A DNA stretch of 64,000 bases from Methanomethylovorans sp. PtaU1.Bin093 (GTDB lineage Archaea > Halobacteriota > Methanosarcinia > Methanosarcinales > Methanosarcinaceae). Shown here piece by piece: positions 1-64,000 of the stretch. Location of the stretch: NCBI RefSeq assembly GCF_002067275.1, contig NZ_MVQX01000087.1, positions 1 to 64,000 of the forward strand. Direction: 5' to 3'. A program made the translations under genes and the position numbers. The notes under the pieces are model-generated. The model saw nothing but the letters and a program-made list of their open reading frames with translations, ran no database searches and had not been told where the DNA came from. Position 1 is the first letter of the stretch. Each line of letters opens with the position of its first letter.

Positions 1-65
1 CTGTCCACGTTCCGTACTGTACTTAAGTGCGCGAGCCTTTGGGAACTTCGGATCGCTGCTATGCT
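1..65 (+). rRNA. rrf: 5S ribosomal RNA, 3' part only (cut by window start)
   Basis: The first bases match the 3' half of an archaeal 5S rRNA: the GTACT ... AGTGCGCGAGCC helix followed by GGGAA and the GGATCGCTGC segment that closes the molecule. The 5' half lies outside the window, so the exact 3' end (given as about 65) is estimated. No tRNA or protein gene follows immediately. A T-rich stretch including eight consecutive T near 173-181 could serve as the transcription end of an rRNA operon. Confidence 0.78.
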
Positions 66-294
66 CACTCTATGATTTAAATACTCATTCTTACAGCTAC
101 TTATTCTCTACTAGTGGCCACTGTATTTTTTATCTGATCCTGTTCTTCGATAGCAGTGATGGATCTATGTTTCTTTTTTTTATGATAGTAAACTAACTAT
201 AATTTGCTGTTTTATTTCTGCGGCAATTATTGGTCTATTGTCAAAGTTTTTGCTGAGGCAACATACATATATCTTTACTTTTATCTACCCCCTC
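66..294. other. AT-rich spacer between 5S rRNA and tgtA
   Basis: This spacer holds several T runs (near 125-131 and 173-181), suitable for ending transcription of the rRNA gene, and an AT-rich stretch near 190-205 that may carry the tgtA promoter. No open reading frame or RNA gene is supported here. Confidence 0.5.
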
Positions 295-1743
295 ATGACA
301 TCCAGATTCGAGATATTACATAAGGATGCTGCAGGGCGCATAGGTAGACTCACCACTGCCCATGGTGTAGTGGAAACTCCTACTGTTATGCCTGTTATCA
401 ATCCCAATATCCAGACCATTAAGCCTTCAGAAATGCGAGATTTCGGGGCTCAAATGCTCATCACTAATTCTTATATCATCTATCGCAAGGAAGAGCTGCG
501 CGAGAAAGCTCTTAAGGATGGCCTGCATTCCCTGCTGGATTTCGATGGTCCTATTATGACAGATTCGGGCTCCTTCCAATTATCAGTGTATGGTGAGGTA
601 GAGGTGAGCAACGCTCAAATTGTGGAGTTCCAGCAGAAGATTGGCTCGGATATAGTTGTTCCTCTGGATATTCCCACCCCTCCTAATGTAACAAGAGAGC
701 AGGCAGAAGCTGAACTTGAAACTACCATCCAACGCCTTAAGGCAGCTAGAGAGCTGGCCAATGGTGACATGTTAATCGCTGGCCCTGTCCAAGGTTCAAG
801 TTATCTGGACCTGCGTGAACAATGTGCACATACTCTCTCAGAAGTGGGCTTTGACTTATATCCATTTGGAGCGGTCGTACCTCTCATGGAAACATACCGC
901 TATGCAGATTTGGTTGATGTCATCATTGCTGCCAAAAAAGGATTGGACCCTTCTGCTCCCGTTCATCTGTTTGGCGCAGGTCATCCCATGATGTTCGCAC
1001 TTGCAGTATCTCTTGGATGCGATCTGTTCGATTCAGCAGCTTATGCCCTTTATGCTAAGGACAGGAGATATATCACTACTACAGGCACATATCATCTGGA
1101 CCAGCTTCAATATCTTCCATGTTCCTGTCCTGTATGTGTCTCTCATACGGCAGAACAACTCAAAAAAGCATCTAATTGTCAGGACCTTCTAGCCCGGCAT
1201 AATCTTTATGTAACTTTTGAAGAAATGCGCTATGTGAAACAATCCATTAAAGAAGGTAACTTGCTGGAACTTGTTGAACAAAGATGCCGTGCGCATCCAA
1301 GATTGCTTTCAGCCTTGAAGCAGATGTATAAGTATTCCGATTGGCTGGAAATGCACGATCCTGCATCCAAATCCACATTTTTTTACTGTGGACCTGAATC
1401 ATCCAAGCGTCCTGAAGTTCTGAGATTCTCCCGCAGGTTAGGCCGTTTCTCACTTAAAGGTAAAGCTTTGATCAGAGCTTCACCTACACGTATCGACTCT
1501 GAGTTCGATCATGTGCTCATATTCAGACCGCCATTTGGTGCATTTCCTCAGGAGCTCTCTGAGATCTACCCGTTCAATACCGAATCAGTTCACATTCCTG
1601 ACTATGAATCCCTTGAAGAAGCATATATGAATGTCCTTGAACTTATTGGACTAAATCCTCATGTAGAATTCACTTTCATGATCGCAGAAAGGTTTGATCA
1701 TCCCCTCGTAGAGGAATTGAAACAGGTAGCAACTATTATCTAA
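295..1743 (+). CDS. tgtA: archaeal tRNA-guanine(15) transglycosylase (TgtA)
   Basis: TgtA exchanges guanine-15 in the D-loop of tRNA for preQ0, the first tRNA step of archaeosine synthesis. Visible family features are the TDSGSFQ motif with the catalytic aspartate near residue 90, the second active-site aspartate in LFDSAAY, and the zinc site CSCPVC plus a downstream His. At 482 residues with a long region after the zinc site it fits the euryarchaeal form. A TTG 19 codons upstream (238) opens the frame, but conserved sequence begins at MTSRFEI, so the ATG at 295 is preferred. RaSEA, a later enzyme of the same pathway, is encoded at 51999-53039; ArcS is not in the window. Confidence 0.95.
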   Translation: MTSRFEILHKDAAGRIGRLTTAHGVVETPTVMPVINPNIQTIKPSEMRDFGAQMLITNSYIIYRKEELREKALKDGLHSLLDFDGPIMTDSGSFQLSVYGEVEVSNAQIVEFQQKIGSDIVVPLDIPTPPNVTREQAEAELETTIQRLKAARELANGDMLIAGPVQGSSYLDLREQCAHTLSEVGFDLYPFGAVVPLMETYRYADLVDVIIAAKKGLDPSAPVHLFGAGHPMMFALAVSLGCDLFDSAAYALYAKDRRYITTTGTYHLDQLQYLPCSCPVCVSHTAEQLKKASNCQDLLARHNLYVTFEEMRYVKQSIKEGNLLELVEQRCRAHPRLLSALKQMYKYSDWLEMHDPASKSTFFYCGPESSKRPEVLRFSRRLGRFSLKGKALIRASPTRIDSEFDHVLIFRPPFGAFPQELSEIYPFNTESVHIPDYESLEEAYMNVLELIGLNPHVEFTFMIAERFDHPLVEELKQVATII

Positions 1744-1803
1744 TATTCTCATTAACTAAAAATAGTAAGGATTTCCAAAAAAGTTCTTGTTGCGGTGATT
1801 TAA

Positions 1804-2748
1804 TTGGTTTCAATCTCAGATTCAAAGACTACCCATCCTTTCATTGAATTACTAAGACCGGAAATTGCAGATATGGACCTTGCCTTGCCGGCAGCAAGTG
1901 CATTACTGGCTTCCTATCTGGCAACAGGTTCTCTGCCTCCCCTTTTCCCATTTATCATTGCAGTAATAGGAGGCTACGCAGCCATTACGAGCTCCTACGT
2001 GTATAATGACTGCTGTGATGTGGATATTGATTCTATAAACCTTCCAAATAGGCCCCTTCCATCCAGACAACTCAGTAAACAAAAGGCTCTGAAATACGCC
2101 ATATTTCTGGGAGTGATAGCATCAGCAGCTGCATTGATCCTCAATCCAGAATCATTCGTTGTGCTCATTGTAGCAGTGCTAACAATCAGCATATATTCAA
2201 GTGTGGCCAAAAGGACCACTTTCCTAAGTTTCATTCCCGTAGGCATAGCTTATGGACTTGTACCTATTGGTGTATGGCTGGCCTTTGATCCCGCAGGGAT
2301 ACTTAAACATCCTGATAATGGTGCTATTTTACCTCTTCCTGCTATTTTCCTGGGTCTCATGATGTGTTTCACTGACTGGGGCTTCACGCTCTCTGGTGTG
2401 GCAAGGGATGTAGAAGGAGACCGTGCCCGTGGTGCACCAACTTTTCCTGTAACATTCGGTGTGCCTGCTACATCCAGATTCGTGACGGTCATGTGGATCG
2501 TAGGGGTTTTTGCCTCCATTGCAATAGGCATCACTGCCCATCTTGGGCCAGTGTTTTTTACTGGTGCCATTCTTGCGGGTATATGGATGTTGTCACAATC
2601 ATTTGATTTCATCAAGAACCCCACTCCTCAAAGAGGTGGACGTCTCTTCCTTCAGGGTTCACGTTACAGAGGCATCATGTTCGGTTCACTTATAGTTGAT
2701 GTACTACTACTGGTATTATCAGCCACTTACGCTTCAATAATATGGTAA
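1804..2748 (+). CDS. UbiA-family polyprenyltransferase
   Basis: An integral membrane prenyltransferase of the UbiA superfamily, 314 residues with about eight hydrophobic segments. The magnesium-diphosphate motif NDxxDxxxD is visible as YNDCCDVDID near residue 74, and a second acidic motif (ARDVEGDRARG) lies near residue 198. The family attaches isoprenoid chains to aromatic rings or to glycerol phosphate. The start is a TTG preceded by a GGTGAT ribosome site. It is followed after 4 bases by a geranylgeranyl-reductase-like flavoprotein and then a radical SAM gene, suggesting one prenyl-lipid pathway. It might be DGGGP synthase, but the linked radical SAM gene argues for a more specialised substrate. 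Substrate unknown. Confidence 0.88.
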   Translation: MVSISDSKTTHPFIELLRPEIADMDLALPAASALLASYLATGSLPPLFPFIIAVIGGYAAITSSYVYNDCCDVDIDSINLPNRPLPSRQLSKQKALKYAIFLGVIASAAALILNPESFVVLIVAVLTISIYSSVAKRTTFLSFIPVGIAYGLVPIGVWLAFDPAGILKHPDNGAILPLPAIFLGLMMCFTDWGFTLSGVARDVEGDRARGAPTFPVTFGVPATSRFVTVMWIVGVFASIAIGITAHLGPVFFTGAILAGIWMLSQSFDFIKNPTPQRGGRLFLQGSRYRGIMFGSLIVDVLLLVLSATYASIIW

Positions 2749-2752
2749 GGTA

Positions 2753-3916
2753 ATGATCATGGATGCAGATATTGTAGTAATCGGTGCATCTCCGGCAGGT
2801 CTCATGGCTGCCCGCAATGCCGCATTAAAGGGTACAAATGTAATTCTGATCGACAGGAAAGAGGCAATCGGCAATCCTACTCATCCTGCAAACACTTTCT
2901 TTAAAGGGATGTTCGACAAGACGGGTGAAACCGTTGACCAGAGCTATGTGATAAAGAATCTCAAAGGTGCACATATAGTAGCTCCTTCCGGTGGTGAGGT
3001 TGCTGTAGAAAGCCCGGCGTATTTCCTAGATCGCAGGAAGTTCGATGAATACTATGCACAGCAGGTGCTTAAGGCAGGAGTTGACATTCGCACAGGAGTA
3101 GAATCTTTAAATGTTATCCGTAATGAAGGCATCTTTTCCATAAGTACCAATGAAGGAATGCTGAAGTCTAAGATTGTCATAATCTCAGATGGTATAAATT
3201 CCAGAATTGCAGGGCTTCTGGGTATGAAACCCATCAAATATCCTCGTGATATAGCATGGTCTATGGAAGCCGAGGTGGAGGCTCCGGGTCTGGGAGAACC
3301 TGACATGTTCGAATATTATGTAGGAAACCATGCTCCTGGATGGAAATCAACATATTCACCATGTGGCGGTGATCGCGCAACTCTGGGAGTATATGTACGC
3401 AGGCATGGTACAGATGTCTCATCTTTCTTTGATACATGGGTGGAGCGTTTCAAGAAGATCAAGGGCTTGGAAGAACTGTCCTTTATTAAAAAGTCAGTGG
3501 GTGGAGATCCCATAGCTGCCATTCCCGGAGATATAGTAGGTGAAGGAGTTATGGTCACTGGAGGCTCTGCTGCCCAGTCAGGCATAGGATATGGGATGCA
3601 TGCTGGTCAAATGTGCGGTGACGTGGCAGCAGATGCCATTGCAAAGAATGATGTTTCTGCCAGGTTCCTGTCAGAGTACAGAAAACGCTGGAACCAGGAA
3701 TATAGAAATGAGTACTATATGGGTCGTATCGCCCTTGAGACCCTGCGTAAGATGACAGATAAGGAAATAGATGCTATGATGCAGGTATTTGAAGGTGAGG
3801 ACCTTTCTTTCATTCAAGGTACGCCCTTAAATAAGGCAATACATGCAGCTATGTTCATGCTCAGGAAAAAGCCATCTTCATTGCTTGCCTACAGGGCAGC
3901 ATTGAGAAGGAAGTGA
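2753..3916 (+). CDS. geranylgeranyl reductase family FAD-dependent oxidoreductase
   Basis: A 387-residue flavoprotein with an N-terminal dinucleotide-binding motif (IGASPAGLMAARNA) and a second FAD-contacting region, VTGGSAAQSGIGYGMHAG, near residue 270, typical of the geranylgeranyl reductase/p-hydroxybenzoate-hydroxylase group. Known archaeal relatives saturate prenyl chains of ether lipids. It sits 4 bases after the UbiA gene, with the GGT of its ribosome site against the upstream stop codon, and 3 bases before the radical SAM gene. An alternative start lies two codons in, at 2759. It may reduce the prenyl tail or oxidise or hydroxylate a ring; the sequence does not decide. Confidence 0.87.
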   Translation: MIMDADIVVIGASPAGLMAARNAALKGTNVILIDRKEAIGNPTHPANTFFKGMFDKTGETVDQSYVIKNLKGAHIVAPSGGEVAVESPAYFLDRRKFDEYYAQQVLKAGVDIRTGVESLNVIRNEGIFSISTNEGMLKSKIVIISDGINSRIAGLLGMKPIKYPRDIAWSMEAEVEAPGLGEPDMFEYYVGNHAPGWKSTYSPCGGDRATLGVYVRRHGTDVSSFFDTWVERFKKIKGLEELSFIKKSVGGDPIAAIPGDIVGEGVMVTGGSAAQSGIGYGMHAGQMCGDVAADAIAKNDVSARFLSEYRKRWNQEYRNEYYMGRIALETLRKMTDKEIDAMMQVFEGEDLSFIQGTPLNKAIHAAMFMLRKKPSSLLAYRAALRRK

Positions 3917-3919
3917 ACA

Positions 3920-5083
3920 GTGGTTATGGATAAGTATTATTTTTACAGGAATCCCCTTTTCAAGGTCTATGCAACGGTCCAGAATGGTCTTGTTAAGATG
4001 GACACCGAAGGTTTAGTATCTCCTATTTTAAACTCGATGGTAAAAGACCTGATGCAGATGTTCGAAGGTACGAAACCTTCTTTAGTGGAGGCTGATAGGC
4101 TCATTTATTCCACGTGGATGCCTCCAATACCCAGCAAACCCTTTGATAGGCTGGTATCCAGCCAGATGGGTAATATGAGAGGTAAGTATATACCAGAGCA
4201 GCTGACCATTTCCATTACCGAGGATTGTCCCAATAAATGCCTTCACTGTGCATTGCCTGATACAAAGAATCGTGCAAAGCTGGAACCAAATGTTGTGAGA
4301 TCGATCATCGATCAGGCACAGGGGATGGGTACTACTTTAATTATATTTGATGGAGGAGAACCCTTACTTTATGCAGGTCTGGAAGAGCTGATATCTCATG
4401 TAGACCAGGAGCGTGCTATTCCCGGTCTGTTCACTTCTGGAGTTGGGCTAACTGTAGAAAGGGCACAAAGCCTTAAAGAGGCTGGCCTGTACATGCTTAG
4501 TGTGAGCCTGGACAGTGCACATGAAGATGGTCATGACCTTATGCGTGGCCGTTCCGGTGTCTTCAGAGATGCCATGTCAGCAATACGTAACGGAGTAGAG
4601 GCTGGTCTGTTTGTGAATATCTATGTGGTCATCTCTCCGAGGAACATACATGAACTGGACGATTTCTATCAATTGGCTCGCGAAACAGGTGTACATGAGA
4701 TCTCCTTCTTTGAGATAGTTCCCACTGGCAGATGGCTTGATCATACGAATGAAGTGCTCTCTGCCGCAGACCGTAAAAAATTCGATGAGTTTATATCCCG
4801 TGCATCTGTGAGTGAGGGCCCACGTATATTTCCAATACCACATGTTGTAGGAAAAATGGGTTGTTTTGCCGGGCGAAAATGGCTGCATATAACACCCGAA
4901 GGGAACGTATGGCCATGTTCCTGCCTGCCTTTAAGTTATGGCAATATACATAATGATAGCCTTAAAACCATATGGAAAAATATCACTGAAGACCCCACCT
5001 TCACAGGTGGTAAATGCTTGATGCGCAATTCCGAATTCAGACGTATCCGTCTGGGTTTAAATGATCAAAAAGAACAAAATTGA
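3920..5083 (+). CDS. radical SAM protein with SPASM-like C-terminus
   Basis: A 387-residue radical SAM enzyme. The 4Fe-4S motif is CPNKCLHC (CxxxCxxC) near residue 109, followed by the SAM-binding motif FDGGEPLLY. The C-terminal part has CFAGRKWLHITPEGNVWPCSC and GNIHNDSLKTIW, which is the pattern of a SPASM domain carrying auxiliary iron-sulfur clusters. About 100 residues precede the radical SAM core. Relatives include AhbC/AhbD haem enzymes and peptide-modifying maturases, but no precursor peptide is next to it. GTG start 3 bases after the flavoprotein stop; the third codon ATG (3926) is an alternative. Substrate unknown; context points to a prenylated small molecule. Confidence 0.88.
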   Translation: MVMDKYYFYRNPLFKVYATVQNGLVKMDTEGLVSPILNSMVKDLMQMFEGTKPSLVEADRLIYSTWMPPIPSKPFDRLVSSQMGNMRGKYIPEQLTISITEDCPNKCLHCALPDTKNRAKLEPNVVRSIIDQAQGMGTTLIIFDGGEPLLYAGLEELISHVDQERAIPGLFTSGVGLTVERAQSLKEAGLYMLSVSLDSAHEDGHDLMRGRSGVFRDAMSAIRNGVEAGLFVNIYVVISPRNIHELDDFYQLARETGVHEISFFEIVPTGRWLDHTNEVLSAADRKKFDEFISRASVSEGPRIFPIPHVVGKMGCFAGRKWLHITPEGNVWPCSCLPLSYGNIHNDSLKTIWKNITEDPTFTGGKCLMRNSEFRRIRLGLNDQKEQN

Positions 5084-5087
5084 AAGT

Positions 5088-5121
5088 TAAGGGTGAGAAC
5101 ACCCTTATTAGCTTCTTTTTT
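5088..5121. terminator. hairpin terminator between convergent genes
   Basis: An 8-bp perfect stem, TAAGGGTG / CACCCTTA, with an AGAA loop (5088-5107) is followed by a seven-T run. It lies just after the radical SAM stop and abuts the stop of the convergent coiled-coil gene, so it can end the plus-strand operon. Confidence 0.7.
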
Positions 5122-5977
5122 ATAACAGTCCAGATCTCTGAAGCGCCATGAGATTTTCTGTAGTGAGCTTTTCTCCGGCCTTGAACTTATCAAAGATGTC
5201 TTCGGCATCCTTACGCATATCGGCCTTGGATACTTCTCTTCTGCCCTCGGTTTCTCCCTTCTTGAGCTTGCGGACCTCTTTATCAATGTCCCTTATCTCT
5301 TTCTGGGCAGCGATGAACTTCTTGTGTTTCTCATCTGCACTTTCCTGGAACTTTACGAATTCCTTGTGAGCGGCATCGGATTCTGCACGTATCTTATCAG
5401 CTTCTTTAAAGGTGGCTATCATAAGATCATGATATTCCTGCGCCTTCTGTGCATACTCGGACAGCAATGTGTGCTCCTTTGAAGCCTCGTCCCTTATATC
5501 CTGTGCTTTTGTGAGCAGTTCCTTTAGTTCCTGATTGCTTTCAAGCTGCTGCTTTTTTGCATTATACATCTTGCGTAGCTCAGTGATCTTGTTTACAAGT
5601 TCTCTTTCCTTACTTGTGCTCAGGACTTCTGTCTGCTGTGCAAATTCCAGACGATCGATATCTTTACGGATGTCCTTGATGGATGGGCCTGTAAGGTTAT
5701 TCTCTCCGCGTATAGTGTCTATCTGGGCATAGATCTCATTGGCCTTGTTGTTGATCTCATCCCTAAGGTCCTTGTGCTCTTTAACCTTCACATTGTTCTC
5801 ATCACGAAGGTTTTTATAGTTCTGAGCCTCATTGATAAGGTCTTTTGTCTTCTTGTTGAGCTCATTGCGTTTTGCAGCAAGCTTGCTTGCCTCGGCATTG
5901 AGTTCGTTGCGCTGTGTCTTGTATTCCTCGGACAGTCTTTTCAGTTCTGTCTTCTTCTCGTTCAGTTCTTTCAACAT
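5120..5977 (-). CDS. archaeal coiled-coil protein (COG1340-type)
   Basis: A 285-residue, highly charged protein that is almost entirely coiled coil: long heptad-like stretches rich in Glu, Lys, Leu and Arg, with recurring EL-N-K-x-R-D-E-N patterns. No signal peptide, membrane segment or catalytic motif is visible. It resembles the archaeal coiled-coil family COG1340, of unknown function. It begins 40 bases after the serB stop on the same strand, so the two genes are probably co-transcribed. Confidence 0.85.
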   Translation of the reverse strand: MLKELNEKKTELKRLSEEYKTQRNELNAEASKLAAKRNELNKKTKDLINEAQNYKNLRDENNVKVKEHKDLRDEINNKANEIYAQIDTIRGENNLTGPSIKDIRKDIDRLEFAQQTEVLSTSKERELVNKITELRKMYNAKKQQLESNQELKELLTKAQDIRDEASKEHTLLSEYAQKAQEYHDLMIATFKEADKIRAESDAAHKEFVKFQESADEKHKKFIAAQKEIRDIDKEVRKLKKGETEGRREVSKADMRKDAEDIFDKFKAGEKLTTENLMALQRSGLL

Positions 5978-6017
5978 CGCTTGTTAATCCTCCCTCTCCG
6001 GCATTGAAGCCGGCATT

Positions 6018-6728
6018 TCATGCATTTCTAATGCACGATACACACCGCTGATCCAGATCGAAAGATTCGATAACTGGAATCACAGCTTTGAGGTTCTTCT
6101 CTATTATCACAACATCTGCATGTTGTCGTAGTATTGGTTTAGAATTGAATGCTATAGCATATCTTGCTCTTTTGAAGATACATATATCATTCGCTCCGTC
6201 ACCCACGACTATGCAATCTTCAGGTGCGATCCCGTGCTGAGCTGCAATTTCTTCAAGCACCAGTTCCTTTGAGTTCTGTGCAGTAAGAGATCCTATCACT
6301 TCACCCGTGATGATGCCATCTTTTACGATCAGTTCATTGGATACTACGTGGTCGATACCAAGTAGTTTTCCCACTCTTTCCGAAGATAGTGTGAATCCCC
6401 CGGATACCATTGCAGTTGTATATCCTCTGGATCTCACGAAACTGACCAGTTCTTTGGCACCTGGCATCAGAGGCATCTTTTCCAGAGCCTTTATTGCATC
6501 TTCTAACTTCAATCCATTTAGAAGTCTTACCCTTTCAGTAAGTGCCTGGAAGAAATTTATTTCTCCTCTCATTGCTCTTTCGGTTATTGCTGATACCTCT
6601 TGGCCAACTCCCGCCGCCTTAGCAAGCTCATCGATAGTTTCAGCATCGATCAACGTGCTGTCCATATCAAAAACTATCAGTTTCTTACTACTATTACTTC
6701 TCTCAGAAAGATCACTTATATAACTCAC
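6018..6728 (-). CDS. serB: phosphoserine phosphatase
   Basis: A HAD-superfamily phosphatase that makes serine from O-phosphoserine. Motif I is FDMDSTLIDAE near residue 20 (nucleophilic Asp and acid/base Asp), motif II is the VSGGFT serine, and motif III is GDGANDICIFK with the metal-binding aspartates. The 236-residue length fits SerB. The C-terminal tail has two cysteines (QRCVSCIRN). It is upstream of the coiled-coil gene on the same strand and divergent from mtd. Confidence 0.93.
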   Translation of the reverse strand: MSYISDLSERSNSSKKLIVFDMDSTLIDAETIDELAKAAGVGQEVSAITERAMRGEINFFQALTERVRLLNGLKLEDAIKALEKMPLMPGAKELVSFVRSRGYTTAMVSGGFTLSSERVGKLLGIDHVVSNELIVKDGIITGEVIGSLTAQNSKELVLEEIAAQHGIAPEDCIVVGDGANDICIFKRARYAIAFNSKPILRQHADVVIIEKNLKAVIPVIESFDLDQRCVSCIRNA

Positions 6729-6878
6729 TTGATCAACCTAGGATTAAAGATTGTAAATGGGGCTTATGGAACAGGCTGATGTGAAATAAATGACATTGCT
6801 TTTAACCTTTTCGGATAGATCCCTGTAAGCTGCTATAAGCTCCTGATAACCCTGCTTAGGGGTATTTTGCTTTCCAAA

Positions 6879-6890
6879 AGTAATATATGC
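6879..6890 (+). promoter_or_regulatory. TATA box of mtd
   Basis: An archaeal TATA-like element, AGTAATATATGC, lies about 35-45 bases before the mtd ATG, giving a predicted start of transcription near 6910 and a leader of roughly a dozen bases. This is inferred from base pattern only. Confidence 0.45.
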
Positions 6891-6922
6891 TACACTGCAC
6901 TATTGCTGTACTGTGATTTTAC

Positions 6923-7747
6923 ATGGCCAAGATTGGAATCATTAAGCTAGGTAACTTAGGTATGAGCCAGGTAGTGGACCTGGTCCAGGATGAGATCGCA
7001 GCAAGAGAAGGGATCACTGTTCGTGTATTTGGTACAGGTCCCAAGATGGGGAAAGATGAAGCAGCTGCAACAGCTGATCTCAAGAAAATGGAAGCAGATT
7101 TCTATGTTATGATCAGCCCCAACTCCAGTGCACCCGGCCCAACTGCAGCACGTGAACTTTACAAAGATGTTCCATGCATAATCATTTCAGATGGCCCGAC
7201 AAAGAAAGAGGACCGTGAGGCTCTTCAACAGGCAGGTTTCGGTTACATCATTATGACCGTAGACCCGCTCATCGGTGCAAAGACTGAGTTCCTTGATCCT
7301 GTGGAAATGGCCTCCTTCAACTCCGATGCAATGAAAGTCCTTTCAACATGCGGTGTTGTAAGGCTCATTCAGGAAGAACTGGACAAGGTCGCAGCCCAGG
7401 TAGATGCAGGAGAACCTATCCAGTTGCCTCACATTCTTGCAAAGCCAGAGGTATGTATCGAAAGAGCTCATTTCAACAACCCTTATGCAAAGGCAAAGGG
7501 TCTTGCAGCACTCCACATGGCTGACATGGTCGCAAAGATCAACTTCCCTGCATGCTTCATGATGAAGGAACTTGAACAGGTAGCTCTTACAACTGCAGCT
7601 GGTCACGAAATGATGAGGGCAGCAGCACAGCTTGCCATAGAGGCACGTGAAATAGAGAAAGCTAACGACAGCGTTTTCAGACAGCCTCACTCCAAGAAGG
7701 GAGGCAAGCAGTTCCAGAAGACAAAGCTGTATGAAAAACCCCAGTGA
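6923..7747 (+). CDS. mtd: F420-dependent methylenetetrahydromethanopterin dehydrogenase
   Basis: Mtd catalyses the reversible oxidation of methylene-H4MPT to methenyl-H4MPT with coenzyme F420, a central step of methanogenesis from CO2 and of methyl oxidation. The 274-residue protein is recognisable along its length: N-terminal MAKIGIIKLGNLGMSQVVDL, the SPNSSAPGPTAARELY segment, DGPTKKEDREAL and the C-terminal FRQPHSKKGGKQ. It is cytoplasmic and has no prosthetic group. A small membrane protein gene overlaps its stop codon by 4 bases. Confidence 0.97.
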   Translation: MAKIGIIKLGNLGMSQVVDLVQDEIAAREGITVRVFGTGPKMGKDEAAATADLKKMEADFYVMISPNSSAPGPTAARELYKDVPCIIISDGPTKKEDREALQQAGFGYIIMTVDPLIGAKTEFLDPVEMASFNSDAMKVLSTCGVVRLIQEELDKVAAQVDAGEPIQLPHILAKPEVCIERAHFNNPYAKAKGLAALHMADMVAKINFPACFMMKELEQVALTTAAGHEMMRAAAQLAIEAREIEKANDSVFRQPHSKKGGKQFQKTKLYEKPQ

Positions 7748-7977
7748 AGTACTCACAGGTACTTCCTTTTCTTTTTCTAACAGATCTTATGGACCTTATA
7801 ATCGTTTTTTTGGCTGCTATCATTATTTTTGTAGTCTTTGTTGCGATCACAGCATTTTTTCTCAAGTCTGCGCTGGACCTTCACAAAAGAACCATGGATG
7901 CAGTGGCATCTCATAATGCAAAGCATCAGGATGATCTAAAGTCAGAAGATAACGAAATAGAAGAAAAAAGCCAGTAA
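7744..7977 (+). CDS. small single-span membrane protein overlapping mtd
   Basis: A 77-residue frame that begins with a GTG overlapping the mtd stop (GTGA); an ATG at 7789 would give 62 residues starting MDLIIVFLAAII. It has one strong hydrophobic segment near the N-terminus, followed by a charged, acidic cytoplasmic-like tail (DDLKSEDNEIEEKSQ). The overlap indicates translational coupling with mtd. No family recognised. Both halves show ordinary codon use, which supports a real gene. Confidence 0.62.
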   Translation: MKYSQVLPFLFLTDLMDLIIVFLAAIIIFVVFVAITAFFLKSALDLHKRTMDAVASHNAKHQDDLKSEDNEIEEKSQ

Positions 7978-7991
7978 AGATATTCTGGCTT
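7968..7991. terminator. hairpin between convergent genes
   Basis: AAGCCAG (7968-7974) pairs with CTGGCTT (7985-7991) around a 10-base loop. The stem straddles the end of the plus-strand membrane-protein gene and the stop of the convergent gene, a likely two-way transcription end. Confidence 0.5.
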
Positions 7992-8574
7992 ATTGTCTCA
8001 CTCTTGGCATGGCAATGATCTCTCTTATCTGAGCATCGAAGAATCTTTGTGAATGTGCCGGCTTCATAACAACAGCTACATCTGCACCGTGGCCTGTACC
8101 TGCAATAGCAATAACCTCTGTTCCAGGGGTCACAGGGATCTTACCGGAGTCAGCTGCCATCATTGTTATTTCCACGACCACTTTGAACCCTTGGCCGAAC
8201 AATGACCTCAAAGTGTTCGATATCACGTCTATTCTGCTTGTTCCTCCCAGTTTGTTAGAGATCGCTCTCTCTATGCCTGAGAACAGGTGGGACTGCGTAA
8301 CAACCTCTACTCCCATATCCTGTAATTCCTTTAAAGCATCGGTTTCCATTTCCCATTTTCCATCTTCTTTGACCCCATACTGGTAGCTCACACAAACTAT
8401 CTTCAGCATTTTTCCTTTTGCAGCTTTTGCCATTTCCAGTGCTGTGTATCCGGTGGTGCTTGACACTACTATCTGCCTGATCCCCAGCTCTTCAGCCCTT
8501 TTGATAGCAGCATCAATGACCAGCTGTGTATTCTCCTTGCCTGTGCTTTCAAGGTACATTATTGGTTTTTCCAT
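7990..8574 (-). CDS. pyruvate kinase C-terminal-domain-like protein (COG1751 type)
   Basis: A 194-residue stand-alone protein resembling the C-terminal alpha/beta domain of pyruvate kinase, without the catalytic barrel. Recognisable segments are YLESTGKENTQLVIDAAI, VVSSTTGYTALEMAKA and GTEVIAIAGTGHGADVAVV; the last resembles the regulatory ligand-binding end of the kinase. The function in archaea is not established; a role in sensing a phosphorylated metabolite is only a guess. GGGTAAC precedes the ATG. Confidence 0.82.
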   Translation of the reverse strand: MEKPIMYLESTGKENTQLVIDAAIKRAEELGIRQIVVSSTTGYTALEMAKAAKGKMLKIVCVSYQYGVKEDGKWEMETDALKELQDMGVEVVTQSHLFSGIERAISNKLGGTSRIDVISNTLRSLFGQGFKVVVEITMMAADSGKIPVTPGTEVIAIAGTGHGADVAVVMKPAHSQRFFDAQIREIIAMPRVRQ

Positions 8575-8673
8575 GTTACCCTTCCTTAATTTTTATGAAC
8601 GATGCTCTTATCTATCATGATCAGTATAAAATATCAGCGATTAAATAAGTGTTAGGTAGAAACAGGTGATCTT

Positions 8674-9420
8674 TTGGCAGAAACAGATTACGATGACAAG
8701 AACGTGAAAATAGTAACAAAACCCATCATATCAGAAAATCCAGTGCTTATAGAGGGTTTTCCGGGAATAGGTCTGGTGGGAAATATCGCAAGCCAGCAGA
8801 TCATAGATGAACTCAAGATGACCTATGTAGGTTCCATTGATTCAAGACATTTCCCTCCGATAGCTGTGCTTTACGAAGGTCTCATCAACATGCCAGTCAG
8901 GATATACGAAAGTGAGGAGCGCAATCTTGTGATGGTCGTTTCAGATATACCCATAAATCCGGTAGTATCTTATGATATCAGCAGAGCATTGCTGGACTGG
9001 GCCAAGGGGATCAACGTAAAGGAAATTGTTTCCATCGCAGGCATAGCTACGATGTCCGAAGAGCGCAAAGTGTTTGGTGCGGCTACAACACCAGAAATGC
9101 TTGAACGGATAAAGGATAAAGTGGAAGTGTTCCAGATGGGTACCATTTCCGGTATATCAGGGAGCATTATGGCAGAGTGCCTGGTCAGGGAAATACCGGC
9201 CATCAGCCTTTTGGGAGCCACCCAAAGCCAAAATCCGGATCCACGAGCAGCAGCAGTGGTGATAGATGTCTTAAATCTGCTCTACGATCTCTCAGTGAAT
9301 ACAGAAAGCCTGATCGAACAGGCGGAGAAGATAGAGATCGAAATGCAGAGGCTTGCAGAGGATGTAAAATCAACCGAGCAGCAGCCTGCACCGAGGAAAG
9401 AGTTCCCCATGTATGGGTGA
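8674..9420 (+). CDS. PAC2-family protein (proteasome assembly chaperone-like)
   Basis: A 248-residue protein of the archaeal PAC2/COG2047 family, related to eukaryotic proteasome assembly chaperone 2. The characteristic opening ENPVLIEGFPGIGLVGNIAS is near residue 21, followed by SIDSRHFPPIAVLYEG. The role in archaea is not settled. The start is TTG, chosen because GGTGAT lies just upstream. The C-terminus is acidic and helix-rich. Its stop overlaps the region of the next gene's ribosome site, so the two are translationally linked. Confidence 0.85.
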   Translation: MAETDYDDKNVKIVTKPIISENPVLIEGFPGIGLVGNIASQQIIDELKMTYVGSIDSRHFPPIAVLYEGLINMPVRIYESEERNLVMVVSDIPINPVVSYDISRALLDWAKGINVKEIVSIAGIATMSEERKVFGAATTPEMLERIKDKVEVFQMGTISGISGSIMAECLVREIPAISLLGATQSQNPDPRAAAVVIDVLNLLYDLSVNTESLIEQAEKIEIEMQRLAEDVKSTEQQPAPRKEFPMYG

Positions 9421-9424
9421 TAGC

Positions 9425-9814
9425 ATGGAGTACATTGCATTAACAGGTATGTCCGAGCGTGTGATTTCCGAGCTACGGGATCGCCATCCCCTTACCATTG
9501 AAGTGCGCAGTCCTAACAATTTCTTCGCAGCTTACAAAGCCAATATAGGCGACTTCATATTCGTCACTCATGTAAGTCCGGACGATCTGCGCGGAGGCAC
9601 TATGGGTATCGTAGCAAAAGTGCTCAGGCATCAGGTGATCACTCACAGAATGGTCCAAAGCAATGATCTCTATTATGAGGAACGCGAAATGACCATGTTG
9701 CGTATACAGCTTGAACCCAGGTTCATAGCAAGGGTGCGCCGTGTTACCTGCAATCAGATGTGTAAAGCTGCTAAGGTAGATGCTGAGGAAATGCCCTTCT
9801 TTGATGCCAGATAA
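9425..9814 (+). CDS. DUF473 family protein
   Basis: A small archaeal protein (129 residues from the ATG at 9425) that I assign to DUF473, a methanogen-enriched family without known function. Features: an N-terminal segment EYIALTGMSERVISEL, a central GDFIFVTHVSPDDLRGGTMG and Arg-rich FIARVRRVTC. An ATG 12 bases upstream (9413) overlaps the preceding gene, but the GGGTGAT between the two ATGs favours 9425. Likely co-transcribed with the PAC2 gene. Confidence 0.72.
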   Translation: MEYIALTGMSERVISELRDRHPLTIEVRSPNNFFAAYKANIGDFIFVTHVSPDDLRGGTMGIVAKVLRHQVITHRMVQSNDLYYEEREMTMLRIQLEPRFIARVRRVTCNQMCKAAKVDAEEMPFFDAR

Positions 9815-9904
9815 ATTAAGTTTGTATTTTGGGGCATTCTCTTAAGCCTCTTTTATATTTTTGGCTTCATAGTTTTCTTTTGGATCAAGGGTCAACAGGC
9901 AGGA

Positions 9905-11524
9905 TCATTCGATCTCTGCCCTTACAGTTGTGAAAACCGGTCCACGAATATCTATCTTCTTGTTATTGCTGGTTATATAGCGCTGAGCCAGGGGCTTGAT
10001 CCTTATATTTATCTCCGAAGGCACTTTTACTATCCTAACTCTTGTTTCCACCAGTTTTTCACCATTCTTTGCAGCTTCTTCGATCTCCCACGCTGATTGG
10101 GCGGCAAAGGCATCTATGAACCTTATGCCAGTCCTTGCGGAATCATTTTCAAAAGCCTCTTCCCACTTCTTATTATTGGGCAATCCCAGAATGTCGCTCT
10201 TAAATGCCAGCACTTCATTGAAAGCAGCAGGACCACATAGCTTAGTGTTCTCTTCGGGCTCCACGACCGATACTTTCACTTTTCTGCCATAGACCGTACC
10301 TTCCCATGCAGAGAACTCACAGGGACTGGGCTCAGAACCATGCAAGTCACATTGTTTGACTATAGCAGCAAGTATCTGCTCTCCTTCAGGGGTAGCAGGT
10401 GTTTTTTCCACATAGACCATCTTTGCAAGTTCACTGTCCTGCATGTTCCATGGAGAGTACTGTGGTATCTGCGGATATGTAAGGGAACGTACATCCATAG
10501 CACCATACAGGATCATTGCAAGTCTTTCCACTCCCAGTCCCAGGTTCATTACCGGATAGGGTATCTCATACTCTGCAAGTGCGGTAGGTGAATATATTCC
10601 GAAGGTAGCAATTTCGACCCAGCCATCCGAATATTTTGTCTTGGAACCCACCAGCTTCGGGTGATATGCAAATACCTCTATCTGCGTATCAGGTACATAG
10701 TACTTGCTTCTCTTTTCATCAGGTCTGAACCTGAACTTTTCAAAACCGAACTGTGCCAGAAGACCTTGAGCAACCGCTTTTCCATGATCTACCGTTACAT
10801 CCTCGTCCATGATGACACATGAAGCAGAATAATATGTCATGAGACGGGCAGCGTCTTCGGCCTGTTCTCTTCTGAAACAGCGGTCTATGGAGAAGAAGTT
10901 AAAAGGAGGCTCAGCACGTTCCAGTATGCCTGACAGACTTATGAACCATCCGGAGGTCATATGGCTGCGCAATGTCTTACGGCCACATACAGGTGCCAAT
11001 TCCTTGAACTCAGGGAAGACCTGATCTATCATTTCCACTATAAGCGAGTCAGAAACAGCTAATTCTATTGACATTTCGGGTACCAGGTCATCTCCTTCGA
11101 TATCGCCTTTCTTGTAGGAATGAAGTATCTTCCTGATCCTTTCAATGCCTTCCTCTCCAATATCCCCGATCATTCCTTTGATCATGGCGATCCGTTCATC
11201 GGATATGCCTACGTTGGGCCTGGGCAGTCCTCCTATATAGAAACATCTGTCAAGGACTGCAAGTGCTTCATGTCCGAATTGTTTGTGTACTTCTTTCTCA
11301 TCGACTATAAGAGGATTCATCATCTCGTGAAAGCCCATCCGCAGGTACGCTTCTCTCAGACGGGATATGGTCTCGTAGACGGGATGCACTTTACCATAGT
11401 TAAGCTCCATGTGGGGGTATCCCTGGTTGATGTTTGCTCTTTTCACATATTGTCTGCCATTGTTCCACGCAGCATCAAAGTCTTCTTTAGCGGCTGTTTT
11501 GATCTCTTCAGGGTTGAATCTCAT
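9905..11524 (-). CDS. sepS: O-phosphoseryl-tRNA(Cys) synthetase (SepRS)
   Basis: SepS charges tRNA-Cys with O-phosphoserine, which SepCysS then converts to cysteinyl-tRNA; this is the indirect cysteine route of methanogens. The 539-residue class II synthetase shows motif 2 (DRCFRREQ), the phosphoserine-pocket segment LRSHMTSGWF, and motif 3 (NLGLGVERLAMILYG). Start ATG is preceded by GAGGACAT. Serine phosphatase SerB, acting on the same free metabolite, is encoded 3 kb away. Upstream on the same strand are the translin-family and UPF0147 genes. Confidence 0.96.
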   Translation of the reverse strand: MRFNPEEIKTAAKEDFDAAWNNGRQYVKRANINQGYPHMELNYGKVHPVYETISRLREAYLRMGFHEMMNPLIVDEKEVHKQFGHEALAVLDRCFYIGGLPRPNVGISDERIAMIKGMIGDIGEEGIERIRKILHSYKKGDIEGDDLVPEMSIELAVSDSLIVEMIDQVFPEFKELAPVCGRKTLRSHMTSGWFISLSGILERAEPPFNFFSIDRCFRREQAEDAARLMTYYSASCVIMDEDVTVDHGKAVAQGLLAQFGFEKFRFRPDEKRSKYYVPDTQIEVFAYHPKLVGSKTKYSDGWVEIATFGIYSPTALAEYEIPYPVMNLGLGVERLAMILYGAMDVRSLTYPQIPQYSPWNMQDSELAKMVYVEKTPATPEGEQILAAIVKQCDLHGSEPSPCEFSAWEGTVYGRKVKVSVVEPEENTKLCGPAAFNEVLAFKSDILGLPNNKKWEEAFENDSARTGIRFIDAFAAQSAWEIEEAAKNGEKLVETRVRIVKVPSEINIRIKPLAQRYITSNNKKIDIRGPVFTTVRAEIE

Positions 11525-11575
11525 AGTGATGTCCTCTAAGATGATGGTTAATTCGGTGCGATATTATTTATTTGT

Positions 11576-12208
11576 TTATTTACGGGATAAGAATTGATTT
11601 TCAAGTGCTTGCATAGCCATTTCAAGTTTTTGTTGTCTGACCGCTGCTGTGAGTTCTCCTCGTGCTATCTCCAGTAGCAGACGCGATCTGTCTGTCTTTG
11701 CCCGAAGTCCATGTGTCATAGCATCCGGGTAATCGAATAACATCAAGCCTGTGTATAATTCTTCCATGATGTTCAGATATCTCTCTCCTTCATCCAGCAT
11801 CCCATTGCGTATCAGATCGAGTATATGTCTCTTTATCTCTCCTCCTACATCTCCCAACCCATTGAGATATGCCACAGGTTCAACTTTCAATTCTTCAGGC
11901 TCAGGGACGTCTTTTCCAGAAACAAGTGCATATATGACGCTGCATTCTGTAAATTCCTGCTGGGCATGTTCCACAAAACCCCCATAATGTAGATCAGGCT
12001 GATCTTTAAGGACCAAGTTCATTTTTTCTATGTTTTCTCTTGCAGTCTGGATCGTGGAATATGCCCGTTCAAGTTCCATCTTATGGACATGCTGCATCGC
12101 TACTCTGCAATTCCGCACTACTTCCCTTGACAGCATTATACCCTGTTCTCGGGCTTTATCTTTTTCTTCCAGCTCTTCTCTGATATGTTCAATGATATTC
12201 TTTATCAT
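11576..12208 (-). CDS. translin family protein
   Basis: An all-helical, charged protein of 210 residues from the preferred ATG at 12208 (a GTG at 12229 would add 7 residues). It matches the archaeal translin family: an N-terminal EHIREELEEKDKAREQG, the central EFTECSVIYALVSG, and GDVGGEIKRHILDLIRNG. Eukaryotic translins bind single-stranded nucleic acid and form an octamer with TRAX; the archaeal role is less clear. GAAGGGA precedes the chosen start. Same strand as sepS, 51 bases upstream of it. Confidence 0.85.
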   Translation of the reverse strand: MIKNIIEHIREELEEKDKAREQGIMLSREVVRNCRVAMQHVHKMELERAYSTIQTARENIEKMNLVLKDQPDLHYGGFVEHAQQEFTECSVIYALVSGKDVPEPEELKVEPVAYLNGLGDVGGEIKRHILDLIRNGMLDEGERYLNIMEELYTGLMLFDYPDAMTHGLRAKTDRSRLLLEIARGELTAAVRQQKLEMAMQALENQFLSRK

Positions 12209-12397
12209 GGTCCCTTCTTTCGGATCCACATCCGATCATACATTTGTCATATTTGCAACTATAAGGGTGTTATTTCAGTAAACATTCCTTATTAAAGGCC
12301 TCCTATCATCCGAAGCCTTCAAAACATTAATTTAGAAATGGTTTTAAGAGGATGTATTCCTTACAGGATAACATCCATATTCCTTTAAAAGGAAGTA

Positions 12398-12667
12398 TTA
12401 ATCATCTACAGGAATGGTTTCAAGCTGACTTGCAACATTCCATATCAGAGTACGGGTGTGTAATGGGATGTTTGGATCATTGCTGATATCTTCCAAGATA
12501 GAAATGCTTGCTGTTGTCCTCATGAACAGAGGCTCTCCCTCATTTTTCAGTGTGGTCAGCACATCACTTGCAGAACGCCTTATATTCCTTGGAACAGAAC
12601 TGTCATTTGCGATCTGCTCTAATATCTGTATACACTGGTTTATAACATCTTTAAAATCATTTGCCAT
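12398..12667 (-). CDS. UPF0147 family protein
   Basis: An 89-residue archaeal protein of the UPF0147 family, function unknown. It is helical, with two similar halves: [17 protein letters not shown] and [17 protein letters not shown] look like a repeated HEAT-like unit. The start at 12667 is chosen because AAGGTGAT lies just upstream; the open frame extends nine codons further. A short palindrome, TTCCTTTAAAAGGAA (12380-12394), follows the stop and may aid termination. Confidence 0.85.
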
Positions 12668-12784
12668 ACAAATCACCTTCAGATGACTTATCACTAAAAT
12701 AAGATAATCAAATTACAACTAAACCATTATATGGTATAAAAAGACTTTCATTGGTAATATATCATTAACGTAACAGAGGAATAC

Positions 12785-13285
12785 ATGAGTCAAAAGGATG
12801 AAGAATCAATAAGCAAGATCTCACGGATGCTTGAGATCGGTGGTACCATGCTGGCACAGCACTGTGCAGAATGCGGGGCTCCATTGTTCAGGTATAAAGG
12901 TAATGTGATCTGCCCGCTATGTGATACAGGACAAAGACCTTCTGCTCAGGCACAGGATAGATCCCCGGAAAAAAAGAAGGGCCTATCTTCTGAGTTCCCT
13001 GCCAATACAGAGGATAAACAGCAAGTTGCTTCCTCAGTAAATGTGGTCGCTTCTTCGGGTGGTCTGCCAGCCGGGGTCAATGACACAACTCCTATGGGCC
13101 CAGAAGTTCCAGGACCATCAAAGTCTATACCTGCAAGTTCTTTACAGGAACTGGAAGATATGATTATCAAAAAAACCATTATACTTGCGCAGTCCATGCA
13201 GCAGGAACAGGACCCTCGCAGGATAAAAGAGTTCCTCGAACTTATTGAACAGAGCCTGGACCTAATAGACAGGCTGAAGAAGTAG
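12785..13285 (+). CDS. zinc-finger protein, SSSCA1/autoantigen p27-like
   Basis: A 166-residue protein with an N-terminal zinc ribbon, HCAECGAPLFRYKGNVICPLCD (pattern CxxC-x13-CxxC), preceded by a helix GGTMLAQ. This arrangement is the Sjogren syndrome/scleroderma autoantigen 1 family (COG1645). The middle is Pro/Ser-rich and probably disordered; the C-terminus forms a helix (ELEDMIIKKTIILAQSMQQE). A regulatory or nucleic-acid-linked role is assumed from the zinc ribbon only. Confidence 0.8.
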   Translation: MSQKDEESISKISRMLEIGGTMLAQHCAECGAPLFRYKGNVICPLCDTGQRPSAQAQDRSPEKKKGLSSEFPANTEDKQQVASSVNVVASSGGLPAGVNDTTPMGPEVPGPSKSIPASSLQELEDMIIKKTIILAQSMQQEQDPRRIKEFLELIEQSLDLIDRLKK

Positions 13286-13291
13286 TCCTGG

Positions 13292-13328
13292 TAAAGGGGA
13301 TAAATATCAAGCTGCAGCTTATCCTTTA
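13292..13328. terminator. hairpin between convergent zinc-ribbon and hef genes
   Basis: TAAAGGGGATAA (13292-13303) pairs with TTATCCTTTA (13319-13328) with a small bulge, around a loop containing AGCTGCAGCT. It covers the short gap between two convergent genes and overlaps the hef stop. Confidence 0.45.
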
Positions 13329-15574
13329 TAGTCCCCTGACACTACTTCCCTTATCCTGGCGGCGGTCTTGGGTCCAATGTTCTGGACCTTTATCAATTCT
13401 TTATATTGTGCCTTCATCACATTCTCCACGCTTCCAAAATGCTTAAGAAGGCTTTTTGCAGCTTTCGGTCCGATATCGTTTATGGCAGAAACTATGTATT
13501 CCTGCTGTTCTGATAACATCTGAGAGGCCTTTTTTCCATGGATCTTTATTTCCCTCTGTTCATCAGATTGTTCCCTTTTTGCAAGGGTCTGGATGAGCAT
13601 AGCACTATCTTCAGCATCCCTTGTGTAGAATATAGATACCCCAAAGTCTATTCCTATGGAGGCAAGAGTTCCATGTATCGATCTAGGGTTTATCTGACGT
13701 GCTGAGAACAAGCCCCCACCCTCTATCAACAGGACAGGCTTTTGATAGCAGCGTGAGATATTGGAGATCTGCTCGAACAAAGTGTTGTTCAGGAGAGAAC
13801 TTACAAAATCCTCTGCGCTCTTTCTTTCAATAGCTATCCTTTCGCTGATAACATAATCTCCTATTTCCAGGGTCTTGACATCGATGTCCACCCCAAGCTT
13901 TTCAAGCTCTCTGGCAACCTGGCTGCGCACTTCCCGGTGATCTATAACTACTCTTATGCCTTTATCATGGAATTCAGACAATTGCTTCTGGTCCTTTTCG
14001 ATCTGCTGTGGGGCATATTGTTCCAAAGTGGTGGCATTTGCAGGCATGATCTCCTGCAACTCCTTCATATTGCTCTGCATCCGGCGTTCCTTGGACAGGC
14101 TGCTCCAATAATAACCTTCATCCCTGGTACCTTTGGTGACGAGTACCACGACCCTACCTGCATGTTTCCTTGCTGTTCTGCCCTTACGCTGTATGCTCCT
14201 TATTTCAGAAGGGATCGGTTCATAAAATACAACAAGGTCTGTCGAGGGTATGTCCAATCCTTCCTCTGCCACAGAAGTTGCCACCAGTACATTATATACG
14301 CCTTTTTTGAAGTCCTCGATGATCTGAACCTGTTGTTTCTGAGTAAGACCTTTATCTTTGTATTTCGAGCTTTGTCCTACAAACCGCACAGGGTGGATAT
14401 CTTCCATTGCTTCCAGGGAAGCTGTGACCATATCTGCAGTATCTCTGTAGTTCGTGAAAACTATTACTCTTGACTCCGGTCTCCCGGCTATCTGTCTGGA
14501 TACGATGTTCCTCACCATCTCAAGTTTCGGATGTTCGGTGTCAGTATCCTTTATCCGGTGAATGGCCTGGCGCATGTAGAGGTCCTCGGCCAGTCTTTTT
14601 GAAGCCTTGCTCCCGCTCTTTGAATATGCTTCGTGTTCCAGCCTTTCCATGTACTTGCGCAAGGATTCCATCCCCTGCGTCTCAATTATCTCTACGGCAT
14701 GGTTCACCTTCATTATTTCGGCAACGACAGATATTGCTGCATAGACCGATGGGTCAGGCAGACCTCTCAGCTCTTCCTGGAGTTTTTTCTGCATACCCAA
14801 CAGGTCTTTCTTAGTAACGAACTTAGGATTATGTACAGGGAACCCAAGTTCTGTGAGTTTTGTGAACCTTTCCTCCATCACCTTTTCGAGCAATCCTTTG
14901 ATCTCAGCCATATCTTTCGGAAGATCGATCTTTATCCATTCTATCTCCTTCTTATGGATATAGGGTCTCACATCGCTATCAGATTCTGTCTTCACGGCAA
15001 CTGATCTTATGTGCAGGGCTTCACATACCTCGCTTATTTTCTCATCAGTGCTTCCGGGACTTGCGGTTATCCCGAGGCAATGAGGGTTCCTTGCATTTTC
15101 AAAATACTTCTCTGCTATGTATGTGTAAGCGTAGTTGCCCACTGCTCTATGCGCTTCATCGAATGTTATATGACAGATATCATCAAGACCGATGCGTTTT
15201 GTAATTATGTCGTTCTCAATGACCTGGGGTGTGGAAACGATCAATTTTCCGTTCTTCCAGAGATCTGCTCTTTTTTCGGGAGCCACACTTCCGGTAAAAG
15301 TAATGATCTGCTCTTCAGATATGTTCATTACTTTTTTAAAAAAAGCTGCGTGCTGTTCTACAAGAGGTTTCGTGGGCGACAGTATAAGGGCTTTACCCCC
15401 GAATTTTTCCATCCTGGCCGCAATGACAAGTAAAGACACTATGGTTTTTCCAAGGCCGGTGGGAAGCACTATTAATGTGGGTGATGAAAGGGCCCGGCCC
15501 GCAAGGTCAAGCTGATAAAGCCTTTGCTCAACCATATCCGATCGTATAAGGGGATGTTTGATATAGTTTGTCAT
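13319..15574 (-). CDS. hef: Hef: helicase-nuclease for fork-structured DNA
   Basis: An archaeal XPF/FANCM-type enzyme that processes stalled forks and branched DNA. Order of domains in the 751-residue protein: SF2 helicase with Walker A PTGLGKT, DEAH box (FDEAHRAVG) and motif VI (QRKGRTAR) in the first ~490 residues; ERCC4-type nuclease with the catalytic ERKSAEDF motif near residue 590; and a C-terminal tandem helix-hairpin-helix (INDIGPKAAKSLL, VQNIGPKTAARI). The frame opens 20 codons upstream at 15634, but family sequence begins at MTNYIKHP, so 15574 is chosen. Both helicase and nuclease appear intact. Confidence 0.95.
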   Translation of the reverse strand: MTNYIKHPLIRSDMVEQRLYQLDLAGRALSSPTLIVLPTGLGKTIVSLLVIAARMEKFGGKALILSPTKPLVEQHAAFFKKVMNISEEQIITFTGSVAPEKRADLWKNGKLIVSTPQVIENDIITKRIGLDDICHITFDEAHRAVGNYAYTYIAEKYFENARNPHCLGITASPGSTDEKISEVCEALHIRSVAVKTESDSDVRPYIHKKEIEWIKIDLPKDMAEIKGLLEKVMEERFTKLTELGFPVHNPKFVTKKDLLGMQKKLQEELRGLPDPSVYAAISVVAEIMKVNHAVEIIETQGMESLRKYMERLEHEAYSKSGSKASKRLAEDLYMRQAIHRIKDTDTEHPKLEMVRNIVSRQIAGRPESRVIVFTNYRDTADMVTASLEAMEDIHPVRFVGQSSKYKDKGLTQKQQVQIIEDFKKGVYNVLVATSVAEEGLDIPSTDLVVFYEPIPSEIRSIQRKGRTARKHAGRVVVLVTKGTRDEGYYWSSLSKERRMQSNMKELQEIMPANATTLEQYAPQQIEKDQKQLSEFHDKGIRVVIDHREVRSQVARELEKLGVDIDVKTLEIGDYVISERIAIERKSAEDFVSSLLNNTLFEQISNISRCYQKPVLLIEGGGLFSARQINPRSIHGTLASIGIDFGVSIFYTRDAEDSAMLIQTLAKREQSDEQREIKIHGKKASQMLSEQQEYIVSAINDIGPKAAKSLLKHFGSVENVMKAQYKELIKVQNIGPKTAARIREVVSGDYKG

Positions 15575-15648
15575 GTCACATTCTTTTCGTCGAGTGTAAC
15601 AGTATACGACCCCTATATTTTTAAATATGTGCAAGCACAGTGAAAGTA

Positions 15649-17403
15649 TTACAAGGGCTTTCCTGCAGTTTCAATTTTTTTAGCTCTATATACGAGTTCA
15701 TAAAGCACATCATCTATTGTATCAACAGAAGCCCTGACCTGCTGCATACTATCTCTATCCCTTATTGTCACTGTATTATCTTCCAGTGTGTCGTAGTCAA
15801 TAGTAATGCAATAGGGAGTGCCTATCTCGTCATTACGCCTATAGCGGCGACCAATGGTTCCAGAATCATCATACGCAGCCAGAAGGCCCTTGTCTCTGAG
15901 TCTGGAAGCGATCTCCTTTGCAGGCTCTATGAGTTCCCGCCTGGTTAATAAAGGCAACACTGCCACCTTTATGGGAGATACTTCTTTCTTGAACCTCAGC
16001 ACTATCCTTGCCTCATCTTCGTTATCTCCTTCAGAAGCTTTGGCAGGGACGATCTCTTCATCATAGGCATGTTCCATCACTGAATAGAGTATCCTGTCGA
16101 TACCGAAAGAAGGCTCTATCACATGTGGCACTATGTTCTCTCCGCTGACCTTGATGGTCTCTTGTGTGAACTCAACCAGTTCTCTGGGCACTGTGAATTC
16201 TTCTCCGTCCACTGAGACTTTGATCTCTTCTTTTTCGAGTGCTTCCTGCGGCAGGGCTTTGAGGGCTTCAGCAACAACCTTTGCCTTGCCTTTGAACATA
16301 GGTCCCATTTTTCCCATATTGGGCTTGACCACGAACTTCTCAACCATACGCGGCTGTTCATATTCAATGTAGATGGAAAGCTCCGTTTTGCTCATGTTAG
16401 CATGGGCTGAAAGATCGTAATCTGTCCTGTCAGCGATACCCACAACTTCCACCCAGCCGAACCTTTCTGTAAGGATCTCCGCATCCCAGCAATCGATGGC
16501 ATAGTGGGCCATTTCATCTTTCCTGTGCTGCCTGAACCTCAGTTTTTCCGGGGAGATGCCAACACGCTGCAGGAAATGATCGACAAGTGCCACCTGATAG
16601 GCAAGGAACTCATGTGCAATGATCCCTTTGTCTACTGCTTCCCTGACCGTCATGATCTCAGATGAGCCTTTGTCCTGTGCGGCATCAGAATAGAGGTTCA
16701 GGGCCGTATTTCCAAATCTTTGTATGTTGGGATGGGTCTTGACCCTTGGGTCAATGAAGATCTCGGCTTCGGCCTGAGTGAACTCCCGAAGCCTTATTAC
16801 TCCCTGCCTTGGTGAAATTTCGTTGCGATATGATTTTCCTATCTGGGTTGCACCGAAGGGCAGTTTATCACGGTAATATCTTGCAAGTCTAAGGAAATCC
16901 ACGAACATTCCCTGAGCAGTTTCAGGCCTGAGGTATCCTTTCCTGCCGTTTCCAGGGCCTATCTGGGTCTTGAACATGAGATTGAATTCGTAGGTATTCC
17001 CCAGATCTCCCCCGCATTCAGGGCACTTAACGCCGTTCTGCGCAATGGTCCTGTCCAGCTCTTCATCTGTAAGGCCATCTGCTTCTTCAACGATGTGCTT
17101 TATCAGATGGTCTGCTCTGAAAGCTTCTCCACACTGTTTACACTCGCAAAGGGGATCTGAGAACCCTCCAACGTGACCTGATGCTACAAACACTTCTTCA
17201 ATTCCTATGGTAGGGCACTCGATCTCCATGAACCCTTCCTGGATAACGTATATTTCTCTCCATATCTGTTCTATCCTGCGTTTTAAAGTGCTTCCCAGAG
17301 GCCCGTAATCATAGAATCCGGCTGTTCCTCCATACAGCTCGAAGGAGTTCCACAAGAATCCACGGCGTTTGGCCAGTTCTATTACCTGCTCATATCTATC
17401 CAT
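15649..17403 (-). CDS. glyS: glycyl-tRNA synthetase
   Basis: A dimeric class II synthetase of the archaeal/eukaryotic GlyRS type, 584 residues. Seen: the opening ELAKRRGFLWNSFELYGG, a CxxC...CxxC zinc-like insertion (CECKQCG, CPECGG), motif 2 around GKSYRNEISPRQG, and the C-terminal anticodon-binding domain (KVAVLPLLTRRELIEPA, DYDTLEDNTVTIRDRDS). The ATG at 17403 is preferred over one four codons upstream because GAGGATC lies just before it. hef follows on the same strand after 74 bases. Confidence 0.96.
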   Translation of the reverse strand: MDRYEQVIELAKRRGFLWNSFELYGGTAGFYDYGPLGSTLKRRIEQIWREIYVIQEGFMEIECPTIGIEEVFVASGHVGGFSDPLCECKQCGEAFRADHLIKHIVEEADGLTDEELDRTIAQNGVKCPECGGDLGNTYEFNLMFKTQIGPGNGRKGYLRPETAQGMFVDFLRLARYYRDKLPFGATQIGKSYRNEISPRQGVIRLREFTQAEAEIFIDPRVKTHPNIQRFGNTALNLYSDAAQDKGSSEIMTVREAVDKGIIAHEFLAYQVALVDHFLQRVGISPEKLRFRQHRKDEMAHYAIDCWDAEILTERFGWVEVVGIADRTDYDLSAHANMSKTELSIYIEYEQPRMVEKFVVKPNMGKMGPMFKGKAKVVAEALKALPQEALEKEEIKVSVDGEEFTVPRELVEFTQETIKVSGENIVPHVIEPSFGIDRILYSVMEHAYDEEIVPAKASEGDNEDEARIVLRFKKEVSPIKVAVLPLLTRRELIEPAKEIASRLRDKGLLAAYDDSGTIGRRYRRNDEIGTPYCITIDYDTLEDNTVTIRDRDSMQQVRASVDTIDDVLYELVYRAKKIETAGKPL

Positions 17404-17833
17404 AATGATCCTCAACAGTGATTATTAATCGTATGAATGTTATTCTATGATAGGACATCGATATTCCCATTGGATTTAACATTATCGAGGTTGTCATAAT
17501 CACTTTTCTTGTCCAAACATGTTCATAAAACAGGAACACAAGTCCATAAAGCTTATATGCGTGATCATATATACAAAGGAATAAGCAAGGCCGAAAGAAG
17601 CATTTTCATATCGTACCACCACCAACAATCATTTCAATGAGTCTTTTAAAAATCAATGGCCTTGCTTTACTCCTCTGAAGAAGCTTATTTTCTTATTACT
17701 ATTTACTTTATCATGTGGATATGTTAAATCTCTATACTGTGCACATTGGCAGAAAACCCCTTTGTTTCCACTGGAGAATAGAGTTAACTCTATCTGGTAT
17801 ATGTATTGTAAAAAAGTAAAAGTGAAGGGGTTC
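17404..17833. other. 430-base intergenic region
   Basis: Between the glyS start and the stop of the aldolase gene. It contains a TATA-like element (CTTATATG, 17552-17559), a 10-bp inverted repeat bounding a possible small RNA (described separately), and a perfect 14-base palindrome, TAGAGTTAACTCTA (17779-17792). The T-rich minus-strand sequence just after the aldolase stop could act as its terminator. A plus-strand frame across 17762-18295 is an antisense shadow of the aldolase gene. Confidence 0.5.
17583..17690 (+). ncRNA. candidate small RNA bounded by a 10-bp inverted repeat
   Basis: AAGCAAGGCC (17583-17592) is exactly repeated in reverse complement as GGCCTTGCTT (17658-17667), so a transcript would close a 65-base loop with a terminal stem. 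A TATA-like CTTATATG lies 25-30 bases upstream of the first arm, and T-rich sequence follows (17688-17705). No reading frame fits. The call rests only on this layout; strand and boundaries are uncertain. Confidence 0.25.
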
Positions 17834-18625
17834 TTATTCTCCCAGTACTTCCTTTACTGTCATTCCATCATGAACGATTTTGGAGATATGGGATACAAGT
17901 TTTACCGGGTCTTCGGACTGGAATACATTCCTTCCGATGGCAACACCACTGCCTCCCGCCTGCAGGGAGTCATATACCATCTGAAGCAGCTGTCTCTCCG
18001 TGTCCATCTGTGGCCCGCCAGCTATAACAATAGGCACCGGACACCCTTCAACAACTTCCTTGAATGTTTCTATACTTCCTGTATAATTTGTCTTGACAAT
18101 ATCGGCTCCCAGTTCAGCTCCAATGCGTGCGGCATGCTTCACGAACATGACATCATGTTCAGAAGTGACCTTCGGTCCTCGGGGGTACATCATGGCAATG
18201 AGCGGCATACCCCATTCATCGCATGCCCTTGCAACAAAACCAAGGTCTTTGAGCATCTGTGCTTCGTCATCAGCACCGACATTGATGTGAACTGAAACTG
18301 CATCTGCACCGATCTTTATTGCTTCTTCCACAGTGGTCACCAAAACCTTATGGTTCGGGTCCGGTCCCAGGGATGTAGAGGCAGAAAGGTGAATTATAAG
18401 TCCTACATCTCTTCCATATCCTCTGTGGCCATATCTGGGCAGTCCCATATGTCCAAGCACTGCATTAGCCCCTCCCTCTGCAACTTTATTTACTGTGGCT
18501 GGGAGGTCTATTATGCCCCTGATAGGTCCTGCACCCACGCCGTGGTCCATGGGTATGATTATAGTCTTCCCGGTGTTACGGTTGAAGATCCTTTCCATCC
18601 GTACGGATTTACCAATCTCGCTCAT
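17834..18625 (-). CDS. class I aldolase, ADH-synthase / FBP-aldolase (DeoC/LsrF-like) family, paralogue 1
   Basis: A 263-residue TIM-barrel aldolase. The Schiff-base lysine is in DIVKTNYTG near residue 178; [12 protein letters not shown] near the N-terminus and [12 protein letters not shown] complete the active site. It closely resembles the second copy at 33961-34758, which lies in the aromatic operon and is therefore the likely 2-amino-3,7-dideoxyheptulosonate synthase. This stand-alone copy may instead be fructose-bisphosphate aldolase, as in M. jannaschii where the two homologues (MJ0400, MJ1585) are distinct. The sequence alone does not separate the two activities. Confidence 0.85.
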
Positions 18626-18677
18626 GACTTGTTATAATTGATTGAACATACATATTCTTTACGTAGCAACTATGTGC

Positions 18678-19199
18678 TCAGATGTTCTCATGCTGGTATT
18701 GGCCTTTATATCCTTCTTCCACTTCCGCATGCAGCTCGTAGAACAGCAGCTGTATGATACGCGCATTCTTGCGCACGTTGAAACCTTCAGGGTTATGCAC
18801 CAGCAACATAGATTCACTTCTTCCCCTATAGCCGGAGTCCCATACGGCTGTACCTATGTTCACCCCGCATCTTAACATTGTAGATCTGGGTCGTGCTATG
18901 GCGGCCAGGTCTTTCGGTATGTTGACTATCTCATTAAAAACCACTTTGTAAGTTCCGGGAAGAAGATACACCCATCCTTCGTCATCGAATTCAAGGGGTC
19001 TGCTCAGAGGCAGCTTTCTGCAGGAGTTATCAAAATCAATAGCTCCAGCCCCTTCCATCAGTTCGACACGTTGCAATGTCATCTCAACACTATTGGGCTG
19101 GAGCTGCATTTCCATGTCTATCATGTTTTCCATTAGTGGCAGTAGTGGGGGTTTTGCAAGTATTCTCTCTCTTAGTTCTTTCCTGGATAGAAGGGTCAT
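18678..19199 (-). CDS. dUTPase / dCTP-deaminase superfamily protein
   Basis: A 173-residue trimeric-type nucleotide hydrolase of the dUTPase/Dcd superfamily. Motifs seen: ARPRSTMLRCGVNIGTAVWDSGYRG (motif 2 and 3 region in two blocks: RPRSTMLR and AVWDSGYRG) and ARIIQLLFYEL near the C-terminus. Most likely removes dUTP to protect DNA from uracil. The usual GV-D-DY motif is AV-D-SGY here. The frame opens 18 codons upstream at 19253; MTLLSRKELRERI is the typical family start, so 19199 is used. Confidence 0.8.
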   Translation of the reverse strand: MTLLSRKELRERILAKPPLLPLMENMIDMEMQLQPNSVEMTLQRVELMEGAGAIDFDNSCRKLPLSRPLEFDDEGWVYLLPGTYKVVFNEIVNIPKDLAAIARPRSTMLRCGVNIGTAVWDSGYRGRSESMLLVHNPEGFNVRKNARIIQLLFYELHAEVEEGYKGQYQHENI

Positions 19200-19340
19200 G
19201 AGGCAGAATTGGTGTACTAGGTTATTAGAATATCGGATATTATTGAAAAGCAAACATTATCTTATCAATAATACTTATTTAAGTAACCACTTAACTTAAA
19301 TACATTAAATTTGTACTAATATATGGACGTGGGATAGTAT

Positions 19341-19397
19341 ACCTGCAATAAAGGTCAGTTCATCTCTGACCTCTGCAGGTGCTATGTCGTGTCATAG
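19341..19397 (+). promoter_or_regulatory. structured mRNA leader with two consecutive hairpins
   Basis: A 14-bp hairpin fills 19341-19380: ACCTGCA pairs with TGCAGGT and, after a small internal loop, AGGTCAG pairs with CTGACCT around TTCATCT. A second hairpin, CTATG/CATAG, follows at 19382-19397. Both lie between TATA-like elements near 19292-19324 and the GGAG ribosome site at 19411 of the small gene downstream. The compact pairing suggests a cis-acting RNA element. No known riboswitch class was recognised. Confidence 0.6.
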
Positions 19398-19421
19398 ATA
19401 GAATAGTAAAGGAGATGCATG

Positions 19422-19646
19422 ATGAACAGCACATATCTTGTAAAGGAAGGCAACAGGCCTGAGGTCGTTTTTAGGATCACTCTCAGCCCCGATGGAAAGA
19501 CTTACATGAAGGAGTATTCCCTTGTTTTCCCAAAGTACAGAACTGCCGATATCCCACGTTATGATCCGGTGGTTCTTGCCGAGGTCCAGGCCGTGGCAAA
19601 AACAGGTGATCTGGGGTACTGTGAGTTTGTACCCGGAGATGAGTGA
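19422..19646 (+). CDS. small conserved-looking protein behind structured leader
   Basis: A 74-residue soluble protein with no recognised family: MNSTYLVKEGNRPEVVFRI..., a segment TLSPDGKTYMKEYSLVFPKY, and an acidic end EFVPGDE. Predicted pattern is mainly beta. The second of two adjacent ATGs (19422) is better spaced from GGAGAT at 19411 than the first (19419). Codon use resembles the neighbours. It is isolated, flanked by a minus-strand dUTPase-like gene and the surface-protein locus. Confidence 0.7.
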   Translation: MNSTYLVKEGNRPEVVFRITLSPDGKTYMKEYSLVFPKYRTADIPRYDPVVLAEVQAVAKTGDLGYCEFVPGDE

Positions 19647-20001
19647 ATTTACTAAAAAATTAAAATATTTATTTTATTTTTTATTTCTATTTTGCTTTTT
19701 CCTTTTCTGTATCCTGGATCGAATTTAAATTTCTATGGATCTCTTGTTGTTCTGTTTCCCAATTGGCTGTTAACAAATTAAGAAACACTTCAATAACTTC
19801 TGATTCCCTATTTTCGACCAAAGGAATCTTTATATATTGATACGGCAAATATTTTATTAAAGACTATAAAACGGGGGTACACTACTTGAAAATTCAGCTA
19901 TTGACTACAAATATTCTACACTTTGTATCATTTGCATATGCTTGAATCAAAATGTGATGTGCACTCAAGATCTTATATAGTCTCTAATTGAGGAGGTACA
20001 A
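19647..20001 (+). promoter_or_regulatory. AT-rich region and promoter of the surface-protein locus
   Basis: A very AT-rich stretch (T runs at 19660-19710) likely ends the small gene's transcript. A near-ideal TATA box, TTTATATATT (19829-19838), predicts transcription from about 19862 and thus a ~140-base leader; a second TATA-like CTTATATAG (19972-19980) is too close to the ribosome site GGAGG (19992-19996) to be sure. A 19-codon frame at 19886-19945 is probably chance. Confidence 0.5.
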
Positions 20002-20736
20002 ATGCAACTCAAATCAACTAGTTCTATTAATGTTCTGATAGTGTTGTCCTTTGTGATAATGACCGTAGGACTATCTTCAGCTGCCGACCTAAGTCAATGG
20101 GCTTCAGGTGCCACTGCAAGCAGCGAGTACTCTGCTTCTGGTTGGTCAGCAAACAAAGCTACAGGTGCGCCGGATACCGCTAAGTGCGGAGATGTCAATA
20201 CTGCCTGGGCTCCCAGCTCATCGGGTTCGGACCCAGAGTGGTTGAAGTTGTCGTTCACAACACCTGTTCTGGCTACAGGCATTCGTGTCCATGAGACCTA
20301 TAATGCGGGATCCATATACCAGGTGGACCTTGTGGATACTTCGGGTCAGAGCCATACAGTATGGACCGGAACAGACAGCACTGCTTGTCCCGGCTGGTTC
20401 GAGATCACTTTCCCTAAAACCGAATATGCAGTGAATGGTGTTATCCTGCATACTAAGATAGCAGGCTGGGAGGAGATCGATACAGTCGAGCTTATTGGGG
20501 ACACTGATACCACCACAGTGCCGTCTTCAACTTCTGGCACATCCACTGGTACTGCATCCCCCACTAATGTGGGTGTTTCTCCAAGACAGTGGGCTTCAGG
20601 TGCCACAGCAAGCAGTGAGTACTCTGCTTCTGGCTGGTCGGCAAACCAGGCTGCAGGTGCGCCAATACCGATAAGTGCGGAGATATCAATACTGCCTGGG
20701 CTCCCAGCTCATCAGGTTCGGACCCAGAATGGTTGA
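20002..20736 (+). CDS. 5' fragment: signal peptide and first sugar-binding-like domain
   Basis: As read, this frame gives 244 residues: a signal peptide (hydrophobic NVLIVLSFVIMTVGLSSAAD), a complete first domain with SQWASGATASSEYSASGWSA and KATGAPDTAKCGD, a TSGTSTGTASPT linker, the first 20 residues of the second domain, and then about 23 out-of-frame residues after 20663. The domain type occurs in secreted archaeal and bacterial proteins and looks like a jelly-roll carbohydrate-binding module. Ribosome site GAGGAGGT is strong. Confidence 0.72.
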   Translation: MQLKSTSSINVLIVLSFVIMTVGLSSAADLSQWASGATASSEYSASGWSANKATGAPDTAKCGDVNTAWAPSSSGSDPEWLKLSFTTPVLATGIRVHETYNAGSIYQVDLVDTSGQSHTVWTGTDSTACPGWFEITFPKTEYAVNGVILHTKIAGWEEIDTVELIGDTDTTTVPSSTSGTSTGTASPTNVGVSPRQWASGATASSEYSASGWSANQAAGAPIPISAEISILPGLPAHQVRTQNG

Positions 20737-20990
20737 AGCTGTCTTTCGAAAAGCCTGTCCAGGCCACAGGTGTACGTGTCCACGAGACCTATAATGCGGG
20801 ATCCATGTACCAGGTGGACCTTGTGGATACTTCGGGTCAGAGCCATACAGTATGGACGGGAACAGACAGCACTGCTTGTCCTGGCTGGTTCGAGATCACT
20901 TTCCCCCAAACCGAGTATTCTGTAAGCAATGTTATCCTGTACACTAAGATAGCAGGCTGGGAGGAGATCGATGCAGTCGAACTGCTGGGT
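20094..20990 (+). repeat. tandem repeat encoding the duplicated extracellular domain
   Basis: Two copies, offset by 492 bases (about 20095-20500 and 20587-20992), are nearly identical in DNA, for example CCATACAGTATGGAC...GGAACAGACAGCACTGCTTGTCC split over both copies. The high nucleotide identity points to recent duplication or gene conversion. The single-base loss at about 20663 is in copy 2. Confidence 0.85.
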
Positions 20991-21608
20991 GAGGGCGCTG
21001 GAGGGACCGGTGCATCAGTTCCATCTTCGCCATCTTCGGTTGCGACCATAACATTCGAATCGCGCACGACTCCTATGGGAAGTACTGTGCAGATCCCCAT
21101 TACATTGCAAGGAGTTACCGGTAACATTGGAAACATGGACCTTACGTTGCAATACGACCCGGCTGTTCTGGAGGCAAAGGAAGTCATGAACGGCCCACTT
21201 ACCCAGAGTGCCATCTTTGATTCTAATATCGTAGCAGGGAACATTAAAGTGAGCCTCGCTTCAAATCAGGGTTTTGGTGGCGATGGTGTAATAGCTTATG
21301 TAAAGTTCAATGTGATCGGAGCTGTGGGTTCATCTTCTCCGCTGAAGATCTCCAGAGTTTCGGCAAACAATGCAGACGATCTGCAGTCAGTTACGATCTC
21401 TGCTAAAGACGGACTTTTCAAGGTTATCAGTGCAACAGAAGGTTCAGGGGACGCTGATGGTGATGGCACCTATTCAGCAATGGATGCCCTGGCAGCATTG
21501 CAGATGTCAGTGGGTAAGATGGATAAGCAATCCTTTATGGATATGAATAAGGATGGAGAGATAACTTCACTTGATGCAAGGATGATCTTGCAGCTGGCAG
21601 TAAAATGA
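20733..21608 (+). CDS. 3' fragment: second domain, cohesin and dockerin-like end
   Basis: The downstream frame is open from about 20664, well before the nominal TTG at 20733, which lies inside the domain and has no ribosome site, so it is a continuation rather than an independent gene. It holds the rest of domain 2, a PSSPSS linker, a cohesin domain (ITFESRTTPMGSTVQIPITL ... DLTLQYDPAVLEA ... GVIAYVKFNVIG) and two EF-hand-like dockerin loops ending ILQLAVK. Confidence 0.72.
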   Translation: MKLSFEKPVQATGVRVHETYNAGSMYQVDLVDTSGQSHTVWTGTDSTACPGWFEITFPQTEYSVSNVILYTKIAGWEEIDAVELLGEGAGGTGASVPSSPSSVATITFESRTTPMGSTVQIPITLQGVTGNIGNMDLTLQYDPAVLEAKEVMNGPLTQSAIFDSNIVAGNIKVSLASNQGFGGDGVIAYVKFNVIGAVGSSSPLKISRVSANNADDLQSVTISAKDGLFKVISATEGSGDADGDGTYSAMDALAALQMSVGKMDKQSFMDMNKDGEITSLDARMILQLAVK

Positions 21609-21633
21609 ACGAACCATTAATGGAGGGAATAAT

Positions 21634-22164
21634 ATGAGAATAATAATATGTGCTCTGCTCTTGATAAGTCTTATATCCGTAGCATCAGGTGCATCTTTGG
21701 TTGTAAGCATAGGGGACATTCAAGGTTCACCGGGTAGTACTGTCCAGGTGCCCATTATGGTCGAAGGCGCCACAGATGTCGGAAGTGTGGACATAATGCT
21801 GAAATATGATGCCTCGGTGCTTAAGGCTGTCAGTGTGGAAACTTCCGATCTAGGTAAGAATGCCATTATGGAATCGAATCTCGCAAACCCGGGCCAGGTA
21901 AACATTGCACTTGTGGATGCTTCCGGTATCAATGGAGAAGGTGAGATAGCTACCATCTCCTTCTCTGTGCTGGGTGAAACAGGGGCATCCAGTCCTCTGT
22001 CACTGGTAGAAGCTTCGGTTTTTGATCTTGAACTGGTGGAGCAGCAGACCACTATCAGTAATGGGGCATTCACTGTTGCAGAATCTAAAGGCGCAGGATA
22101 TGCGTTCTTTTTGATAACATTGATAGCAGCCGTGCTTGCTGCAATGGTCATAAGGAAAAATTGA
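21634..22164 (+). CDS. membrane-anchored cohesin-domain protein
   Basis: A 176-residue exported protein made of a signal peptide (MRIIICALLLISLISVASG), one cohesin domain, and a C-terminal membrane anchor (AFFLITLIAAVLAAMVI followed by RKN). Cohesin marks: IGDIQGSPGSTVQVPI, VDIMLKYDASVLKAVSV, GEIATISFSVLG. Cohesins bind dockerins; the preceding gene ends in a dockerin-like segment 25 bases upstream, so this protein could hold it on the cell surface. The GGAGGGAA ribosome site precedes the ATG. The two genes are likely one operon. Confidence 0.8.
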   Translation: MRIIICALLLISLISVASGASLVVSIGDIQGSPGSTVQVPIMVEGATDVGSVDIMLKYDASVLKAVSVETSDLGKNAIMESNLANPGQVNIALVDASGINGEGEIATISFSVLGETGASSPLSLVEASVFDLELVEQQTTISNGAFTVAESKGAGYAFFLITLIAAVLAAMVIRKN

Positions 22165-22176
22165 TCGTTCCATTGT

Positions 22177-22200
22177 AGGGGCATTTTATTTTTTGCCCCT
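22177..22200 (+). terminator. hairpin terminator of the cohesin operon
   Basis: AGGGGCA (22177-22183) pairs with TGCCCCT (22194-22200) across a T-rich loop, 12 bases after the stop codon, followed by a pyrimidine-rich, T-rich tract. Confidence 0.6.
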
Positions 22201-22298
22201 TCTACCTTCTATTTTATATATTGCAGCCCGGACATTTCACCTTTTTCAATGTCACAAAAACAAGTTGTCAAAAACCACGATCAGAGCAAGAGCAGTAA

Positions 22299-22372
22299 TG
22301 GGCCCGGGGAGATTCGAACTCCCGACCTCCGCCGTGTGAAGGCGACGTCATGACCAGCTAGACCACAGGCCC
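22299..22372 (-). tRNA. tRNA-Val (anticodon CAC)
   Basis: A complete 74-base cloverleaf on the minus strand: acceptor GGGCCTG/CGGGCCC with discriminator A, D arm with GTCT..GAC, anticodon stem TCGCC/GGCGG with loop TTCACAC (anticodon CAC, reads GUG), and T arm GGGAG-TTCGAAT-CTCCC. CCA is not encoded. No intron. Confidence 0.95.
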
Positions 22373-22428
22373 TTTGAGCAGGGTAGAATAGTATTCCTTC
22401 TCTATAAGCCTATCGCTGCAACATTATA

Positions 22429-22620
22429 TCAGGTTTTCTGGGACCTGACGTATCTGTAGGTGAAAGATCCTGCCAGTATGGCTCCGGCTATTATTGTGAA
22501 AAGTGCCAGGTCACTGGGCATAATTGCATACAAACCTACAGCTATCAATGTACCAGTGGCCACGGCCACAGGGATCAAAAGTGAGTGTTTTCTGATCTGT
22601 TGCTCTTTTGGGTCTGTCAT
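22429..22620 (-). CDS. small two-span membrane protein
   Basis: A 63-residue protein from the ATG at 22620 (the open frame extends to 22659). It has two hydrophobic segments, LLIPVAVATGTLIAVGLYAI and ALFTIIAGAILAGSFTY, and a charged N-terminus MTDPKEQQIRKH. Not assigned to a family. It stands alone between tRNA-Val and the YqaA-type gene. Confidence 0.6.
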   Translation of the reverse strand: MTDPKEQQIRKHSLLIPVAVATGTLIAVGLYAIMPSDLALFTIIAGAILAGSFTYRYVRSQKT

Positions 22621-22716
22621 CAGTTCACATTCCTTTAGTAATATATAAGCAACATCCAATTATATATATTTTTCTCAATATAATTTCATATAGCGTTTGG
22701 ATGCAATGCAATTCCT

Positions 22717-23187
22717 TCAGGACAACAGTCCTAGAGCCATGCAGGCCACTGCAGCATATCTCATGAGCTTCCCCAGGAACACAAGAACAGAGAAGGTCTT
22801 AAAGTCAAGTTTCATAACGCCGCCCATGGCCGTGATGGCATCGCCTATTACCGGCACCCAGGTGAAAAGCAGGGAATACACGCCGTACTTAGTGAACCAC
22901 TTCTCGGCATTATCCAGACGCTGCTGCGGGATAGACAGGTATTTTTCAACCAGGTCTTTGCGCCCCACAAGGCCGATGTAATATGTGGTACATGCGCCGC
23001 AATAATTTCCCACAGATGCGACCATGACCACTGAGATAGGATCAAACCCTTTGTTAATGAGTAACAACAGCAGCGCTTCAGAACCGAATGGTAGCACTGT
23101 GGAAGCAAGAAAACTTGCCAGGAAAAGGCCCGCATATCCGTAAACAGCAAGATCCAGAACTCCGGTCATTGCATCCAATTGGACCAT
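22717..23187 (-). CDS. YqaA-type DedA/SNARE-associated membrane protein
   Basis: A 156-residue membrane protein of the YqaA branch (COG1238) of the DedA/VTT superfamily. The family signature is visible: FLASTVLPFGSEALLLLL with the conserved acidic residue, GNYCGACTTYYIGL, and GVYSLLFTWVPVIGDAITAMGG with the key proline/glycine loop. Transport or lipid scrambling is known or proposed for relatives; the substrate here is unknown. Divergent from nth. Confidence 0.82.
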   Translation of the reverse strand: MVQLDAMTGVLDLAVYGYAGLFLASFLASTVLPFGSEALLLLLINKGFDPISVVMVASVGNYCGACTTYYIGLVGRKDLVEKYLSIPQQRLDNAEKWFTKYGVYSLLFTWVPVIGDAITAMGGVMKLDFKTFSVLVFLGKLMRYAAVACMALGLLS

Positions 23188-23241
23188 TTAGCATAAATAT
23201 CAGGCGCATCTCTGCAATTCTCACGGGCCACAGAAATATTA

Positions 23242-23973
23242 ATGGATGTAACTAAAAAGAATACCAGTTCTCATAATGATCTCAGGTCAAGTTCACGTTG
23301 TTCATGTTCAAAAAGGCTTAAGTCGGCACAGGTACAATCTGTTCCCATGCTTGCGTCTGAAGTCCTATCACGTTTGCGGGGCATATATAATCCGGGTTTT
23401 TTCGACAGGATGAATGACCCCTTCTATGTGCTGATCTCCACAGTGCTGTCACAGCGCACCAGGGACGATGTTACCATTCCCACCACAGAGAAATTGTTCA
23501 GGGTCTATGGTTCCCCGCAGGTTATGGCAGGCGCAGATCCTGAGGATATCGAGAAACTGATAAAGGACGTGGGGTTCTACAGGGTCAAGTCCGGGCGTAT
23601 CATAGAGATCTCAAGGATATTGCTTGAGGAATATGAGGGTAAAGTGCCGGATAATATCGATGAGCTTCTCAAGCTGCCGGGAGTGGGCAGAAAAACCGCT
23701 AACTGTGTGCTTACATACGCCTTTCGTAAGGATGCCATTGCAGTGGATACCCATGTGCACAGGATATCCAATCGGCTTGGTCTGGTCACCACGCACACTC
23801 CTGAGGAAACGGAAACCGAGCTCGAACATGTGGTCCCCAGGGAACTGTGGCAATACGTCAATGAACTGCTGGTGAGGTTCGGCCAGGATGTATGCAGGCC
23901 GATTTCCCCGAAATGTGATGTTTGTGTGCTGGCAGACCTTTGTCCGTCCAGAGTGATACGGGTCACTAAATAA
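23242..23973 (+). CDS. nth: endonuclease III (DNA glycosylase/AP lyase)
   Basis: Nth removes oxidised pyrimidines and nicks abasic sites. The helix-hairpin-helix [13 protein letters not shown] carries the catalytic lysine, [13 protein letters not shown] the catalytic aspartate, and the C-terminal cluster motif is C-x6-C-x2-C-x5-C ([17 protein letters not shown]). With the ATG at 23242 the protein has 243 residues and a Ser/Lys-rich N-terminal extension of about 35 residues not usual in the family; starting at the ATG at 23347 gives a standard 208-residue enzyme. Confidence 0.93.
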
Positions 23974-24088
23974 AATAACAACTTCTTTACTGTGTTTGCA
24001 TCTCATAATCTATAAAGCACAAATACTCTATACTTCCTGCGGGCAGGAACAAATCTACAAGCCTTTTTTCCACTTACAGGAGTTATTC

Positions 24089-25339
24089 ATGAAAGCTACT
24101 CAGATCGATCATGCACTTGACGGCACGCTGACCCCTGAAATGGAGTTGATCTCCAGAATCGAGAAAATGGATGAAGAAACTGTCATTTCTCGCGTTGAAG
24201 ATGGGAGCCTTGTTATCATGAAGAGGGACAATGGCCGGTGCGTTGCCATAGGCAGGGGAGCAACAACTAAGGTAAATGTGAACCTTGGGACTTCTTCTGA
24301 CACCATCCATCCGGGTGAAGAGATAGAAAAGGCGCATATTGCAGAAAAATATGGTGCGGACACCATAACCGATCTTTCCATGGGCGGCGATATATCTGCC
24401 ATCCGCCGGTCCATCTTTGGACACACGTCCCTGCCGATAACTACCGTCCCTGTCTATCAGGCTGTTGTGGAAAAGGGTCTGATGGATATGACTGCAGATG
24501 ACATTCTTTCTTACCTGAAGATTCAAGTGGATGAAGGTGTGAGTTCTGTTGTGCTGCACTGCGTGCAGAAAAAGATGCTTGAAAGGATAAAAGGTGCAGG
24601 CAGGGTCATGGGTATGGTCTCTAAGGGCGGATCGTTCACAAGCGTATTCATGCTGTCTAACAAGTGTGAGAACCCCTTCATTGAGCATTTTGATGAGGTC
24701 ATGGAGATCCTTAGGAAAAAAGATGTTGTGCTCTCTCTGGGTAACACCATGCGCAGTGGCTGTATCCATGATCTGTGGGACGAAGCCCATAAAATGGAGG
24801 CTGAGAGCAATGCGCAGCTTGCACATAAGGCGCATGAACATGGAGTGCAGGTCATCATAGAAGGCATGGGCGGTCATATACAGGCAAATGACATTGCTGC
24901 AAGAGTTCAGTTCTATAGGTCCCTTTCAAATTATCCCTTGTTCGTTGCAGGCCCGCTGCCCACAGATATTGCTGTAGGCTATGATCACATTGCAGGAGCT
25001 GTGGGAGCAAGCATGGCAAGCGGTGCAGGTGCTGATTATCTGTGTTATATCACTCCGGCTGAACATCTGTCCCTTCCGTCACCGGAGCAGGTACGCGAGG
25101 GTCTGGTCGCCTTCAAGATCGCATCTCATATCGGAGATTCCATAAAATACGGTATAAGCGGCAAGGATCTGGAACTTGCCAGGAAGCGTGTGAGATTTGA
25201 CTGGGAAGGCCAGATGGAACATGCGCTTGACCCCGATAAACCCAGGACCATGTGCCCGGATAACCCGGGTCCGTGTACAATGTGTGGAAAATATTGTGCT
25301 ATCAGTATCATGAGCAATTATCTGGCGGAGGGTAACTGA
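24089..25339 (+). CDS. thiC: ThiC-family phosphomethylpyrimidine synthase-like radical SAM enzyme
   Basis: A 416-residue ThiC-family enzyme, which rearranges aminoimidazole ribotide to hydroxymethylpyrimidine phosphate for thiamine. Seen: AIGRGATTKVNVNLGTS, DTITDLSMGGD, GGSFTSVFML, SLGNTMRSGCIHD, EGMGGHIQAND, and VAGPLPTDIAVGYDHI. The C-terminal cluster motif reads CTMCGKYC, that is CX2CX3C rather than the textbook CX2CX4C of ThiC. A ThiC paralogue, BzaF, makes the 5-hydroxybenzimidazole of methanogen cobamide, so that role is possible. The ATG at 24089 is chosen for its GGAG site; the frame opens at 23996. Confidence 0.85.
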   Translation: MKATQIDHALDGTLTPEMELISRIEKMDEETVISRVEDGSLVIMKRDNGRCVAIGRGATTKVNVNLGTSSDTIHPGEEIEKAHIAEKYGADTITDLSMGGDISAIRRSIFGHTSLPITTVPVYQAVVEKGLMDMTADDILSYLKIQVDEGVSSVVLHCVQKKMLERIKGAGRVMGMVSKGGSFTSVFMLSNKCENPFIEHFDEVMEILRKKDVVLSLGNTMRSGCIHDLWDEAHKMEAESNAQLAHKAHEHGVQVIIEGMGGHIQANDIAARVQFYRSLSNYPLFVAGPLPTDIAVGYDHIAGAVGASMASGAGADYLCYITPAEHLSLPSPEQVREGLVAFKIASHIGDSIKYGISGKDLELARKRVRFDWEGQMEHALDPDKPRTMCPDNPGPCTMCGKYCAISIMSNYLAEGN

Positions 25340-25366
25340 CTAATCACAAAGCAGTTATCACTCGAT

Positions 25367-25900
25367 TCAAAAACCCAATGGCCCATCGTTTATTCTAAGC
25401 TCTTTCAACACGGAGGAACCTTTTGAGTCAACTGCTACTATCGCAGAAACATTTCCGGAGTTGATCTGGCTTTCGATGATTTTCCCTTTGCCTTCAGGTA
25501 CAAAGTAACTTTCGATCCCCCATTCAACTATCACCATATTATCATAAGCAGAGGTAACTGTTCCTTTCATCCTCACTTCACCGCTCTTTGACAATGGTTT
25601 TGTATGGCTTACTGAATCAATGCTCCAGTACTTTTCTTTTTTGGAAAGAGTGGCATATATTGTGTCACCTGTTGAATAATTACTATCTGAAGGTATTTGA
25701 TCCAGGTCCAATCGTGATATTTCATAGCTCAGAGCAACATAGTCACCTCTGAACATGTCTCTTGGGTCCACCGGTTCCACCTTTAGCACAATGTTCTCTC
25801 CTTGGCTTAGGGTGAACAATTTCGGAGCAAAGAATATCGTTATCACTATCAATGGAAATAATATGGTAAGCACAAGTTCTTTTTTATTCAGTGGTCTCAC
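25367..25900 (-). CDS. GDYXXLXY-motif membrane-anchored protein
   Basis: A 177-residue protein with an N-terminal membrane segment (LVLTILFPLIVITIFFAP) and an exterior domain with the signature PRDMFRGDYVALSYEI, diagnostic of GDYXXLXY proteins (COG4929). These are usually encoded next to DUF2157 membrane proteins, as here; the function is unknown. The nominal start is GTG at 25900, but the strong ribosome site AAAGGAGGTGA runs through it, so the CTG at 25891 may be the true start. It overlaps the upstream gene by 17 bases. Confidence 0.82.
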   Translation of the reverse strand: MRPLNKKELVLTILFPLIVITIFFAPKLFTLSQGENIVLKVEPVDPRDMFRGDYVALSYEISRLDLDQIPSDSNYSTGDTIYATLSKKEKYWSIDSVSHTKPLSKSGEVRMKGTVTSAYDNMVIVEWGIESYFVPEGKGKIIESQINSGNVSAIVAVDSKGSSVLKELRINDGPLGF

Positions 25901-27161
25901 CTCCTTTTATCTCCATGATGAGGGATTGTCTTTTTTTCTCCAGGTACCAGCTGAGCGCTATGAGTACCAGCCCTCCTATGATGAAGGCAATAGATCTGGG
26001 CAATAGCCCATAGAGCGTTGTGAAATACAGATTCAGGACCCCAAGTACAAAAAAGAACATGCCTATATTAATGAAAGGCACAGTGGACCTGTGGTATCCT
26101 ATAAGGATGCTGGCAATGGCCAGTATGAGCAGTATGAGATTGAAAGCCACGAACAATGCTGTGGCAATGTGCGGATCCACCTCTCTGTAGGAATAGAATT
26201 CATCTGTGATCGTTGTGGTCAGATTATCGCTGAATAATCTCAACGCGTTCGTACCAGCCCAGCCCAGGAAAGCCATTAAGAGGATAAAGAACTCATATTT
26301 TACCTCTTCATGTTGTTTGTATATCCTCAGGCTTGAGATTATGAACACCAATGCTGTGACCGCAAACAAAATTGAAAATGCCTGAACCTGCCATGTTGTT
26401 GGCTCCATATTTGTCAATATGTTGAAGTAAAGTGTTTCTGTACTGAAAAAGAAGTACGATAAGAGGATAAAGAACAGGCCAAATCCTTGATATATTGTTC
26501 TGAACCGAGCATACTTCTCATATCTTGTGTGTAGCTGCCCCAGCCCGTAAAGGTTTACTCCAACAAGTAAATACGACATGAATATCTCAAAAATGCTCAG
26601 GTATAGATCGCCTGAACCAACAAAAAAGAAAGTCCACAGTATAAAAGTGAATATGTTCAGTGAAAGGATGCTTTTAGAATTAAAGGCATATCCTAAAGGC
26701 AGTATGGATAAAAACCACAGGAACACCAGCCAATGTGTATCTGCATTAACATTCAATATCTGGGCAGTTAAAAAGATCGTAACACCTACGAAAATAGATG
26801 CCAGCAAAAGCAGGGCATCGCCCAGTGCTGGTCTGTCTTTTCTTTCATATTTCAGCTTCCAGCCAGCATAATAAGTGCTAACTGTCGTACCTGCCAGAAG
26901 TATCATTTTCAGTGCATCAGGGATCCTTCCCCAATTAGAAGCCACGAACAGGATGGCTCCCATTCCCACAAGCACAGCACCTAAAATGGAAATCACGGTC
27001 GTTACTTTTGAAGACCCTGACCTTGGTTTTAGTTCGGCTGATGATCTCTCAGCCAGTTTCAGGCGGGCTAAGATCTTCTGTACCTGGGCATCATCAATGA
27101 TACCTTCTTCCTTCCACTCCAGAACTTCTTTCTGAAGCCAAGTGTCATCCATTTTCCCCAT
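25884..27161 (-). CDS. DUF2157 multi-span membrane protein
   Basis: A 425-residue protein with an N-terminal soluble helix region (WLQKEVLEWKEEGIIDDAQVQKIL), which is the DUF2157 start, followed by about a dozen hydrophobic segments. ASNWGRIPDALKMILL near residue 70 is typical of the family. Partner of the GDYXXLXY protein downstream, with which it overlaps. The ATG at 27152 (third residue after) is an alternative start. Function unknown. Confidence 0.83.
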   Translation of the reverse strand: MGKMDDTWLQKEVLEWKEEGIIDDAQVQKILARLKLAERSSAELKPRSGSSKVTTVISILGAVLVGMGAILFVASNWGRIPDALKMILLAGTTVSTYYAGWKLKYERKDRPALGDALLLLASIFVGVTIFLTAQILNVNADTHWLVFLWFLSILPLGYAFNSKSILSLNIFTFILWTFFFVGSGDLYLSIFEIFMSYLLVGVNLYGLGQLHTRYEKYARFRTIYQGFGLFFILLSYFFFSTETLYFNILTNMEPTTWQVQAFSILFAVTALVFIISSLRIYKQHEEVKYEFFILLMAFLGWAGTNALRLFSDNLTTTITDEFYSYREVDPHIATALFVAFNLILLILAIASILIGYHRSTVPFINIGMFFFVLGVLNLYFTTLYGLLPRSIAFIIGGLVLIALSWYLEKKRQSLIMEIKGGETTE

Positions 27162-27342
27162 ACTAATCTCCCCTATATTAAATATTATTCACGTGTGTAT
27201 TTATTTATTCCGTAAAAGTTGAACAGAAAAGTCCGAAGGAGGCTCACAGTCATCTTTCATTTATAAATTTATAGCCGGTCTTCTGACTGCGTTATTTTTT
27301 CCTGAACATTCTATTAAAAAACAGTCGAAGGAACATCTGATC

Positions 27343-27401
27343 AACGCAAGGACGCAGTGGCACTAAGGCTCAAAGGATGATCGTCTCTGCGTCTTCGCGT
27401 T
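27343..27401. repeat. palindromic intergenic element (AACGCAAGGACGCAG type)
   Basis: AACGCAAGGACGCAG (27343-27357) is complementary at 13 of 15 positions to CTGCGTCTTCGCGTT (27387-27401), with a 29-base loop. This CGCA-rich palindrome resembles dispersed REP-like elements found in many prokaryote intergenic regions, including Methanosarcinales. Only one copy was seen in the window. Confidence 0.5.
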
Positions 27402-27537
27402 TCATATCTCTTTTTTGTAATATTGCCTGAATGCTGATATTGCAGAACAAAACCGAAAAGGTACTTTGAAATATACTATAGCCATCAGAAAACTAAAATA
27501 TTAAAAAAGGTTGCATCGCAAACATAATATAAAATGG

Positions 27538-27592
27538 GTCAGTTTCCATCACTGACTTATATAAAGTCGCATATGAAGAGTATATATAGTCT
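27538..27592 (+). promoter_or_regulatory. fae-hps promoter with inverted repeat and two TATA boxes
   Basis: GTCAGT-TTCCATC-ACTGAC (27538-27556) is a perfect 6-bp inverted repeat directly against a TATA box CTTATATAAAG (27556-27566). A second TATA-like AGTATATATAG follows (27579-27589). The GGTGA ribosome site is at 27612-27616. The inverted repeat is placed where a regulator could compete with the basal factors. Confidence 0.5.
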
Positions 27593-27619
27593 TTATTGAT
27601 GCAATTTTGTAGGTGAAGT

Positions 27620-28816
27620 ATGTTACTAGTCGGAGAAGCACTCATCGGCGAGGAACCAGAACTCGCACACGTAGACCTTATCATTGGTGACAAGAACGGT
27701 CCTGTAGGACTTGCCTTTGCAAACGGCCTTACTCAGCTGTCTGCCGGGCACACTCCTCTTTTGTCAGTCATCCGTCCCAACCTGCCAGCCAAACCCTCCA
27801 CGCTCATCGTCCCCAAAGTTACTGTAAAGAACATGGGACAGGCAGCCCAGATCTTCGGTCCTGCACAGGCGGCCGTGGCAAAGGCTGTTGCAGATGCCGT
27901 GGAAGAAGGCGTCATCGACAAGAAGGACGTGGAAGACCTTGTGATCGTAGCCAGCGTGTTCATACACCCTGAAGCAACGGACTACAACAGGATCTACAGG
28001 TATAACTACGGTGCCACCAAGCTGGCTCTAAAGAGGGCCATGGAAGGCTTCCCAAGCGTGGAAACAGTTATGAAAGAGAAGGACAGGGCTGCTCACGGCA
28101 TCATGGGATTCAAGGTCACAAGACTTTGGGATGCTCCATACCTGCAGGTTGCCCTTGACAACCCCAACATCGCAGCCATCCGCAGTATCGTCGCCCAGAT
28201 CCCCAAGAGCGACCACGTGATACTGGAAGCCGGTACACCGCTCATAAAACGCTACGGCGTGGATGTCATTTCCCAGCTGCGTGAGGTCAGGCCTGACGCC
28301 TTCATCGTAGCAGACCTCAAGACCTTGGATACAGGCAACCTCGAAGCCCGCATGGTTGCAGATGCAACCGCAGACGCCATTGTGATCTCAGCCCTGGCAC
28401 CGGTCTCAACTCTTCAAAAAGCCATCGAAGAGGCACACAAGACAGGCATTTATGCCGTAATGGACACCCTCAACTGCGAAGATCCTGTCGCAGTGCTCAG
28501 CGAGCTCAAGAAAATGGGCAGCTTGCCTGATGTTGTGGAACTGCACCGTGGTATCGATATCGAGGAAACGGAACACGCATGGGGTAACATTGCAGATATT
28601 AAGGCTTTCTCCACTGAATCCCATAAGGTGCTGGTGGCAGTGGCAGGCGGTATACGCATAGACACCATGCCAGTAGCTCTGGAAGCAGGAGCCGATATCC
28701 TTGTGGTAGGCCGTGCCATCACCAATGCCAAGGATGTAAGGCAGGTGGCAGAGAAATTCATAGAAGGCATGAACAAATCAGAGATCGACCAGTTCAGGGT
28801 CATGACAGATTTCTGA
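27620..28816 (+). CDS. fae-hps: bifunctional formaldehyde-activating enzyme / 3-hexulose-6-phosphate synthase (Fae-Hps)
   Basis: The N-terminal ~160 residues are Fae, which condenses formaldehyde with tetrahydromethanopterin ([20 protein letters not shown], with the catalytic His; [15 protein letters not shown]). The rest is Hps, an orotidine-decarboxylase-like barrel ([29 protein letters not shown] with the catalytic D-x-K-x-x-D-type core, [12 protein letters not shown]). In methanogens this fusion releases formaldehyde while making ribulose-5-phosphate for pentose synthesis. 398 residues fits the fusion. A second Hps, fused to an RraA-like domain, is at 46521-47840. tpiA follows after 51 bases. 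Confidence 0.95.
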
Positions 28817-28867
28817 GCGTGTGCAATGCACACGCTTTTTTCAGGAGGGGTTAAGATCAGCTCAATT

Positions 28868-29524
28868 ATGATAGTGTTGAACCTGAAGACATATCTTGAA
28901 GGCACAGGAGAGAACTCAGTAAAGATCGCACAGGCATGTAAGGATGTTGCAGACGATTCGGGCATTGACATTGCAGTTGCCCCGCAGTTCTGCGATATCT
29001 ATCGCGTTGCTTCCCAGGTGGACATACCTGTATATTCGCAACACCTTGACAGCGTAGGTGCAGGCAGTTTTACAGGCCATGCCTTTTCCAGATGTATCAA
29101 GGATGCCGGAGCGGTCGGCACTCTCATAAACCACTCTGAAAGAAGGCTTACGCTTGCTGAGATCGATGCTTCCGTGCAGGCCGCAAAGAAAACAGGTCTT
29201 GCTACCATTGTCTGCACGAACAACGTGCCCACATCCGCTGCCGCAGCAGCCCTGTTTCCGGATTACGTTGCTGTGGAACCCCCGGAGCTTATAGGTTCAG
29301 GCATCCCGGTATCTAAGGCAGATCCCGCGGTGGTCACAGGCTCGGTAGAAGCTATCCTGAAAGTCAACCCTGCGGTAAAAGTGCTCTGCGGAGCCGGCAT
29401 TTCCAAAGGTGAGGACCTTGCGGCAGCCCTTGAACTTGGTTCAGTGGGTGTGCTGCTGGCTTCAGGCATAGTGAAAGCCGCAGATCCGAAGGCAGCTCTT
29501 GAAGATCTAGTAAGCAAGGTATGA
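28868..29524 (+). CDS. tpiA: triosephosphate isomerase
   Basis: The short archaeal form (218 residues) of the gluconeogenic isomerase. Catalytic residues are visible in order: Lys in LNLKTYLEG, His in LINHSERRL, and Glu in VAVEPPELIGSG; the phosphate loop is GSVGVLLASG. The ATG at 28868 matches the family start; a strong GGAGGGG site lies 18 bases upstream, further than usual. An upstream in-frame ATG at 28826 would place this site inside the gene. Probably co-transcribed with fae-hps. Confidence 0.94.
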   Translation: MIVLNLKTYLEGTGENSVKIAQACKDVADDSGIDIAVAPQFCDIYRVASQVDIPVYSQHLDSVGAGSFTGHAFSRCIKDAGAVGTLINHSERRLTLAEIDASVQAAKKTGLATIVCTNNVPTSAAAAALFPDYVAVEPPELIGSGIPVSKADPAVVTGSVEAILKVNPAVKVLCGAGISKGEDLAAALELGSVGVLLASGIVKAADPKAALEDLVSKV

Positions 29525-29560
29525 TGTTATTCTGATCTTGTTTTGACCTTTTTTTCATTC

Positions 29561-29869
29561 TCAGGGCAGGAAAACCCAGCTGATGAACAGCATGATAATA
29601 GTTATGCCTATGCGCTTGTACATGGGTATGTTGATCCCGAAACTGCTGCGCAACATCTCAGATATGCCCACAGGTGGCGGAGCGATCATAAGTGCCGCAA
29701 GGAACAAGGGAATACCTGCAAGCAGGTTCCTTGATACAAGTATAAGGTATAGGCCCTGCAGTCCAAGATATATGCCAAAGGCAGATAAGAAGAACAAACC
29801 ACCTTTCTGGAATCTCAGGCGCTGGTCAGGAGCCATTTGCATTTTTTCAACAAAACCATTTGTTTTCAT
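29561..29869 (-). CDS. small membrane protein, three hydrophobic segments
   Basis: A 102-residue protein with hydrophobic segments around GGLFFLSAFGIYLGLQGLYL, LLAGIPLFLAALMIAP and GITIIMLFISWVF, and a charged N-terminus. No family recognised. Convergent with tpiA (36-base gap) and downstream of tyrA's end on the same strand side but separated by about 100 bases. Confidence 0.62.
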   Translation of the reverse strand: MKTNGFVEKMQMAPDQRLRFQKGGLFFLSAFGIYLGLQGLYLILVSRNLLAGIPLFLAALMIAPPPVGISEMLRSSFGINIPMYKRIGITIIMLFISWVFLP

Positions 29870-29965
29870 ATTTTCACCGGATACTTCCCATGGTGATTGA
29901 ACGCGCCTGCATATAACAGTAAGCCATGTGAATATAACAATGCCATTATCAAATTACTTTTGTGC

Positions 29966-31267
29966 TCATAATCTAAACTGGCATCCTATGCCACACAGGA
30001 CCCTTTCTACGTCGGTTTGCACTTTGTCAGGCTCCTGATCTGCTAATATGCTGATGCGGTAGGTAACACTTTTTACCCCATCAAGGAGGTACGTGTCAAT
30101 GATCTCAGACCCTACTATGTTCTCATTGACTGATATGATCTCCAATATGGTCCCTGGGTCTGCATTCTCAGGAACTGTAACAGATATGTCCCTTCTATGA
30201 TGTGTGAGATTTTTTATCTTCCACTCTTTCAGCTCCGGTGGTGAAAGCAGCTGTATGTTCTCTATTTTCAGGGATACCATTTTATTCCCTTCTGCAAGCA
30301 TGACCTCTGTGGGTGTGACCTTCCAGAGATTACCCACATGTATCTTTCCAGAGTACACATGCAACAGCCCGCATTCTTCTCCCAATGATGCCAGAAGGTG
30401 TTCATATTCAGCAATTTTGTAATTGATCAGCTTGTCAGAACGTCTGAGAGCAGGTGAAGTATCCCCAAAGTGAATGGCTGCATCCTTCATCTTCGTGATG
30501 AAACCTTCCAGGTCATGCTTCTTTACCATTTCCGAAGTGCTGTGGCATTCCTGAAGGAAGGCATCATGCACTCTGGTCACTTCCGGGTTCTCCATCTGTA
30601 TCATCGCATAGAGGTAAGGGTTCTGTCCCAGTATCCTGCCCACGAAATCCAGCATTATGTCATACACAGGGCTCATGAACCTGCGGGATTCCTTCACATT
30701 GAAATCAAGCCTTTCCAATGTCGTACCTATGGTTATGTATGCAAAATGAGTAAGCCCCTGAACTACAGAAACGAACCTGTCATGTTCCTCTGGGCTGACG
30801 ATCACTATGTGCGCCCCGCTCCCTTCCAACATCTCTTTGATAACAGGGAACCATTTCTGACATCTGTCAGCTATGGGTGTCAGGATGAACCTCTGTCCGT
30901 GCAGGTTTGATATAGTGGGTCCGAACATGGGGTGGGTCCCCAGGATCTCCACATCAGCAGGAGCATATTTTTGCATAGCACGGGTGGGTCCGGTTTTCAG
31001 GGAAGTGAGGTCCATGAGCAGGCTGCCTGTTCTCATCAGGGGTGCAACCTCCTCAATGACCTGCTCAGTAATGTCGATTGGTACGGAAATTATCACCACG
31101 TCACTTTCGGCCACTTCGGCATGCAGATCATGAGCGAACCTGACACCCAGCCTTGCAGCTATCTCTGTCTTTCCGCTCTTGCCCCAGATACTGACATCAA
31201 ACCCCTTTTCCCTGAAGAAGGTGGAGAACCACTGTCCCATTTCACCGGTACCACCCACAATGAGCAT
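29966..31267 (-). CDS. tyrA: prephenate dehydrogenase with ACT-like C-terminal domain
   Basis: The tyrosine-branch enzyme of the aromatic operon. The 433-residue protein begins with a Rossmann motif MLIVGGTGEMGQWFS; GTHPMFGPTISNLHGQ and SPEEHDRFVSVVQGLTHF are prephenate dehydrogenase motifs. After residue ~300 it has a helical segment and a C-terminal ACT-like domain (GTILEIISVNENIVG ... VTYRISI) that could bind tyrosine for feedback control. The start is ATG at 31267, 2 bases after the aroE stop; the frame is open to 31336. Confidence 0.92.
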   Translation of the reverse strand: MLIVGGTGEMGQWFSTFFREKGFDVSIWGKSGKTEIAARLGVRFAHDLHAEVAESDVVIISVPIDITEQVIEEVAPLMRTGSLLMDLTSLKTGPTRAMQKYAPADVEILGTHPMFGPTISNLHGQRFILTPIADRCQKWFPVIKEMLEGSGAHIVIVSPEEHDRFVSVVQGLTHFAYITIGTTLERLDFNVKESRRFMSPVYDIMLDFVGRILGQNPYLYAMIQMENPEVTRVHDAFLQECHSTSEMVKKHDLEGFITKMKDAAIHFGDTSPALRRSDKLINYKIAEYEHLLASLGEECGLLHVYSGKIHVGNLWKVTPTEVMLAEGNKMVSLKIENIQLLSPPELKEWKIKNLTHHRRDISVTVPENADPGTILEIISVNENIVGSEIIDTYLLDGVKSVTYRISILADQEPDKVQTDVERVLCGIGCQFRL

Positions 31268-31269
31268 TT

Positions 31270-32091
31270 TCAAGTTCTCAGCGCTCCCATCACAGCTTCC
31301 TTCATCACTTCCACAGGTGGCTCCACGCCTGTCCATATTCTGAAAGCTTCCGCACCCTGATATATCAGCATCATCACTCCTGATACTGTCCTTGCTCCGG
31401 CCTTTTCAGCTTCCATAAGCAGTTTCGTTTTCAGTGGATTGTACACAATATCAAAGACCACGAGACCTGCATGCATCTGCTTTACTGTCGCTATGGTAGC
31501 TTCCACCTGCGGATGCATTCCTAAGGTGGTGCAGTTGATCAGCACGTCAGCGCTGGCTATAAGATCGTCCAGCTGACCAAGCCCGCAGCCTCTCACATTT
31601 CCCACAAGGGCAACGTCTTCTGCGAGCTGTATCGCTCTTTCAGCCGTACGGTTAGCAATGGTCACATCCGCTCCATCACTTGCAAGCTGAAAACCGATTC
31701 CCCTGGCAGCGCCTCCAGCACCGACTATCAGCACCTTCGCTCCCTCTATTTTCACACCTGCATCAACAAGGGCCTTTTCTGCCCCAATGCCATCGGTATT
31801 GTATCCCCTTATGCCATCCTTGAGGTCTACGGTATTGACCGCTCCCATGACTGCTGCAATGGTATCCGGCTCCACTATCTTCAGAGCCTCTTCCTTCAGG
31901 GGCACAGTAAGGTTCAGTCCCCCGAATCCCATGGCATGTGCTCCTTTGATAGCATCTTCAAGGTTTTCCTTGCTGACCCTGAAGGCGTGGTAGGCGCAGT
32001 CCATTCCCAGAGCTTTGAATGCAGCATTGTGCATCACAGGGGAAAGTGAGTGCTCTATGGGGTCGCCGAACACAGCAAATATTTTCTTCAT
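31270..32091 (-). CDS. aroE: shikimate dehydrogenase
   Basis: AroE reduces 3-dehydroshikimate to shikimate with NADPH. In the 273-residue protein: FGDPIEHSLSPVMHNAAF (substrate site), NLTVPLKEE with the catalytic lysine, NTDGIGAEKAL, the nucleotide motif VGAGGAARGIGF, ANRTAERA (NADPH phosphate contact) and MLIYQGAEAFRIWTG. The ATG at 32091 overlaps the aroD stop as ATGA, so translation is coupled. Confidence 0.96.
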   Translation of the reverse strand: MKKIFAVFGDPIEHSLSPVMHNAAFKALGMDCAYHAFRVSKENLEDAIKGAHAMGFGGLNLTVPLKEEALKIVEPDTIAAVMGAVNTVDLKDGIRGYNTDGIGAEKALVDAGVKIEGAKVLIVGAGGAARGIGFQLASDGADVTIANRTAERAIQLAEDVALVGNVRGCGLGQLDDLIASADVLINCTTLGMHPQVEATIATVKQMHAGLVVFDIVYNPLKTKLLMEAEKAGARTVSGVMMLIYQGAEAFRIWTGVEPPVEVMKEAVMGALRT

Positions 32092-32807
32092 AACAGCACC
32101 TTCATCGTTCTCTTCAGTTCTGCTATGTTCAGCTGTCCCGGCGCCACAGCCTCTCCAATTGAGCCATAAGTGAGCACTGACCCATAGAATGGTGCTGTTA
32201 CCCGTGTATGTTTTCCAAGATCGCCCATGGATATCATGCATACGGGTCTGGTAGCTTCATGAGTTACCCGCAGAAGGTTCATGGTATCGGCAGACGAATT
32301 GGCCTTCGCAGCGAACTTGGCTATGTCGCCTCCACATTGCCATGCCATTTCCAGCATCTCCTTGATCTTTTCTATGGGAGGGGTTCCATTAAAATCATGA
32401 TGCGAGACTATAACTGTTTTACCAAGTCCATGTGCGGTGGATATGAGCTTATCCCGCAGATCAGGCAACGCAGCAAGTTCCACATCCACCGCATCCACCA
32501 CAGGCAGGATATCCAGAAGAAGCTGTATTCTCTTTTCTTCCGGCCCTTCCCATTTGCCCCCATCGACTGGTAATCTATTGGTTGCAATACATGAAAGGTT
32601 TATCTCTTCCTTTAAGCCTGCGATCATTTCCAGCGCTGACTTTGTATCTTTTATACCAAGCAGGTCCAGCCTGATCTCCAGTATGTCTGCCCCCCTCAAG
32701 AGCGCCGCTTTGGCCTGTTCCACTGGATAATCACTTATGACGGCTACAACAGCCGTTCCCTCTGACAGGTCGACGCTGCCTATCTTTACCATGCGCCCTC
32801 TGATCAT
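32088..32807 (-). CDS. aroD: type I 3-dehydroquinate dehydratase
   Basis: AroD forms 3-dehydroshikimate via a Schiff base. Type I features in the 239-residue barrel: LEIRLDLLG (substrate-binding Glu/Arg), VSHHDFNGTP with the catalytic histidine, and IAKFAAKANSSADT with the Schiff-base lysine. The ATG overlaps the stop of the aroB' gene (ATGA) and the stop overlaps aroE, giving tight coupling on both sides. Confidence 0.95.
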   Translation of the reverse strand: MIRGRMVKIGSVDLSEGTAVVAVISDYPVEQAKAALLRGADILEIRLDLLGIKDTKSALEMIAGLKEEINLSCIATNRLPVDGGKWEGPEEKRIQLLLDILPVVDAVDVELAALPDLRDKLISTAHGLGKTVIVSHHDFNGTPPIEKIKEMLEMAWQCGGDIAKFAAKANSSADTMNLLRVTHEATRPVCMISMGDLGKHTRVTAPFYGSVLTYGSIGEAVAPGQLNIAELKRTMKVLL

Positions 32808-33946
32808 TTCTCGATGATAGTTTCCTCTACCTTCATTCCGAAATGCCGGCCTATTTCCTCGAACTTTATCAGCACCTCGTCCCCGGGTTGCAGGTCGGTG
32901 ACCGCTATGGGCTTTCCGCCTTTGCTCACCAGTTTGATGGTCTCTGCGTTCTGTACGATGGTCTTGACAATCTTTCCGTTAAGGTCGGCCTCTATGAGCA
33001 TAAGTGGCCTCCTCTCGATCTTTACCCTGCCCACGATGCCTTTTCTTTGCTCGCCGGCCGCATTGACGATAGCCACCTCGTCACCAGCTTCCAGTTCACA
33101 CAGGTATTTCGTCTTCTCTCCCACCAGTACATAAGCATGTACAGCTCCGGCATTCACTCGAAATGGCCGTGATGCAACATACGGACTGTCATCAGCCTCC
33201 GAGTTCACAAGGAAAAGGCCGCAGGATTGTGAGCCTACAAGCATACCTTCTCCGCTTGTCATAAGGTTGCATGTGTCCACACATACACGATCACCCATGC
33301 CCACCTGTTCCACTTTTGTGACGATGGCAGCTGCAAGTTCAATATCCTCGACACCAGACCTTTCTGCCATACCCACAGTTCTCTTTATGTCACTTGGGTC
33401 GTCAGTATCCAATAACACACCATCGGATCCATGTTCCATGGTCTCGAGGGAAAGCTTTGCTTCTTCAGAGGTCCTGACCCCGGAAATGATCTGTACGTCT
33501 TTGTCATGCAGTCCTGCAATGAGGTTTTCCAGAGGAATTACTTTCCAGTCAGTGCCGACAGTGATGATGTAGTCGCAGGCTCCGGCTAGTTCTGCTGCAA
33601 ACTCCTCATATTGTTTATTGCGGATGACCACGTACCCGGCTACCTTCAGGCCTTTGTCTTTCAGGCGGGTGGCCGTTATTATATCAAAAGAGCCACTGAA
33701 GTCAGGGGGCAGTGGTTTTGTTCCATCCCCTTCGCTTCCTTTTCCTATTACTATGATGTCTGCAGCAGACCTTTCGTCATGAGCGAAAGCTGCAACCTTT
33801 ATGTCCCCCAGTTCCCGGACCTTCTCAACATCACTGGCATCTACGAGTACATAATCGACACCAGATTCCAGTCCGGTGGTGATCCTGCCTTTCCTGTCAT
33901 CCCACCTGCCTTCATCGGCTTTTATCCATACGCTTTTCCTGTTCAT
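32804..33946 (-). CDS. aroB': archaeal 3-dehydroquinate synthase (AroB')
   Basis: This enzyme converts the aldolase product to 3-dehydroquinate by NAD-dependent oxidative deamination, replacing classical AroB in methanogens. The family pattern is clear in the 380-residue protein: KSVWIKADEGRWDDRKGRIT at the start, VGSQSCGLFLVNSEADD and RPFRVNAGAVHAYVLVG in the middle. The ATG at 33946 is preferred (GTGAG site); a GTG overlapping the upstream stop (33964) is possible. Confidence 0.94.
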   Translation of the reverse strand: MNRKSVWIKADEGRWDDRKGRITTGLESGVDYVLVDASDVEKVRELGDIKVAAFAHDERSAADIIVIGKGSEGDGTKPLPPDFSGSFDIITATRLKDKGLKVAGYVVIRNKQYEEFAAELAGACDYIITVGTDWKVIPLENLIAGLHDKDVQIISGVRTSEEAKLSLETMEHGSDGVLLDTDDPSDIKRTVGMAERSGVEDIELAAAIVTKVEQVGMGDRVCVDTCNLMTSGEGMLVGSQSCGLFLVNSEADDSPYVASRPFRVNAGAVHAYVLVGEKTKYLCELEAGDEVAIVNAAGEQRKGIVGRVKIERRPLMLIEADLNGKIVKTIVQNAETIKLVSKGGKPIAVTDLQPGDEVLIKFEEIGRHFGMKVEETIIEK

Positions 33947-33960
33947 GTTCTCACGTTGTT

Positions 33961-34758
33961 TCACTTAAGCATCTCAAGAGCTTCTTCTACAGTACGGTCC
34001 TTATGCACTATCTCTGTTATTGCTCTTGTAATTTTTGTGGGATCCTTGTGCTGGAAAACATTCCTGCCAATGGCCACTCCTCTGCTGCCCGCATCAATGG
34101 CGCCTCTTATCATTTCCAGGAACTGTTCGTCGGTTTCTGTCTTAGGTCCGCCAGCAATAACAACTGGCACCGGACATCCTTCCACAACATCCTTAAACGA
34201 ATCCACATCCCCTGTGTATACTGTCTTGACCACATCTGCTCCAAGTTCTGCTCCCACTCTTGCAGCATGGGCCACCATCACAGGATCATGTGGGTTTGTT
34301 ACCTTTTTACCCCGTGGGTACATCATGGCAAGTAATGGTATGCCCCAGATATTGCAGTCTTCAGCTACCTTTCCAAATTTCTGGAGCTGGTCGGCCTCTG
34401 TTTCAGAACCCACGTTCACATGTATGGATACTGCATCAGCTCCCATTTTCATCACTTCTTCCACGCTGCAGACCTGAACTTTGTTGTTAGGGTCCGGTCC
34501 CAGGGAAGTGGATGCGCTCATATGCACTATTAAGCCGACATCATGACCGTATCCACGGTGTCCGTGCTTTATCATGCCCTTTTGCATGAGCACCGCGTTT
34601 GCTCCGCCTTCAGCTACTTTATTGATGGAATCTGCAATGTTGATGAGACCTTTTATAGGGCCATCGGATATGCCGTGATCCATCGGTATTATCACCATGT
34701 TCCTGCTGTTCCTGTCCATGATCCTTTCAATACGTATGCTTTTTCCAATTTCTGACAT
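33961..34758 (-). CDS. aroA': 2-amino-3,7-dideoxy-D-threo-hept-6-ulosonate synthase (AroA'), paralogue 2
   Basis: The first enzyme of the archaeal aromatic pathway, condensing aspartate semialdehyde with a 6-deoxy-sugar phosphate. It is a class I aldolase barrel of 265 residues with Schiff-base lysine in [21 protein letters not shown] at the N-terminus and [12 protein letters not shown]. It heads the aromatic operon, which supports this assignment over FBP aldolase. GGAGATC precedes the ATG at 34758. A highly similar paralogue is at 17834-18625. Confidence 0.92.
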
Positions 34759-34888
34759 ATTTATGATCTCCATTCTAGTGCCATGCTAGTATGTTACATA
34801 GTAACATGGTTAAGGTATATAAAGTTATTTAGACAAAATAAGTAACTTTCAGGTCCTTCTGGGGCAGAATAAGTTATTGTTCGCCTTT

Positions 34889-36256
34889 TTACTCACGCAT
34901 GAGATCCTCTATCACAAAACCGTTTGAGTTGATCTCATATCTTGCAGGCCCCTTTTCATGATCACTGCCTCTCATCTTGATTATTGATAAGGACTTCTGC
35001 AAACCAGAGGATATAAGGCTCTGTTGCAGCAATATTACGGTGTCTGCAACTGATGTTATCTGTATTTTGCATATCTTTGAGCGTTCTTTGCTTTCAGTGG
35101 TAAGACAGGTCAGAAGTGATGTAACTCCTTCGTTCCTGAACATTCTTGAGAGAGCAGCAATATGCTGTTTTCTTTCTATTTGGTCCGCAAGGACATAATC
35201 AAAACCTTCTACTGCATCCAGGAACATTCTCTTTGCCTTTATTTCCCGGATGGCTTTCTGAATTTGCACCATATGTTTGTTAGGGTCCAGTTCAGAGGGT
35301 AAAGTGTGAATGATCTTTAAACTATCTTGTTTATACATTCCCTTTAGATCCCATCCAAAGTTGGAAGCATGTAAGAACAGTTCCTCAGGAGTTTCATCAA
35401 AATTGATAATGATGCCAGGTTCCCCTTTTTTCGCTCCTTCCATTATGAAATTGAGCCCAAGTACTGTTTTACCCGTGCCTGTAGATCCGGCTATAAGGTT
35501 CGAGGATCCTTCTAACAATCCGCCTCCAAGCATCTCATCAAGCATGGGTGTGCCAATGGAAATACGTTCTTCAGAAGCGGTTATGGAATAGTTGGCATGT
35601 GCAATATCTTTCGGATAGACGGATATGCCATCGGTTCCGATCTCAAATGTATGCTTTCCCTGAATGGATGACATACCACTCACTTTCATTAATTCGATGT
35701 ATCGCCTGGTGATATGTGGGTCAAGGTCTTGAGAGAGATAGATTATGTTGTCTACTATATCGCTGATCACGTTGCTCTTTACAGCTTCTGGTTCCAGAGT
35801 GCCTGTAAAGCAGACCACCGCATTCCATTCATTGAGTGCAGCGTTAAGGGAATACATGAACCTTCTCCTTTCGGCTTCCGGGAATCCGAATCCTATAGGT
35901 GTGACAGGATCTATCAGTATCCTGTCGGGTCTAAGTGAACTTACGATATTCCCCAGTTCTACAAGCATGGTGAGAGGGTCTCTTTCCACACTACTGACAT
36001 TAAAGGTGCGGATGTTTATATTCTCTTCAAAGAAACTGAACCGTGAAAGGATCTGTCGTATCATTGCTTCAGGTTTGGATGAAATAGCTACGTACAGCAC
36101 CTTCTCTCCTTTCCTTGCTGCAGCGCACAGGCTCTGTATTCCAAGCGTGGTCCTTCCTGTCCCAGGTGTTCCTGCAATGAATGTGGTCGAGGGACTAAGG
36201 ACCCCTCCCCCGAGAACTTCGTCCAATCCCTCTATTCCGGTAGACACAATATTCAA
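34889..36256 (-). CDS. double KaiC-domain (RecA-superfamily) ATPase
   Basis: A 455-residue archaeal KaiC-like protein with two RecA domains. Domain 2 (from ~residue 230) is intact: GSTGTGKTVLG Walker A, FDETPEELF glutamates, and MFLDAVEGF as Walker B. Domain 1 has an Arg in place of the Walker A lysine (GTPGTGRTTL; codon AGG) and AISSKPEAM where the catalytic glutamates normally occur, so it probably does not hydrolyse ATP. Role unknown; haloarchaeal and methanogen relatives act in signalling. No kinase or receiver gene is next to it. Confidence 0.88.
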   Translation of the reverse strand: MNIVSTGIEGLDEVLGGGVLSPSTTFIAGTPGTGRTTLGIQSLCAAARKGEKVLYVAISSKPEAMIRQILSRFSFFEENINIRTFNVSSVERDPLTMLVELGNIVSSLRPDRILIDPVTPIGFGFPEAERRRFMYSLNAALNEWNAVVCFTGTLEPEAVKSNVISDIVDNIIYLSQDLDPHITRRYIELMKVSGMSSIQGKHTFEIGTDGISVYPKDIAHANYSITASEERISIGTPMLDEMLGGGLLEGSSNLIAGSTGTGKTVLGLNFIMEGAKKGEPGIIINFDETPEELFLHASNFGWDLKGMYKQDSLKIIHTLPSELDPNKHMVQIQKAIREIKAKRMFLDAVEGFDYVLADQIERKQHIAALSRMFRNEGVTSLLTCLTTESKERSKICKIQITSVADTVILLQQSLISSGLQKSLSIIKMRGSDHEKGPARYEINSNGFVIEDLMRE

Positions 36257-36427
36257 AACAACATCCTCGCGCGATTTGAACTTATTCGCAATATATTATT
36301 TATACCCTATAAGTATTTATTTATACATTATTGATAGATAGCTTCATTTTTGGTATTATTGTAAAATAGCATATGTATTTATATTGATTCACCATACTTG
36401 CGATAAATACCCGGGTGAGTCTATATC

Positions 36428-36997
36428 ATGAAAACAATGAACATCCTTGTTATCAATAACTATGGTCAATTCTGCCATCTCATCCACCGTACTATCCGGG
36501 ACCTGGATATGGATACGAGCATGATCTCCAATACATCTTCCGTGGAAGACATCCTGTCAAAAGGACCGGACGGACTGGTGCTCAGTGGCGGTCCGACTTT
36601 GGAAAGGGCGGGCAATTGTGCACAGTATATAAAGGAGATCGATCTCCCTATTCTTGGGATCTGTCTGGGGCATCAGGTGATGGCCAGAACATTTGGCGGA
36701 GAGGTCGGTCCGGGTAAATATGGCGGATATGCCGAGGTCGAGGTCGAGGTCCTTGAACAAGATGATATCCTTCAAGGCATGGCTCCGCGCACATCTGTCT
36801 GGGCTTCACATGCCGATGAAGTAAAAACCCTGCCTGAAGGTTTTATCCGGCTGGCAAGGTCCGAAATTTGCGAAATAGAGGCCATGAAGCATGAACACAG
36901 GCCCCTCTATGGTGTGCAGTGGCACCCGGAAGTTGCCCACACGGAAAAAGGTACGGACCTTTTCTTAAATTTCTTTAAGGTATGTGAGGATCATTGA
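36428..36997 (+). CDS. guaAA: GMP synthase, glutamine amidotransferase subunit (subunit A)
   Basis: The separate glutaminase half of archaeal GMP synthase, which supplies ammonia to the synthetase subunit (encoded at 51084-51998). The catalytic triad is visible: Cys in GICLGHQ and His-Glu in QWHPEVAH; the [10 protein letters not shown] and [11 protein letters not shown] segments are typical. 189 residues is the normal size. GGTGAG precedes the ATG. Convergent with srp54. Confidence 0.94.
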
Positions 36998-37015
36998 CCG
37001 CATACCTCTTTGGTT

Positions 37016-38335
37016 TTACATGCCGAATTTCTTCATCATTTTCTGCATGTTGAATTTACCGCCACGCAAACCTTTCATGGTATTCTGCATCGTCTTATAG
37101 TACTTCAACAATTCTCTCACATCTTCAGGACTGCATCCTGATCCTATGGAGATGCGCTTTATCCTGGCACTTCCTATAAGGCGCGGATTGAGCATTTCTT
37201 CCTCAGTCATGGAGTCCATTACCACACGGTACCTTGTAAGTTTCTCCCCAGTTACCTGGTATGCTTCCTCAGGCACCTTTACACCCATACCTCCCAGTGG
37301 CAGCATCTGCATGATCTGTTTCATTGGGCCCATTTTGTTGAGGGTTTCCAGTTGCTTGTACATGTCCTTGAGGGTAAAGCGTCCCCTCATCATGGCTTCC
37401 ATGTCAAGTTCTTCTTCTTTCAGGTTTTCCTGGGCTTTCTCTATAAGTCCTTTTATATCGCCCATTCCAAGTAGTTTAGATATGAACCTGTCAGGTTCGA
37501 ACTTCTCCAGGTCTTCGGGTGTTTCTCCAACACCGATGAACGCGATGGAGGAATTTGTCTCAGAAACGGCAGATATGGCCCCACCGCCCTTTGCCGTGCC
37601 ATCCAGCTTAGAGATGACAACTCCTGAGATACCGATAGAATCGTTGAAAGCTCTTGCCTGTTCGCTTGCCTGCTGACCTATCGCACCATCAAGTACAAGC
37701 AATTTGTAATCCGGATGTGCAATTGCATGGATCTGCTCCATTTCCTCGATGAGGTCCTTTTCAAGAGAGTGGCGTCCTGCAGTGTCTATTATGATCACAT
37801 CGTATTTTTCCACTTCCTTAAGACCTCTTTCTACGATCCCCACTGCATCGGGATTGCCTTCCTCTCCGTAAAAAGTGACGTTAAGTTTGCCACAAAGGGT
37901 ATTCAACTGCTGGTATGCACCGGGCCTGAACGTATCTGCACATATCACTGCCGGTCGAAGACCTTTGCGCTGGAAATATCTTGCAAGTTTCGATGTGGTG
38001 GTGGTCTTACCGCTACCCTGAAGCCCTATCATCATGATCTTCTGGGGTTTCAGGGGAATATCTGTGCCTTTACCTATGATATTGATAAGTTCCTGGTAGA
38101 CGATCCTTATCACATGCTCACGGGGGTTCATGCCTGAAGGCACATCTTCCTTCATAGCACGCTCCTTGATGTGGTTCGACATCGTCATGACAAGCTTGAC
38201 ATTGACGTCAGCCTGCAGCATTGCTCTTTGGATGTCCTTTACCACTTCATTTACCGTGTGTTCGTCTATCCTGCCGGATTTGACGAGTTTCTTAAGTGCA
38301 TCCTGCAAGGAGTTTCCGAGTTTTTCCATTACCAT
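37016..38335 (-). CDS. srp54: signal recognition particle protein SRP54
   Basis: The GTPase that binds signal peptides and 7S RNA. N domain (residues 1-85), G domain with [19 protein letters not shown] and [11 protein letters not shown], and a Met-rich M domain ending with [10 protein letters not shown] (helix for RNA and signal-sequence binding). 439 residues is the usual length. ATG at 38335, with a second ATG two codons later. Its partner RNA is not in the window. Confidence 0.96.
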
Positions 38336-38507
38336 TTAAGGATCGTCCTGTTCAGTTCTTTTTCATTATTAAAGGGTTGCCTTTATTTAATTATATTGCA
38401 GGACTTCCATTATGCCCAAAATATTGCATCTTCTGAGTCCCGTGATGATGCAATGCACTTCAGGATCAGGTCAAAGGCATCTTTGTGTTGGCCTTTACCA
38501 AATGGAG

Positions 38508-38536
38508 AAAAAAAAGGTGAAAACACGTGTTTCACC
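38508..38536 (-). terminator. terminator of the usp gene
   Basis: On the minus strand, GGTGAAACACGTGTTTTCACC-type pairing (38516-38536) forms a strong stem followed by eight consecutive T (38508-38515). It lies 39 bases after the usp stop and looks like an intrinsic, bacterial-style terminator. Confidence 0.7.
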
Positions 38537-38574
38537 TCGATTTGCACTCAATGCTAAAAGGTATCTTCAATAGA

Positions 38575-39027
38575 TCACTTAACTATCATGACTCGTGTCT
38601 TTGCGTGCCTTACCACATCTACAGCCACGCTGCCCATAATTATCCTGTCGATGCCGGATCTTCCCAAAGTTCCCATCACTATCAGATCAATGTCGTTCTT
38701 CTCTGAAAAGCTAATTATCTCAGAACCCGGATGCCCTTTGACCATCACAGTTTCAACTTTCACTCCTGCTATTCTTCCCATCTCCACTACAACATCAAGT
38801 GCTTTTTTCCCATCAGCTTCCAGATTTTTTTCAAATTCCTTTTCTTCAAGGGAAACTCCTTTTGGAGACTCGATAGGCACACCAAAATATGAAAGATGAG
38901 GTATATAAGGCAAGACATTCAGTGCAAATAGCTTTGCCCCTGTCATCTTTGCCATCTCTATGGCAGAGGATGCTGCCTTCTTAGCATTTTCTGAACCATC
39001 TGTTGCAATGACTATCTTTTTGTACAT
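38575..39027 (-). CDS. universal stress protein (UspA family)
   Basis: A 150-residue UspA-fold protein from the preferred ATG at 39027 (MYKKIVIATDGS). The ATP-binding motif G-x2-G-x9-G-S is present as GTLGRSGIDRIIMGSVA near the C-terminus, so it likely binds ATP. ATG codons upstream (39054, 39039) extend the frame without family sequence. Expression is expected as a single gene with its own terminator. Confidence 0.85.
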   Translation of the reverse strand: MYKKIVIATDGSENAKKAASSAIEMAKMTGAKLFALNVLPYIPHLSYFGVPIESPKGVSLEEKEFEKNLEADGKKALDVVVEMGRIAGVKVETVMVKGHPGSEIISFSEKNDIDLIVMGTLGRSGIDRIIMGSVAVDVVRHAKTRVMIVK

Positions 39028-39219
39028 TTCACTCTGCATACTATGCACTCCCATATTTTTCTATTACAAAAAGAGTAAGCCACGCAATGCCATAAAGCTT
39101 TTGGATAAGTTTAATATAGGCTCTATGGAATACATTTTCCTTCTAAAAAAGATTCACATAGGCAGCATTTATAGCAGACTACGTTACAGAGTAAAATATA
39201 GTTAGTTAAAAAAAATCAG

Positions 39220-39294
39220 TAGCGGGGAATGGATTCGAACCATTGGTCTACGGGTTATGAGCCCGTCGGGATCTCCTGGCTACCCTACCCCGCT
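39220..39294 (-). tRNA. initiator tRNA-Met (anticodon CAT)
   Basis: A 75-base minus-strand cloverleaf with archaeal initiator features: acceptor AGCGGGG/CCCCGCT (an A1-U72 pair), D-arm CCAGGAGAT, anticodon loop CTCATAA on a stem with three G-C pairs (GGG/CCC), and T arm TGG-TTCGAAT-CCA. Discriminator A; no encoded CCA; no intron. Confidence 0.93.
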
Positions 39295-39501
39295 TCATAT
39301 TTTGCTTATGACGATGTACTCCCATTCAACGGTATCATTACAGATAAATGTTGCGATGGAAGAGTCAGTGAAAACATACATTACAAGGGATATGGGGTAT
39401 AAAAAATTTAATATGTTAGTAGGGGAGGTCTTGGTCATGTTATTGCCGGCTAAGTTTAAATCTTATGGGAAAAGCGAAACAGGATATATGGAACATACAG
39501 G

Positions 39502-39645
39502 CTATAAAATGCCTATGGTGAGTGCATCATTCTCCTGGCCCGTTTGCTTTTTGGATAGCCCAGCTTTGCAGGTTGAAATAGGTCTATCTCCTCTGCCACC
39601 AAAATCCTTCTGGAAGGTCTTCTGCAGTGTAGCAATGAAAGGCAT
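39502..39645 (-). CDS. possible 47-residue small basic protein
   Basis: ATG at 39645 to TAG at 39502 gives 47 residues, MPFIATLQKTFQKDFGGRGD followed by RPISTCKAGLSKKQTGQEN and DALTIGIL. The composition (Lys, Gln, Gly, Thr) looks protein-like and the TATA-like ATATATTAA (39661-39670) is about 20-25 bases upstream, compatible with a leaderless transcript. No ribosome site and no family recognised, so this remains a candidate. Confidence 0.4.
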   Translation of the reverse strand: MPFIATLQKTFQKDFGGRGDRPISTCKAGLSKKQTGQENDALTIGIL

Positions 39646-39660
39646 TGTGGTAGGAAGGGT

Positions 39661-39670
39661 TTTAATATAT
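39661..39670. promoter_or_regulatory. TATA-like element in a divergent arrangement
   Basis: TTTAATATAT can be read as a TATA box on either strand, serving the zinc-ribbon gene at 39699 (GGTGA at 39691) and the candidate 47-residue frame at 39645. Confidence 0.35.
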
Positions 39671-39698
39671 CCCTGCGCTTATTAAAAAACGGTGAAAT

Positions 39699-40124
39699 AT
39701 GTCACATAAGTGCACCAGATGTGGAGAAATATTCGTTGATGGAGCCGCAGTTATCCTCAGTGGCTGTCCATCATGTGGGTGGAACAAGTTCCTCTACGTT
39801 AAAGGTCCTGAAGAAGAGCATCAAGTTCCGGAAAAGGCCGCTCATGAGATCCTTGACGAAACCCACAAGCAAGAGACTCCTGCAGAGAAGCTGATCAAAG
39901 AGATAGATGAGATCATAGGTATAGAAAAACAGGAACGCAGTGTCATAGAGGAGGATGGTGACAGGGTGGAATCCGTTCGTATACTTGGTCCCGGGTCTTA
40001 CGAACTCAACCTGGATTCCCTGTTGCAGCGTAAGGAGATCATCATGGCCATCAAGGAAGACGGCACATATGCCCTGCACCTGCCTTCTGTTTTTAAGGCA
40101 GAGAGAAAAGAAAAGAAAAAGTGA
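39699..40124 (+). CDS. zinc-ribbon protein (COG3364/OapC-like)
   Basis: A 141-residue protein with an N-terminal zinc ribbon, HKCTRCGEIFVDGAAVILSG then CPSCGWNKF (CxxC ... CxxC), a charged middle helix and a C-terminal globular part RILGPGSYELNLDSLLQRKE ending in a lysine tail. This fits the archaeal Zn-ribbon family COG3364, called OapC/ArvC for its frequent position near origins. GGTGA lies just upstream. Followed 21 bases later by a DUF1624 membrane gene. Confidence 0.78.
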   Translation: MSHKCTRCGEIFVDGAAVILSGCPSCGWNKFLYVKGPEEEHQVPEKAAHEILDETHKQETPAEKLIKEIDEIIGIEKQERSVIEEDGDRVESVRILGPGSYELNLDSLLQRKEIIMAIKEDGTYALHLPSVFKAERKEKKK

Positions 40125-40145
40125 TCGTTTCCGGGGCAGCGTGTA

Positions 40146-40907
40146 ATGCGCAGCGTTCACAAAAGGTTCTGGGAAATTGATGCACTGAGGGGGGTCGCCA
40201 TACTCCTTATGGTGCTGTTCCATTTCCTTTATGATCTGGTGTTCTTCGATATATCTCACGTAGATATTTGGTCGGGGCCTGTATTTTATATCGGCAGGAG
40301 TGCAGCTATTCTTTTTGTTTTCCTTGTAGGCGTTTCCCTTAGCCTCAGCCATTCCAGAAGTAAGGTATTAGGATTGCAGGTTAGCTTCAACAAATATTTC
40401 AAAAGGGGCTTTCACATCTTTCTATGGGGTATGGTCTTCACTCTGGCAAGCTGGGTGCTTTTCCCGGATAAGGTCATAGTGTTCGGTGTTTTGCATTTCA
40501 TTGGCGTAGCTATCGTATTGTCATATCCTTTACTGGAATATCGCCTTCCCAATCTTATCGGAGGGTTTATCGTTCTTTTTCTGGGAGGATTAGTGGAAAA
40601 CTTCACAGTTGATCTTCCATGGCTTATATGGGTTGGCCTGACCCCTGCAGGTTTCCAGACACTTGATTATTTTCCTTTGTTGCCCTGGTTTGGCGTTACT
40701 ATGTTGGGAATATTTGCAGGTAACATGATGTATCCTGATCATCACCGTAAATATGAACTCCCTGATCTCTCTCAGAATCCATTGATATCTGCTCTTGAGT
40801 TCATGGGAAGAAGATCACTGGCAATATATATCATACACCAGCCTCTGCTGGTTGTTGTCCTGTACGCCTCTGGGATTATTGATGTTAATTCCCTGGGAAT
40901 TCAGTAG
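40146..40907 (+). CDS. DUF1624 / heparan-alpha-glucosaminide N-acetyltransferase-like membrane protein
   Basis: A 253-residue membrane protein with about seven spans. The start RFWEIDALRGVAILLMVLFH is the signature of DUF1624/COG3503 acyltransferase-like proteins; the ALRG and His region is thought to form the active site. IYIIHQP occurs near the end. Likely transfers an acyl group to a sugar or lipid in the membrane, but the substrate is unknown. Same strand as the zinc-ribbon gene. Confidence 0.82.
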   Translation: MRSVHKRFWEIDALRGVAILLMVLFHFLYDLVFFDISHVDIWSGPVFYIGRSAAILFVFLVGVSLSLSHSRSKVLGLQVSFNKYFKRGFHIFLWGMVFTLASWVLFPDKVIVFGVLHFIGVAIVLSYPLLEYRLPNLIGGFIVLFLGGLVENFTVDLPWLIWVGLTPAGFQTLDYFPLLPWFGVTMLGIFAGNMMYPDHHRKYELPDLSQNPLISALEFMGRRSLAIYIIHQPLLVVVLYASGIIDVNSLGIQ

Positions 40908-40949
40908 TTCAAAATTCAGTAGTTCTATTAAGTACCGTGAATAAATGTT

Positions 40950-42032
40950 TTAGTAATCTGTGATCAATGTTTGCCTTTCATCTATCTTTTCAAGATTTGA
41001 GACCCCAACTCCAAGCAGTCTGAACCTGCCGGTCCCTGTGAATTCTTTCATGAGATGCAGGGCTTCTCTTCTCATAACGTAGAGGTCTGTACTGGCACAG
41101 CTTAAGGTCCTGGACCGCGTATAGGTGCTGAAGTTCCCGTATCTGACTCTGATAGTGACGGTACGAAAACGGTATCTTTTTTTCAGAAGGGATGCATGTA
41201 CCTTCTCGGACAGAACGTAGAATACCTTTTTTATGGTATCAGAATCAGCTATGTCCTCGTCGAAGGTATCTTCCTTGCTGATGGATTTTACTCCTTCTGT
41301 TTCCTCCACTTCTCTTTCGTCGATCCCGTTAGCCATCCGGTGCATTGTCAGTCCGAATTTTCCGAATCTCGCTATGAGCAGCTGCACGTCGTATGCTGCG
41401 AGCTGCCCAACGGTCCCCAGCCCCATTTCACGTAACAACAGAGCAGTTTTCTTTCCTATCCCTGGTATTTTAGATATGGGCAAAGGGTCTAGGAACTGTT
41501 TCGCTTCTTCGGGACTTACAACCGTAAGGCCGTCTGGCTTATTGAAATCGGATGCGATCTTGGCTATCACTTTGTTCGGGGCTATTCCCACGGAACATGT
41601 AAGTCCTTCCCTGCGCAGTATGTTTTCCTTGATGTTCTTTGCGACATCAATAGCTTTATCATAATCAGTGATGTCTTTGTCAAGCTCCATGTATGCTTCA
41701 TCCACGCTGACCTGCTGGAATCTGGAAGAGAACTCTCTAAGTATTTCCATTATTCTGGAAGATGTACTTTTGTATAGTTCCATATCCACCGGTAAATATA
41801 CGGCATCAGGGCATAGCTTATATGCTTTGGATATGGGCATTGCTGAATGTATGCCATATTTGCGGGCTTCATAGGAGCAGGTGCTTACTACGCCTCTTCC
41901 GGTACCTTTTTTAGGGTCAGAGCCCACTATCACGGGCTTTCCCCGGATCTCAGGTTTTTCCCTTGTTTCCACTGACGAGTAAAAACTGTCCATATCAATG
42001 TGCAGTGTTATACGGTTTTGGTCTGCGCTCAT
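40950..42032 (-). CDS. dinB: Y-family DNA polymerase IV (Dbh/DinB)
   Basis: A 360-residue translesion polymerase. Catalytic motifs are HIDMDSFYSSVE (metal-binding Asp) and QVSVDEAYMELD (Asp-Glu pair); RGVVSTCSYEARKYGIHSAMP is the finger region. GIGKKTALLLREMG is the helix-hairpin-helix of the thumb, and the little-finger domain closes with RLLGVGVSNL. A C-terminal sliding-clamp peptide is not obvious. All catalytic residues appear intact. Confidence 0.94.
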   Translation of the reverse strand: MSADQNRITLHIDMDSFYSSVETREKPEIRGKPVIVGSDPKKGTGRGVVSTCSYEARKYGIHSAMPISKAYKLCPDAVYLPVDMELYKSTSSRIMEILREFSSRFQQVSVDEAYMELDKDITDYDKAIDVAKNIKENILRREGLTCSVGIAPNKVIAKIASDFNKPDGLTVVSPEEAKQFLDPLPISKIPGIGKKTALLLREMGLGTVGQLAAYDVQLLIARFGKFGLTMHRMANGIDEREVEETEGVKSISKEDTFDEDIADSDTIKKVFYVLSEKVHASLLKKRYRFRTVTIRVRYGNFSTYTRSRTLSCASTDLYVMRREALHLMKEFTGTGRFRLLGVGVSNLEKIDERQTLITDY

Positions 42033-42163
42033 TTAGAACTTCATATATAATTCAGGGTTTATAATTTCCTATCCATGCACAGTGAAAGTAATCTATTCTA
42101 ATGATATCTTTCCGGTGTATTGAAATAACATCATCTGCTTATTTATCAGGGAAGGAGGACTCA

Positions 42164-42451
42164 ATGTACGTCTACATCTCGATCATGGCCTATTTTGTTG
42201 TGTTGTTCCTTACATTGCGGGACATCCGTATCTTCAGGCGCACAAGGATCGTGTCATACAGAAAGGGAGCTTTAAAGGGCATTATATCTTCTTTTGTAAT
42301 GCTCATAGGTGTGATCCTGACCACCCTGAACCCGGAAATAGGTCTTTTGATCGTATTCATTGGTCTTTATACCAACCGCAAGGGCCAAAGGGAGGTCGTT
42401 TTCAGGCAGGCCAATGCTCTTGAAAGACTGCTTGGAAAGACAGATATATGA
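42164..42451 (+). CDS. small membrane protein
   Basis: A 95-residue protein with an N-terminal span (YVYISIMAYFVVLFLTL), a basic segment RIFRRTRIVSYRKGALKG, and two more hydrophobic stretches, followed by a charged tail. The ATG at 42164 is chosen because GAAGGAGGACTCA lies directly before it; the frame is open from 42101. Not assigned to a family. Divergent from dinB. Confidence 0.65.
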   Translation: MYVYISIMAYFVVLFLTLRDIRIFRRTRIVSYRKGALKGIISSFVMLIGVILTTLNPEIGLLIVFIGLYTNRKGQREVVFRQANALERLLGKTDI

Positions 42452-42532
42452 TGCTGTGGATCTACACTCTTGTCCAGTACACCGCTTTTGTGGAATTCAG
42501 GATTTCGTTAGATGTATCTTTCATTCCAAAAG

Positions 42533-42540
42533 TTATAAAT
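42533..42540 (+). promoter_or_regulatory. TATA box upstream of rps17e
   Basis: TTATAAAT at 42533-42540 would start transcription near 42562, leaving a leader of about 60 bases before the ribosome site GGAG (42613-42616) of rps17e. The rps17e, dapA and dapB genes may be read from here. Confidence 0.4.
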
Positions 42541-42624
42541 GCATGAGTAGTTATAAGCGGTACAAATTCCACTCTTGAGAATTCATATTAATATAACACA
42601 CTTGCAATAGATGGAGAATCATAT

Positions 42625-42819
42625 ATGGGAAACATAAGACAGAACAATATCAAGACCATTTCACTTCGCCTTATAGACGCTTACGGTGACGCTTTCACAA
42701 AGGACTTTGATACGAACAAGCACCTTGTGACACAGTATACCACAATTGAAAGCAAGGTCATAAGGAACCGTGTGGCCGGCTATGTCACACGCAAGATGAC
42801 TCACGTGCGCATGGAATAA
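42625..42819 (+). CDS. rps17e: 30S ribosomal protein S17e
   Basis: A small basic ribosomal protein found in archaea and eukaryotes. [20 protein letters not shown] and [13 protein letters not shown] are the family pattern; 64 residues is the normal archaeal length. Ribosome site GGAGAATC. It precedes dapA by 20 bases, a gene order I associate with Methanosarcina-type genomes. Confidence 0.93.
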
Positions 42820-42839
42820 GTTCCAGTCGAAGTGGTACC

Positions 42840-43715
42840 ATGTTCGAAGGGGTATTTCCTGCTCTTATAACACCGTTCAATGCCGATAACAGAATAGATG
42901 TCACGTCTTTCAGGAACATTGTCGAGTATGTGGAAAAAGGCGGTGTTGCAGGAATGGTGGCTTGCGGAACCACCGGTGAGTCCGCGACCATGTCCACCCA
43001 GGAGCACATGGACCTCATCGATCTTACAGTAGATTGTGCCAAAACCACTGTTATCGCAGGCACCGGTTCTAACAACACCACCGAAGCAGTGGAGCTCACA
43101 AGGCATGCATACGATGCAGGCGCCAATGCGGTGCTGATCATATCTCCGTATTACAATAAGCCCAACAATGCCGGTCTGATCGCACACTTTTCCAGTATTG
43201 CCAGGTCTGCGGATATCCCTGTTATACTCTACAATGTGCCTTCCCGCACAGGGCAGGACATGCCTCTGGAAGTTATTACTGAGCTTTCCAAGATAGAGAA
43301 CATCGTGGGCATAAAGGAAGCAAGCGGAAATCCGGTGAAGGTTTCCCGTATAATTGAAAACACAGTGGATGAGGACTTTGTGGTCATCTCAGGTGAGGAT
43401 GGCCTTACATTGCCTCTTATGTGTATGGGAGCTGTGGGTGTTATTTCAGTGGTTGCAAATGTTGTTCCCGAAAAAATGGTTGACCTTGTGACCGCTGTTA
43501 GGAACAACGATCTTAAAACAGCCCAGGCACTTCATTATGAGCTTGCACCGCTGACACGCGCTCTCTTTTTGGAAACGAATCCCATTCCTGTAAAGAGAGC
43601 AATGGATATGCTAGGTCTGGCAAATGGCAGATTAAGGCTTCCTCTTGCTCCTTTAAGCAGAGAGCATGAAAGGGTCCTTGAAGATATCATGAGGGATCTG
43701 GGGTGCATATCATGA
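42840..43715 (+). CDS. dapA: 4-hydroxy-tetrahydrodipicolinate synthase
   Basis: DapA condenses pyruvate with aspartate semialdehyde in lysine synthesis. In the 291-residue barrel: ALITPFNADNRID, GTTGESATMSTQEH, YYNKPNNAGLIAHF, LYNVPSRTGQDM with the catalytic Tyr/Arg region, and VGIKEASGN with the Schiff-base lysine. The stop overlaps the dapB start (ATGA). An ATG is assumed at 42840. Confidence 0.96.
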   Translation: MFEGVFPALITPFNADNRIDVTSFRNIVEYVEKGGVAGMVACGTTGESATMSTQEHMDLIDLTVDCAKTTVIAGTGSNNTTEAVELTRHAYDAGANAVLIISPYYNKPNNAGLIAHFSSIARSADIPVILYNVPSRTGQDMPLEVITELSKIENIVGIKEASGNPVKVSRIIENTVDEDFVVISGEDGLTLPLMCMGAVGVISVVANVVPEKMVDLVTAVRNNDLKTAQALHYELAPLTRALFLETNPIPVKRAMDMLGLANGRLRLPLAPLSREHERVLEDIMRDLGCIS

Positions 43716-44503
43716 TCAGAGCAGCAGTTACAGGTGCTTCAGGAAGGATGGGCAAGCTCATCATTTCCAATATTGTGGCTTTTGATGGAATGCAGCTTTC
43801 CGCAGCATTCGACCTGGTGAATATTGGTAAAGATGCAGGGGAAACTGCCCAGGTAGGTAATCTTGGTGTTGCTATATCCGATGTAAAGGACATGGAAAAG
43901 GTCCTTAAGGGGTCAGCTACTGATGTCCTGATCGACTTTACTATCGCCGATGCAACAGTTGTGAATGCCCCCAGGGCAGCTTCAGCGGGTGTGAACCTTG
44001 TCATCGGAACCACCGGCCTTTCCGATGAGCAAAAACATATCATTGAAACAGCTGTTTTTAAACATGCTGTGGCAGGGATCATCTCTCCTAACTTCTCAGT
44101 AGGCGTAAATGTATTTTTTAAGATACTTGCAGAGGCCTCAAAATATTTGGGAGACTTTGATATCGAGGTCATCGAAGCTCATCATAACAAGAAGAAAGAT
44201 GCTCCCAGCGGCACTGCCATAAAGGCCGCAGATGTCATCAGTGCCACACTGGGTGGAAAAGAATATGTTTATGGTCGCCAGGGTCTTGCTCCCCGCAGCA
44301 AGGAAATAGGCATCCACGCAGTGCGCGGCGGGGACATCGTAGGTGATCATACGGTGCTGTTCGCAGGTGACGGTGAACGTATCGAGATAAAACACCAGGC
44401 ACATTCCAGACAGTCTTTTGCTTCAGGTGCTGTAAAGGCTGCAGCATGGGTATGCAATGCCGGTCCGGGCATGTATACCATGGAAGATATCCTTGGCCTG
44501 TAA
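43712..44503 (+). CDS. dapB: 4-hydroxy-tetrahydrodipicolinate reductase
   Basis: DapB reduces the DapA product with NAD(P)H. The 263-residue protein shows the nucleotide motif VTGASGRMGKLII, GTTGLSDEQ, SPNFSVGVNVFF, EAHHNKKKDAPSGTA (catalytic His and Lys) and AVRGGDIVGDHTV. The ATG at 43712 overlaps the dapA stop as ATGA; a GTG three codons earlier (43703) is less likely. Confidence 0.96.
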   Translation: MIRAAVTGASGRMGKLIISNIVAFDGMQLSAAFDLVNIGKDAGETAQVGNLGVAISDVKDMEKVLKGSATDVLIDFTIADATVVNAPRAASAGVNLVIGTTGLSDEQKHIIETAVFKHAVAGIISPNFSVGVNVFFKILAEASKYLGDFDIEVIEAHHNKKKDAPSGTAIKAADVISATLGGKEYVYGRQGLAPRSKEIGIHAVRGGDIVGDHTVLFAGDGERIEIKHQAHSRQSFASGAVKAAAWVCNAGPGMYTMEDILGL

Positions 44504-44505
44504 GT

Positions 44506-45000
44506 CTATTCTCTTAATAGATGGTCAGCTATGTCCTCTGATATTATGCGCTCGCAGTAGATACAGCGCAGGTTTATTATATTATCTTCCTCATAGACGC
44601 GGAATTTAGACGTAATAGGTTCAGAACTATTCGATATGCAGTTCGGGTTGACACATTGCACCACCCCTTCCACGTATTCAGGGATCTTGACCCTGTTCTT
44701 TTTGAGGACTTTGAAATCCCGTATTATGTTGATGGTTGCACTGGGCGCTATCAAAGATATCTTATCCAGTTCTTTGACCTTCAGTTCCCTGTTCTCGATC
44801 TTCACCACGTCTTTCTTACCGTACTTGCTGGGCGAATTAATGAGAACACTAACCACGCTTTCAAACTGGCCAGGCAGTTTTAGTATATGCAGGACATTAA
44901 GGGCCTGACCTGCATTTATATGATCTATGACCGTGCCATTTTCGATCGGCCTGACCCTTAGTCCGGGTTCCAGTTCAAAGTCCGTATTCTCGGAATTCAT
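44506..45000 (-). CDS. pyrI: aspartate carbamoyltransferase regulatory subunit
   Basis: PyrI binds nucleotides and controls PyrB. The 164-residue protein has the allosteric domain (RVRPIENGTVIDHI, LKVKELDKISLIAPSATIN) and a C-terminal zinc domain with four cysteines, CVNPNCIS and CIYCERI (CX4C ... CX2C). Its start overlaps the pyrB stop by 4 bases (ATGA), as expected for equal synthesis of the two subunits. Confidence 0.95.
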   Translation of the reverse strand: MNSENTDFELEPGLRVRPIENGTVIDHINAGQALNVLHILKLPGQFESVVSVLINSPSKYGKKDVVKIENRELKVKELDKISLIAPSATINIIRDFKVLKKNRVKIPEYVEGVVQCVNPNCISNSSEPITSKFRVYEEDNIINLRCIYCERIISEDIADHLLRE

Positions 45001-45923
45001 TCCATCCCTCCCATCACAAGGGCCAGAAGTGCCATCCTTACGGGCACCCCGTAAAAAGCCTGCTTGAAATAACAGGCATGTGAAGTGTTATCCACAAGCG
45101 GGTCAATCTCATTTACTCTGGGCAGAGGATGCATGATCTTCAGATGGCTTTTAGCATTCTCGAGGAGTTCCGGTGTGATCTGCAGGCTGCTGGCCACTCG
45201 GAGGTATTCTGCAGGATCAGGGAACCGTTCCTTCTGTATCCTCGTCACATATAATACATCCACCTCAGTGATGGCCTCATCGATAGAATCTGTCTGTCTC
45301 ACTTTCATACCCCTGGCTTCCAGATCCTTTATTATCTCATAGGGCATGCGCAGTCCATCCGGCGAAACAAGGGTTATGTCAGCCCCGTAATGAGCAAGTG
45401 CATAGCACAGGGAATGTACGGTCCTTCCATATTTCAGGTCTCCTGCCAGAGCTATCCTTACCCCTTCCAGCTTACTTTCACGCTTGATCGTGTAAAGGTC
45501 CAGCAATGTCTGAGTGGGGTGATGTCCCGCCCCATCTCCTGCATTGATCACAGGCACTTGGGAGAACTCTGAAGCCATGCGTGCAGCTCCTTCCTTCGGA
45601 TGTCGTAATACGATGGTATCTGCATAGCTCTGCACCACACGAATGGTATCGGCCAATGTCTCTCCTTTTGCTATAGAGCTTGCATCCACGGACCCCATGC
45701 TAAGTACTGCTCCTCCTAGCCTTAACATAGCGGTCTCAAAAGACATGCGTGTCCTGGTGCTGGGTTCAAAGAACAGTACAGCAAGCACTTTACCGGCAAG
45801 CATATCAGACCGCTCCTTCATGACAGCTATTGGTTCAAGTTTTTCCGCTGTCTCCAGTATATGGTCTATCATCTCTTTTGAGAAATCTTTCATTGATAGG
45901 ATATGCATGTCTTTAAAGTACAT
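44997..45923 (-). CDS. pyrB: aspartate carbamoyltransferase catalytic subunit
   Basis: PyrB makes carbamoyl-aspartate in pyrimidine synthesis. Motifs in the 308-residue protein: FFEPSTRTRMSFETAM (carbamoyl phosphate loop), GDGAGHHPTQTLLDLYT, GDLKYGRTVHSL, and MHPLPRVNEIDPLVD. The start at 45923 is provisional; an ATG 15 bases in is also possible and neither has a clear ribosome site. Confidence 0.95.
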   Translation of the reverse strand: MYFKDMHILSMKDFSKEMIDHILETAEKLEPIAVMKERSDMLAGKVLAVLFFEPSTRTRMSFETAMLRLGGAVLSMGSVDASSIAKGETLADTIRVVQSYADTIVLRHPKEGAARMASEFSQVPVINAGDGAGHHPTQTLLDLYTIKRESKLEGVRIALAGDLKYGRTVHSLCYALAHYGADITLVSPDGLRMPYEIIKDLEARGMKVRQTDSIDEAITEVDVLYVTRIQKERFPDPAEYLRVASSLQITPELLENAKSHLKIMHPLPRVNEIDPLVDNTSHACYFKQAFYGVPVRMALLALVMGGME

Positions 45924-45991
45924 TTATCGTAAGAGGTGCTACATCAGATATAATATTTGCTGGCAGCTTCTTCCATGATCCGATCAACTGT

Positions 45992-46462
45992 TCATCTTTT
46001 CGTATTTCTTCCCTTTCTGATGTCTTTGACAAAATGTTCCCATTCTTTGTCTTCAACATCTTTGCAGATATGTTTCGTATCCGGGATCTTTTTTCTCTTA
46101 TTTTCTTCTTCGATTTCAGTGAGGTCCATTATAGCTCTCATGATACCTGCCGTCTGGGTGAACAAATTTTTTGCTTCTTCATAACTAATATCGTTTTGTT
46201 CTAGGTTCTTTTCATATTCATGTTCTTTTTCTTTTAGCAAAGCCAGAAACAGCTCTATATTCTCAATCTCTTTTGCAGAAAAATGGGTCTTATTGATGAT
46301 CTCCCAGATTATCTCGTGTAGCTTGACATTTTTGCCTTCTATCTCTAATTCTCCGGGTATATTTTCACCTACCCAGAAGAGAGGCCTACGCAGCCTGTTC
46401 AGCAACTTGTTCCTTTCATTATCTGTGATTCTGTCCCCATTTCCCAAAAAGCTCCTCCCCAT
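45992..46462 (-). CDS. DUF5788-like hypothetical protein
   Basis: A 156-residue soluble, helix-rich protein: NKLLNRLRRPLFWVGENIPG, ELEIEGKNVKLHEIIWEII, then a heptad-like EIENIELFLALLKEKEHEYE segment and a Lys/Arg-rich end. I tentatively place it in DUF5788, an archaeal family without known function. It is divergent from the hps-rraA gene and convergent with nothing; upstream of pyrB on the same strand. Confidence 0.6.
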   Translation of the reverse strand: MGRSFLGNGDRITDNERNKLLNRLRRPLFWVGENIPGELEIEGKNVKLHEIIWEIINKTHFSAKEIENIELFLALLKEKEHEYEKNLEQNDISYEEAKNLFTQTAGIMRAIMDLTEIEEENKRKKIPDTKHICKDVEDKEWEHFVKDIRKGRNTKR

Positions 46463-46520
46463 ATTGGGTTAGGCTACATTCTATATTAAATCCCTCGATT
46501 AAGTTTATAGGTGTTAAGGT

Positions 46521-47840
46521 ATGTTTAGTAGTAATAAATTATATTCAGAAGGTGATTACATCAGACCTATCATTCAGGTAGCCCTTGACCTGGTTGAAAC
46601 AGACCGTGCCGTACAGATCGCAAAAGAAGCTATTGAGGGGGGTGTTGACTGGATAGAGGTCGGGACCCCTTTGATAAAAAGCGAGGGTATGGATGCAGTC
46701 AGAACTCTTAAAAAGACTTTCCCTCAGAAGATAATACTTGCCGACATGAAGGTGGCCGATACAGGTGCAATTGAGGTTGAAATGGCTTCAAAGGCAGGTG
46801 CAGATGTGGTAATGGTCCTGGCAGGAGCTGATGATTCAACTATCATTGAATCTGTGAAAGCTGCAAAAAAATATGGTGTCAAGATAATGGCAGACCTCAT
46901 ATCTGTGGCAGACCCCTCATCAAGGGCAAAGGAACTTGAAAAAATGGGTGTGGATTATATCAATGTGCATTCAGGTATTGACCAGCAGATGGTGGGCAGA
47001 GATCCTCTGGACATTATATCCGAGATCGTAAAAGTTGTCTCCACTCCCATTGCAGCTGCAGGTGGTCTCGATGCGGCGGGCTGTGCCAGGGCAGTGCAGG
47101 CAGGTGCAAGCATTGTCATTGTAGGTGGCAACATAATCCGATCTGCAGATGTATATGCTTCTGCCAGAAAGATAAGACAAAGTGTGGATTCCCCTTCCGT
47201 GGTACAAGTTCCAAAGCTTTCTCAGGATTCTGAGATACGCAAATTGTTAATGGAAGTTTCAACTCCTAATATCTCAGATGCCATGCACCGTAAAGGTGTC
47301 ATGAAGGATATCCGTCCCATGCTGAAAGGTAAAAAAATGGTAGGTACTGCTGTAACTGTACAGACCTTCGGTGGCGATTGGGCAAAGCCAGTTGAGGCCA
47401 TAGATATGGCAAAAGAGGGCGATGTCATTGTTATCTACAATGGCAGGAGAGATATAGCTCCCTGGGGCGGTCTGGCAACTCTCAGTTGTCTGAACAAAGG
47501 TATTGCCGGGGTAGTTATAGACGGGGCTATAAGGGATATCGATGATATCAGCACCATGAGCCTGCCTGTGTTCGCAAGCAGCTATGTGCCCAATGCCGGT
47601 GAACCCAAAGGTTTCGGTGAGATCAATGCCGAGATCACCTGCGGGTCACAGACCGTCAAGCCGGGAGATTACATTGTAGGCGATGACAATGGTGTTGTCG
47701 TTATACCAAAGGAGAACGCCTATGAGATCGCAAGAAGGGCTAAAGAAGTGGAAAAGACCGAGAAGCGTCTCTTTGAGGAACTAAAAAGAGGTGCAACGCT
47801 TTCTGAAGTGATGCAGCTTAAAAAATGGGAGAAACGCTGA
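46521..47840 (+). CDS. 3-hexulose-6-phosphate synthase fused to RraA-like domain
   Basis: A 439-residue fusion. Residues ~15-220 are an Hps barrel ([41 protein letters not shown]); the rest is an RraA-like domain ([62 protein letters not shown]). RraA-like proteins include ribonuclease E regulators and class II aldolases, and as archaea lack the E. coli regulation target, an enzyme role is more likely. A second Hps is fused to Fae at 27620-28816. The prepilin peptidase gene follows after 1 base. Confidence 0.9.
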
Positions 47841-47841
47841 T

Positions 47842-48609
47842 ATGATAGAACTCCTCAAAGTCCTTGTGTGCCTGCCTTTCCTTGCGTATTCCTGTTATTC
47901 CGATATAAAGACCCGCCGGGTATCCAATAAGGTCTGGCCGATCATGCTGGGTGCAGCTTCACCCTTTATACTTTATGAGATGATCACTTTCGGCTTACCG
48001 TATATTTTCAGGACTGTGATCTCTTTTGTCGTGATATTCGTTTTTGTGTACATCCTCTTCATGCTGCATGCTTTCGGGGGAGCAGATGCAAAAGTGCTCA
48101 TGGTCATCTCTATCATCCTCCCTGTTTTCCCTGAATTGTCACTGGGTTCTCTGCAACTTCCTTTGTGGGGAGTTCCTCTGCTTGATCTGTTCACATTCAG
48201 TGTTTTTGGTAATTCGGTGCTTCTGACCATCATAGTGCCCCTCGGTCTGTTGCTTTACAACCTGCTGACAGTTCCTCCTAAAGAACTTATGAAAAAGCCC
48301 TTATATGCCCTCATAGGTTACAGGCAGCATATAGACAACCTGGAAGAAGGTCATTTCAGACTGATAGAAAAGCATGAGGAAACGCCTAATGGCGTAGTTT
48401 CAAGATTTACACGCACAGGCACTTCCATTGATCGCGATATGATCCTTAAGCTGCAAGGACTGCACAGAAAAGGCTCAATAGGAGAACATGTGTGGATCAC
48501 TCCTGGTCTTCCTTTTATGATACCCATAACCGCGGGGTTCTTAGCTGCCGTTATATTCGGTGATCTTATATTCTACCTGTCCTTCAATTATCTGATGCCT
48601 TTGGTCTGA
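47842..48609 (+). CDS. A24-family prepilin/archaellin-type signal peptidase
   Basis: A 255-residue membrane aspartyl peptidase that processes class III signal peptides. The two catalytic aspartates are in CYSDIKTRRVSN near residue 22 and in the GxGD-like FGGADAKVLM near residue 79. There are six or more spans and a soluble loop (residues ~150-210) before the last hydrophobic segments. No archaellin or pilin genes are adjacent. The start follows the hps-rraA stop by 1 base, so the two are co-transcribed. Confidence 0.86.
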   Translation: MIELLKVLVCLPFLAYSCYSDIKTRRVSNKVWPIMLGAASPFILYEMITFGLPYIFRTVISFVVIFVFVYILFMLHAFGGADAKVLMVISIILPVFPELSLGSLQLPLWGVPLLDLFTFSVFGNSVLLTIIVPLGLLLYNLLTVPPKELMKKPLYALIGYRQHIDNLEEGHFRLIEKHEETPNGVVSRFTRTGTSIDRDMILKLQGLHRKGSIGEHVWITPGLPFMIPITAGFLAAVIFGDLIFYLSFNYLMPLV

Positions 48610-48660
48610 CCGGCAAGGTTTAGTAACCGGCTCCACATATCTTGCTATGGAGGCATATCA

Positions 48661-48789
48661 ATGGGAGAAAATGACACCAAGCAGGAAAAGCAAGACAAGG
48701 ATAAGGAAGAGGTCGCAAGGATCAGTCCGATCCATCCTGGTGACAGAAGGGGGCACGCAAAACGTCATCTTCTGGATACATGTGAATGA
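48661..48789 (+). CDS. 42-residue highly charged small protein
   Basis: A short frame from ATG 48661 to TGA 48789 with a good ribosome site (GGAGG, 48650-48654). The sequence starts MGENDTKQEKQDKDKEEVAR, then ISPIHPGDRRGHAKRHLLDT and CE: an acidic/basic N-terminal half and a His/Arg-rich half with one Cys. No family recognised. It lies downstream of the peptidase gene and convergent with recQ. Confidence 0.55.
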   Translation: MGENDTKQEKQDKDKEEVARISPIHPGDRRGHAKRHLLDTCE

Positions 48790-48810
48790 GTTCTTCCCAT
48801 TTACAATAGT

Positions 48811-50904
48811 TCACTTTTTATAAGGCAGGATGTCTGACCAGATCTCTTCTATATATTTATCAGGTATCTCAGTTCCCAATTTTTCTTTTGTGAGCCGGAT
48901 GAATTCTTCCCTTAGGCCCATTATGCACAGCATAACGTTTTCTTTCTTATCATATTCATTTTCATTATCTGCAGTTCCAACTTCCTGTGTAGTTGCTTCA
49001 GTAGCATCTTTTGAGATGCCTTTCAGATGGTCCCTTATCTCGGTCAGGAATATATCTCCATATTTCTGCAGCTTGTATTCTCCCACGCCTGTGATCTCCA
49101 GCAGTTCTTTTTCATTCAGGGGTATCTGGGTTGCCATCTGTTTCAGGCTCGTATCTGCAAATACTATGTAAGGCGGAACTCCCTCTTTGCTTGCGATCTT
49201 TTTGCGCAGTTCCTTTAACCTTGAGAACAGCTCATTATCAATTCTATTGACAGTTCCAGTTTGTTTCTTTGTTATATATTCGGTTTCTATCTCTTTAACT
49301 CTCACAAGATCGCTTGGATGATCACTTACGTTGGATCTTTTCAGTTGGTCTGTCGCTATTTGCTTACCCGGAGCCAGGAGCGAATCGTTGCTTGATGCTA
49401 ATTGCATCATCTCTACAGTTCTTTTCCCTGCAATGACCTGTTCACTATCTTTGTCGAGTTTGAGCAACGGATATCTGGAACCTTCGAGCCTTAATATCCC
49501 CTGATGGACCAGTTCTCTTGCGATATCTGCCCACCTGTCCTTTGGAAGATAGGTGCCCATCTCATAACTGCTCAGCCGATGATGTCCTTTTTCTTTTATC
49601 TTTTTGCTGTTTGAGCCGGTAAGTATCTCCGTTACATGTGTGATACCATACCTTTGGCCTACTTCTTTCACGCATTTGATGAGCAGCTTTGCTTCTTCCG
49701 TAGCATCAGTTATTTTCACAGGCTGCAGGCATACATCACATCCCCCGCAGTTCTCATCTTGCAGCTCTTCGCCAAAATAACGCAGCAGCATTTTCCTTCG
49801 GCATACTGTGCTCTGGCAATAGTCCATAACCTCTTTGAGTTTTGATCTGGCTGCTTCACGCTCTTCGCTTTTCGCTATCTGATCAATGAAATAATCAATC
49901 TTGTACTTGTCACCACGGCTGAAAAAGAGTATGCATTCACATTCAAGGCCATCCCTGCCACCTCTTCCTGTTTCCTGGTAATAGCTTTCAAGATTGCGCG
50001 GAAGGTCGTAGTGTATCACGAAACGTACGTTGGGTTTGTCTATCCCCATACCAAAAGCAATGGTAGCAACGATGATCTCCACATCATCCTTTATGAATAT
50101 ATCCTGGTTCCTGCTCCTTGCAGCATCAGAAAGCCCTGCGTGATACGGCAGGGCATTGAAACCGCTTTTACGCAATTTTCCGGTTAGTTCATCTACCGTC
50201 TTGCGGCTCTGGCAGTATATTATCCCGCTTTTGTCTTTTCTGTCCCGCAGGAATTCTACTATCTGTTCATAGGTATCTTTCTTTGGTCTGACCTGATACA
50301 GCAGATTTTTACGGTTAAAGCTGGCTACGTATGTTTTGCAGCCCTGGATGTGCAACTGGGATATAGTGTCTTCCCGCACCCTGGGAGTGGCGGTTGCTGT
50401 AAGTGCTATGATAGGGATGTGCGGATACTTTCTTTTAAGGATGCTCAGCTTCCTGTACTCGGGCCTGAAATCATGTCCCCACTCAGAGATGCAATGGCTT
50501 TCGTCTATGGCGAACAGGTTGACCTTTATTCTGTCGAACAATGCCAATGTACTGGACAAGGTAAGCCTTTCAGGAGCAACGTACAGCATTTTGATAAGGT
50601 TCTTTTCAAGATCCTGCTTTATCTGGTTGCTTTCCTTATAGCTCAACGTACTGTTCAGGTATGCGGCTTCTACACCATTGGCCCTGAGCGTGTCCACCTG
50701 GTCCTTCATAAGAGATATGAGGGGCGACACTACTATAGTGACACCATTCATCAGAAGTGCAGGTAACTGATAACAGAGGGATTTTCCTCCTCCGGTGGGC
50801 ATCAGCACAAAAACATCTTTTCCCTCCAGAACATCTTTTATAATATCTTCCTGCAGGGGCCTGAACGTGTCGTATCCGAAGTACTTGCTTAATGTCCGGT
50901 GCAT
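48811..50904 (-). CDS. recQ: RecQ-type ATP-dependent DNA helicase
   Basis: A 697-residue RecQ helicase. Helicase core: PTGGGKSLCYQLPAL (Walker A), DESHCISEWGHDFRPEY (DEVH-like box), and RGGRDGLECECILF (motif VI). The RQC zinc site uses four cysteines, CRRKMLLRYFG and CGGCDVC. A winged-helix part follows, and a C-terminal HRDC domain (ELRKKIASKEGVPPYIVFAD) is present near residue 570. RecQ is common in bacteria and patchy in archaea. The ATG has no clear ribosome site. Confidence 0.93.
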   Translation of the reverse strand: MHRTLSKYFGYDTFRPLQEDIIKDVLEGKDVFVLMPTGGGKSLCYQLPALLMNGVTIVVSPLISLMKDQVDTLRANGVEAAYLNSTLSYKESNQIKQDLEKNLIKMLYVAPERLTLSSTLALFDRIKVNLFAIDESHCISEWGHDFRPEYRKLSILKRKYPHIPIIALTATATPRVREDTISQLHIQGCKTYVASFNRKNLLYQVRPKKDTYEQIVEFLRDRKDKSGIIYCQSRKTVDELTGKLRKSGFNALPYHAGLSDAARSRNQDIFIKDDVEIIVATIAFGMGIDKPNVRFVIHYDLPRNLESYYQETGRGGRDGLECECILFFSRGDKYKIDYFIDQIAKSEEREAARSKLKEVMDYCQSTVCRRKMLLRYFGEELQDENCGGCDVCLQPVKITDATEEAKLLIKCVKEVGQRYGITHVTEILTGSNSKKIKEKGHHRLSSYEMGTYLPKDRWADIARELVHQGILRLEGSRYPLLKLDKDSEQVIAGKRTVEMMQLASSNDSLLAPGKQIATDQLKRSNVSDHPSDLVRVKEIETEYITKKQTGTVNRIDNELFSRLKELRKKIASKEGVPPYIVFADTSLKQMATQIPLNEKELLEITGVGEYKLQKYGDIFLTEIRDHLKGISKDATEATTQEVGTADNENEYDKKENVMLCIMGLREEFIRLTKEKLGTEIPDKYIEEIWSDILPYKK

Positions 50905-51083
50905 CGCTCTACAGTTAACATTGGCTGTATATAACTATAGTTGATGACATGATTATAATTAAAGATCATTCCCCAAGAATTTAAATATCACATCGACAGC
51001 ATTAAATCATATATCTGTAATAATCCGCTCAATCACTGATCCATTCTTTATGATTATCAATGTGTGATATATGGAGCAATCCT

Positions 51084-51998
51084 ATGGTTAAAGTTGACAG
51101 ATTCATTCCTCAGAGTATAGAGAAGATAAAGGAACAGATCTCCGGTCCTGCCATTATAGCTCTTTCAGGTGGTGTTGACAGCTCTGTGTGTGCTGTACTT
51201 GCGCATCGTGCAATAGGAGAGTTATTGTTCCCTATCTATATCGATACCGGGCTCATGCGTAAAGGAGAAACTCAGAGAATAAAGGAGATATTCTCTGACA
51301 TGAACTTACAGATCGTAGATGCCAGAGAGCGTTTCCTGGAAGCTCTGAAAGGCATAGATGATCCGGAACTGAAGCGCAAAGCAGTCGGTGAAACGTTCAT
51401 CAGGGTGTTCGAGGAAGAGGCAAGGCTGCTTAAAGCAGAGTTCCTCATTCAGGGAACCATCTATCCCGACAGGATAGAGTCCGAGGGCGGTATAAAATCC
51501 CATCACAATGTAGGTGGTCTGCCTTCTGTAATGGATTTCAGGTCCATTGTAGAACCTCTGGAGGACCTTTATAAGGATGAGGTGAGGGAAGTTGCCAGGG
51601 CACTTGGCCTGCCCCATGAGATCTCTGAGCGTATGCCCTTCCCCGGGCCTGGACTTTCTGTACGCATAGTAGGCGAGGTCACTGAGGAAAAGGTCGAGGC
51701 AGTGAGGGAAGCCAATGCCATCGTAGAGGAAGAACTTCTGGAAAGGTTCCATCCCTGGCAGACGTTCGCTGCCATAGTGGGCAAAGGCACTGGTGTCAAA
51801 GGTGACCAGAGAGTGCATGGCTGGATAGTTGCAGTACGTGCTGTCGGTTCCCGTGACGGTATGACCGCGGAGGCCATGGAACTGCCCTGGGATGTGCTAA
51901 AGCGTATTGAGTCGCGTATCACAGGCGAGATCCCATCAGTTGCAAGAGTTGTGTATGATCTGTCTCCGAAACCCCCGGCAACCATCGAGTTCGAGTAA
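51084..51998 (+). CDS. guaAB: GMP synthase, ATP-pyrophosphatase subunit (subunit B)
   Basis: The synthetase half of GMP synthase, converting XMP to GMP with ammonia from GuaAA (36428-36997). The PP-loop [11 protein letters not shown]-type magnesium site, [25 protein letters not shown] and C-terminal dimer domain [18 protein letters not shown] are all present. The start at 51084 (304 residues) has GGAG 8 bases upstream; an ATG at 51060 extends it by 8 residues. The next gene starts on the base after its stop codon. Confidence 0.95.
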
Positions 51999-53039
51999 AT
52001 GTCACTGAATACTACAGTTCTTGAGATACGTCAGAGGCAGCGGATCAAACCGACACCTCTGGATATGCCCTCTGCAGTGTGGACCGGCAAGGACCATGTG
52101 GATGGGAATGTGGAGAATACCCTTACCATGATCTTCCGCACTTCCGGGTGCTGGTGGGGTAAGGTCGGAGGCTGCACCATGTGTGGTTACGTGTACGACA
52201 GTGCGCATACTTCTCCTTCTGCGGAAGATCTTGTTTCCCAGTTCCAGAAAGCAATGGTTAAAGCTTCAAAGTTTGACAGGTTCATGGTCAAGATATTCAC
52301 CTCAGGTAGTTTCCTTGATGAAAAGGAAGTGCCGGCCGAAGCTCTCTCAAAGATACTTTCTCTTCTGGAAGAAGATGATCGGGTCTTTAAGGTAGTGGTG
52401 GAATCCAGGCCAGAGTTCCTGACCGACGCATCCATGAAGTTCTGCCTTGCTCATCTTAAAGATACTTTGTTCGAGGTTGCCATAGGTCTTGAGACCAGTT
52501 CGGACCTCATCAGAAAACACTCTATCAACAAAGGTTTTACTTTCAGGGATTTTGTCAGGGCTGCCGAGGTTGCAAAATCCAATGGTGTCGCAGTAAAGAC
52601 GTATCTTATGCTGAAACCCCCTTTCATTTCAGAAAAACAGGCTTTGCAGGACATTGTAGCCTCAGTAAGGGAAGCGTCAGTATATTCCAGCGTGATCTCT
52701 ATCAATCTGTGCAATGTGCAGAAAGGCACTCTTATAGAATATCTGTGGGAACGTGGGGAATACCGTCCTCCATGGCTATGGAGCATTGTGGATATCCTTA
52801 AAAGGACAAAACAGGAGTTCCCACATCTGGTCATCACTTCCGATCCGGTAGGTGCAGGAGCCAAAAGAGGGCCCCGCAACTGTAAGGAATGCAGCGGGCA
52901 GGTTGCAGATGCCATCAGGGCCTTTTCATTGAGCCAGGACCTGCATGACCTTGAAGGGCTGGGATGTGATTGCAGGTATCTGTGGGAAAAGGTATTGGTT
53001 CTGGACGATGTTACTTTTGGCTCTCCTGTCCTGGAGTGA
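51999..53039 (+). CDS. archaeosine biosynthesis radical SAM protein RaSEA
   Basis: RaSEA works with ArcS: ArcS attaches lysine to preQ0-15 in tRNA and RaSEA, a radical SAM lyase, releases archaeosine. The 346-residue protein has the unusual cluster pattern GCWWGKVGGCTMCGY (CX7CX2C), IFTSGSFLDEKEV, an ETSSDLIRKHSINKGF segment (SAM/iron-sulfur region) and C-terminal Cys pairs NCKECSG and CDCRYLW. Its ATG immediately follows the guaAB stop, giving coupled synthesis with a purine enzyme. TgtA of the same pathway is at 295-1743. Confidence 0.92.
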   Translation: MSLNTTVLEIRQRQRIKPTPLDMPSAVWTGKDHVDGNVENTLTMIFRTSGCWWGKVGGCTMCGYVYDSAHTSPSAEDLVSQFQKAMVKASKFDRFMVKIFTSGSFLDEKEVPAEALSKILSLLEEDDRVFKVVVESRPEFLTDASMKFCLAHLKDTLFEVAIGLETSSDLIRKHSINKGFTFRDFVRAAEVAKSNGVAVKTYLMLKPPFISEKQALQDIVASVREASVYSSVISINLCNVQKGTLIEYLWERGEYRPPWLWSIVDILKRTKQEFPHLVITSDPVGAGAKRGPRNCKECSGQVADAIRAFSLSQDLHDLEGLGCDCRYLWEKVLVLDDVTFGSPVLE

Positions 53040-53044
53040 TTTTC

Positions 53045-53941
53045 TCACTCCTCATCCTCGCCTCTGTAAACCATTGTCCCTATACCCGTATCAGTGAAGA
53101 GTTCCAGCAGGACCGAGTGAGATACGCTCCCATCTATTATATGCACTCTTTCCACACCACTTTCAACAGCGGTCACAGCACCCCTCAGCTTTGGCACCAT
53201 GCCGCCTGAGATGACCCCTTCCCTCACCAGTTTTTCCACATCTTCAAGTTTCACTCTGGATATGCGGGACGACTTGTCTTCGATATCCCTCAGGATGCCC
53301 GGTACGTCTGTCATGAGAATGAGTTTCTGGGCCCTCAGAGCTGCAGCGATATCTCCGGCCACTGTATCTGCATTTATGTTAAGCCCTCTCCCACTGGAGT
53401 CTATGGCAATGGGGGATATCACAGGAATATAACCATGTTCTGTGACTATTTCCAGGATCTCCGTGTTGATGATCTCGGTCTCCCCCACCCAGCCCAGATC
53501 AACTTCCTGCTCTTTGTTCTCTATCATGACCTTTTGTGCAGCCATTTTCTTTGCAATGATAAGCTTACCATCTTTGCCGGAAAGGCCAATTCCCTTTCCT
53601 CCATGTTTGCCTATGAGGGATACGATGTCGGTATTGATATTGCCTACCAGTACCATGCGTGCAATTTCAAGGGTCTCATCATCTGTGATGCGTAATCCTC
53701 CCACAAATTTGGGTTTCTTTCCCATGCGGTTCATCTTCTCGGTGATCTCCGGTCCCCCTCCATGCACTATGATCGGATGTATGCCCACGAACTTCAGCAG
53801 CACTACATCTTCAATGATATCGCTCATTATCTGTTTATCAACCATGGCATGGCCGCCTACTTTGATGACCATTATGGCATTATGGAACTTCCTTATATAT
53901 GGAAGAGCCTCTATCAACACGTTCTCTCTTTTCAGTGTCAC
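53045..53941 (-). CDS. argB: acetylglutamate kinase
   Basis: ArgB phosphorylates N-acetylglutamate in arginine synthesis. The 298-residue amino-acid-kinase protein shows VIKVGGHAMVD (glycine-rich lysine motif), VHGGGPEITEKM, VGGLRITDDETLEI and NINADTVAGDIAAALRAQKL (ATP and substrate contacts). Convergent with RaSEA, 5 bases apart. A short ArgA-type acetyltransferase that could make its substrate is encoded at 58744-59196. Confidence 0.95.
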   Translation of the reverse strand: MTLKRENVLIEALPYIRKFHNAIMVIKVGGHAMVDKQIMSDIIEDVVLLKFVGIHPIIVHGGGPEITEKMNRMGKKPKFVGGLRITDDETLEIARMVLVGNINTDIVSLIGKHGGKGIGLSGKDGKLIIAKKMAAQKVMIENKEQEVDLGWVGETEIINTEILEIVTEHGYIPVISPIAIDSSGRGLNINADTVAGDIAAALRAQKLILMTDVPGILRDIEDKSSRISRVKLEDVEKLVREGVISGGMVPKLRGAVTAVESGVERVHIIDGSVSHSVLLELFTDTGIGTMVYRGEDEE

Positions 53942-54093
53942 AGTCCACCCTCACTGGTGAGTTGATTACCAATAAAAAGTATCCGTATTGATATAGGTTC
54001 CAATATATTATCTTTATTGGACCATAAAAAGAAGATCTGTTAAAAGAGAATGGTACCAGAGTTCTGGTAGCCAGAAAATGTAAAGTGATTTTA

Positions 54094-54384
54094 TTAAATC
54101 TTGTCGAGCTTCTCAATGCCCACTTTCTTCACGAATGGCTTGCTGATCTTATCAGGCATCCAGTCTGGCTTGTTCTTTGGAGCATCAACATTCTCTCTCC
54201 ATCCCTTGAAGACATGGATCTTCTTGGTTCCCCTCTCGCGGAGCTTTATGGTTTCTGGCTTTGCTTTTGTTCCCTTGCCGCGGTTAGCGACCTTCAATGC
54301 TGCCTGACGTGGCTGTTTTCCGGTAAATACACCGTGTTCGTTTCCGTTCTTATCTCTCAGTACAAAGTTCCTAGTTTCAACCAT
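54094..54384 (-). CDS. chromosomal protein MC1
   Basis: MC1 is the abundant DNA-bending architectural protein of Methanosarcinales and some haloarchaea. Family sequence throughout: VETRNFVLRDKNGNEHGVFTG, QPRQAALKVANRGKGTKA, IKLRERGTKKIHVFKGWRE and PKNKPDWMPDKI. 96 residues from the second of two ATGs (54384), better spaced from the GAGGTGA site than the first (54387). A strong AT-rich promoter fits high expression. Confidence 0.96.
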   Translation of the reverse strand: MVETRNFVLRDKNGNEHGVFTGKQPRQAALKVANRGKGTKAKPETIKLRERGTKKIHVFKGWRENVDAPKNKPDWMPDKISKPFVKKVGIEKLDKI

Positions 54385-54437
54385 CATGTCACCTCATTGC
54401 TTGCATGTGATTTTTACTCGATAAACCTATTCTGCAC

Positions 54438-54452
54438 ATATAGTATATATAT
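54438..54452 (-). promoter_or_regulatory. promoter of the MC1 gene
   Basis: On the minus strand, GAAAAATATATATAC forms a near-ideal TATA box about 55-70 bases before the MC1 start, predicting a leader of roughly 35 bases. Confidence 0.5.
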
Positions 54453-54671
54453 TTTTCTTTTAATGTTGCCTTTCGATTCTGGTTTATACCAGTTGGATTA
54501 TCGGGCGTACTCATAATCCTGTTTAAATTATATTGCTGTTTAAATATTTTAATTTATCCCTGCTGTAACACAACATTTACATGCAATGAATTCATTTCCT
54601 TCACCAAGTACACATAAAAACGGACCCATCTCACTTTTACATGAATGTGATCTGTTCTCAGAGGTAATGTT

Positions 54672-55622
54672 ATGGAACTTTCTACTGTCATATTGCCGGA
54701 TATACAGGCCAATAAGCCAAAAATACCTATCAACCTGACTCGCGTAGGTGTGACCAACGTTAAAAAACTGGTAGCCGTCAAAAGAAAAGACAAGCGCCCT
54801 GTAATGCTTATATCGACATTCGATATCTTTGTTGACCTGCCTTCTGACAGGAAAGGGGCCAACCTCTCCCGCAATTTCGAAGCAGTAGATGAAGTTCTGG
54901 AAAAAGCGGTGAATATGCCTGTTTATGAGATCGAGCAGCTATGCAGTGATGTTGCTCTCAACTTGCTCGTGAGGCATGAATATGCTACAAGGGCAGAAGT
55001 CCATCTCAAGAGTGAATACGTTATCAAAAGGGAATCCCCTTCCACTAAAATGGAATGTCAGGAAGTGGTGGAGATTTTCGCTGAAGCGAAAGCCAGCAGG
55101 GAAGAAGCAGGGAACATCAATATCACTAAGCTCATCGGTGCAGAAGTGGTAGGAATGACCGCTTGTCCGTGTGCACAGGAGATCATGACGGACAATGCCC
55201 GCAAACAGCTTGAAGAGATCGGTGTGGATAACAGAAAGATCGCCGAATTCCTCCATCGTGTGCCCATGGCAACCCACAACCAGAGAGGAAGAGGGATTAT
55301 TTCCATTGAAGTTGCAAGTGATGATTTCATCTCCCTTGAAAAAGTGATAACCATCATCGAGAGATCGATGAGCTCAAGTGTCTTCGAATTGCTGAAGCGT
55401 TCCGATGAAGCGATGGTGGTTCAGACGGCCCACAAGAATCCGAAGTTCGTGGAAGACTGTGTGCGTACCATGGCTCATAATGTTGTTAAAGAGTTCAGGG
55501 ACCTTCCGGATGATGCGATCGTGACCATTAAGCAGATAAACGAGGAAAGTATCCACCGCCATAATGCCTTTGCTGAAAGGGTTGCAACCATAGGCGAACT
55601 TCGTACAGAGATCACTAACTGA
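54672..55622 (+). CDS. mptA: GTP cyclohydrolase MptA (FolE2-type)
   Basis: MptA is the Fe(II)-dependent GTP cyclohydrolase that starts methanopterin synthesis. In the 316-residue protein: [20 protein letters not shown] at the start, [13 protein letters not shown] with the metal/active-site cysteine, and [18 protein letters not shown] with the catalytic His/Arg. The product cofactor is used by Mtd and Fae encoded elsewhere in the window. GAGGTAAT precedes the ATG. Confidence 0.95.
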
Positions 55623-55677
55623 ATCTTTTTCAGTTAGTTTCGATCACCGGTCTGATCAGTTAAAAGAATGTGGTAAC

Positions 55678-55992
55678 ATGGATGAAGGTTCAGATCATAT
55701 CATGGCCCAAGATCTAAACGGGGCTCCTATCACAATTGGTTCATATGTGCTCTATATCAATACAGGTACTGCAGGTCAGGTTATCGAACTTAAGCAGGAC
55801 GAAGATTCAACGTGGGCCCTGCTGGACACCACCGGACTGTACTACAATGTACAGGCTCTTGTGATAACGGATGCAAGCGCCATCAAAGTGAAAAAAGAAC
55901 GTGAAGCAGGAGAAGTCGATAAAGATGACCTTGTCAGACAGCAAACTCCGGAAAGGGTCGTTGATATCGGGCAGGTGACAGGCGGAGGATGA
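55678..55992 (+). CDS. DUF2098 family protein
   Basis: A 104-residue soluble protein assigned to DUF2098: APITIGSYVLYINTGTAGQV followed by IELKQDEDSTWALLDTTGLY and YNVQALVITDA. Predominantly beta, with an acidic linker and glycine end. The family is found mostly in methanogens and has no known role. Immediately downstream of mptA (55 bases), with GGTAAC before the ATG, so a link to cofactor synthesis is possible but not shown. Confidence 0.72.
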   Translation: MDEGSDHIMAQDLNGAPITIGSYVLYINTGTAGQVIELKQDEDSTWALLDTTGLYYNVQALVITDASAIKVKKEREAGEVDKDDLVRQQTPERVVDIGQVTGGG

Positions 55993-56022
55993 TCTCCTCC
56001 TTTAATTTCGTTACATTTTCTG

Positions 56023-56964
56023 TCACAGCATATTTTCTTTTTCAAGCAATGTAAGTGAACGGATCCATTCTCCCTTTGGTTCACGTGAAGTGCCTACCAC
56101 GAGCCTTTTTTTCTCGCCTGTTATTTCAACCACTCCCTGAGCTTCGATAAGCTCTCCGGGTAACGCCTGTCCTGCGTAAGTATGAGTATAGGATAACACG
56201 TGGTCTATTTCAGGGTGCTGCACTTTGTATACCGCAGGGCTGTCAAAGGCAAGGTCCGCATTTGTCACTGTTGCCTCGATCCTCATGGTCCCAGTGTCCT
56301 TTCCTCTTGCCGGAGGCTCTTTTATCTGTTCCCAGTCCCTCACGAAAAGCAGATCGAAATATGTGCCTTCCACCATACCTCTGTTACCTTTCCGTTCCTC
56401 ATGGACTACGAACTCTTCAAAGGATATCTCAGGAATGCGCTTTTTATATATCCTTTGCCACATCTCCATATTTATATCCTCTATTGGTCCGGATCTTTTC
56501 TTTTCTTCGGCGATGGCATCCCTTGCTATGAACCAGTATTTTCCATATACCACAAAATCCACATCAGATGTCTCGTTCTGTAATCCCGGCAACAAAGAGC
56601 CAGTGACTCCCATATGTGACCTTGGCACTCCTGCTTTTTCAAGAACTTTCACGATTGCATCTATCCGGCTATCTGAGGCTACAAGACGCTGTATGGCCTC
56701 ATTGGGGGGGAGTATCCTTTTCACCTGCTCTTCAGGCACTACATGTACATCTTCCACCCATTCAGGCCGGTGCTTTCGCATAAAATCGAAAGAATCATCG
56801 AAATCATACTTGCGGTATCTTTTTCCGTTCATCTGCCGTTCCCCTTCTTCATCGGGTACGTATCGCAGTGTCGAACGTATCCCATGGGGATGGAAATAAT
56901 CGGATACAGCGAATATCCAGTCATCCTGTGTTATGAAAAAGTCCCTGAGCCGTGTTTTCAGCAT
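56023..56964 (-). CDS. predicted nucleotidyltransferase (COG1665 type)
   Basis: A 313-residue protein with a polymerase-beta-like nucleotidyltransferase core: GVTGSLLPGLQNETSDVDFVVYG near residue 123 gives the GS...DxD motif. The N-terminal part (FAVSDYFHPHGIRSTLRYVP) and the C-terminal beta-rich region (EIDHVLSYTHTYAGQALPGE) are as in the archaeal family COG1665, of unknown substrate. Convergent with DUF2098 and divergent from the amidohydrolase gene. Confidence 0.78.
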   Translation of the reverse strand: MLKTRLRDFFITQDDWIFAVSDYFHPHGIRSTLRYVPDEEGERQMNGKRYRKYDFDDSFDFMRKHRPEWVEDVHVVPEEQVKRILPPNEAIQRLVASDSRIDAIVKVLEKAGVPRSHMGVTGSLLPGLQNETSDVDFVVYGKYWFIARDAIAEEKKRSGPIEDINMEMWQRIYKKRIPEISFEEFVVHEERKGNRGMVEGTYFDLLFVRDWEQIKEPPARGKDTGTMRIEATVTNADLAFDSPAVYKVQHPEIDHVLSYTHTYAGQALPGELIEAQGVVEITGEKKRLVVGTSREPKGEWIRSLTLLEKENML

Positions 56965-57105
56965 TCTTATCTCCTTTGTATTGGATTAAAGGTAATAAAT
57001 CTCCTTAGTAATAATCATATTGCAAACATCTCTATGAACAAAATGATCATGGGTCATGATGAGCGATTTGCTCTTATAATTTGGATGAAACATTCATATA
57101 AGGTG

Positions 57106-58302
57106 ATGTTCCTGCTTCCCCTTGAACAATGGATCATACAAAAGCGACGCGATTTCCACAGATATCCTGAGCTCAGCTTCAATGAACACATGACACAGAA
57201 GAGGATAATTAGTTCTCTTAAGGAGTTCGGCCTGGAAAGCAGTTCTATTGCCGGTACCGGTGTTGTGGCAGATATCACAGGCAATGGTCCGGGACCTTGT
57301 ATTGCAATACGTTCTGATACAGATGCTCTGCCAATACAGGAGGAGGCAACTGCCCACAATAGCGAGTATATCTCTTGCCACAAAGGGATCATGCACGCAT
57401 GCGGCCACGATGGCCATATGGCTATAGTATTGGGCGTGGCCCGCCTGCTTTTCGAGAGGAGATATGAGTTCCCTGGTAAAGTGCGGTTGATATTTCAGCC
57501 GGCAGAGGAACAATACCCTGGAGGGGCGAGCAAGGTTATTGATGATGGCGGGCTTACAGGCGTCGATGCTATTATAGGGCTTCACATTTTCGGTGATGTG
57601 GGTCTTGGTAATGTGCGTTTCTGCCCCGGGCCATTCATGGCAAGCTCCAACGATTTCAATATCAGGGTCACAGGAAAAGGTGGTCATGTATCCACACCGG
57701 AATATTGCATAAATCCCATTGAAATGGCTGCGGACCTTATATCCAGGTCTAGGCTGGAAAGTGCCCGGAAGGTCGATCCTTCAAGACATGTTTTTGGCTT
57801 TGGCACGGTCACCGGAGGTACTCGCTCAAACATCATCCCCGACGAAGTACATGTTTCAGGAAGTTTCAGGACCTTTGATGAAATGGACACGGCCACTATT
57901 GAGAATGTTCTGGATACAATACTGATTTCTGTCATGGAGGAATATACCAGAGAGGATATTGCTGGTGTGCCATCCTATGAGCTGGATGTGTTACATGGTT
58001 ATCCTGTACTTGTGAACGATCCGGGTTTTACGGCAGCGGCCAGCAGGTTGCTTAAGCAGTCATTCATGAATGTGGATGATAATGCATCTCCTATCTTCGG
58101 CTCCGAGGATTTTGCTCATTATTTGCGTCAGGTGCCAGGTATGTTCCTTTTCCTGGGTACCCGCAATCCGGAGAAAGATATGACAGAGAACAACCATTCC
58201 AGCAGTTTTGATATAGATGAAGCTGTCCTGATACAGGGTGTGCAAATATTAAGTTCTATTGCTCTTGATTTTTTGAAAAAGCCAGGGGAATATATTCGTT
58301 GA
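57106..58302 (+). CDS. M20-family amidohydrolase
   Basis: A metal-dependent amidohydrolase of the M20D/COG1473 group (hippurate or N-acyl-amino-acid hydrolases), about 398 residues. Metal ligands are in MHACGHDGHMA, PAEEQYPGGA and GLHIFGDVG; GSEDFAHYLRQVPG and NNHSSSFDIDE close the active site. The family start RRDFHRYPEL lies 14 residues after the ATG at 57106; ATGs at 57085 or the long open frame to 56743 are alternatives. The overlapping GNAT gene suggests a joint role in acyl-amine metabolism. Confidence 0.88.
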   Translation: MFLLPLEQWIIQKRRDFHRYPELSFNEHMTQKRIISSLKEFGLESSSIAGTGVVADITGNGPGPCIAIRSDTDALPIQEEATAHNSEYISCHKGIMHACGHDGHMAIVLGVARLLFERRYEFPGKVRLIFQPAEEQYPGGASKVIDDGGLTGVDAIIGLHIFGDVGLGNVRFCPGPFMASSNDFNIRVTGKGGHVSTPEYCINPIEMAADLISRSRLESARKVDPSRHVFGFGTVTGGTRSNIIPDEVHVSGSFRTFDEMDTATIENVLDTILISVMEEYTREDIAGVPSYELDVLHGYPVLVNDPGFTAAASRLLKQSFMNVDDNASPIFGSEDFAHYLRQVPGMFLFLGTRNPEKDMTENNHSSSFDIDEAVLIQGVQILSSIALDFLKKPGEYIR

Positions 58303-58754
58303 TCATAAAGGTCTTTTCCCCATTACTTAATTCCTCCGTAAAAAAATTCGTGGTGAGCGTACTGGCATCCGAAGGTTTTGCTTACGACATGGAGAAGGAT
58401 CTTGATCTGGATGATATTTCAGCAAATTACCTTGAAGACGGAGGCATCTTTTATGTGGCTTTCACAGAGGGCAGGATCATCGGCACCTGTGCTGTGAAAA
58501 AAAGAAGTGAGGAAAAATGTGAGGTCAAGAGGCTGTATGTCCATAAGGATCTCAGAAGACTGGGAATCGGGTCCGAACTCTTGGGGAAAGCTCTGGAATT
58601 TGCACGCGAGCATTATAATACAGCGATCCTGAAGACATCTACTTCTCAGAAGCAAGCTATTGCTTTATACTTGAAGACCGGCTTTTTCGTGCAAAAAGAA
58701 GAAAAAGGGGTCATTTATTTTACAATGGATCTGGCTGAGCAGTTCACTCTATAG
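58299..58754 (+). CDS. GNAT-family N-acetyltransferase
   Basis: A 151-residue GNAT protein. The acetyl-CoA pocket is HKDLRRLGIGSELLGKALEFA (R/Q-x-x-G-x-G pattern), preceded by CEVKRLYV, and ends with LYLKTGFFVQKEEK. The start is TTG overlapping the amidohydrolase stop (TTGA), so the two are coupled. It overlaps the convergent gene by 11 bases at its 3' end. Substrate unknown. Confidence 0.82.
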   Translation: MIIKVFSPLLNSSVKKFVVSVLASEGFAYDMEKDLDLDDISANYLEDGGIFYVAFTEGRIIGTCAVKKRSEEKCEVKRLYVHKDLRRLGIGSELLGKALEFAREHYNTAILKTSTSQKQAIALYLKTGFFVQKEEKGVIYFTMDLAEQFTL

Positions 58755-59196
58755 TTTTGATCAGCGCTACCTCATCACAGTCCGGGAACTTAGGACAGTT
58801 TATGCAGCCACTCCATACTTTATGGGGGAGTGTTGCTTTATCCACCCTTTCAAATCCGTGTTTTTCGAAAAATTGCGGTACGTATGTAAGAGTAAATATC
58901 TTCTTTATATGCAGTTCGTGTGCATCACTCATACAGGCCTTAAGCAACTGGGAACCTATTCCTTGCCTTGCATATTCAGGCTTGACAGCAAACGAAAGTA
59001 CCTCCGCCAGGTCTTCCCATACTACCTGCAGGGCACAGCATCCTATGACCTCGCCGTCCTTCTCGTATACATAGAAACTGCGTATATACTGGTACAGTTC
59101 ATTGTATGAACGGGGAAGCATCTTCTCCTGTTTTGCATATGCATTGATGATGTTCTTCATTGCTTCGACATCTTTGACAGTGGCCTTACGGATCAT
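58744..59196 (-). CDS. short ArgA-type GNAT acetyltransferase (possible N-acetylglutamate synthase)
   Basis: A 150-residue GNAT of the short ArgA type: MIRKATVKDVEAMKNIIN, a LPRSYNELYQYIRSFYVYE segment, EVLSFAVKPEYARQGIGSQL (acetyl-CoA loop), and a C-terminal SGCINCPKFPDCDEVAL motif typical of small acetylglutamate synthases. It would provide substrate for ArgB, encoded 5 kb away. Overlaps the convergent GNAT gene by 11 bases. Confidence 0.8.
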   Translation of the reverse strand: MIRKATVKDVEAMKNIINAYAKQEKMLPRSYNELYQYIRSFYVYEKDGEVIGCCALQVVWEDLAEVLSFAVKPEYARQGIGSQLLKACMSDAHELHIKKIFTLTYVPQFFEKHGFERVDKATLPHKVWSGCINCPKFPDCDEVALIKTIE

Positions 59197-59239
59197 TAGA
59201 TGATTCTCCTTGATCTCATTGAATTAGAAAAAAGTATAG

Positions 59240-59314
59240 CGAGCGTGAAGGGATTTGAACCCCTGGCTTGCAGCTTAGGAGGCTGCCGCCATATCCTGGC
59301 TAGGCCACACGCTC
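59240..59314 (-). tRNA. tRNA-Arg (anticodon CCT)
   Basis: A 75-base minus-strand cloverleaf: acceptor GAGCGTG/CACGCTC with discriminator G, D arm GCCTAGCC..., anticodon stem GCAGC/GCTGC with loop CTCCTAA (anticodon CCT, reads AGG), and T arm AGGGG-TTCAAAT-CCCTT. No intron and no encoded CCA. Confidence 0.93.
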
Positions 59315-59439
59315 TCTTTGACTTTCACTCTCCTAATAACATTCAATATCTTAAATCTATTGGTACGAGCCGGACCTATCAGTAGTTATCTGTTTCTTTC
59401 TATATCCGGTCTCTGTCTGTCGGCAGATATAAACTGATC

Positions 59440-59470
59440 TTTGAACTGCTTACTATGTATCAGTTCGAAA
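59440..59470. other. hairpin in the tRNA-Arg/lipoprotein spacer
   Basis: TTTGAACTG (59440-59448) pairs with CAGTTCGAA (59461-59469), nine pairs with one G-U, around a 12-base loop. It lies upstream of a TATA-like GCTATATATTC near 59491, which likely serves the lipoprotein gene. Confidence 0.4.
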
Positions 59471-59550
59471 ATATTCGTACCTTAGGCAATTGCTATATAT
59501 TCTGAATGATATCATATCTTTCAGATACAAATCTATTACGGGGAGACAGA

Positions 59551-60033
59551 ATGAGATCGAACTATCTGTTAATACTTTTATTAATTACAATGGCCATCGT
59601 GATATCAGGTTGTTCCTGTCAGCCGACGATAGTCTACAATGGCTCTGAGAACACAAGTGGGAACCAGACACCTTCTCCTGGAGTGAACAATGACGAAGAA
59701 TTCATAACCGGCGTGGCATCTGTCAGTAATGTGCAGGTGCTTATACTGGAATCTTTTCCTGTACAGGTGAATGTGGAAGCTACGGGTTATCTTCCCGATG
59801 GCTGCACGACCATCGCTAATGTCACTACCACGAAAGATGGCAACACATTCTATGTGGAGATAGGCACAATACGTCCCAGGGATGCCTTATGTACACAGGC
59901 ACTGGTGCCTTTCACAAAGTCCGTGCCTCTTGACGTATATGGTCTGGAGAAAGGTGTCTACAATGTAGATGTGAACGGCAAGACAGCATCCTTTGAACTG
60001 TCTGTTGATAATATCCTTTCGGATAAATCCTGA
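59551..60033 (+). CDS. exported lipoprotein of unknown function
   Basis: A 160-residue protein with a lipoprotein signal, hydrophobic LLILLLITMAIVISGCSCQ with the lipobox Cys, then a Thr/Ser/Asn-rich linker and a single globular domain: VQVNVEATGYLPDGCTTIAN, then IGTIRPRDALCTQALVPF. This resembles small exported archaeal and bacterial lipoproteins whose role is unknown. The ATG at 59551 follows GGGGAGACAGA; upstream ATG 59506 lacks a signal peptide context. Confidence 0.7.
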   Translation: MRSNYLLILLLITMAIVISGCSCQPTIVYNGSENTSGNQTPSPGVNNDEEFITGVASVSNVQVLILESFPVQVNVEATGYLPDGCTTIANVTTTKDGNTFYVEIGTIRPRDALCTQALVPFTKSVPLDVYGLEKGVYNVDVNGKTASFELSVDNILSDKS

Positions 60034-60037
60034 AAAT

Positions 60038-60064
60038 GTGGCCTTTGCTAGACGGCCACTTTTA
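60038..60064 (+). terminator. hairpin terminator after the lipoprotein gene
   Basis: GTGGCC (60038-60043) pairs with GGCCAC (60054-60059) with a 10-base loop, followed by TTTT. Confidence 0.6.
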
Positions 60065-60114
60065 TATCTATTTACATTGCAACTTGCCGCTGTGATCTAT
60101 CAGGTACAGTAGAG

Positions 60115-61014
60115 TTAATTGTCTTCTATCGACATTTTCAGCTTTTCCATGAAACCCATGTTCTGTACGACGTTCATATGGATGCCCAGCATCTCAGGGG
60201 GGAATCCCAGAGCAAGCCCTAAAAGCTGGGAATAATGCAGCACAGGTATTTCATAGGTTTTACCAAATGCCTTTTCTATCTCCTTTTGGCCTGCGTCCAG
60301 TTGCATGTGGCAGAAAGGACATGCATTGACTATGCAATCCACACCTGCCTCTTTTATTTTAGATAGTTTGTGTTCGGCCATTGCAAGTGATCTTTCTTTA
60401 AGGCCGGATCGCATGCCTCCTCCGGCTCCACAGCACTCCATCTTATCGGAGTATTCAACGCTTGTGGAACCTGTAGCTTCCACAAGTTCGTCAAAGAAAC
60501 GTGGTCTTTCAAAACTGCCAAGTCCCCTGTCCCTGGAAGGTTTTATGAGATGGCATCCGTAGTGAACTGCTACTTTCAGTCCAAGAGGTTTCTCTATGGC
60601 CTCCTTTATCTTCTCAGTTCCGACATCCGAATAGAGGAATTCTGCTATATGGCGTACGTCTATCGTTCCTTTGAACTGGCGGTCTATCTCGCCCAGATAT
60701 ACATTTGTCCTTTTCCTCAGCTCTTCGTTCTCCTTCAATGTCCGGTTTGCATCTGCCAGGGATCCAAAGCATCCGTTACATATGGTAAGAAGGTCACGTT
60801 GCATATCCTCTCCAAGTGTAAGGTTACGCCCAGCCACTGCCAGCCATGTAGGGCTATCAAATGAACGGAATACACCGGGTGCAGGACAGCAGGAAGCTCC
60901 GGGCAGGTAAGTGCAGTCAATGTCCAGCTTTGCAAGGCATAGCCTGGTGGCCATCTCTATGCCTGGGTATCTGTTAGGGATGACGCATCCCAGAAAAAGT
61001 GCCAATGGTGCCAT
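60115..61014 (-). CDS. hdrB: CoB-CoM heterodisulfide reductase subunit B
   Basis: The HdrB subunit carries the non-cubane clusters that reduce CoM-S-S-CoB. Both cysteine-rich CCG blocks are present: ASCCPAPGVF with CNGCFGSL, and GCHLIKPS/CCGAGGG/CPFCHMQ. 299 residues is typical. GGAG precedes the ATG. hdrC lies 19 bases upstream on the same strand; hdrA, normally completing the soluble complex, is not in the window. Confidence 0.94.
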   Translation of the reverse strand: MAPLALFLGCVIPNRYPGIEMATRLCLAKLDIDCTYLPGASCCPAPGVFRSFDSPTWLAVAGRNLTLGEDMQRDLLTICNGCFGSLADANRTLKENEELRKRTNVYLGEIDRQFKGTIDVRHIAEFLYSDVGTEKIKEAIEKPLGLKVAVHYGCHLIKPSRDRGLGSFERPRFFDELVEATGSTSVEYSDKMECCGAGGGMRSGLKERSLAMAEHKLSKIKEAGVDCIVNACPFCHMQLDAGQKEIEKAFGKTYEIPVLHYSQLLGLALGFPPEMLGIHMNVVQNMGFMEKLKMSIEDN

Positions 61015-61033
61015 TTTTGTCTCCGGTATATAA

Positions 61034-61516
61034 CTATTGGTCTATGATAGCCGCCAACTTGCAGGCATTAAGAAGCTTTTTGACCTCGTTCAAGGCTTCA
61101 AGGTCCTTATGCACTGTTTCGGGAAGTCGCTCAAGTCCAAGCTCTTCCCTTTTCTCCATATTTGTTTCATCAATAGGCACAGCGTGTCCATATTCCAGGA
61201 GCAGTTCTATTACTTGCTTATGCTCAGGCAGTATAATGCCCTCGTGGGCTGCAACGGACCGGATGCTGAGGATAGCATCTACTATATCAATGCGGCGCGG
61301 GCAACGCTCCTGGCAGTTATAGCATGTAGTGCACATCCACAGCTCTTTATCTTCAAGCACATCCTGGGACCTCATGGCATGCCTGATGAGCCTGCGTACG
61401 TTCAGGCTGGTATGGCGGCCAGAAGGGCAGCTCCCGCTGCACATCCCGCATTGCATGCACTTCAGTATGTCGATCCCTGCTTCTTTAAGTTGTTCCTGTA
61501 CATTGTTCTCTTTCAT
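61034..61516 (-). CDS. hdrC: CoB-CoM heterodisulfide reductase subunit C
   Basis: An electron-transfer subunit with two 4Fe-4S motifs, CMQCGMCSGSCPSG and CTTCYNCQERCPRR, each CxxCxxCxxxCP. The 160-residue protein from the ATG at 61516 is a normal HdrC; a TTG at 61585 is rejected because a TATA-like element (near 61588-61597) is immediately upstream of it. It is first of the hdrC-hdrB pair and divergent from glnA. Confidence 0.93.
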   Translation of the reverse strand: MKENNVQEQLKEAGIDILKCMQCGMCSGSCPSGRHTSLNVRRLIRHAMRSQDVLEDKELWMCTTCYNCQERCPRRIDIVDAILSIRSVAAHEGIILPEHKQVIELLLEYGHAVPIDETNMEKREELGLERLPETVHKDLEALNEVKKLLNACKLAAIIDQ

Positions 61517-61661
61517 GTTCTGCCCATTAATGTATTTCCTATTGTTTATAAACTGTTCCCGGATATCTGTTACTTTTTCTTTCAATACATAGTATAATTT
61601 TCATCATGGTTTTCTGTTCTCTCTCTAGTTGAACTCTTCTTTTCGGCAGCAATTAAGAAAA

Positions 61662-61701
61662 ATTTATATACTATAAAGTAGGTAATGGGTTACTTAATAC
61701 C
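61662..61701 (+). promoter_or_regulatory. glnA promoter with two overlapping NrpR-like operators
   Basis: TATA box ATTTATATA (61662-61670) predicts transcription near 61690. Over the start lie GGTAATGGGTTACT (61681-61694, GGTA-N6-TACT) and GGTTACTTAATACC (61688-61701, GGTT-N6-TACC). Each differs by one base from GGTA-N6-TACC, the operator known for NrpR, the nitrogen repressor of Methanosarcina. The placement would block transcription under nitrogen sufficiency. Confidence 0.65.
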
Positions 61702-61716
61702 TAAGAGGTAATAGGA

Positions 61717-63054
61717 ATGGCACAAAAAGCAATGACCAACGAGGAAGTGCTGCAAAAAGTTGCAGAAAATGATGTAAAGTTCATAAGGACACAGTTCACT
61801 GATACTCTGGGTATCATCAAAAGTTGGGCAATTCCGGCAGAGGACCTTGAGGGAGCTTTCAAGGACGGTGTTATGTTCGATGGTTCTTCGATAGAGGGTT
61901 TCGCAAGGATAGAAGAATCCGATATGATGCTCATGCCCGATCCATCTACTTTCAGGATACTCCCATGGAGGCCAAAGGAAGGCTCAGTGGCCCGTATCAT
62001 TGGTGATGTAAAGAAGCCAGATGGTACTCCGTTCGAAGGCGATCCGAGGTATGTCCTGAAGCAAGCCATGGCTGATGCTGCAGAAATGGGATACACGATG
62101 AACGTAGGCCCGGAGCTTGAGTTCTTCCTGTTCAAGCTGGACGCAGAAGGTAACCCTACAACACATCTGACCGATCAGGGAGGATATTTCGACTTTGCTC
62201 CTCTGGACAAGGCACAGGATGTAAGAAGAGACATAGACTTCGCACTTGAGTCTATGGGGTTCAAGCTGGAGGCTTCTCACCACGAGGTAGCTCCTTCACA
62301 GCACGAGATCAACTTCAGGTTCGGTGACATGCTTTCCACTGCAGACAAGGTCATTACCTTCAAGTACGTGGCAAAATCCATTGCATATCACAAGGGGTAC
62401 TATATCTCCTTCATGCCGAAGCCTCTTTTCGGTGTGAACGGTTCAGGCATGCACACTAACCAGTCCTTGATGACTAACGGCAAGAACGCCTTCTATGACC
62501 CGGATGCACCAAAAGGCCTCTCACAGACGTCCATGTATTACATAGGCGGTATGCTGAAGCACATCAGAGAGTTCGCTGCAGTCACCAACTCAACTGTGAA
62601 CTCCTACAAGAGGCTTGTGCCAGGATATGAAGCACCTATATATGTCACATGGTCTGCCACCAACAGGAGCTCTCTCATCAGGATCCCTGCAACAAGAGGC
62701 ATTGGCACAAGGATCGAACTAAGGTGCCCTGACCCTGCATGTAACCCATACCTTGCATTCGCCCTGATGCTGCGTGCTGGTCTTGACGGTATAAAGAACA
62801 AGATCGAGCCACCAGAGGCCACGAACGTCAACATCTTCAAGCTCAGTGAAGAAGAGCGTACAAAGAGAGGTATCCAGTCCCTCCCTGGCAGCCTGAAGGA
62901 GTCCCTGGATCTCATGCGCGCCAGCGAGTTCACAAAGAATGCTCTTGGTGAACACGTCTTCAACAGCTTCCTTAAGGCAAAGACCGCTGAATGGGATTCA
63001 TACAAGGCACAGGTCCACCAGTGGGAACTGGACAACTACCTAAGCATATTGTAA
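61717..63054 (+). CDS. glnA: glutamine synthetase, type I
   Basis: GlnA makes glutamine from glutamate and ammonia. Characteristic segments in the 445-residue protein: MFDGSSIEGFARIEESDM, GPELEFFLFKLD, HHEVAPSQHEINFRFGD, NGSGMHTNQSLM, ATRGIGTRIELRCPDPACNP (ammonium/glutamate sites) and the Y-x-L-type end. It is the short GSI-alpha-like form without an adenylylation-site insert that I can identify. AAGAGGTAATAGG precedes the ATG. The glutamate synthase subunit is the next gene. Confidence 0.96.
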   Translation: MAQKAMTNEEVLQKVAENDVKFIRTQFTDTLGIIKSWAIPAEDLEGAFKDGVMFDGSSIEGFARIEESDMMLMPDPSTFRILPWRPKEGSVARIIGDVKKPDGTPFEGDPRYVLKQAMADAAEMGYTMNVGPELEFFLFKLDAEGNPTTHLTDQGGYFDFAPLDKAQDVRRDIDFALESMGFKLEASHHEVAPSQHEINFRFGDMLSTADKVITFKYVAKSIAYHKGYYISFMPKPLFGVNGSGMHTNQSLMTNGKNAFYDPDAPKGLSQTSMYYIGGMLKHIREFAAVTNSTVNSYKRLVPGYEAPIYVTWSATNRSSLIRIPATRGIGTRIELRCPDPACNPYLAFALMLRAGLDGIKNKIEPPEATNVNIFKLSEEERTKRGIQSLPGSLKESLDLMRASEFTKNALGEHVFNSFLKAKTAEWDSYKAQVHQWELDNYLSIL

Positions 63055-63070
63055 GGGAAATATCCCTTAC
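63051..63070 (+). terminator. hairpin overlapping the glnA stop codon
   Basis: GTAAGGGA (63051-63058) pairs perfectly with TCCCTTAC (63063-63070) with an AATA loop. The stem includes the glnA stop TAA (63052-63054). The following sequence is T-rich but lacks a long T run, so it may be a terminator or an attenuator before the next gene. Confidence 0.5.
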
Positions 63071-63248
63071 ATATAACTTTATCCCATTGTCCCTATGGAC
63101 GTTAGATGCCAATTGCTTTTAGTTTGGCTTCCCTCTATTGGAGATCCTCCTCAATGAACGACGAAAACAGGTCTTTTACGGATATTTGCATGGTTGGTCC
63201 GCAAAAGGCAAATTGATGTATCTCCAAAAACAGTTCTTAGTGGTAAAT

Positions 63249-64000
63249 ATGTGCGGAATTATAGGCGTTATAGACCGTGGCCGGTCTGGCATGGACGGCT
63301 CAGGTATAAAAGAGGCCCTCAGCCTGATGAACGAACGAGGAAGTGGAGAAGGCGCGGGTTATGTAGCTTATGGCATATACCCGGATTATCCGGATTATTA
63401 TGCTCTTCATGTCTTCTATGACAATCTGGTGGAACCGAAAAAGAAGGTAGATGAACTACTTGAAAAGTGGGGACGCATAGTTCAGCAGGAAGAGATCCCT
63501 ACCTATGAGCGACCCGGCCTCAGGAAGAAACATATCCCATGGAGGTATTTCTACAAGCCCCATAAGGATCTCGTGGTAGGCAGTTCCACACCTGAAGACG
63601 ATCTTGTAAAGACCCTTGTGATGGACATCAACTCCCGTATAGATGGTGCTCTGGTGTTCTCTTCAGGCGTCAATATGGGAGTGTTCAAAGCGGCCGGCTG
63701 GCCTGAGGATGTTGCGGATTTTTACCGCATACAGGATTACAAGGGTTACATATGGCTTGCCCATAACCGTTATCCGACAAACACCCCGGGCTGGTGGGGA
63801 GGTGCCCATCCATTCAATCTGCTTGACTGGTCAGTGGTCCACAATGGAGAGATCACTTCTTACGGTACTAACAGGCAGTATGTGGAAAGCAATGGCTACA
63901 AGTGTACTATGTTCACGGATACTGAGGTTGTAGCTTACCTCTTTGATATCCTGGGCAGGCGTCATGGATTGCCTGAAGATCTGGTTGTGAAAGCTTTGGC
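63249..64000 (+). CDS. glutamate synthase-type glutamine amidotransferase subunit (class II), cut by window end
   Basis: Starts MCGIIGVIDRGRSG at 63249 and runs off the window, so only about 250 residues are present. The N-terminal cysteine after Met is the class II (Ntn) glutaminase nucleophile. LAHNRYPTNTPGWWGGAHPF and VVHNGEITSYG are the active-site blocks of archaeal glutamate synthase subunit 1 (COG0067). With glnA directly before it, this supports a GS/GOGAT ammonia assimilation unit. The synthase domain itself would be a separate gene further on. Confidence 0.85.
   Translation, partial: MCGIIGVIDRGRSGMDGSGIKEALSLMNERGSGEGAGYVAYGIYPDYPDYYALHVFYDNLVEPKKKVDELLEKWGRIVQQEEIPTYERPGLRKKHIPWRYFYKPHKDLVVGSSTPEDDLVKTLVMDINSRIDGALVFSSGVNMGVFKAAGWPEDVADFYRIQDYKGYIWLAHNRYPTNTPGWWGGAHPFNLLDWSVVHNGEITSYGTNRQYVESNGYKCTMFTDTEVVAYLFDILGRRHGLPEDLVVKAL

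Follow-up and report, generated by a model that had tools for sequence, protein, structure and literature searches.

Two neighbouring genes of Methanomethylovorans sp. PtaU1.Bin093 probably form a surface-display module of the type represented by AF2375/AF2376 of Archaeoglobus. Both lie on the plus strand, as do all features of the pair described below, and both belong to the window, i.e., the whole 64,000-nucleotide stretch of contig NZ_MVQX01000087.1 that was analysed. The upstream gene (20002..21608), encoding two discoidin-like domains, a cohesin and a dockerin, is referred to as CD, while the downstream gene (21634..22164), a cohesin gene with a C-terminal membrane helix, is referred to as the anchor; the 25-base spacing originally given for them is correct. 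The source assembly comprises 2.1 Mb in 100 contigs and is 86% complete. Across the whole of it, the Pfam Cohesin profile matched just two places, both at this pair, and the search for further dockerin genes that had been suggested at the outset found Dockerin_1 above its cut-off at the window CD gene only (86% completeness applying here as well). The inventory of the genome is, in sum, one CD gene, one anchor and no copy of the third gene found in many related loci. A tRNA-Val (cac) gene occupies the minus strand at 22299-22372, directly 3' of the anchor, which is the position of the third gene in other loci.

The CD gene begins with a signal peptide, read by eye (MQLKSTSSINVLIVLSFVIMTVGLSSAA, 20002..20085), followed by two discoidin-like repeats. 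The first repeat (20089..20502) matched Pfam F5_F8_type_C just under the cut-off (3.8e-6, 27.5 bits against 28.2), and the second (20588..21000), which is 89% identical to the first in DNA and has a frameshift inside it, corresponds to a region of the orthologue that matched F5_F8_type_C_2 below the cut-off (3e-4). A cohesin domain nearest to the AF2375 cohesin (21048..21413, Pfam Cohesin 6.9e-17) and a dockerin domain (21447..21605, Dockerin_1 4.9e-6, 27.1 bits, cut-off 22.9) complete the gene. The signal peptide, discoidin-like repeats, cohesin and dockerin that the first-pass annotation had assigned to the upstream gene are, therefore, all present, but they are divided between two frames, with one base missing near 20663. 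Moreover, the two calcium-loop motifs noticed at the C-terminus, DADGDGTYSAMD (21450..21485) and DMNKDGEITSLD (21540..21575), are both canonical 12-residue loops, each followed by a helix, and together with the dockerin fold these are the features of a type I dockerin. Modelled alone with AF2, the domain reached a pLDDT of 87.9 (56 sequences), and dockerin chains head the Foldseek list of the model, so that the question of whether the C-terminal loops fold as a dockerin can be answered positively at the level of the model. Every chain among the first 31 Foldseek matches was dockerin-containing, most of the top 25 having TM-scores of 0.57-0.76, against about 0.3 for calmodulin-like EF-hands. 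No single Foldseek match of the dockerin model passed an E-value of 0.001, which is expectable for only 58 residues.

The anchor gene encodes a protein of 176 aa with a signal peptide, a cohesin domain nearest to AF2376 (21700..22077, Pfam Cohesin 1.5e-18), a C-terminal membrane helix and a basic tail (GAGYAFFLITLIAAVLAAMVIRKN, 22090..22161), in agreement with its initial description as a membrane-anchored cohesin. Both window cohesins passed the Pfam cut-off and were matched by sequence by 2xdh and clostridial cohesins, while the fold was examined on the relative L108, where the cohesin gave a TM-score of 0.87 to 2xdh and other type I cohesins matched as well. In the cohesin tree, which is built on a short alignment and does not return the CD cohesins as one clean group, a branch (93/88) separates 27 archaeal anchors from the CD cohesins. 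A role for the anchor as a PGF-CTERM substrate of archaeosortase A was considered and is not supported, as no match to the PGF motif was found in the window anchor; an archaeosortase A gene is present in the genome. The tails of the Archaeoglobaceae anchors are PGF-like, with scores that stay under the curated cut-off, and the Methanosarcinaceae anchors in the anchor profile (A1) have in common a GY preceding the helix.

The Archaeoglobus precedent named in the first-pass annotation was borne out domain by domain. In AF2375/AF2376, as in the window, the upstream gene has a cohesin and then a C-terminal dockerin, and the adjoining downstream gene encodes a signal peptide, a cohesin and a C-terminal membrane helix. 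The best match of the CD cohesin was AF2375 (41%), that of the anchor was AF2376 (38%), and the window dockerin matched the AF2375 dockerin at 45%. The two systems differ in the ectodomain, which is a beta-propeller (PD40) in AF2375 and two discoidin-like repeats in the window CD, and in the end of the anchor, which is PGF-like in AF2376 (16 bits, below the 24.5 cut-off), whereas the window anchor has no such signal. In genome G216, which we take to be A. fulgidus DSM 4304, the 2xdh cohesin sequence lies in a 506-aa protein (locus L144) with a dockerin at 433-487, and after this protein comes a cohesin protein that has a PGF-like helix at its end. The dockerin position agrees with the published boundaries, namely a dockerin at 432-506 in ORF2375 and a cohesin at 29-162 in ORF2376 (PMC9705933). 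The binding of AfuDoc75 to AfuCoh76 has been reported to be strong and specific, indeed the most specific and strongest within a published set of pairs, and the pair has been put to use for surface attachment (PMC9705933). The docking of the two window proteins on each other, as first proposed, is well supported by orthology to AF2375/AF2376, by this published binding, by adjacency of the genes across archaeal families and by the dockerin fold, while the broken CD frame in this assembly speaks against it.

The distribution of the two genes was examined with the profiles A1 (anchor) and A2 (cohesin-dockerin unit) in 112 Methanosarcinaceae genomes, only strong matches (A1 over 200 bits, A2 over 290 bits) being counted. 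The anchor was found in 12 of these genomes and CD in 12, with both present in 11 (Fisher p 3e-13 for co-occurrence over the 112 genomes, kinship ignored); within the genus of the window, the genes occur in 2 of 6 genomes. A phylum-wide sample of 394 genomes added Archaeoglobaceae (a family name inferred from G216) and other families, and the named matches include ANME-1/Methanophagales. Fully read loci hold, in this order, between one and three CD genes, a single anchor and, in many cases, a third gene encoding a small secreted dockerin protein. In almost every locus, CD is the immediate upstream neighbour of the anchor, at a spacing of -44 to +31 nt, and operon neighbours are a few bases apart or have start-stop overlaps. 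CD-anchor pairs are a tight and patchily distributed operon of Archaeoglobaceae, Methanosarcinaceae, ANME-1 and others. L115 has this order as well, since the profile search placed its anchor between CD and the third gene. Departures from it are an orphan anchor (L119) and a locus where the anchor is joined to a long protein that is partly masked (L117). The third gene is absent from the window, L035, L108, L116, A. fulgidus and the ANME-1 pair L159.

Several variants were also observed. Locus L116 (7900-10262, genome G058) holds a divergent pair with a beta-propeller CD protein and the anchor end LPGFELWMAAFVIFLTMLFRRS, and this pair is more Archaeoglobus-like than its own family. In ANME-1/Methanophagales, there are single ORFs that join a CD-type cohesin to an anchor-type one and lack a dockerin (L157, 4934-6874; L158, 7078-7719), and the CD gene of L155 (3481-4866) is found in two ORFs, possibly owing to another frameshift. 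As well, Methanosarcinaceae proteins with three cohesin matches in a single frame, which are scaffoldin-like, were found at L013, L015 and L020, even though, until the ANME reports, archaea had been described as devoid of scaffoldins. On a Chloroflexi contig (L044, 3842-6369), a CD-like gene precedes the gene of a cohesin protein with, by eye, a lipobox-like N-terminus; if that reading is right, this locus would work in the same way but with a lipoprotein signal as the anchor.

For the third gene, the A3 profile gave ten full-length matches in Methanosarcinaceae, each beside an anchor, and third-gene loci comprise L105-L107, L109-L115, L145-L149, L153, L154 and L156 (for example, L114 8080-8718). 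Most genomes of Methanosarcinaceae encode secreted proteins of about 160 aa that have no dockerin and that the halves flanking the dockerin match in one contiguous stretch. Such a dockerin-free relative is also carried by the window genome (contig C13, L163 610-1065), with no Pfam match. The Methanosarcinaceae dockerin lies within a member of this widespread secreted family, whereas in Archaeoglobaceae it stands in front of a seemingly related domain, and this difference suggests that an older secreted protein acquired a dockerin more than once.

In the mechanism proposed for the module, the anchor would be exported and fixed in the membrane through its C-terminal helix, its cohesin facing outward, while the CD protein, exported without an anchor of its own, would be retained by its C-terminal dockerin, which would dock on the anchor cohesin in a calcium-dependent manner. 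The docked CD protein would then present two discoidin-like domains, which are probably sugar- or surface-binding, and its own cohesin would be left free for another dockerin. At the window pair, we infer the binding, its calcium dependence, the membrane topology, the ligand and the use of the second cohesin. The parts list of the operon fits an anchored, possibly chain-forming surface display. The ectodomains of other CD proteins (among them LamG, AbfB, FecR and beta-propellers) favour adhesion or surface-sugar binding over catalysis, and a role in adhesion or in a matrix appears plausible.

The CD dockerin might also, or mainly, dock on the cohesin of another CD protein, giving head-to-tail chains that the anchor starts and the dockerin-only protein ends where it is present; we regard this as possible, although doubtful. 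Such chains would suit the count of one cohesin and one dockerin per CD, one cohesin per anchor and one dockerin per third-gene protein, and several loci have two or three CD genes per anchor. In addition, the A. fulgidus dockerin reportedly bound both cohesins (Voronov-Goldman, 2011). However, the CD and anchor cohesins are separate conserved classes that may have different partners, and the window genome has one CD gene and no third gene. The separate conservation of the two classes could reflect two specificities or two roles. Mirror-tree distance correlations of the dockerin with the two cohesins were similar (0.87 and 0.84) and do not discriminate between them as its partner, and a linked cohesin-dockerin-cohesin construct of the in-frame relative L108 gave an AF2 pTM of 0.53, a score that does not in itself show docking. 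A self-assembling surface fibre, which the anchor cohesin would start, CD proteins with varied ectodomains would extend head to tail and the dockerin-only protein would cap, with the window as its minimal capless form, is a speculative extension to which we lend tentative weight at best.

The surface-display reading has also to accommodate the state of the CD gene. The reading frame from 20002 ends at 20736, within the second discoidin repeat. A different frame (20733-21608), which has no signal peptide, encodes the cohesin and the dockerin, and a single CD protein could not be produced from the gene as assembled. The nearest relative with both genes, a Methanomethylovorans MAG of the same genus group (G051, locus L035), has an uninterrupted CD orthologue of 532 aa. 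Alignment with it (89% DNA identity) places a single-base gap in the window near 20663, and the frameshift site (20660..20668) has one base fewer than both the orthologue and repeat 1, while the remaining difference in CD length amounts to 9 bases in total, with the frame kept. We consider it unlikely that the locus is a decaying pseudogene in a lineage that has lost surface display, with the anchor alone still making protein. It is true that the frameshift precedes the cohesin and the dockerin, that the downstream ORF has no signal peptide, and that both genes are absent from four other genomes of the genus, which indicates that the module is dispensable. Against this, the dN/dS (Nei-Gojobori) of the part ahead of the break is 0.146, that of the part behind it 0.136 and that of the anchor 0.185, and 308 codons run without a second lesion. 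Moreover, the break falls in one of two tandem repeats of 89% identity in an assembly of 100 contigs, so that errors are likely at this very point. Strong selection on either side of the break points either to an error of the assembly or to a loss that is very recent, and both fit; a genuine frameshift would mean that this strain no longer has surface display.

Docking within one chain, with the dockerin folded back onto the cohesin of the same CD molecule instead of an intermolecular pair, is very improbable. Few residues separate the two domains in the CD protein, but so short a linker makes self-docking awkward, the anchor stays beside the CD gene across families, and the Archaeoglobus dockerin binds the cohesin of its neighbour (PMC9705933).

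A cellulosome-like enzyme scaffold can be rejected as scarcely credible, since, despite cohesin and dockerin folds of the cellulosomal kind, the window genome (86% complete) differs from those of cellulosome hosts in that no scaffoldin with several cohesins and no dockerin-bearing hydrolases were found in it, a single dockerin exceeded the cut-off, and the Pfam search of the CD protein gave no match to a glycoside hydrolase domain. By analogy, the window pair may be compared with the anchoring scaffoldins of cellulosomes (e.g., OlpA/OlpC), where a surface-held cohesin of the same fold captures a dockerin protein, although the window anchor has a membrane helix in place of the S-layer-homology domain. 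Non-cellulosomal archaeal cohesins and dockerins were already known (PMC9012536, PMC5244752, PMC9705933). The operon of CD, anchor and third gene was not found described in the literature searched, which consists mainly of open-access papers, nor was the CD-anchor operon in the accessible parts of the two ANME papers (PMC9012536, PMC5244752). What is new is a CD-anchor operon with exchangeable ectodomains, in which several CD genes frequently accompany one anchor, together with a third gene. It links AF2375/AF2376, hitherto an isolated biochemical curiosity, to a recurring archaeal operon and offers a concrete set of parts, open to testing, by which methanogens and ANME relatives may equip their cell surfaces with proteins in the absence of cellulosomes. 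The ANME cohesin and dockerin proteins, for which attachment of proteins to the cell surface has been suggested, are, like those of the window, non-cellulosomal and archaeal, while ANME genomes carry far more copies (PMC9012536, PMC5244752).
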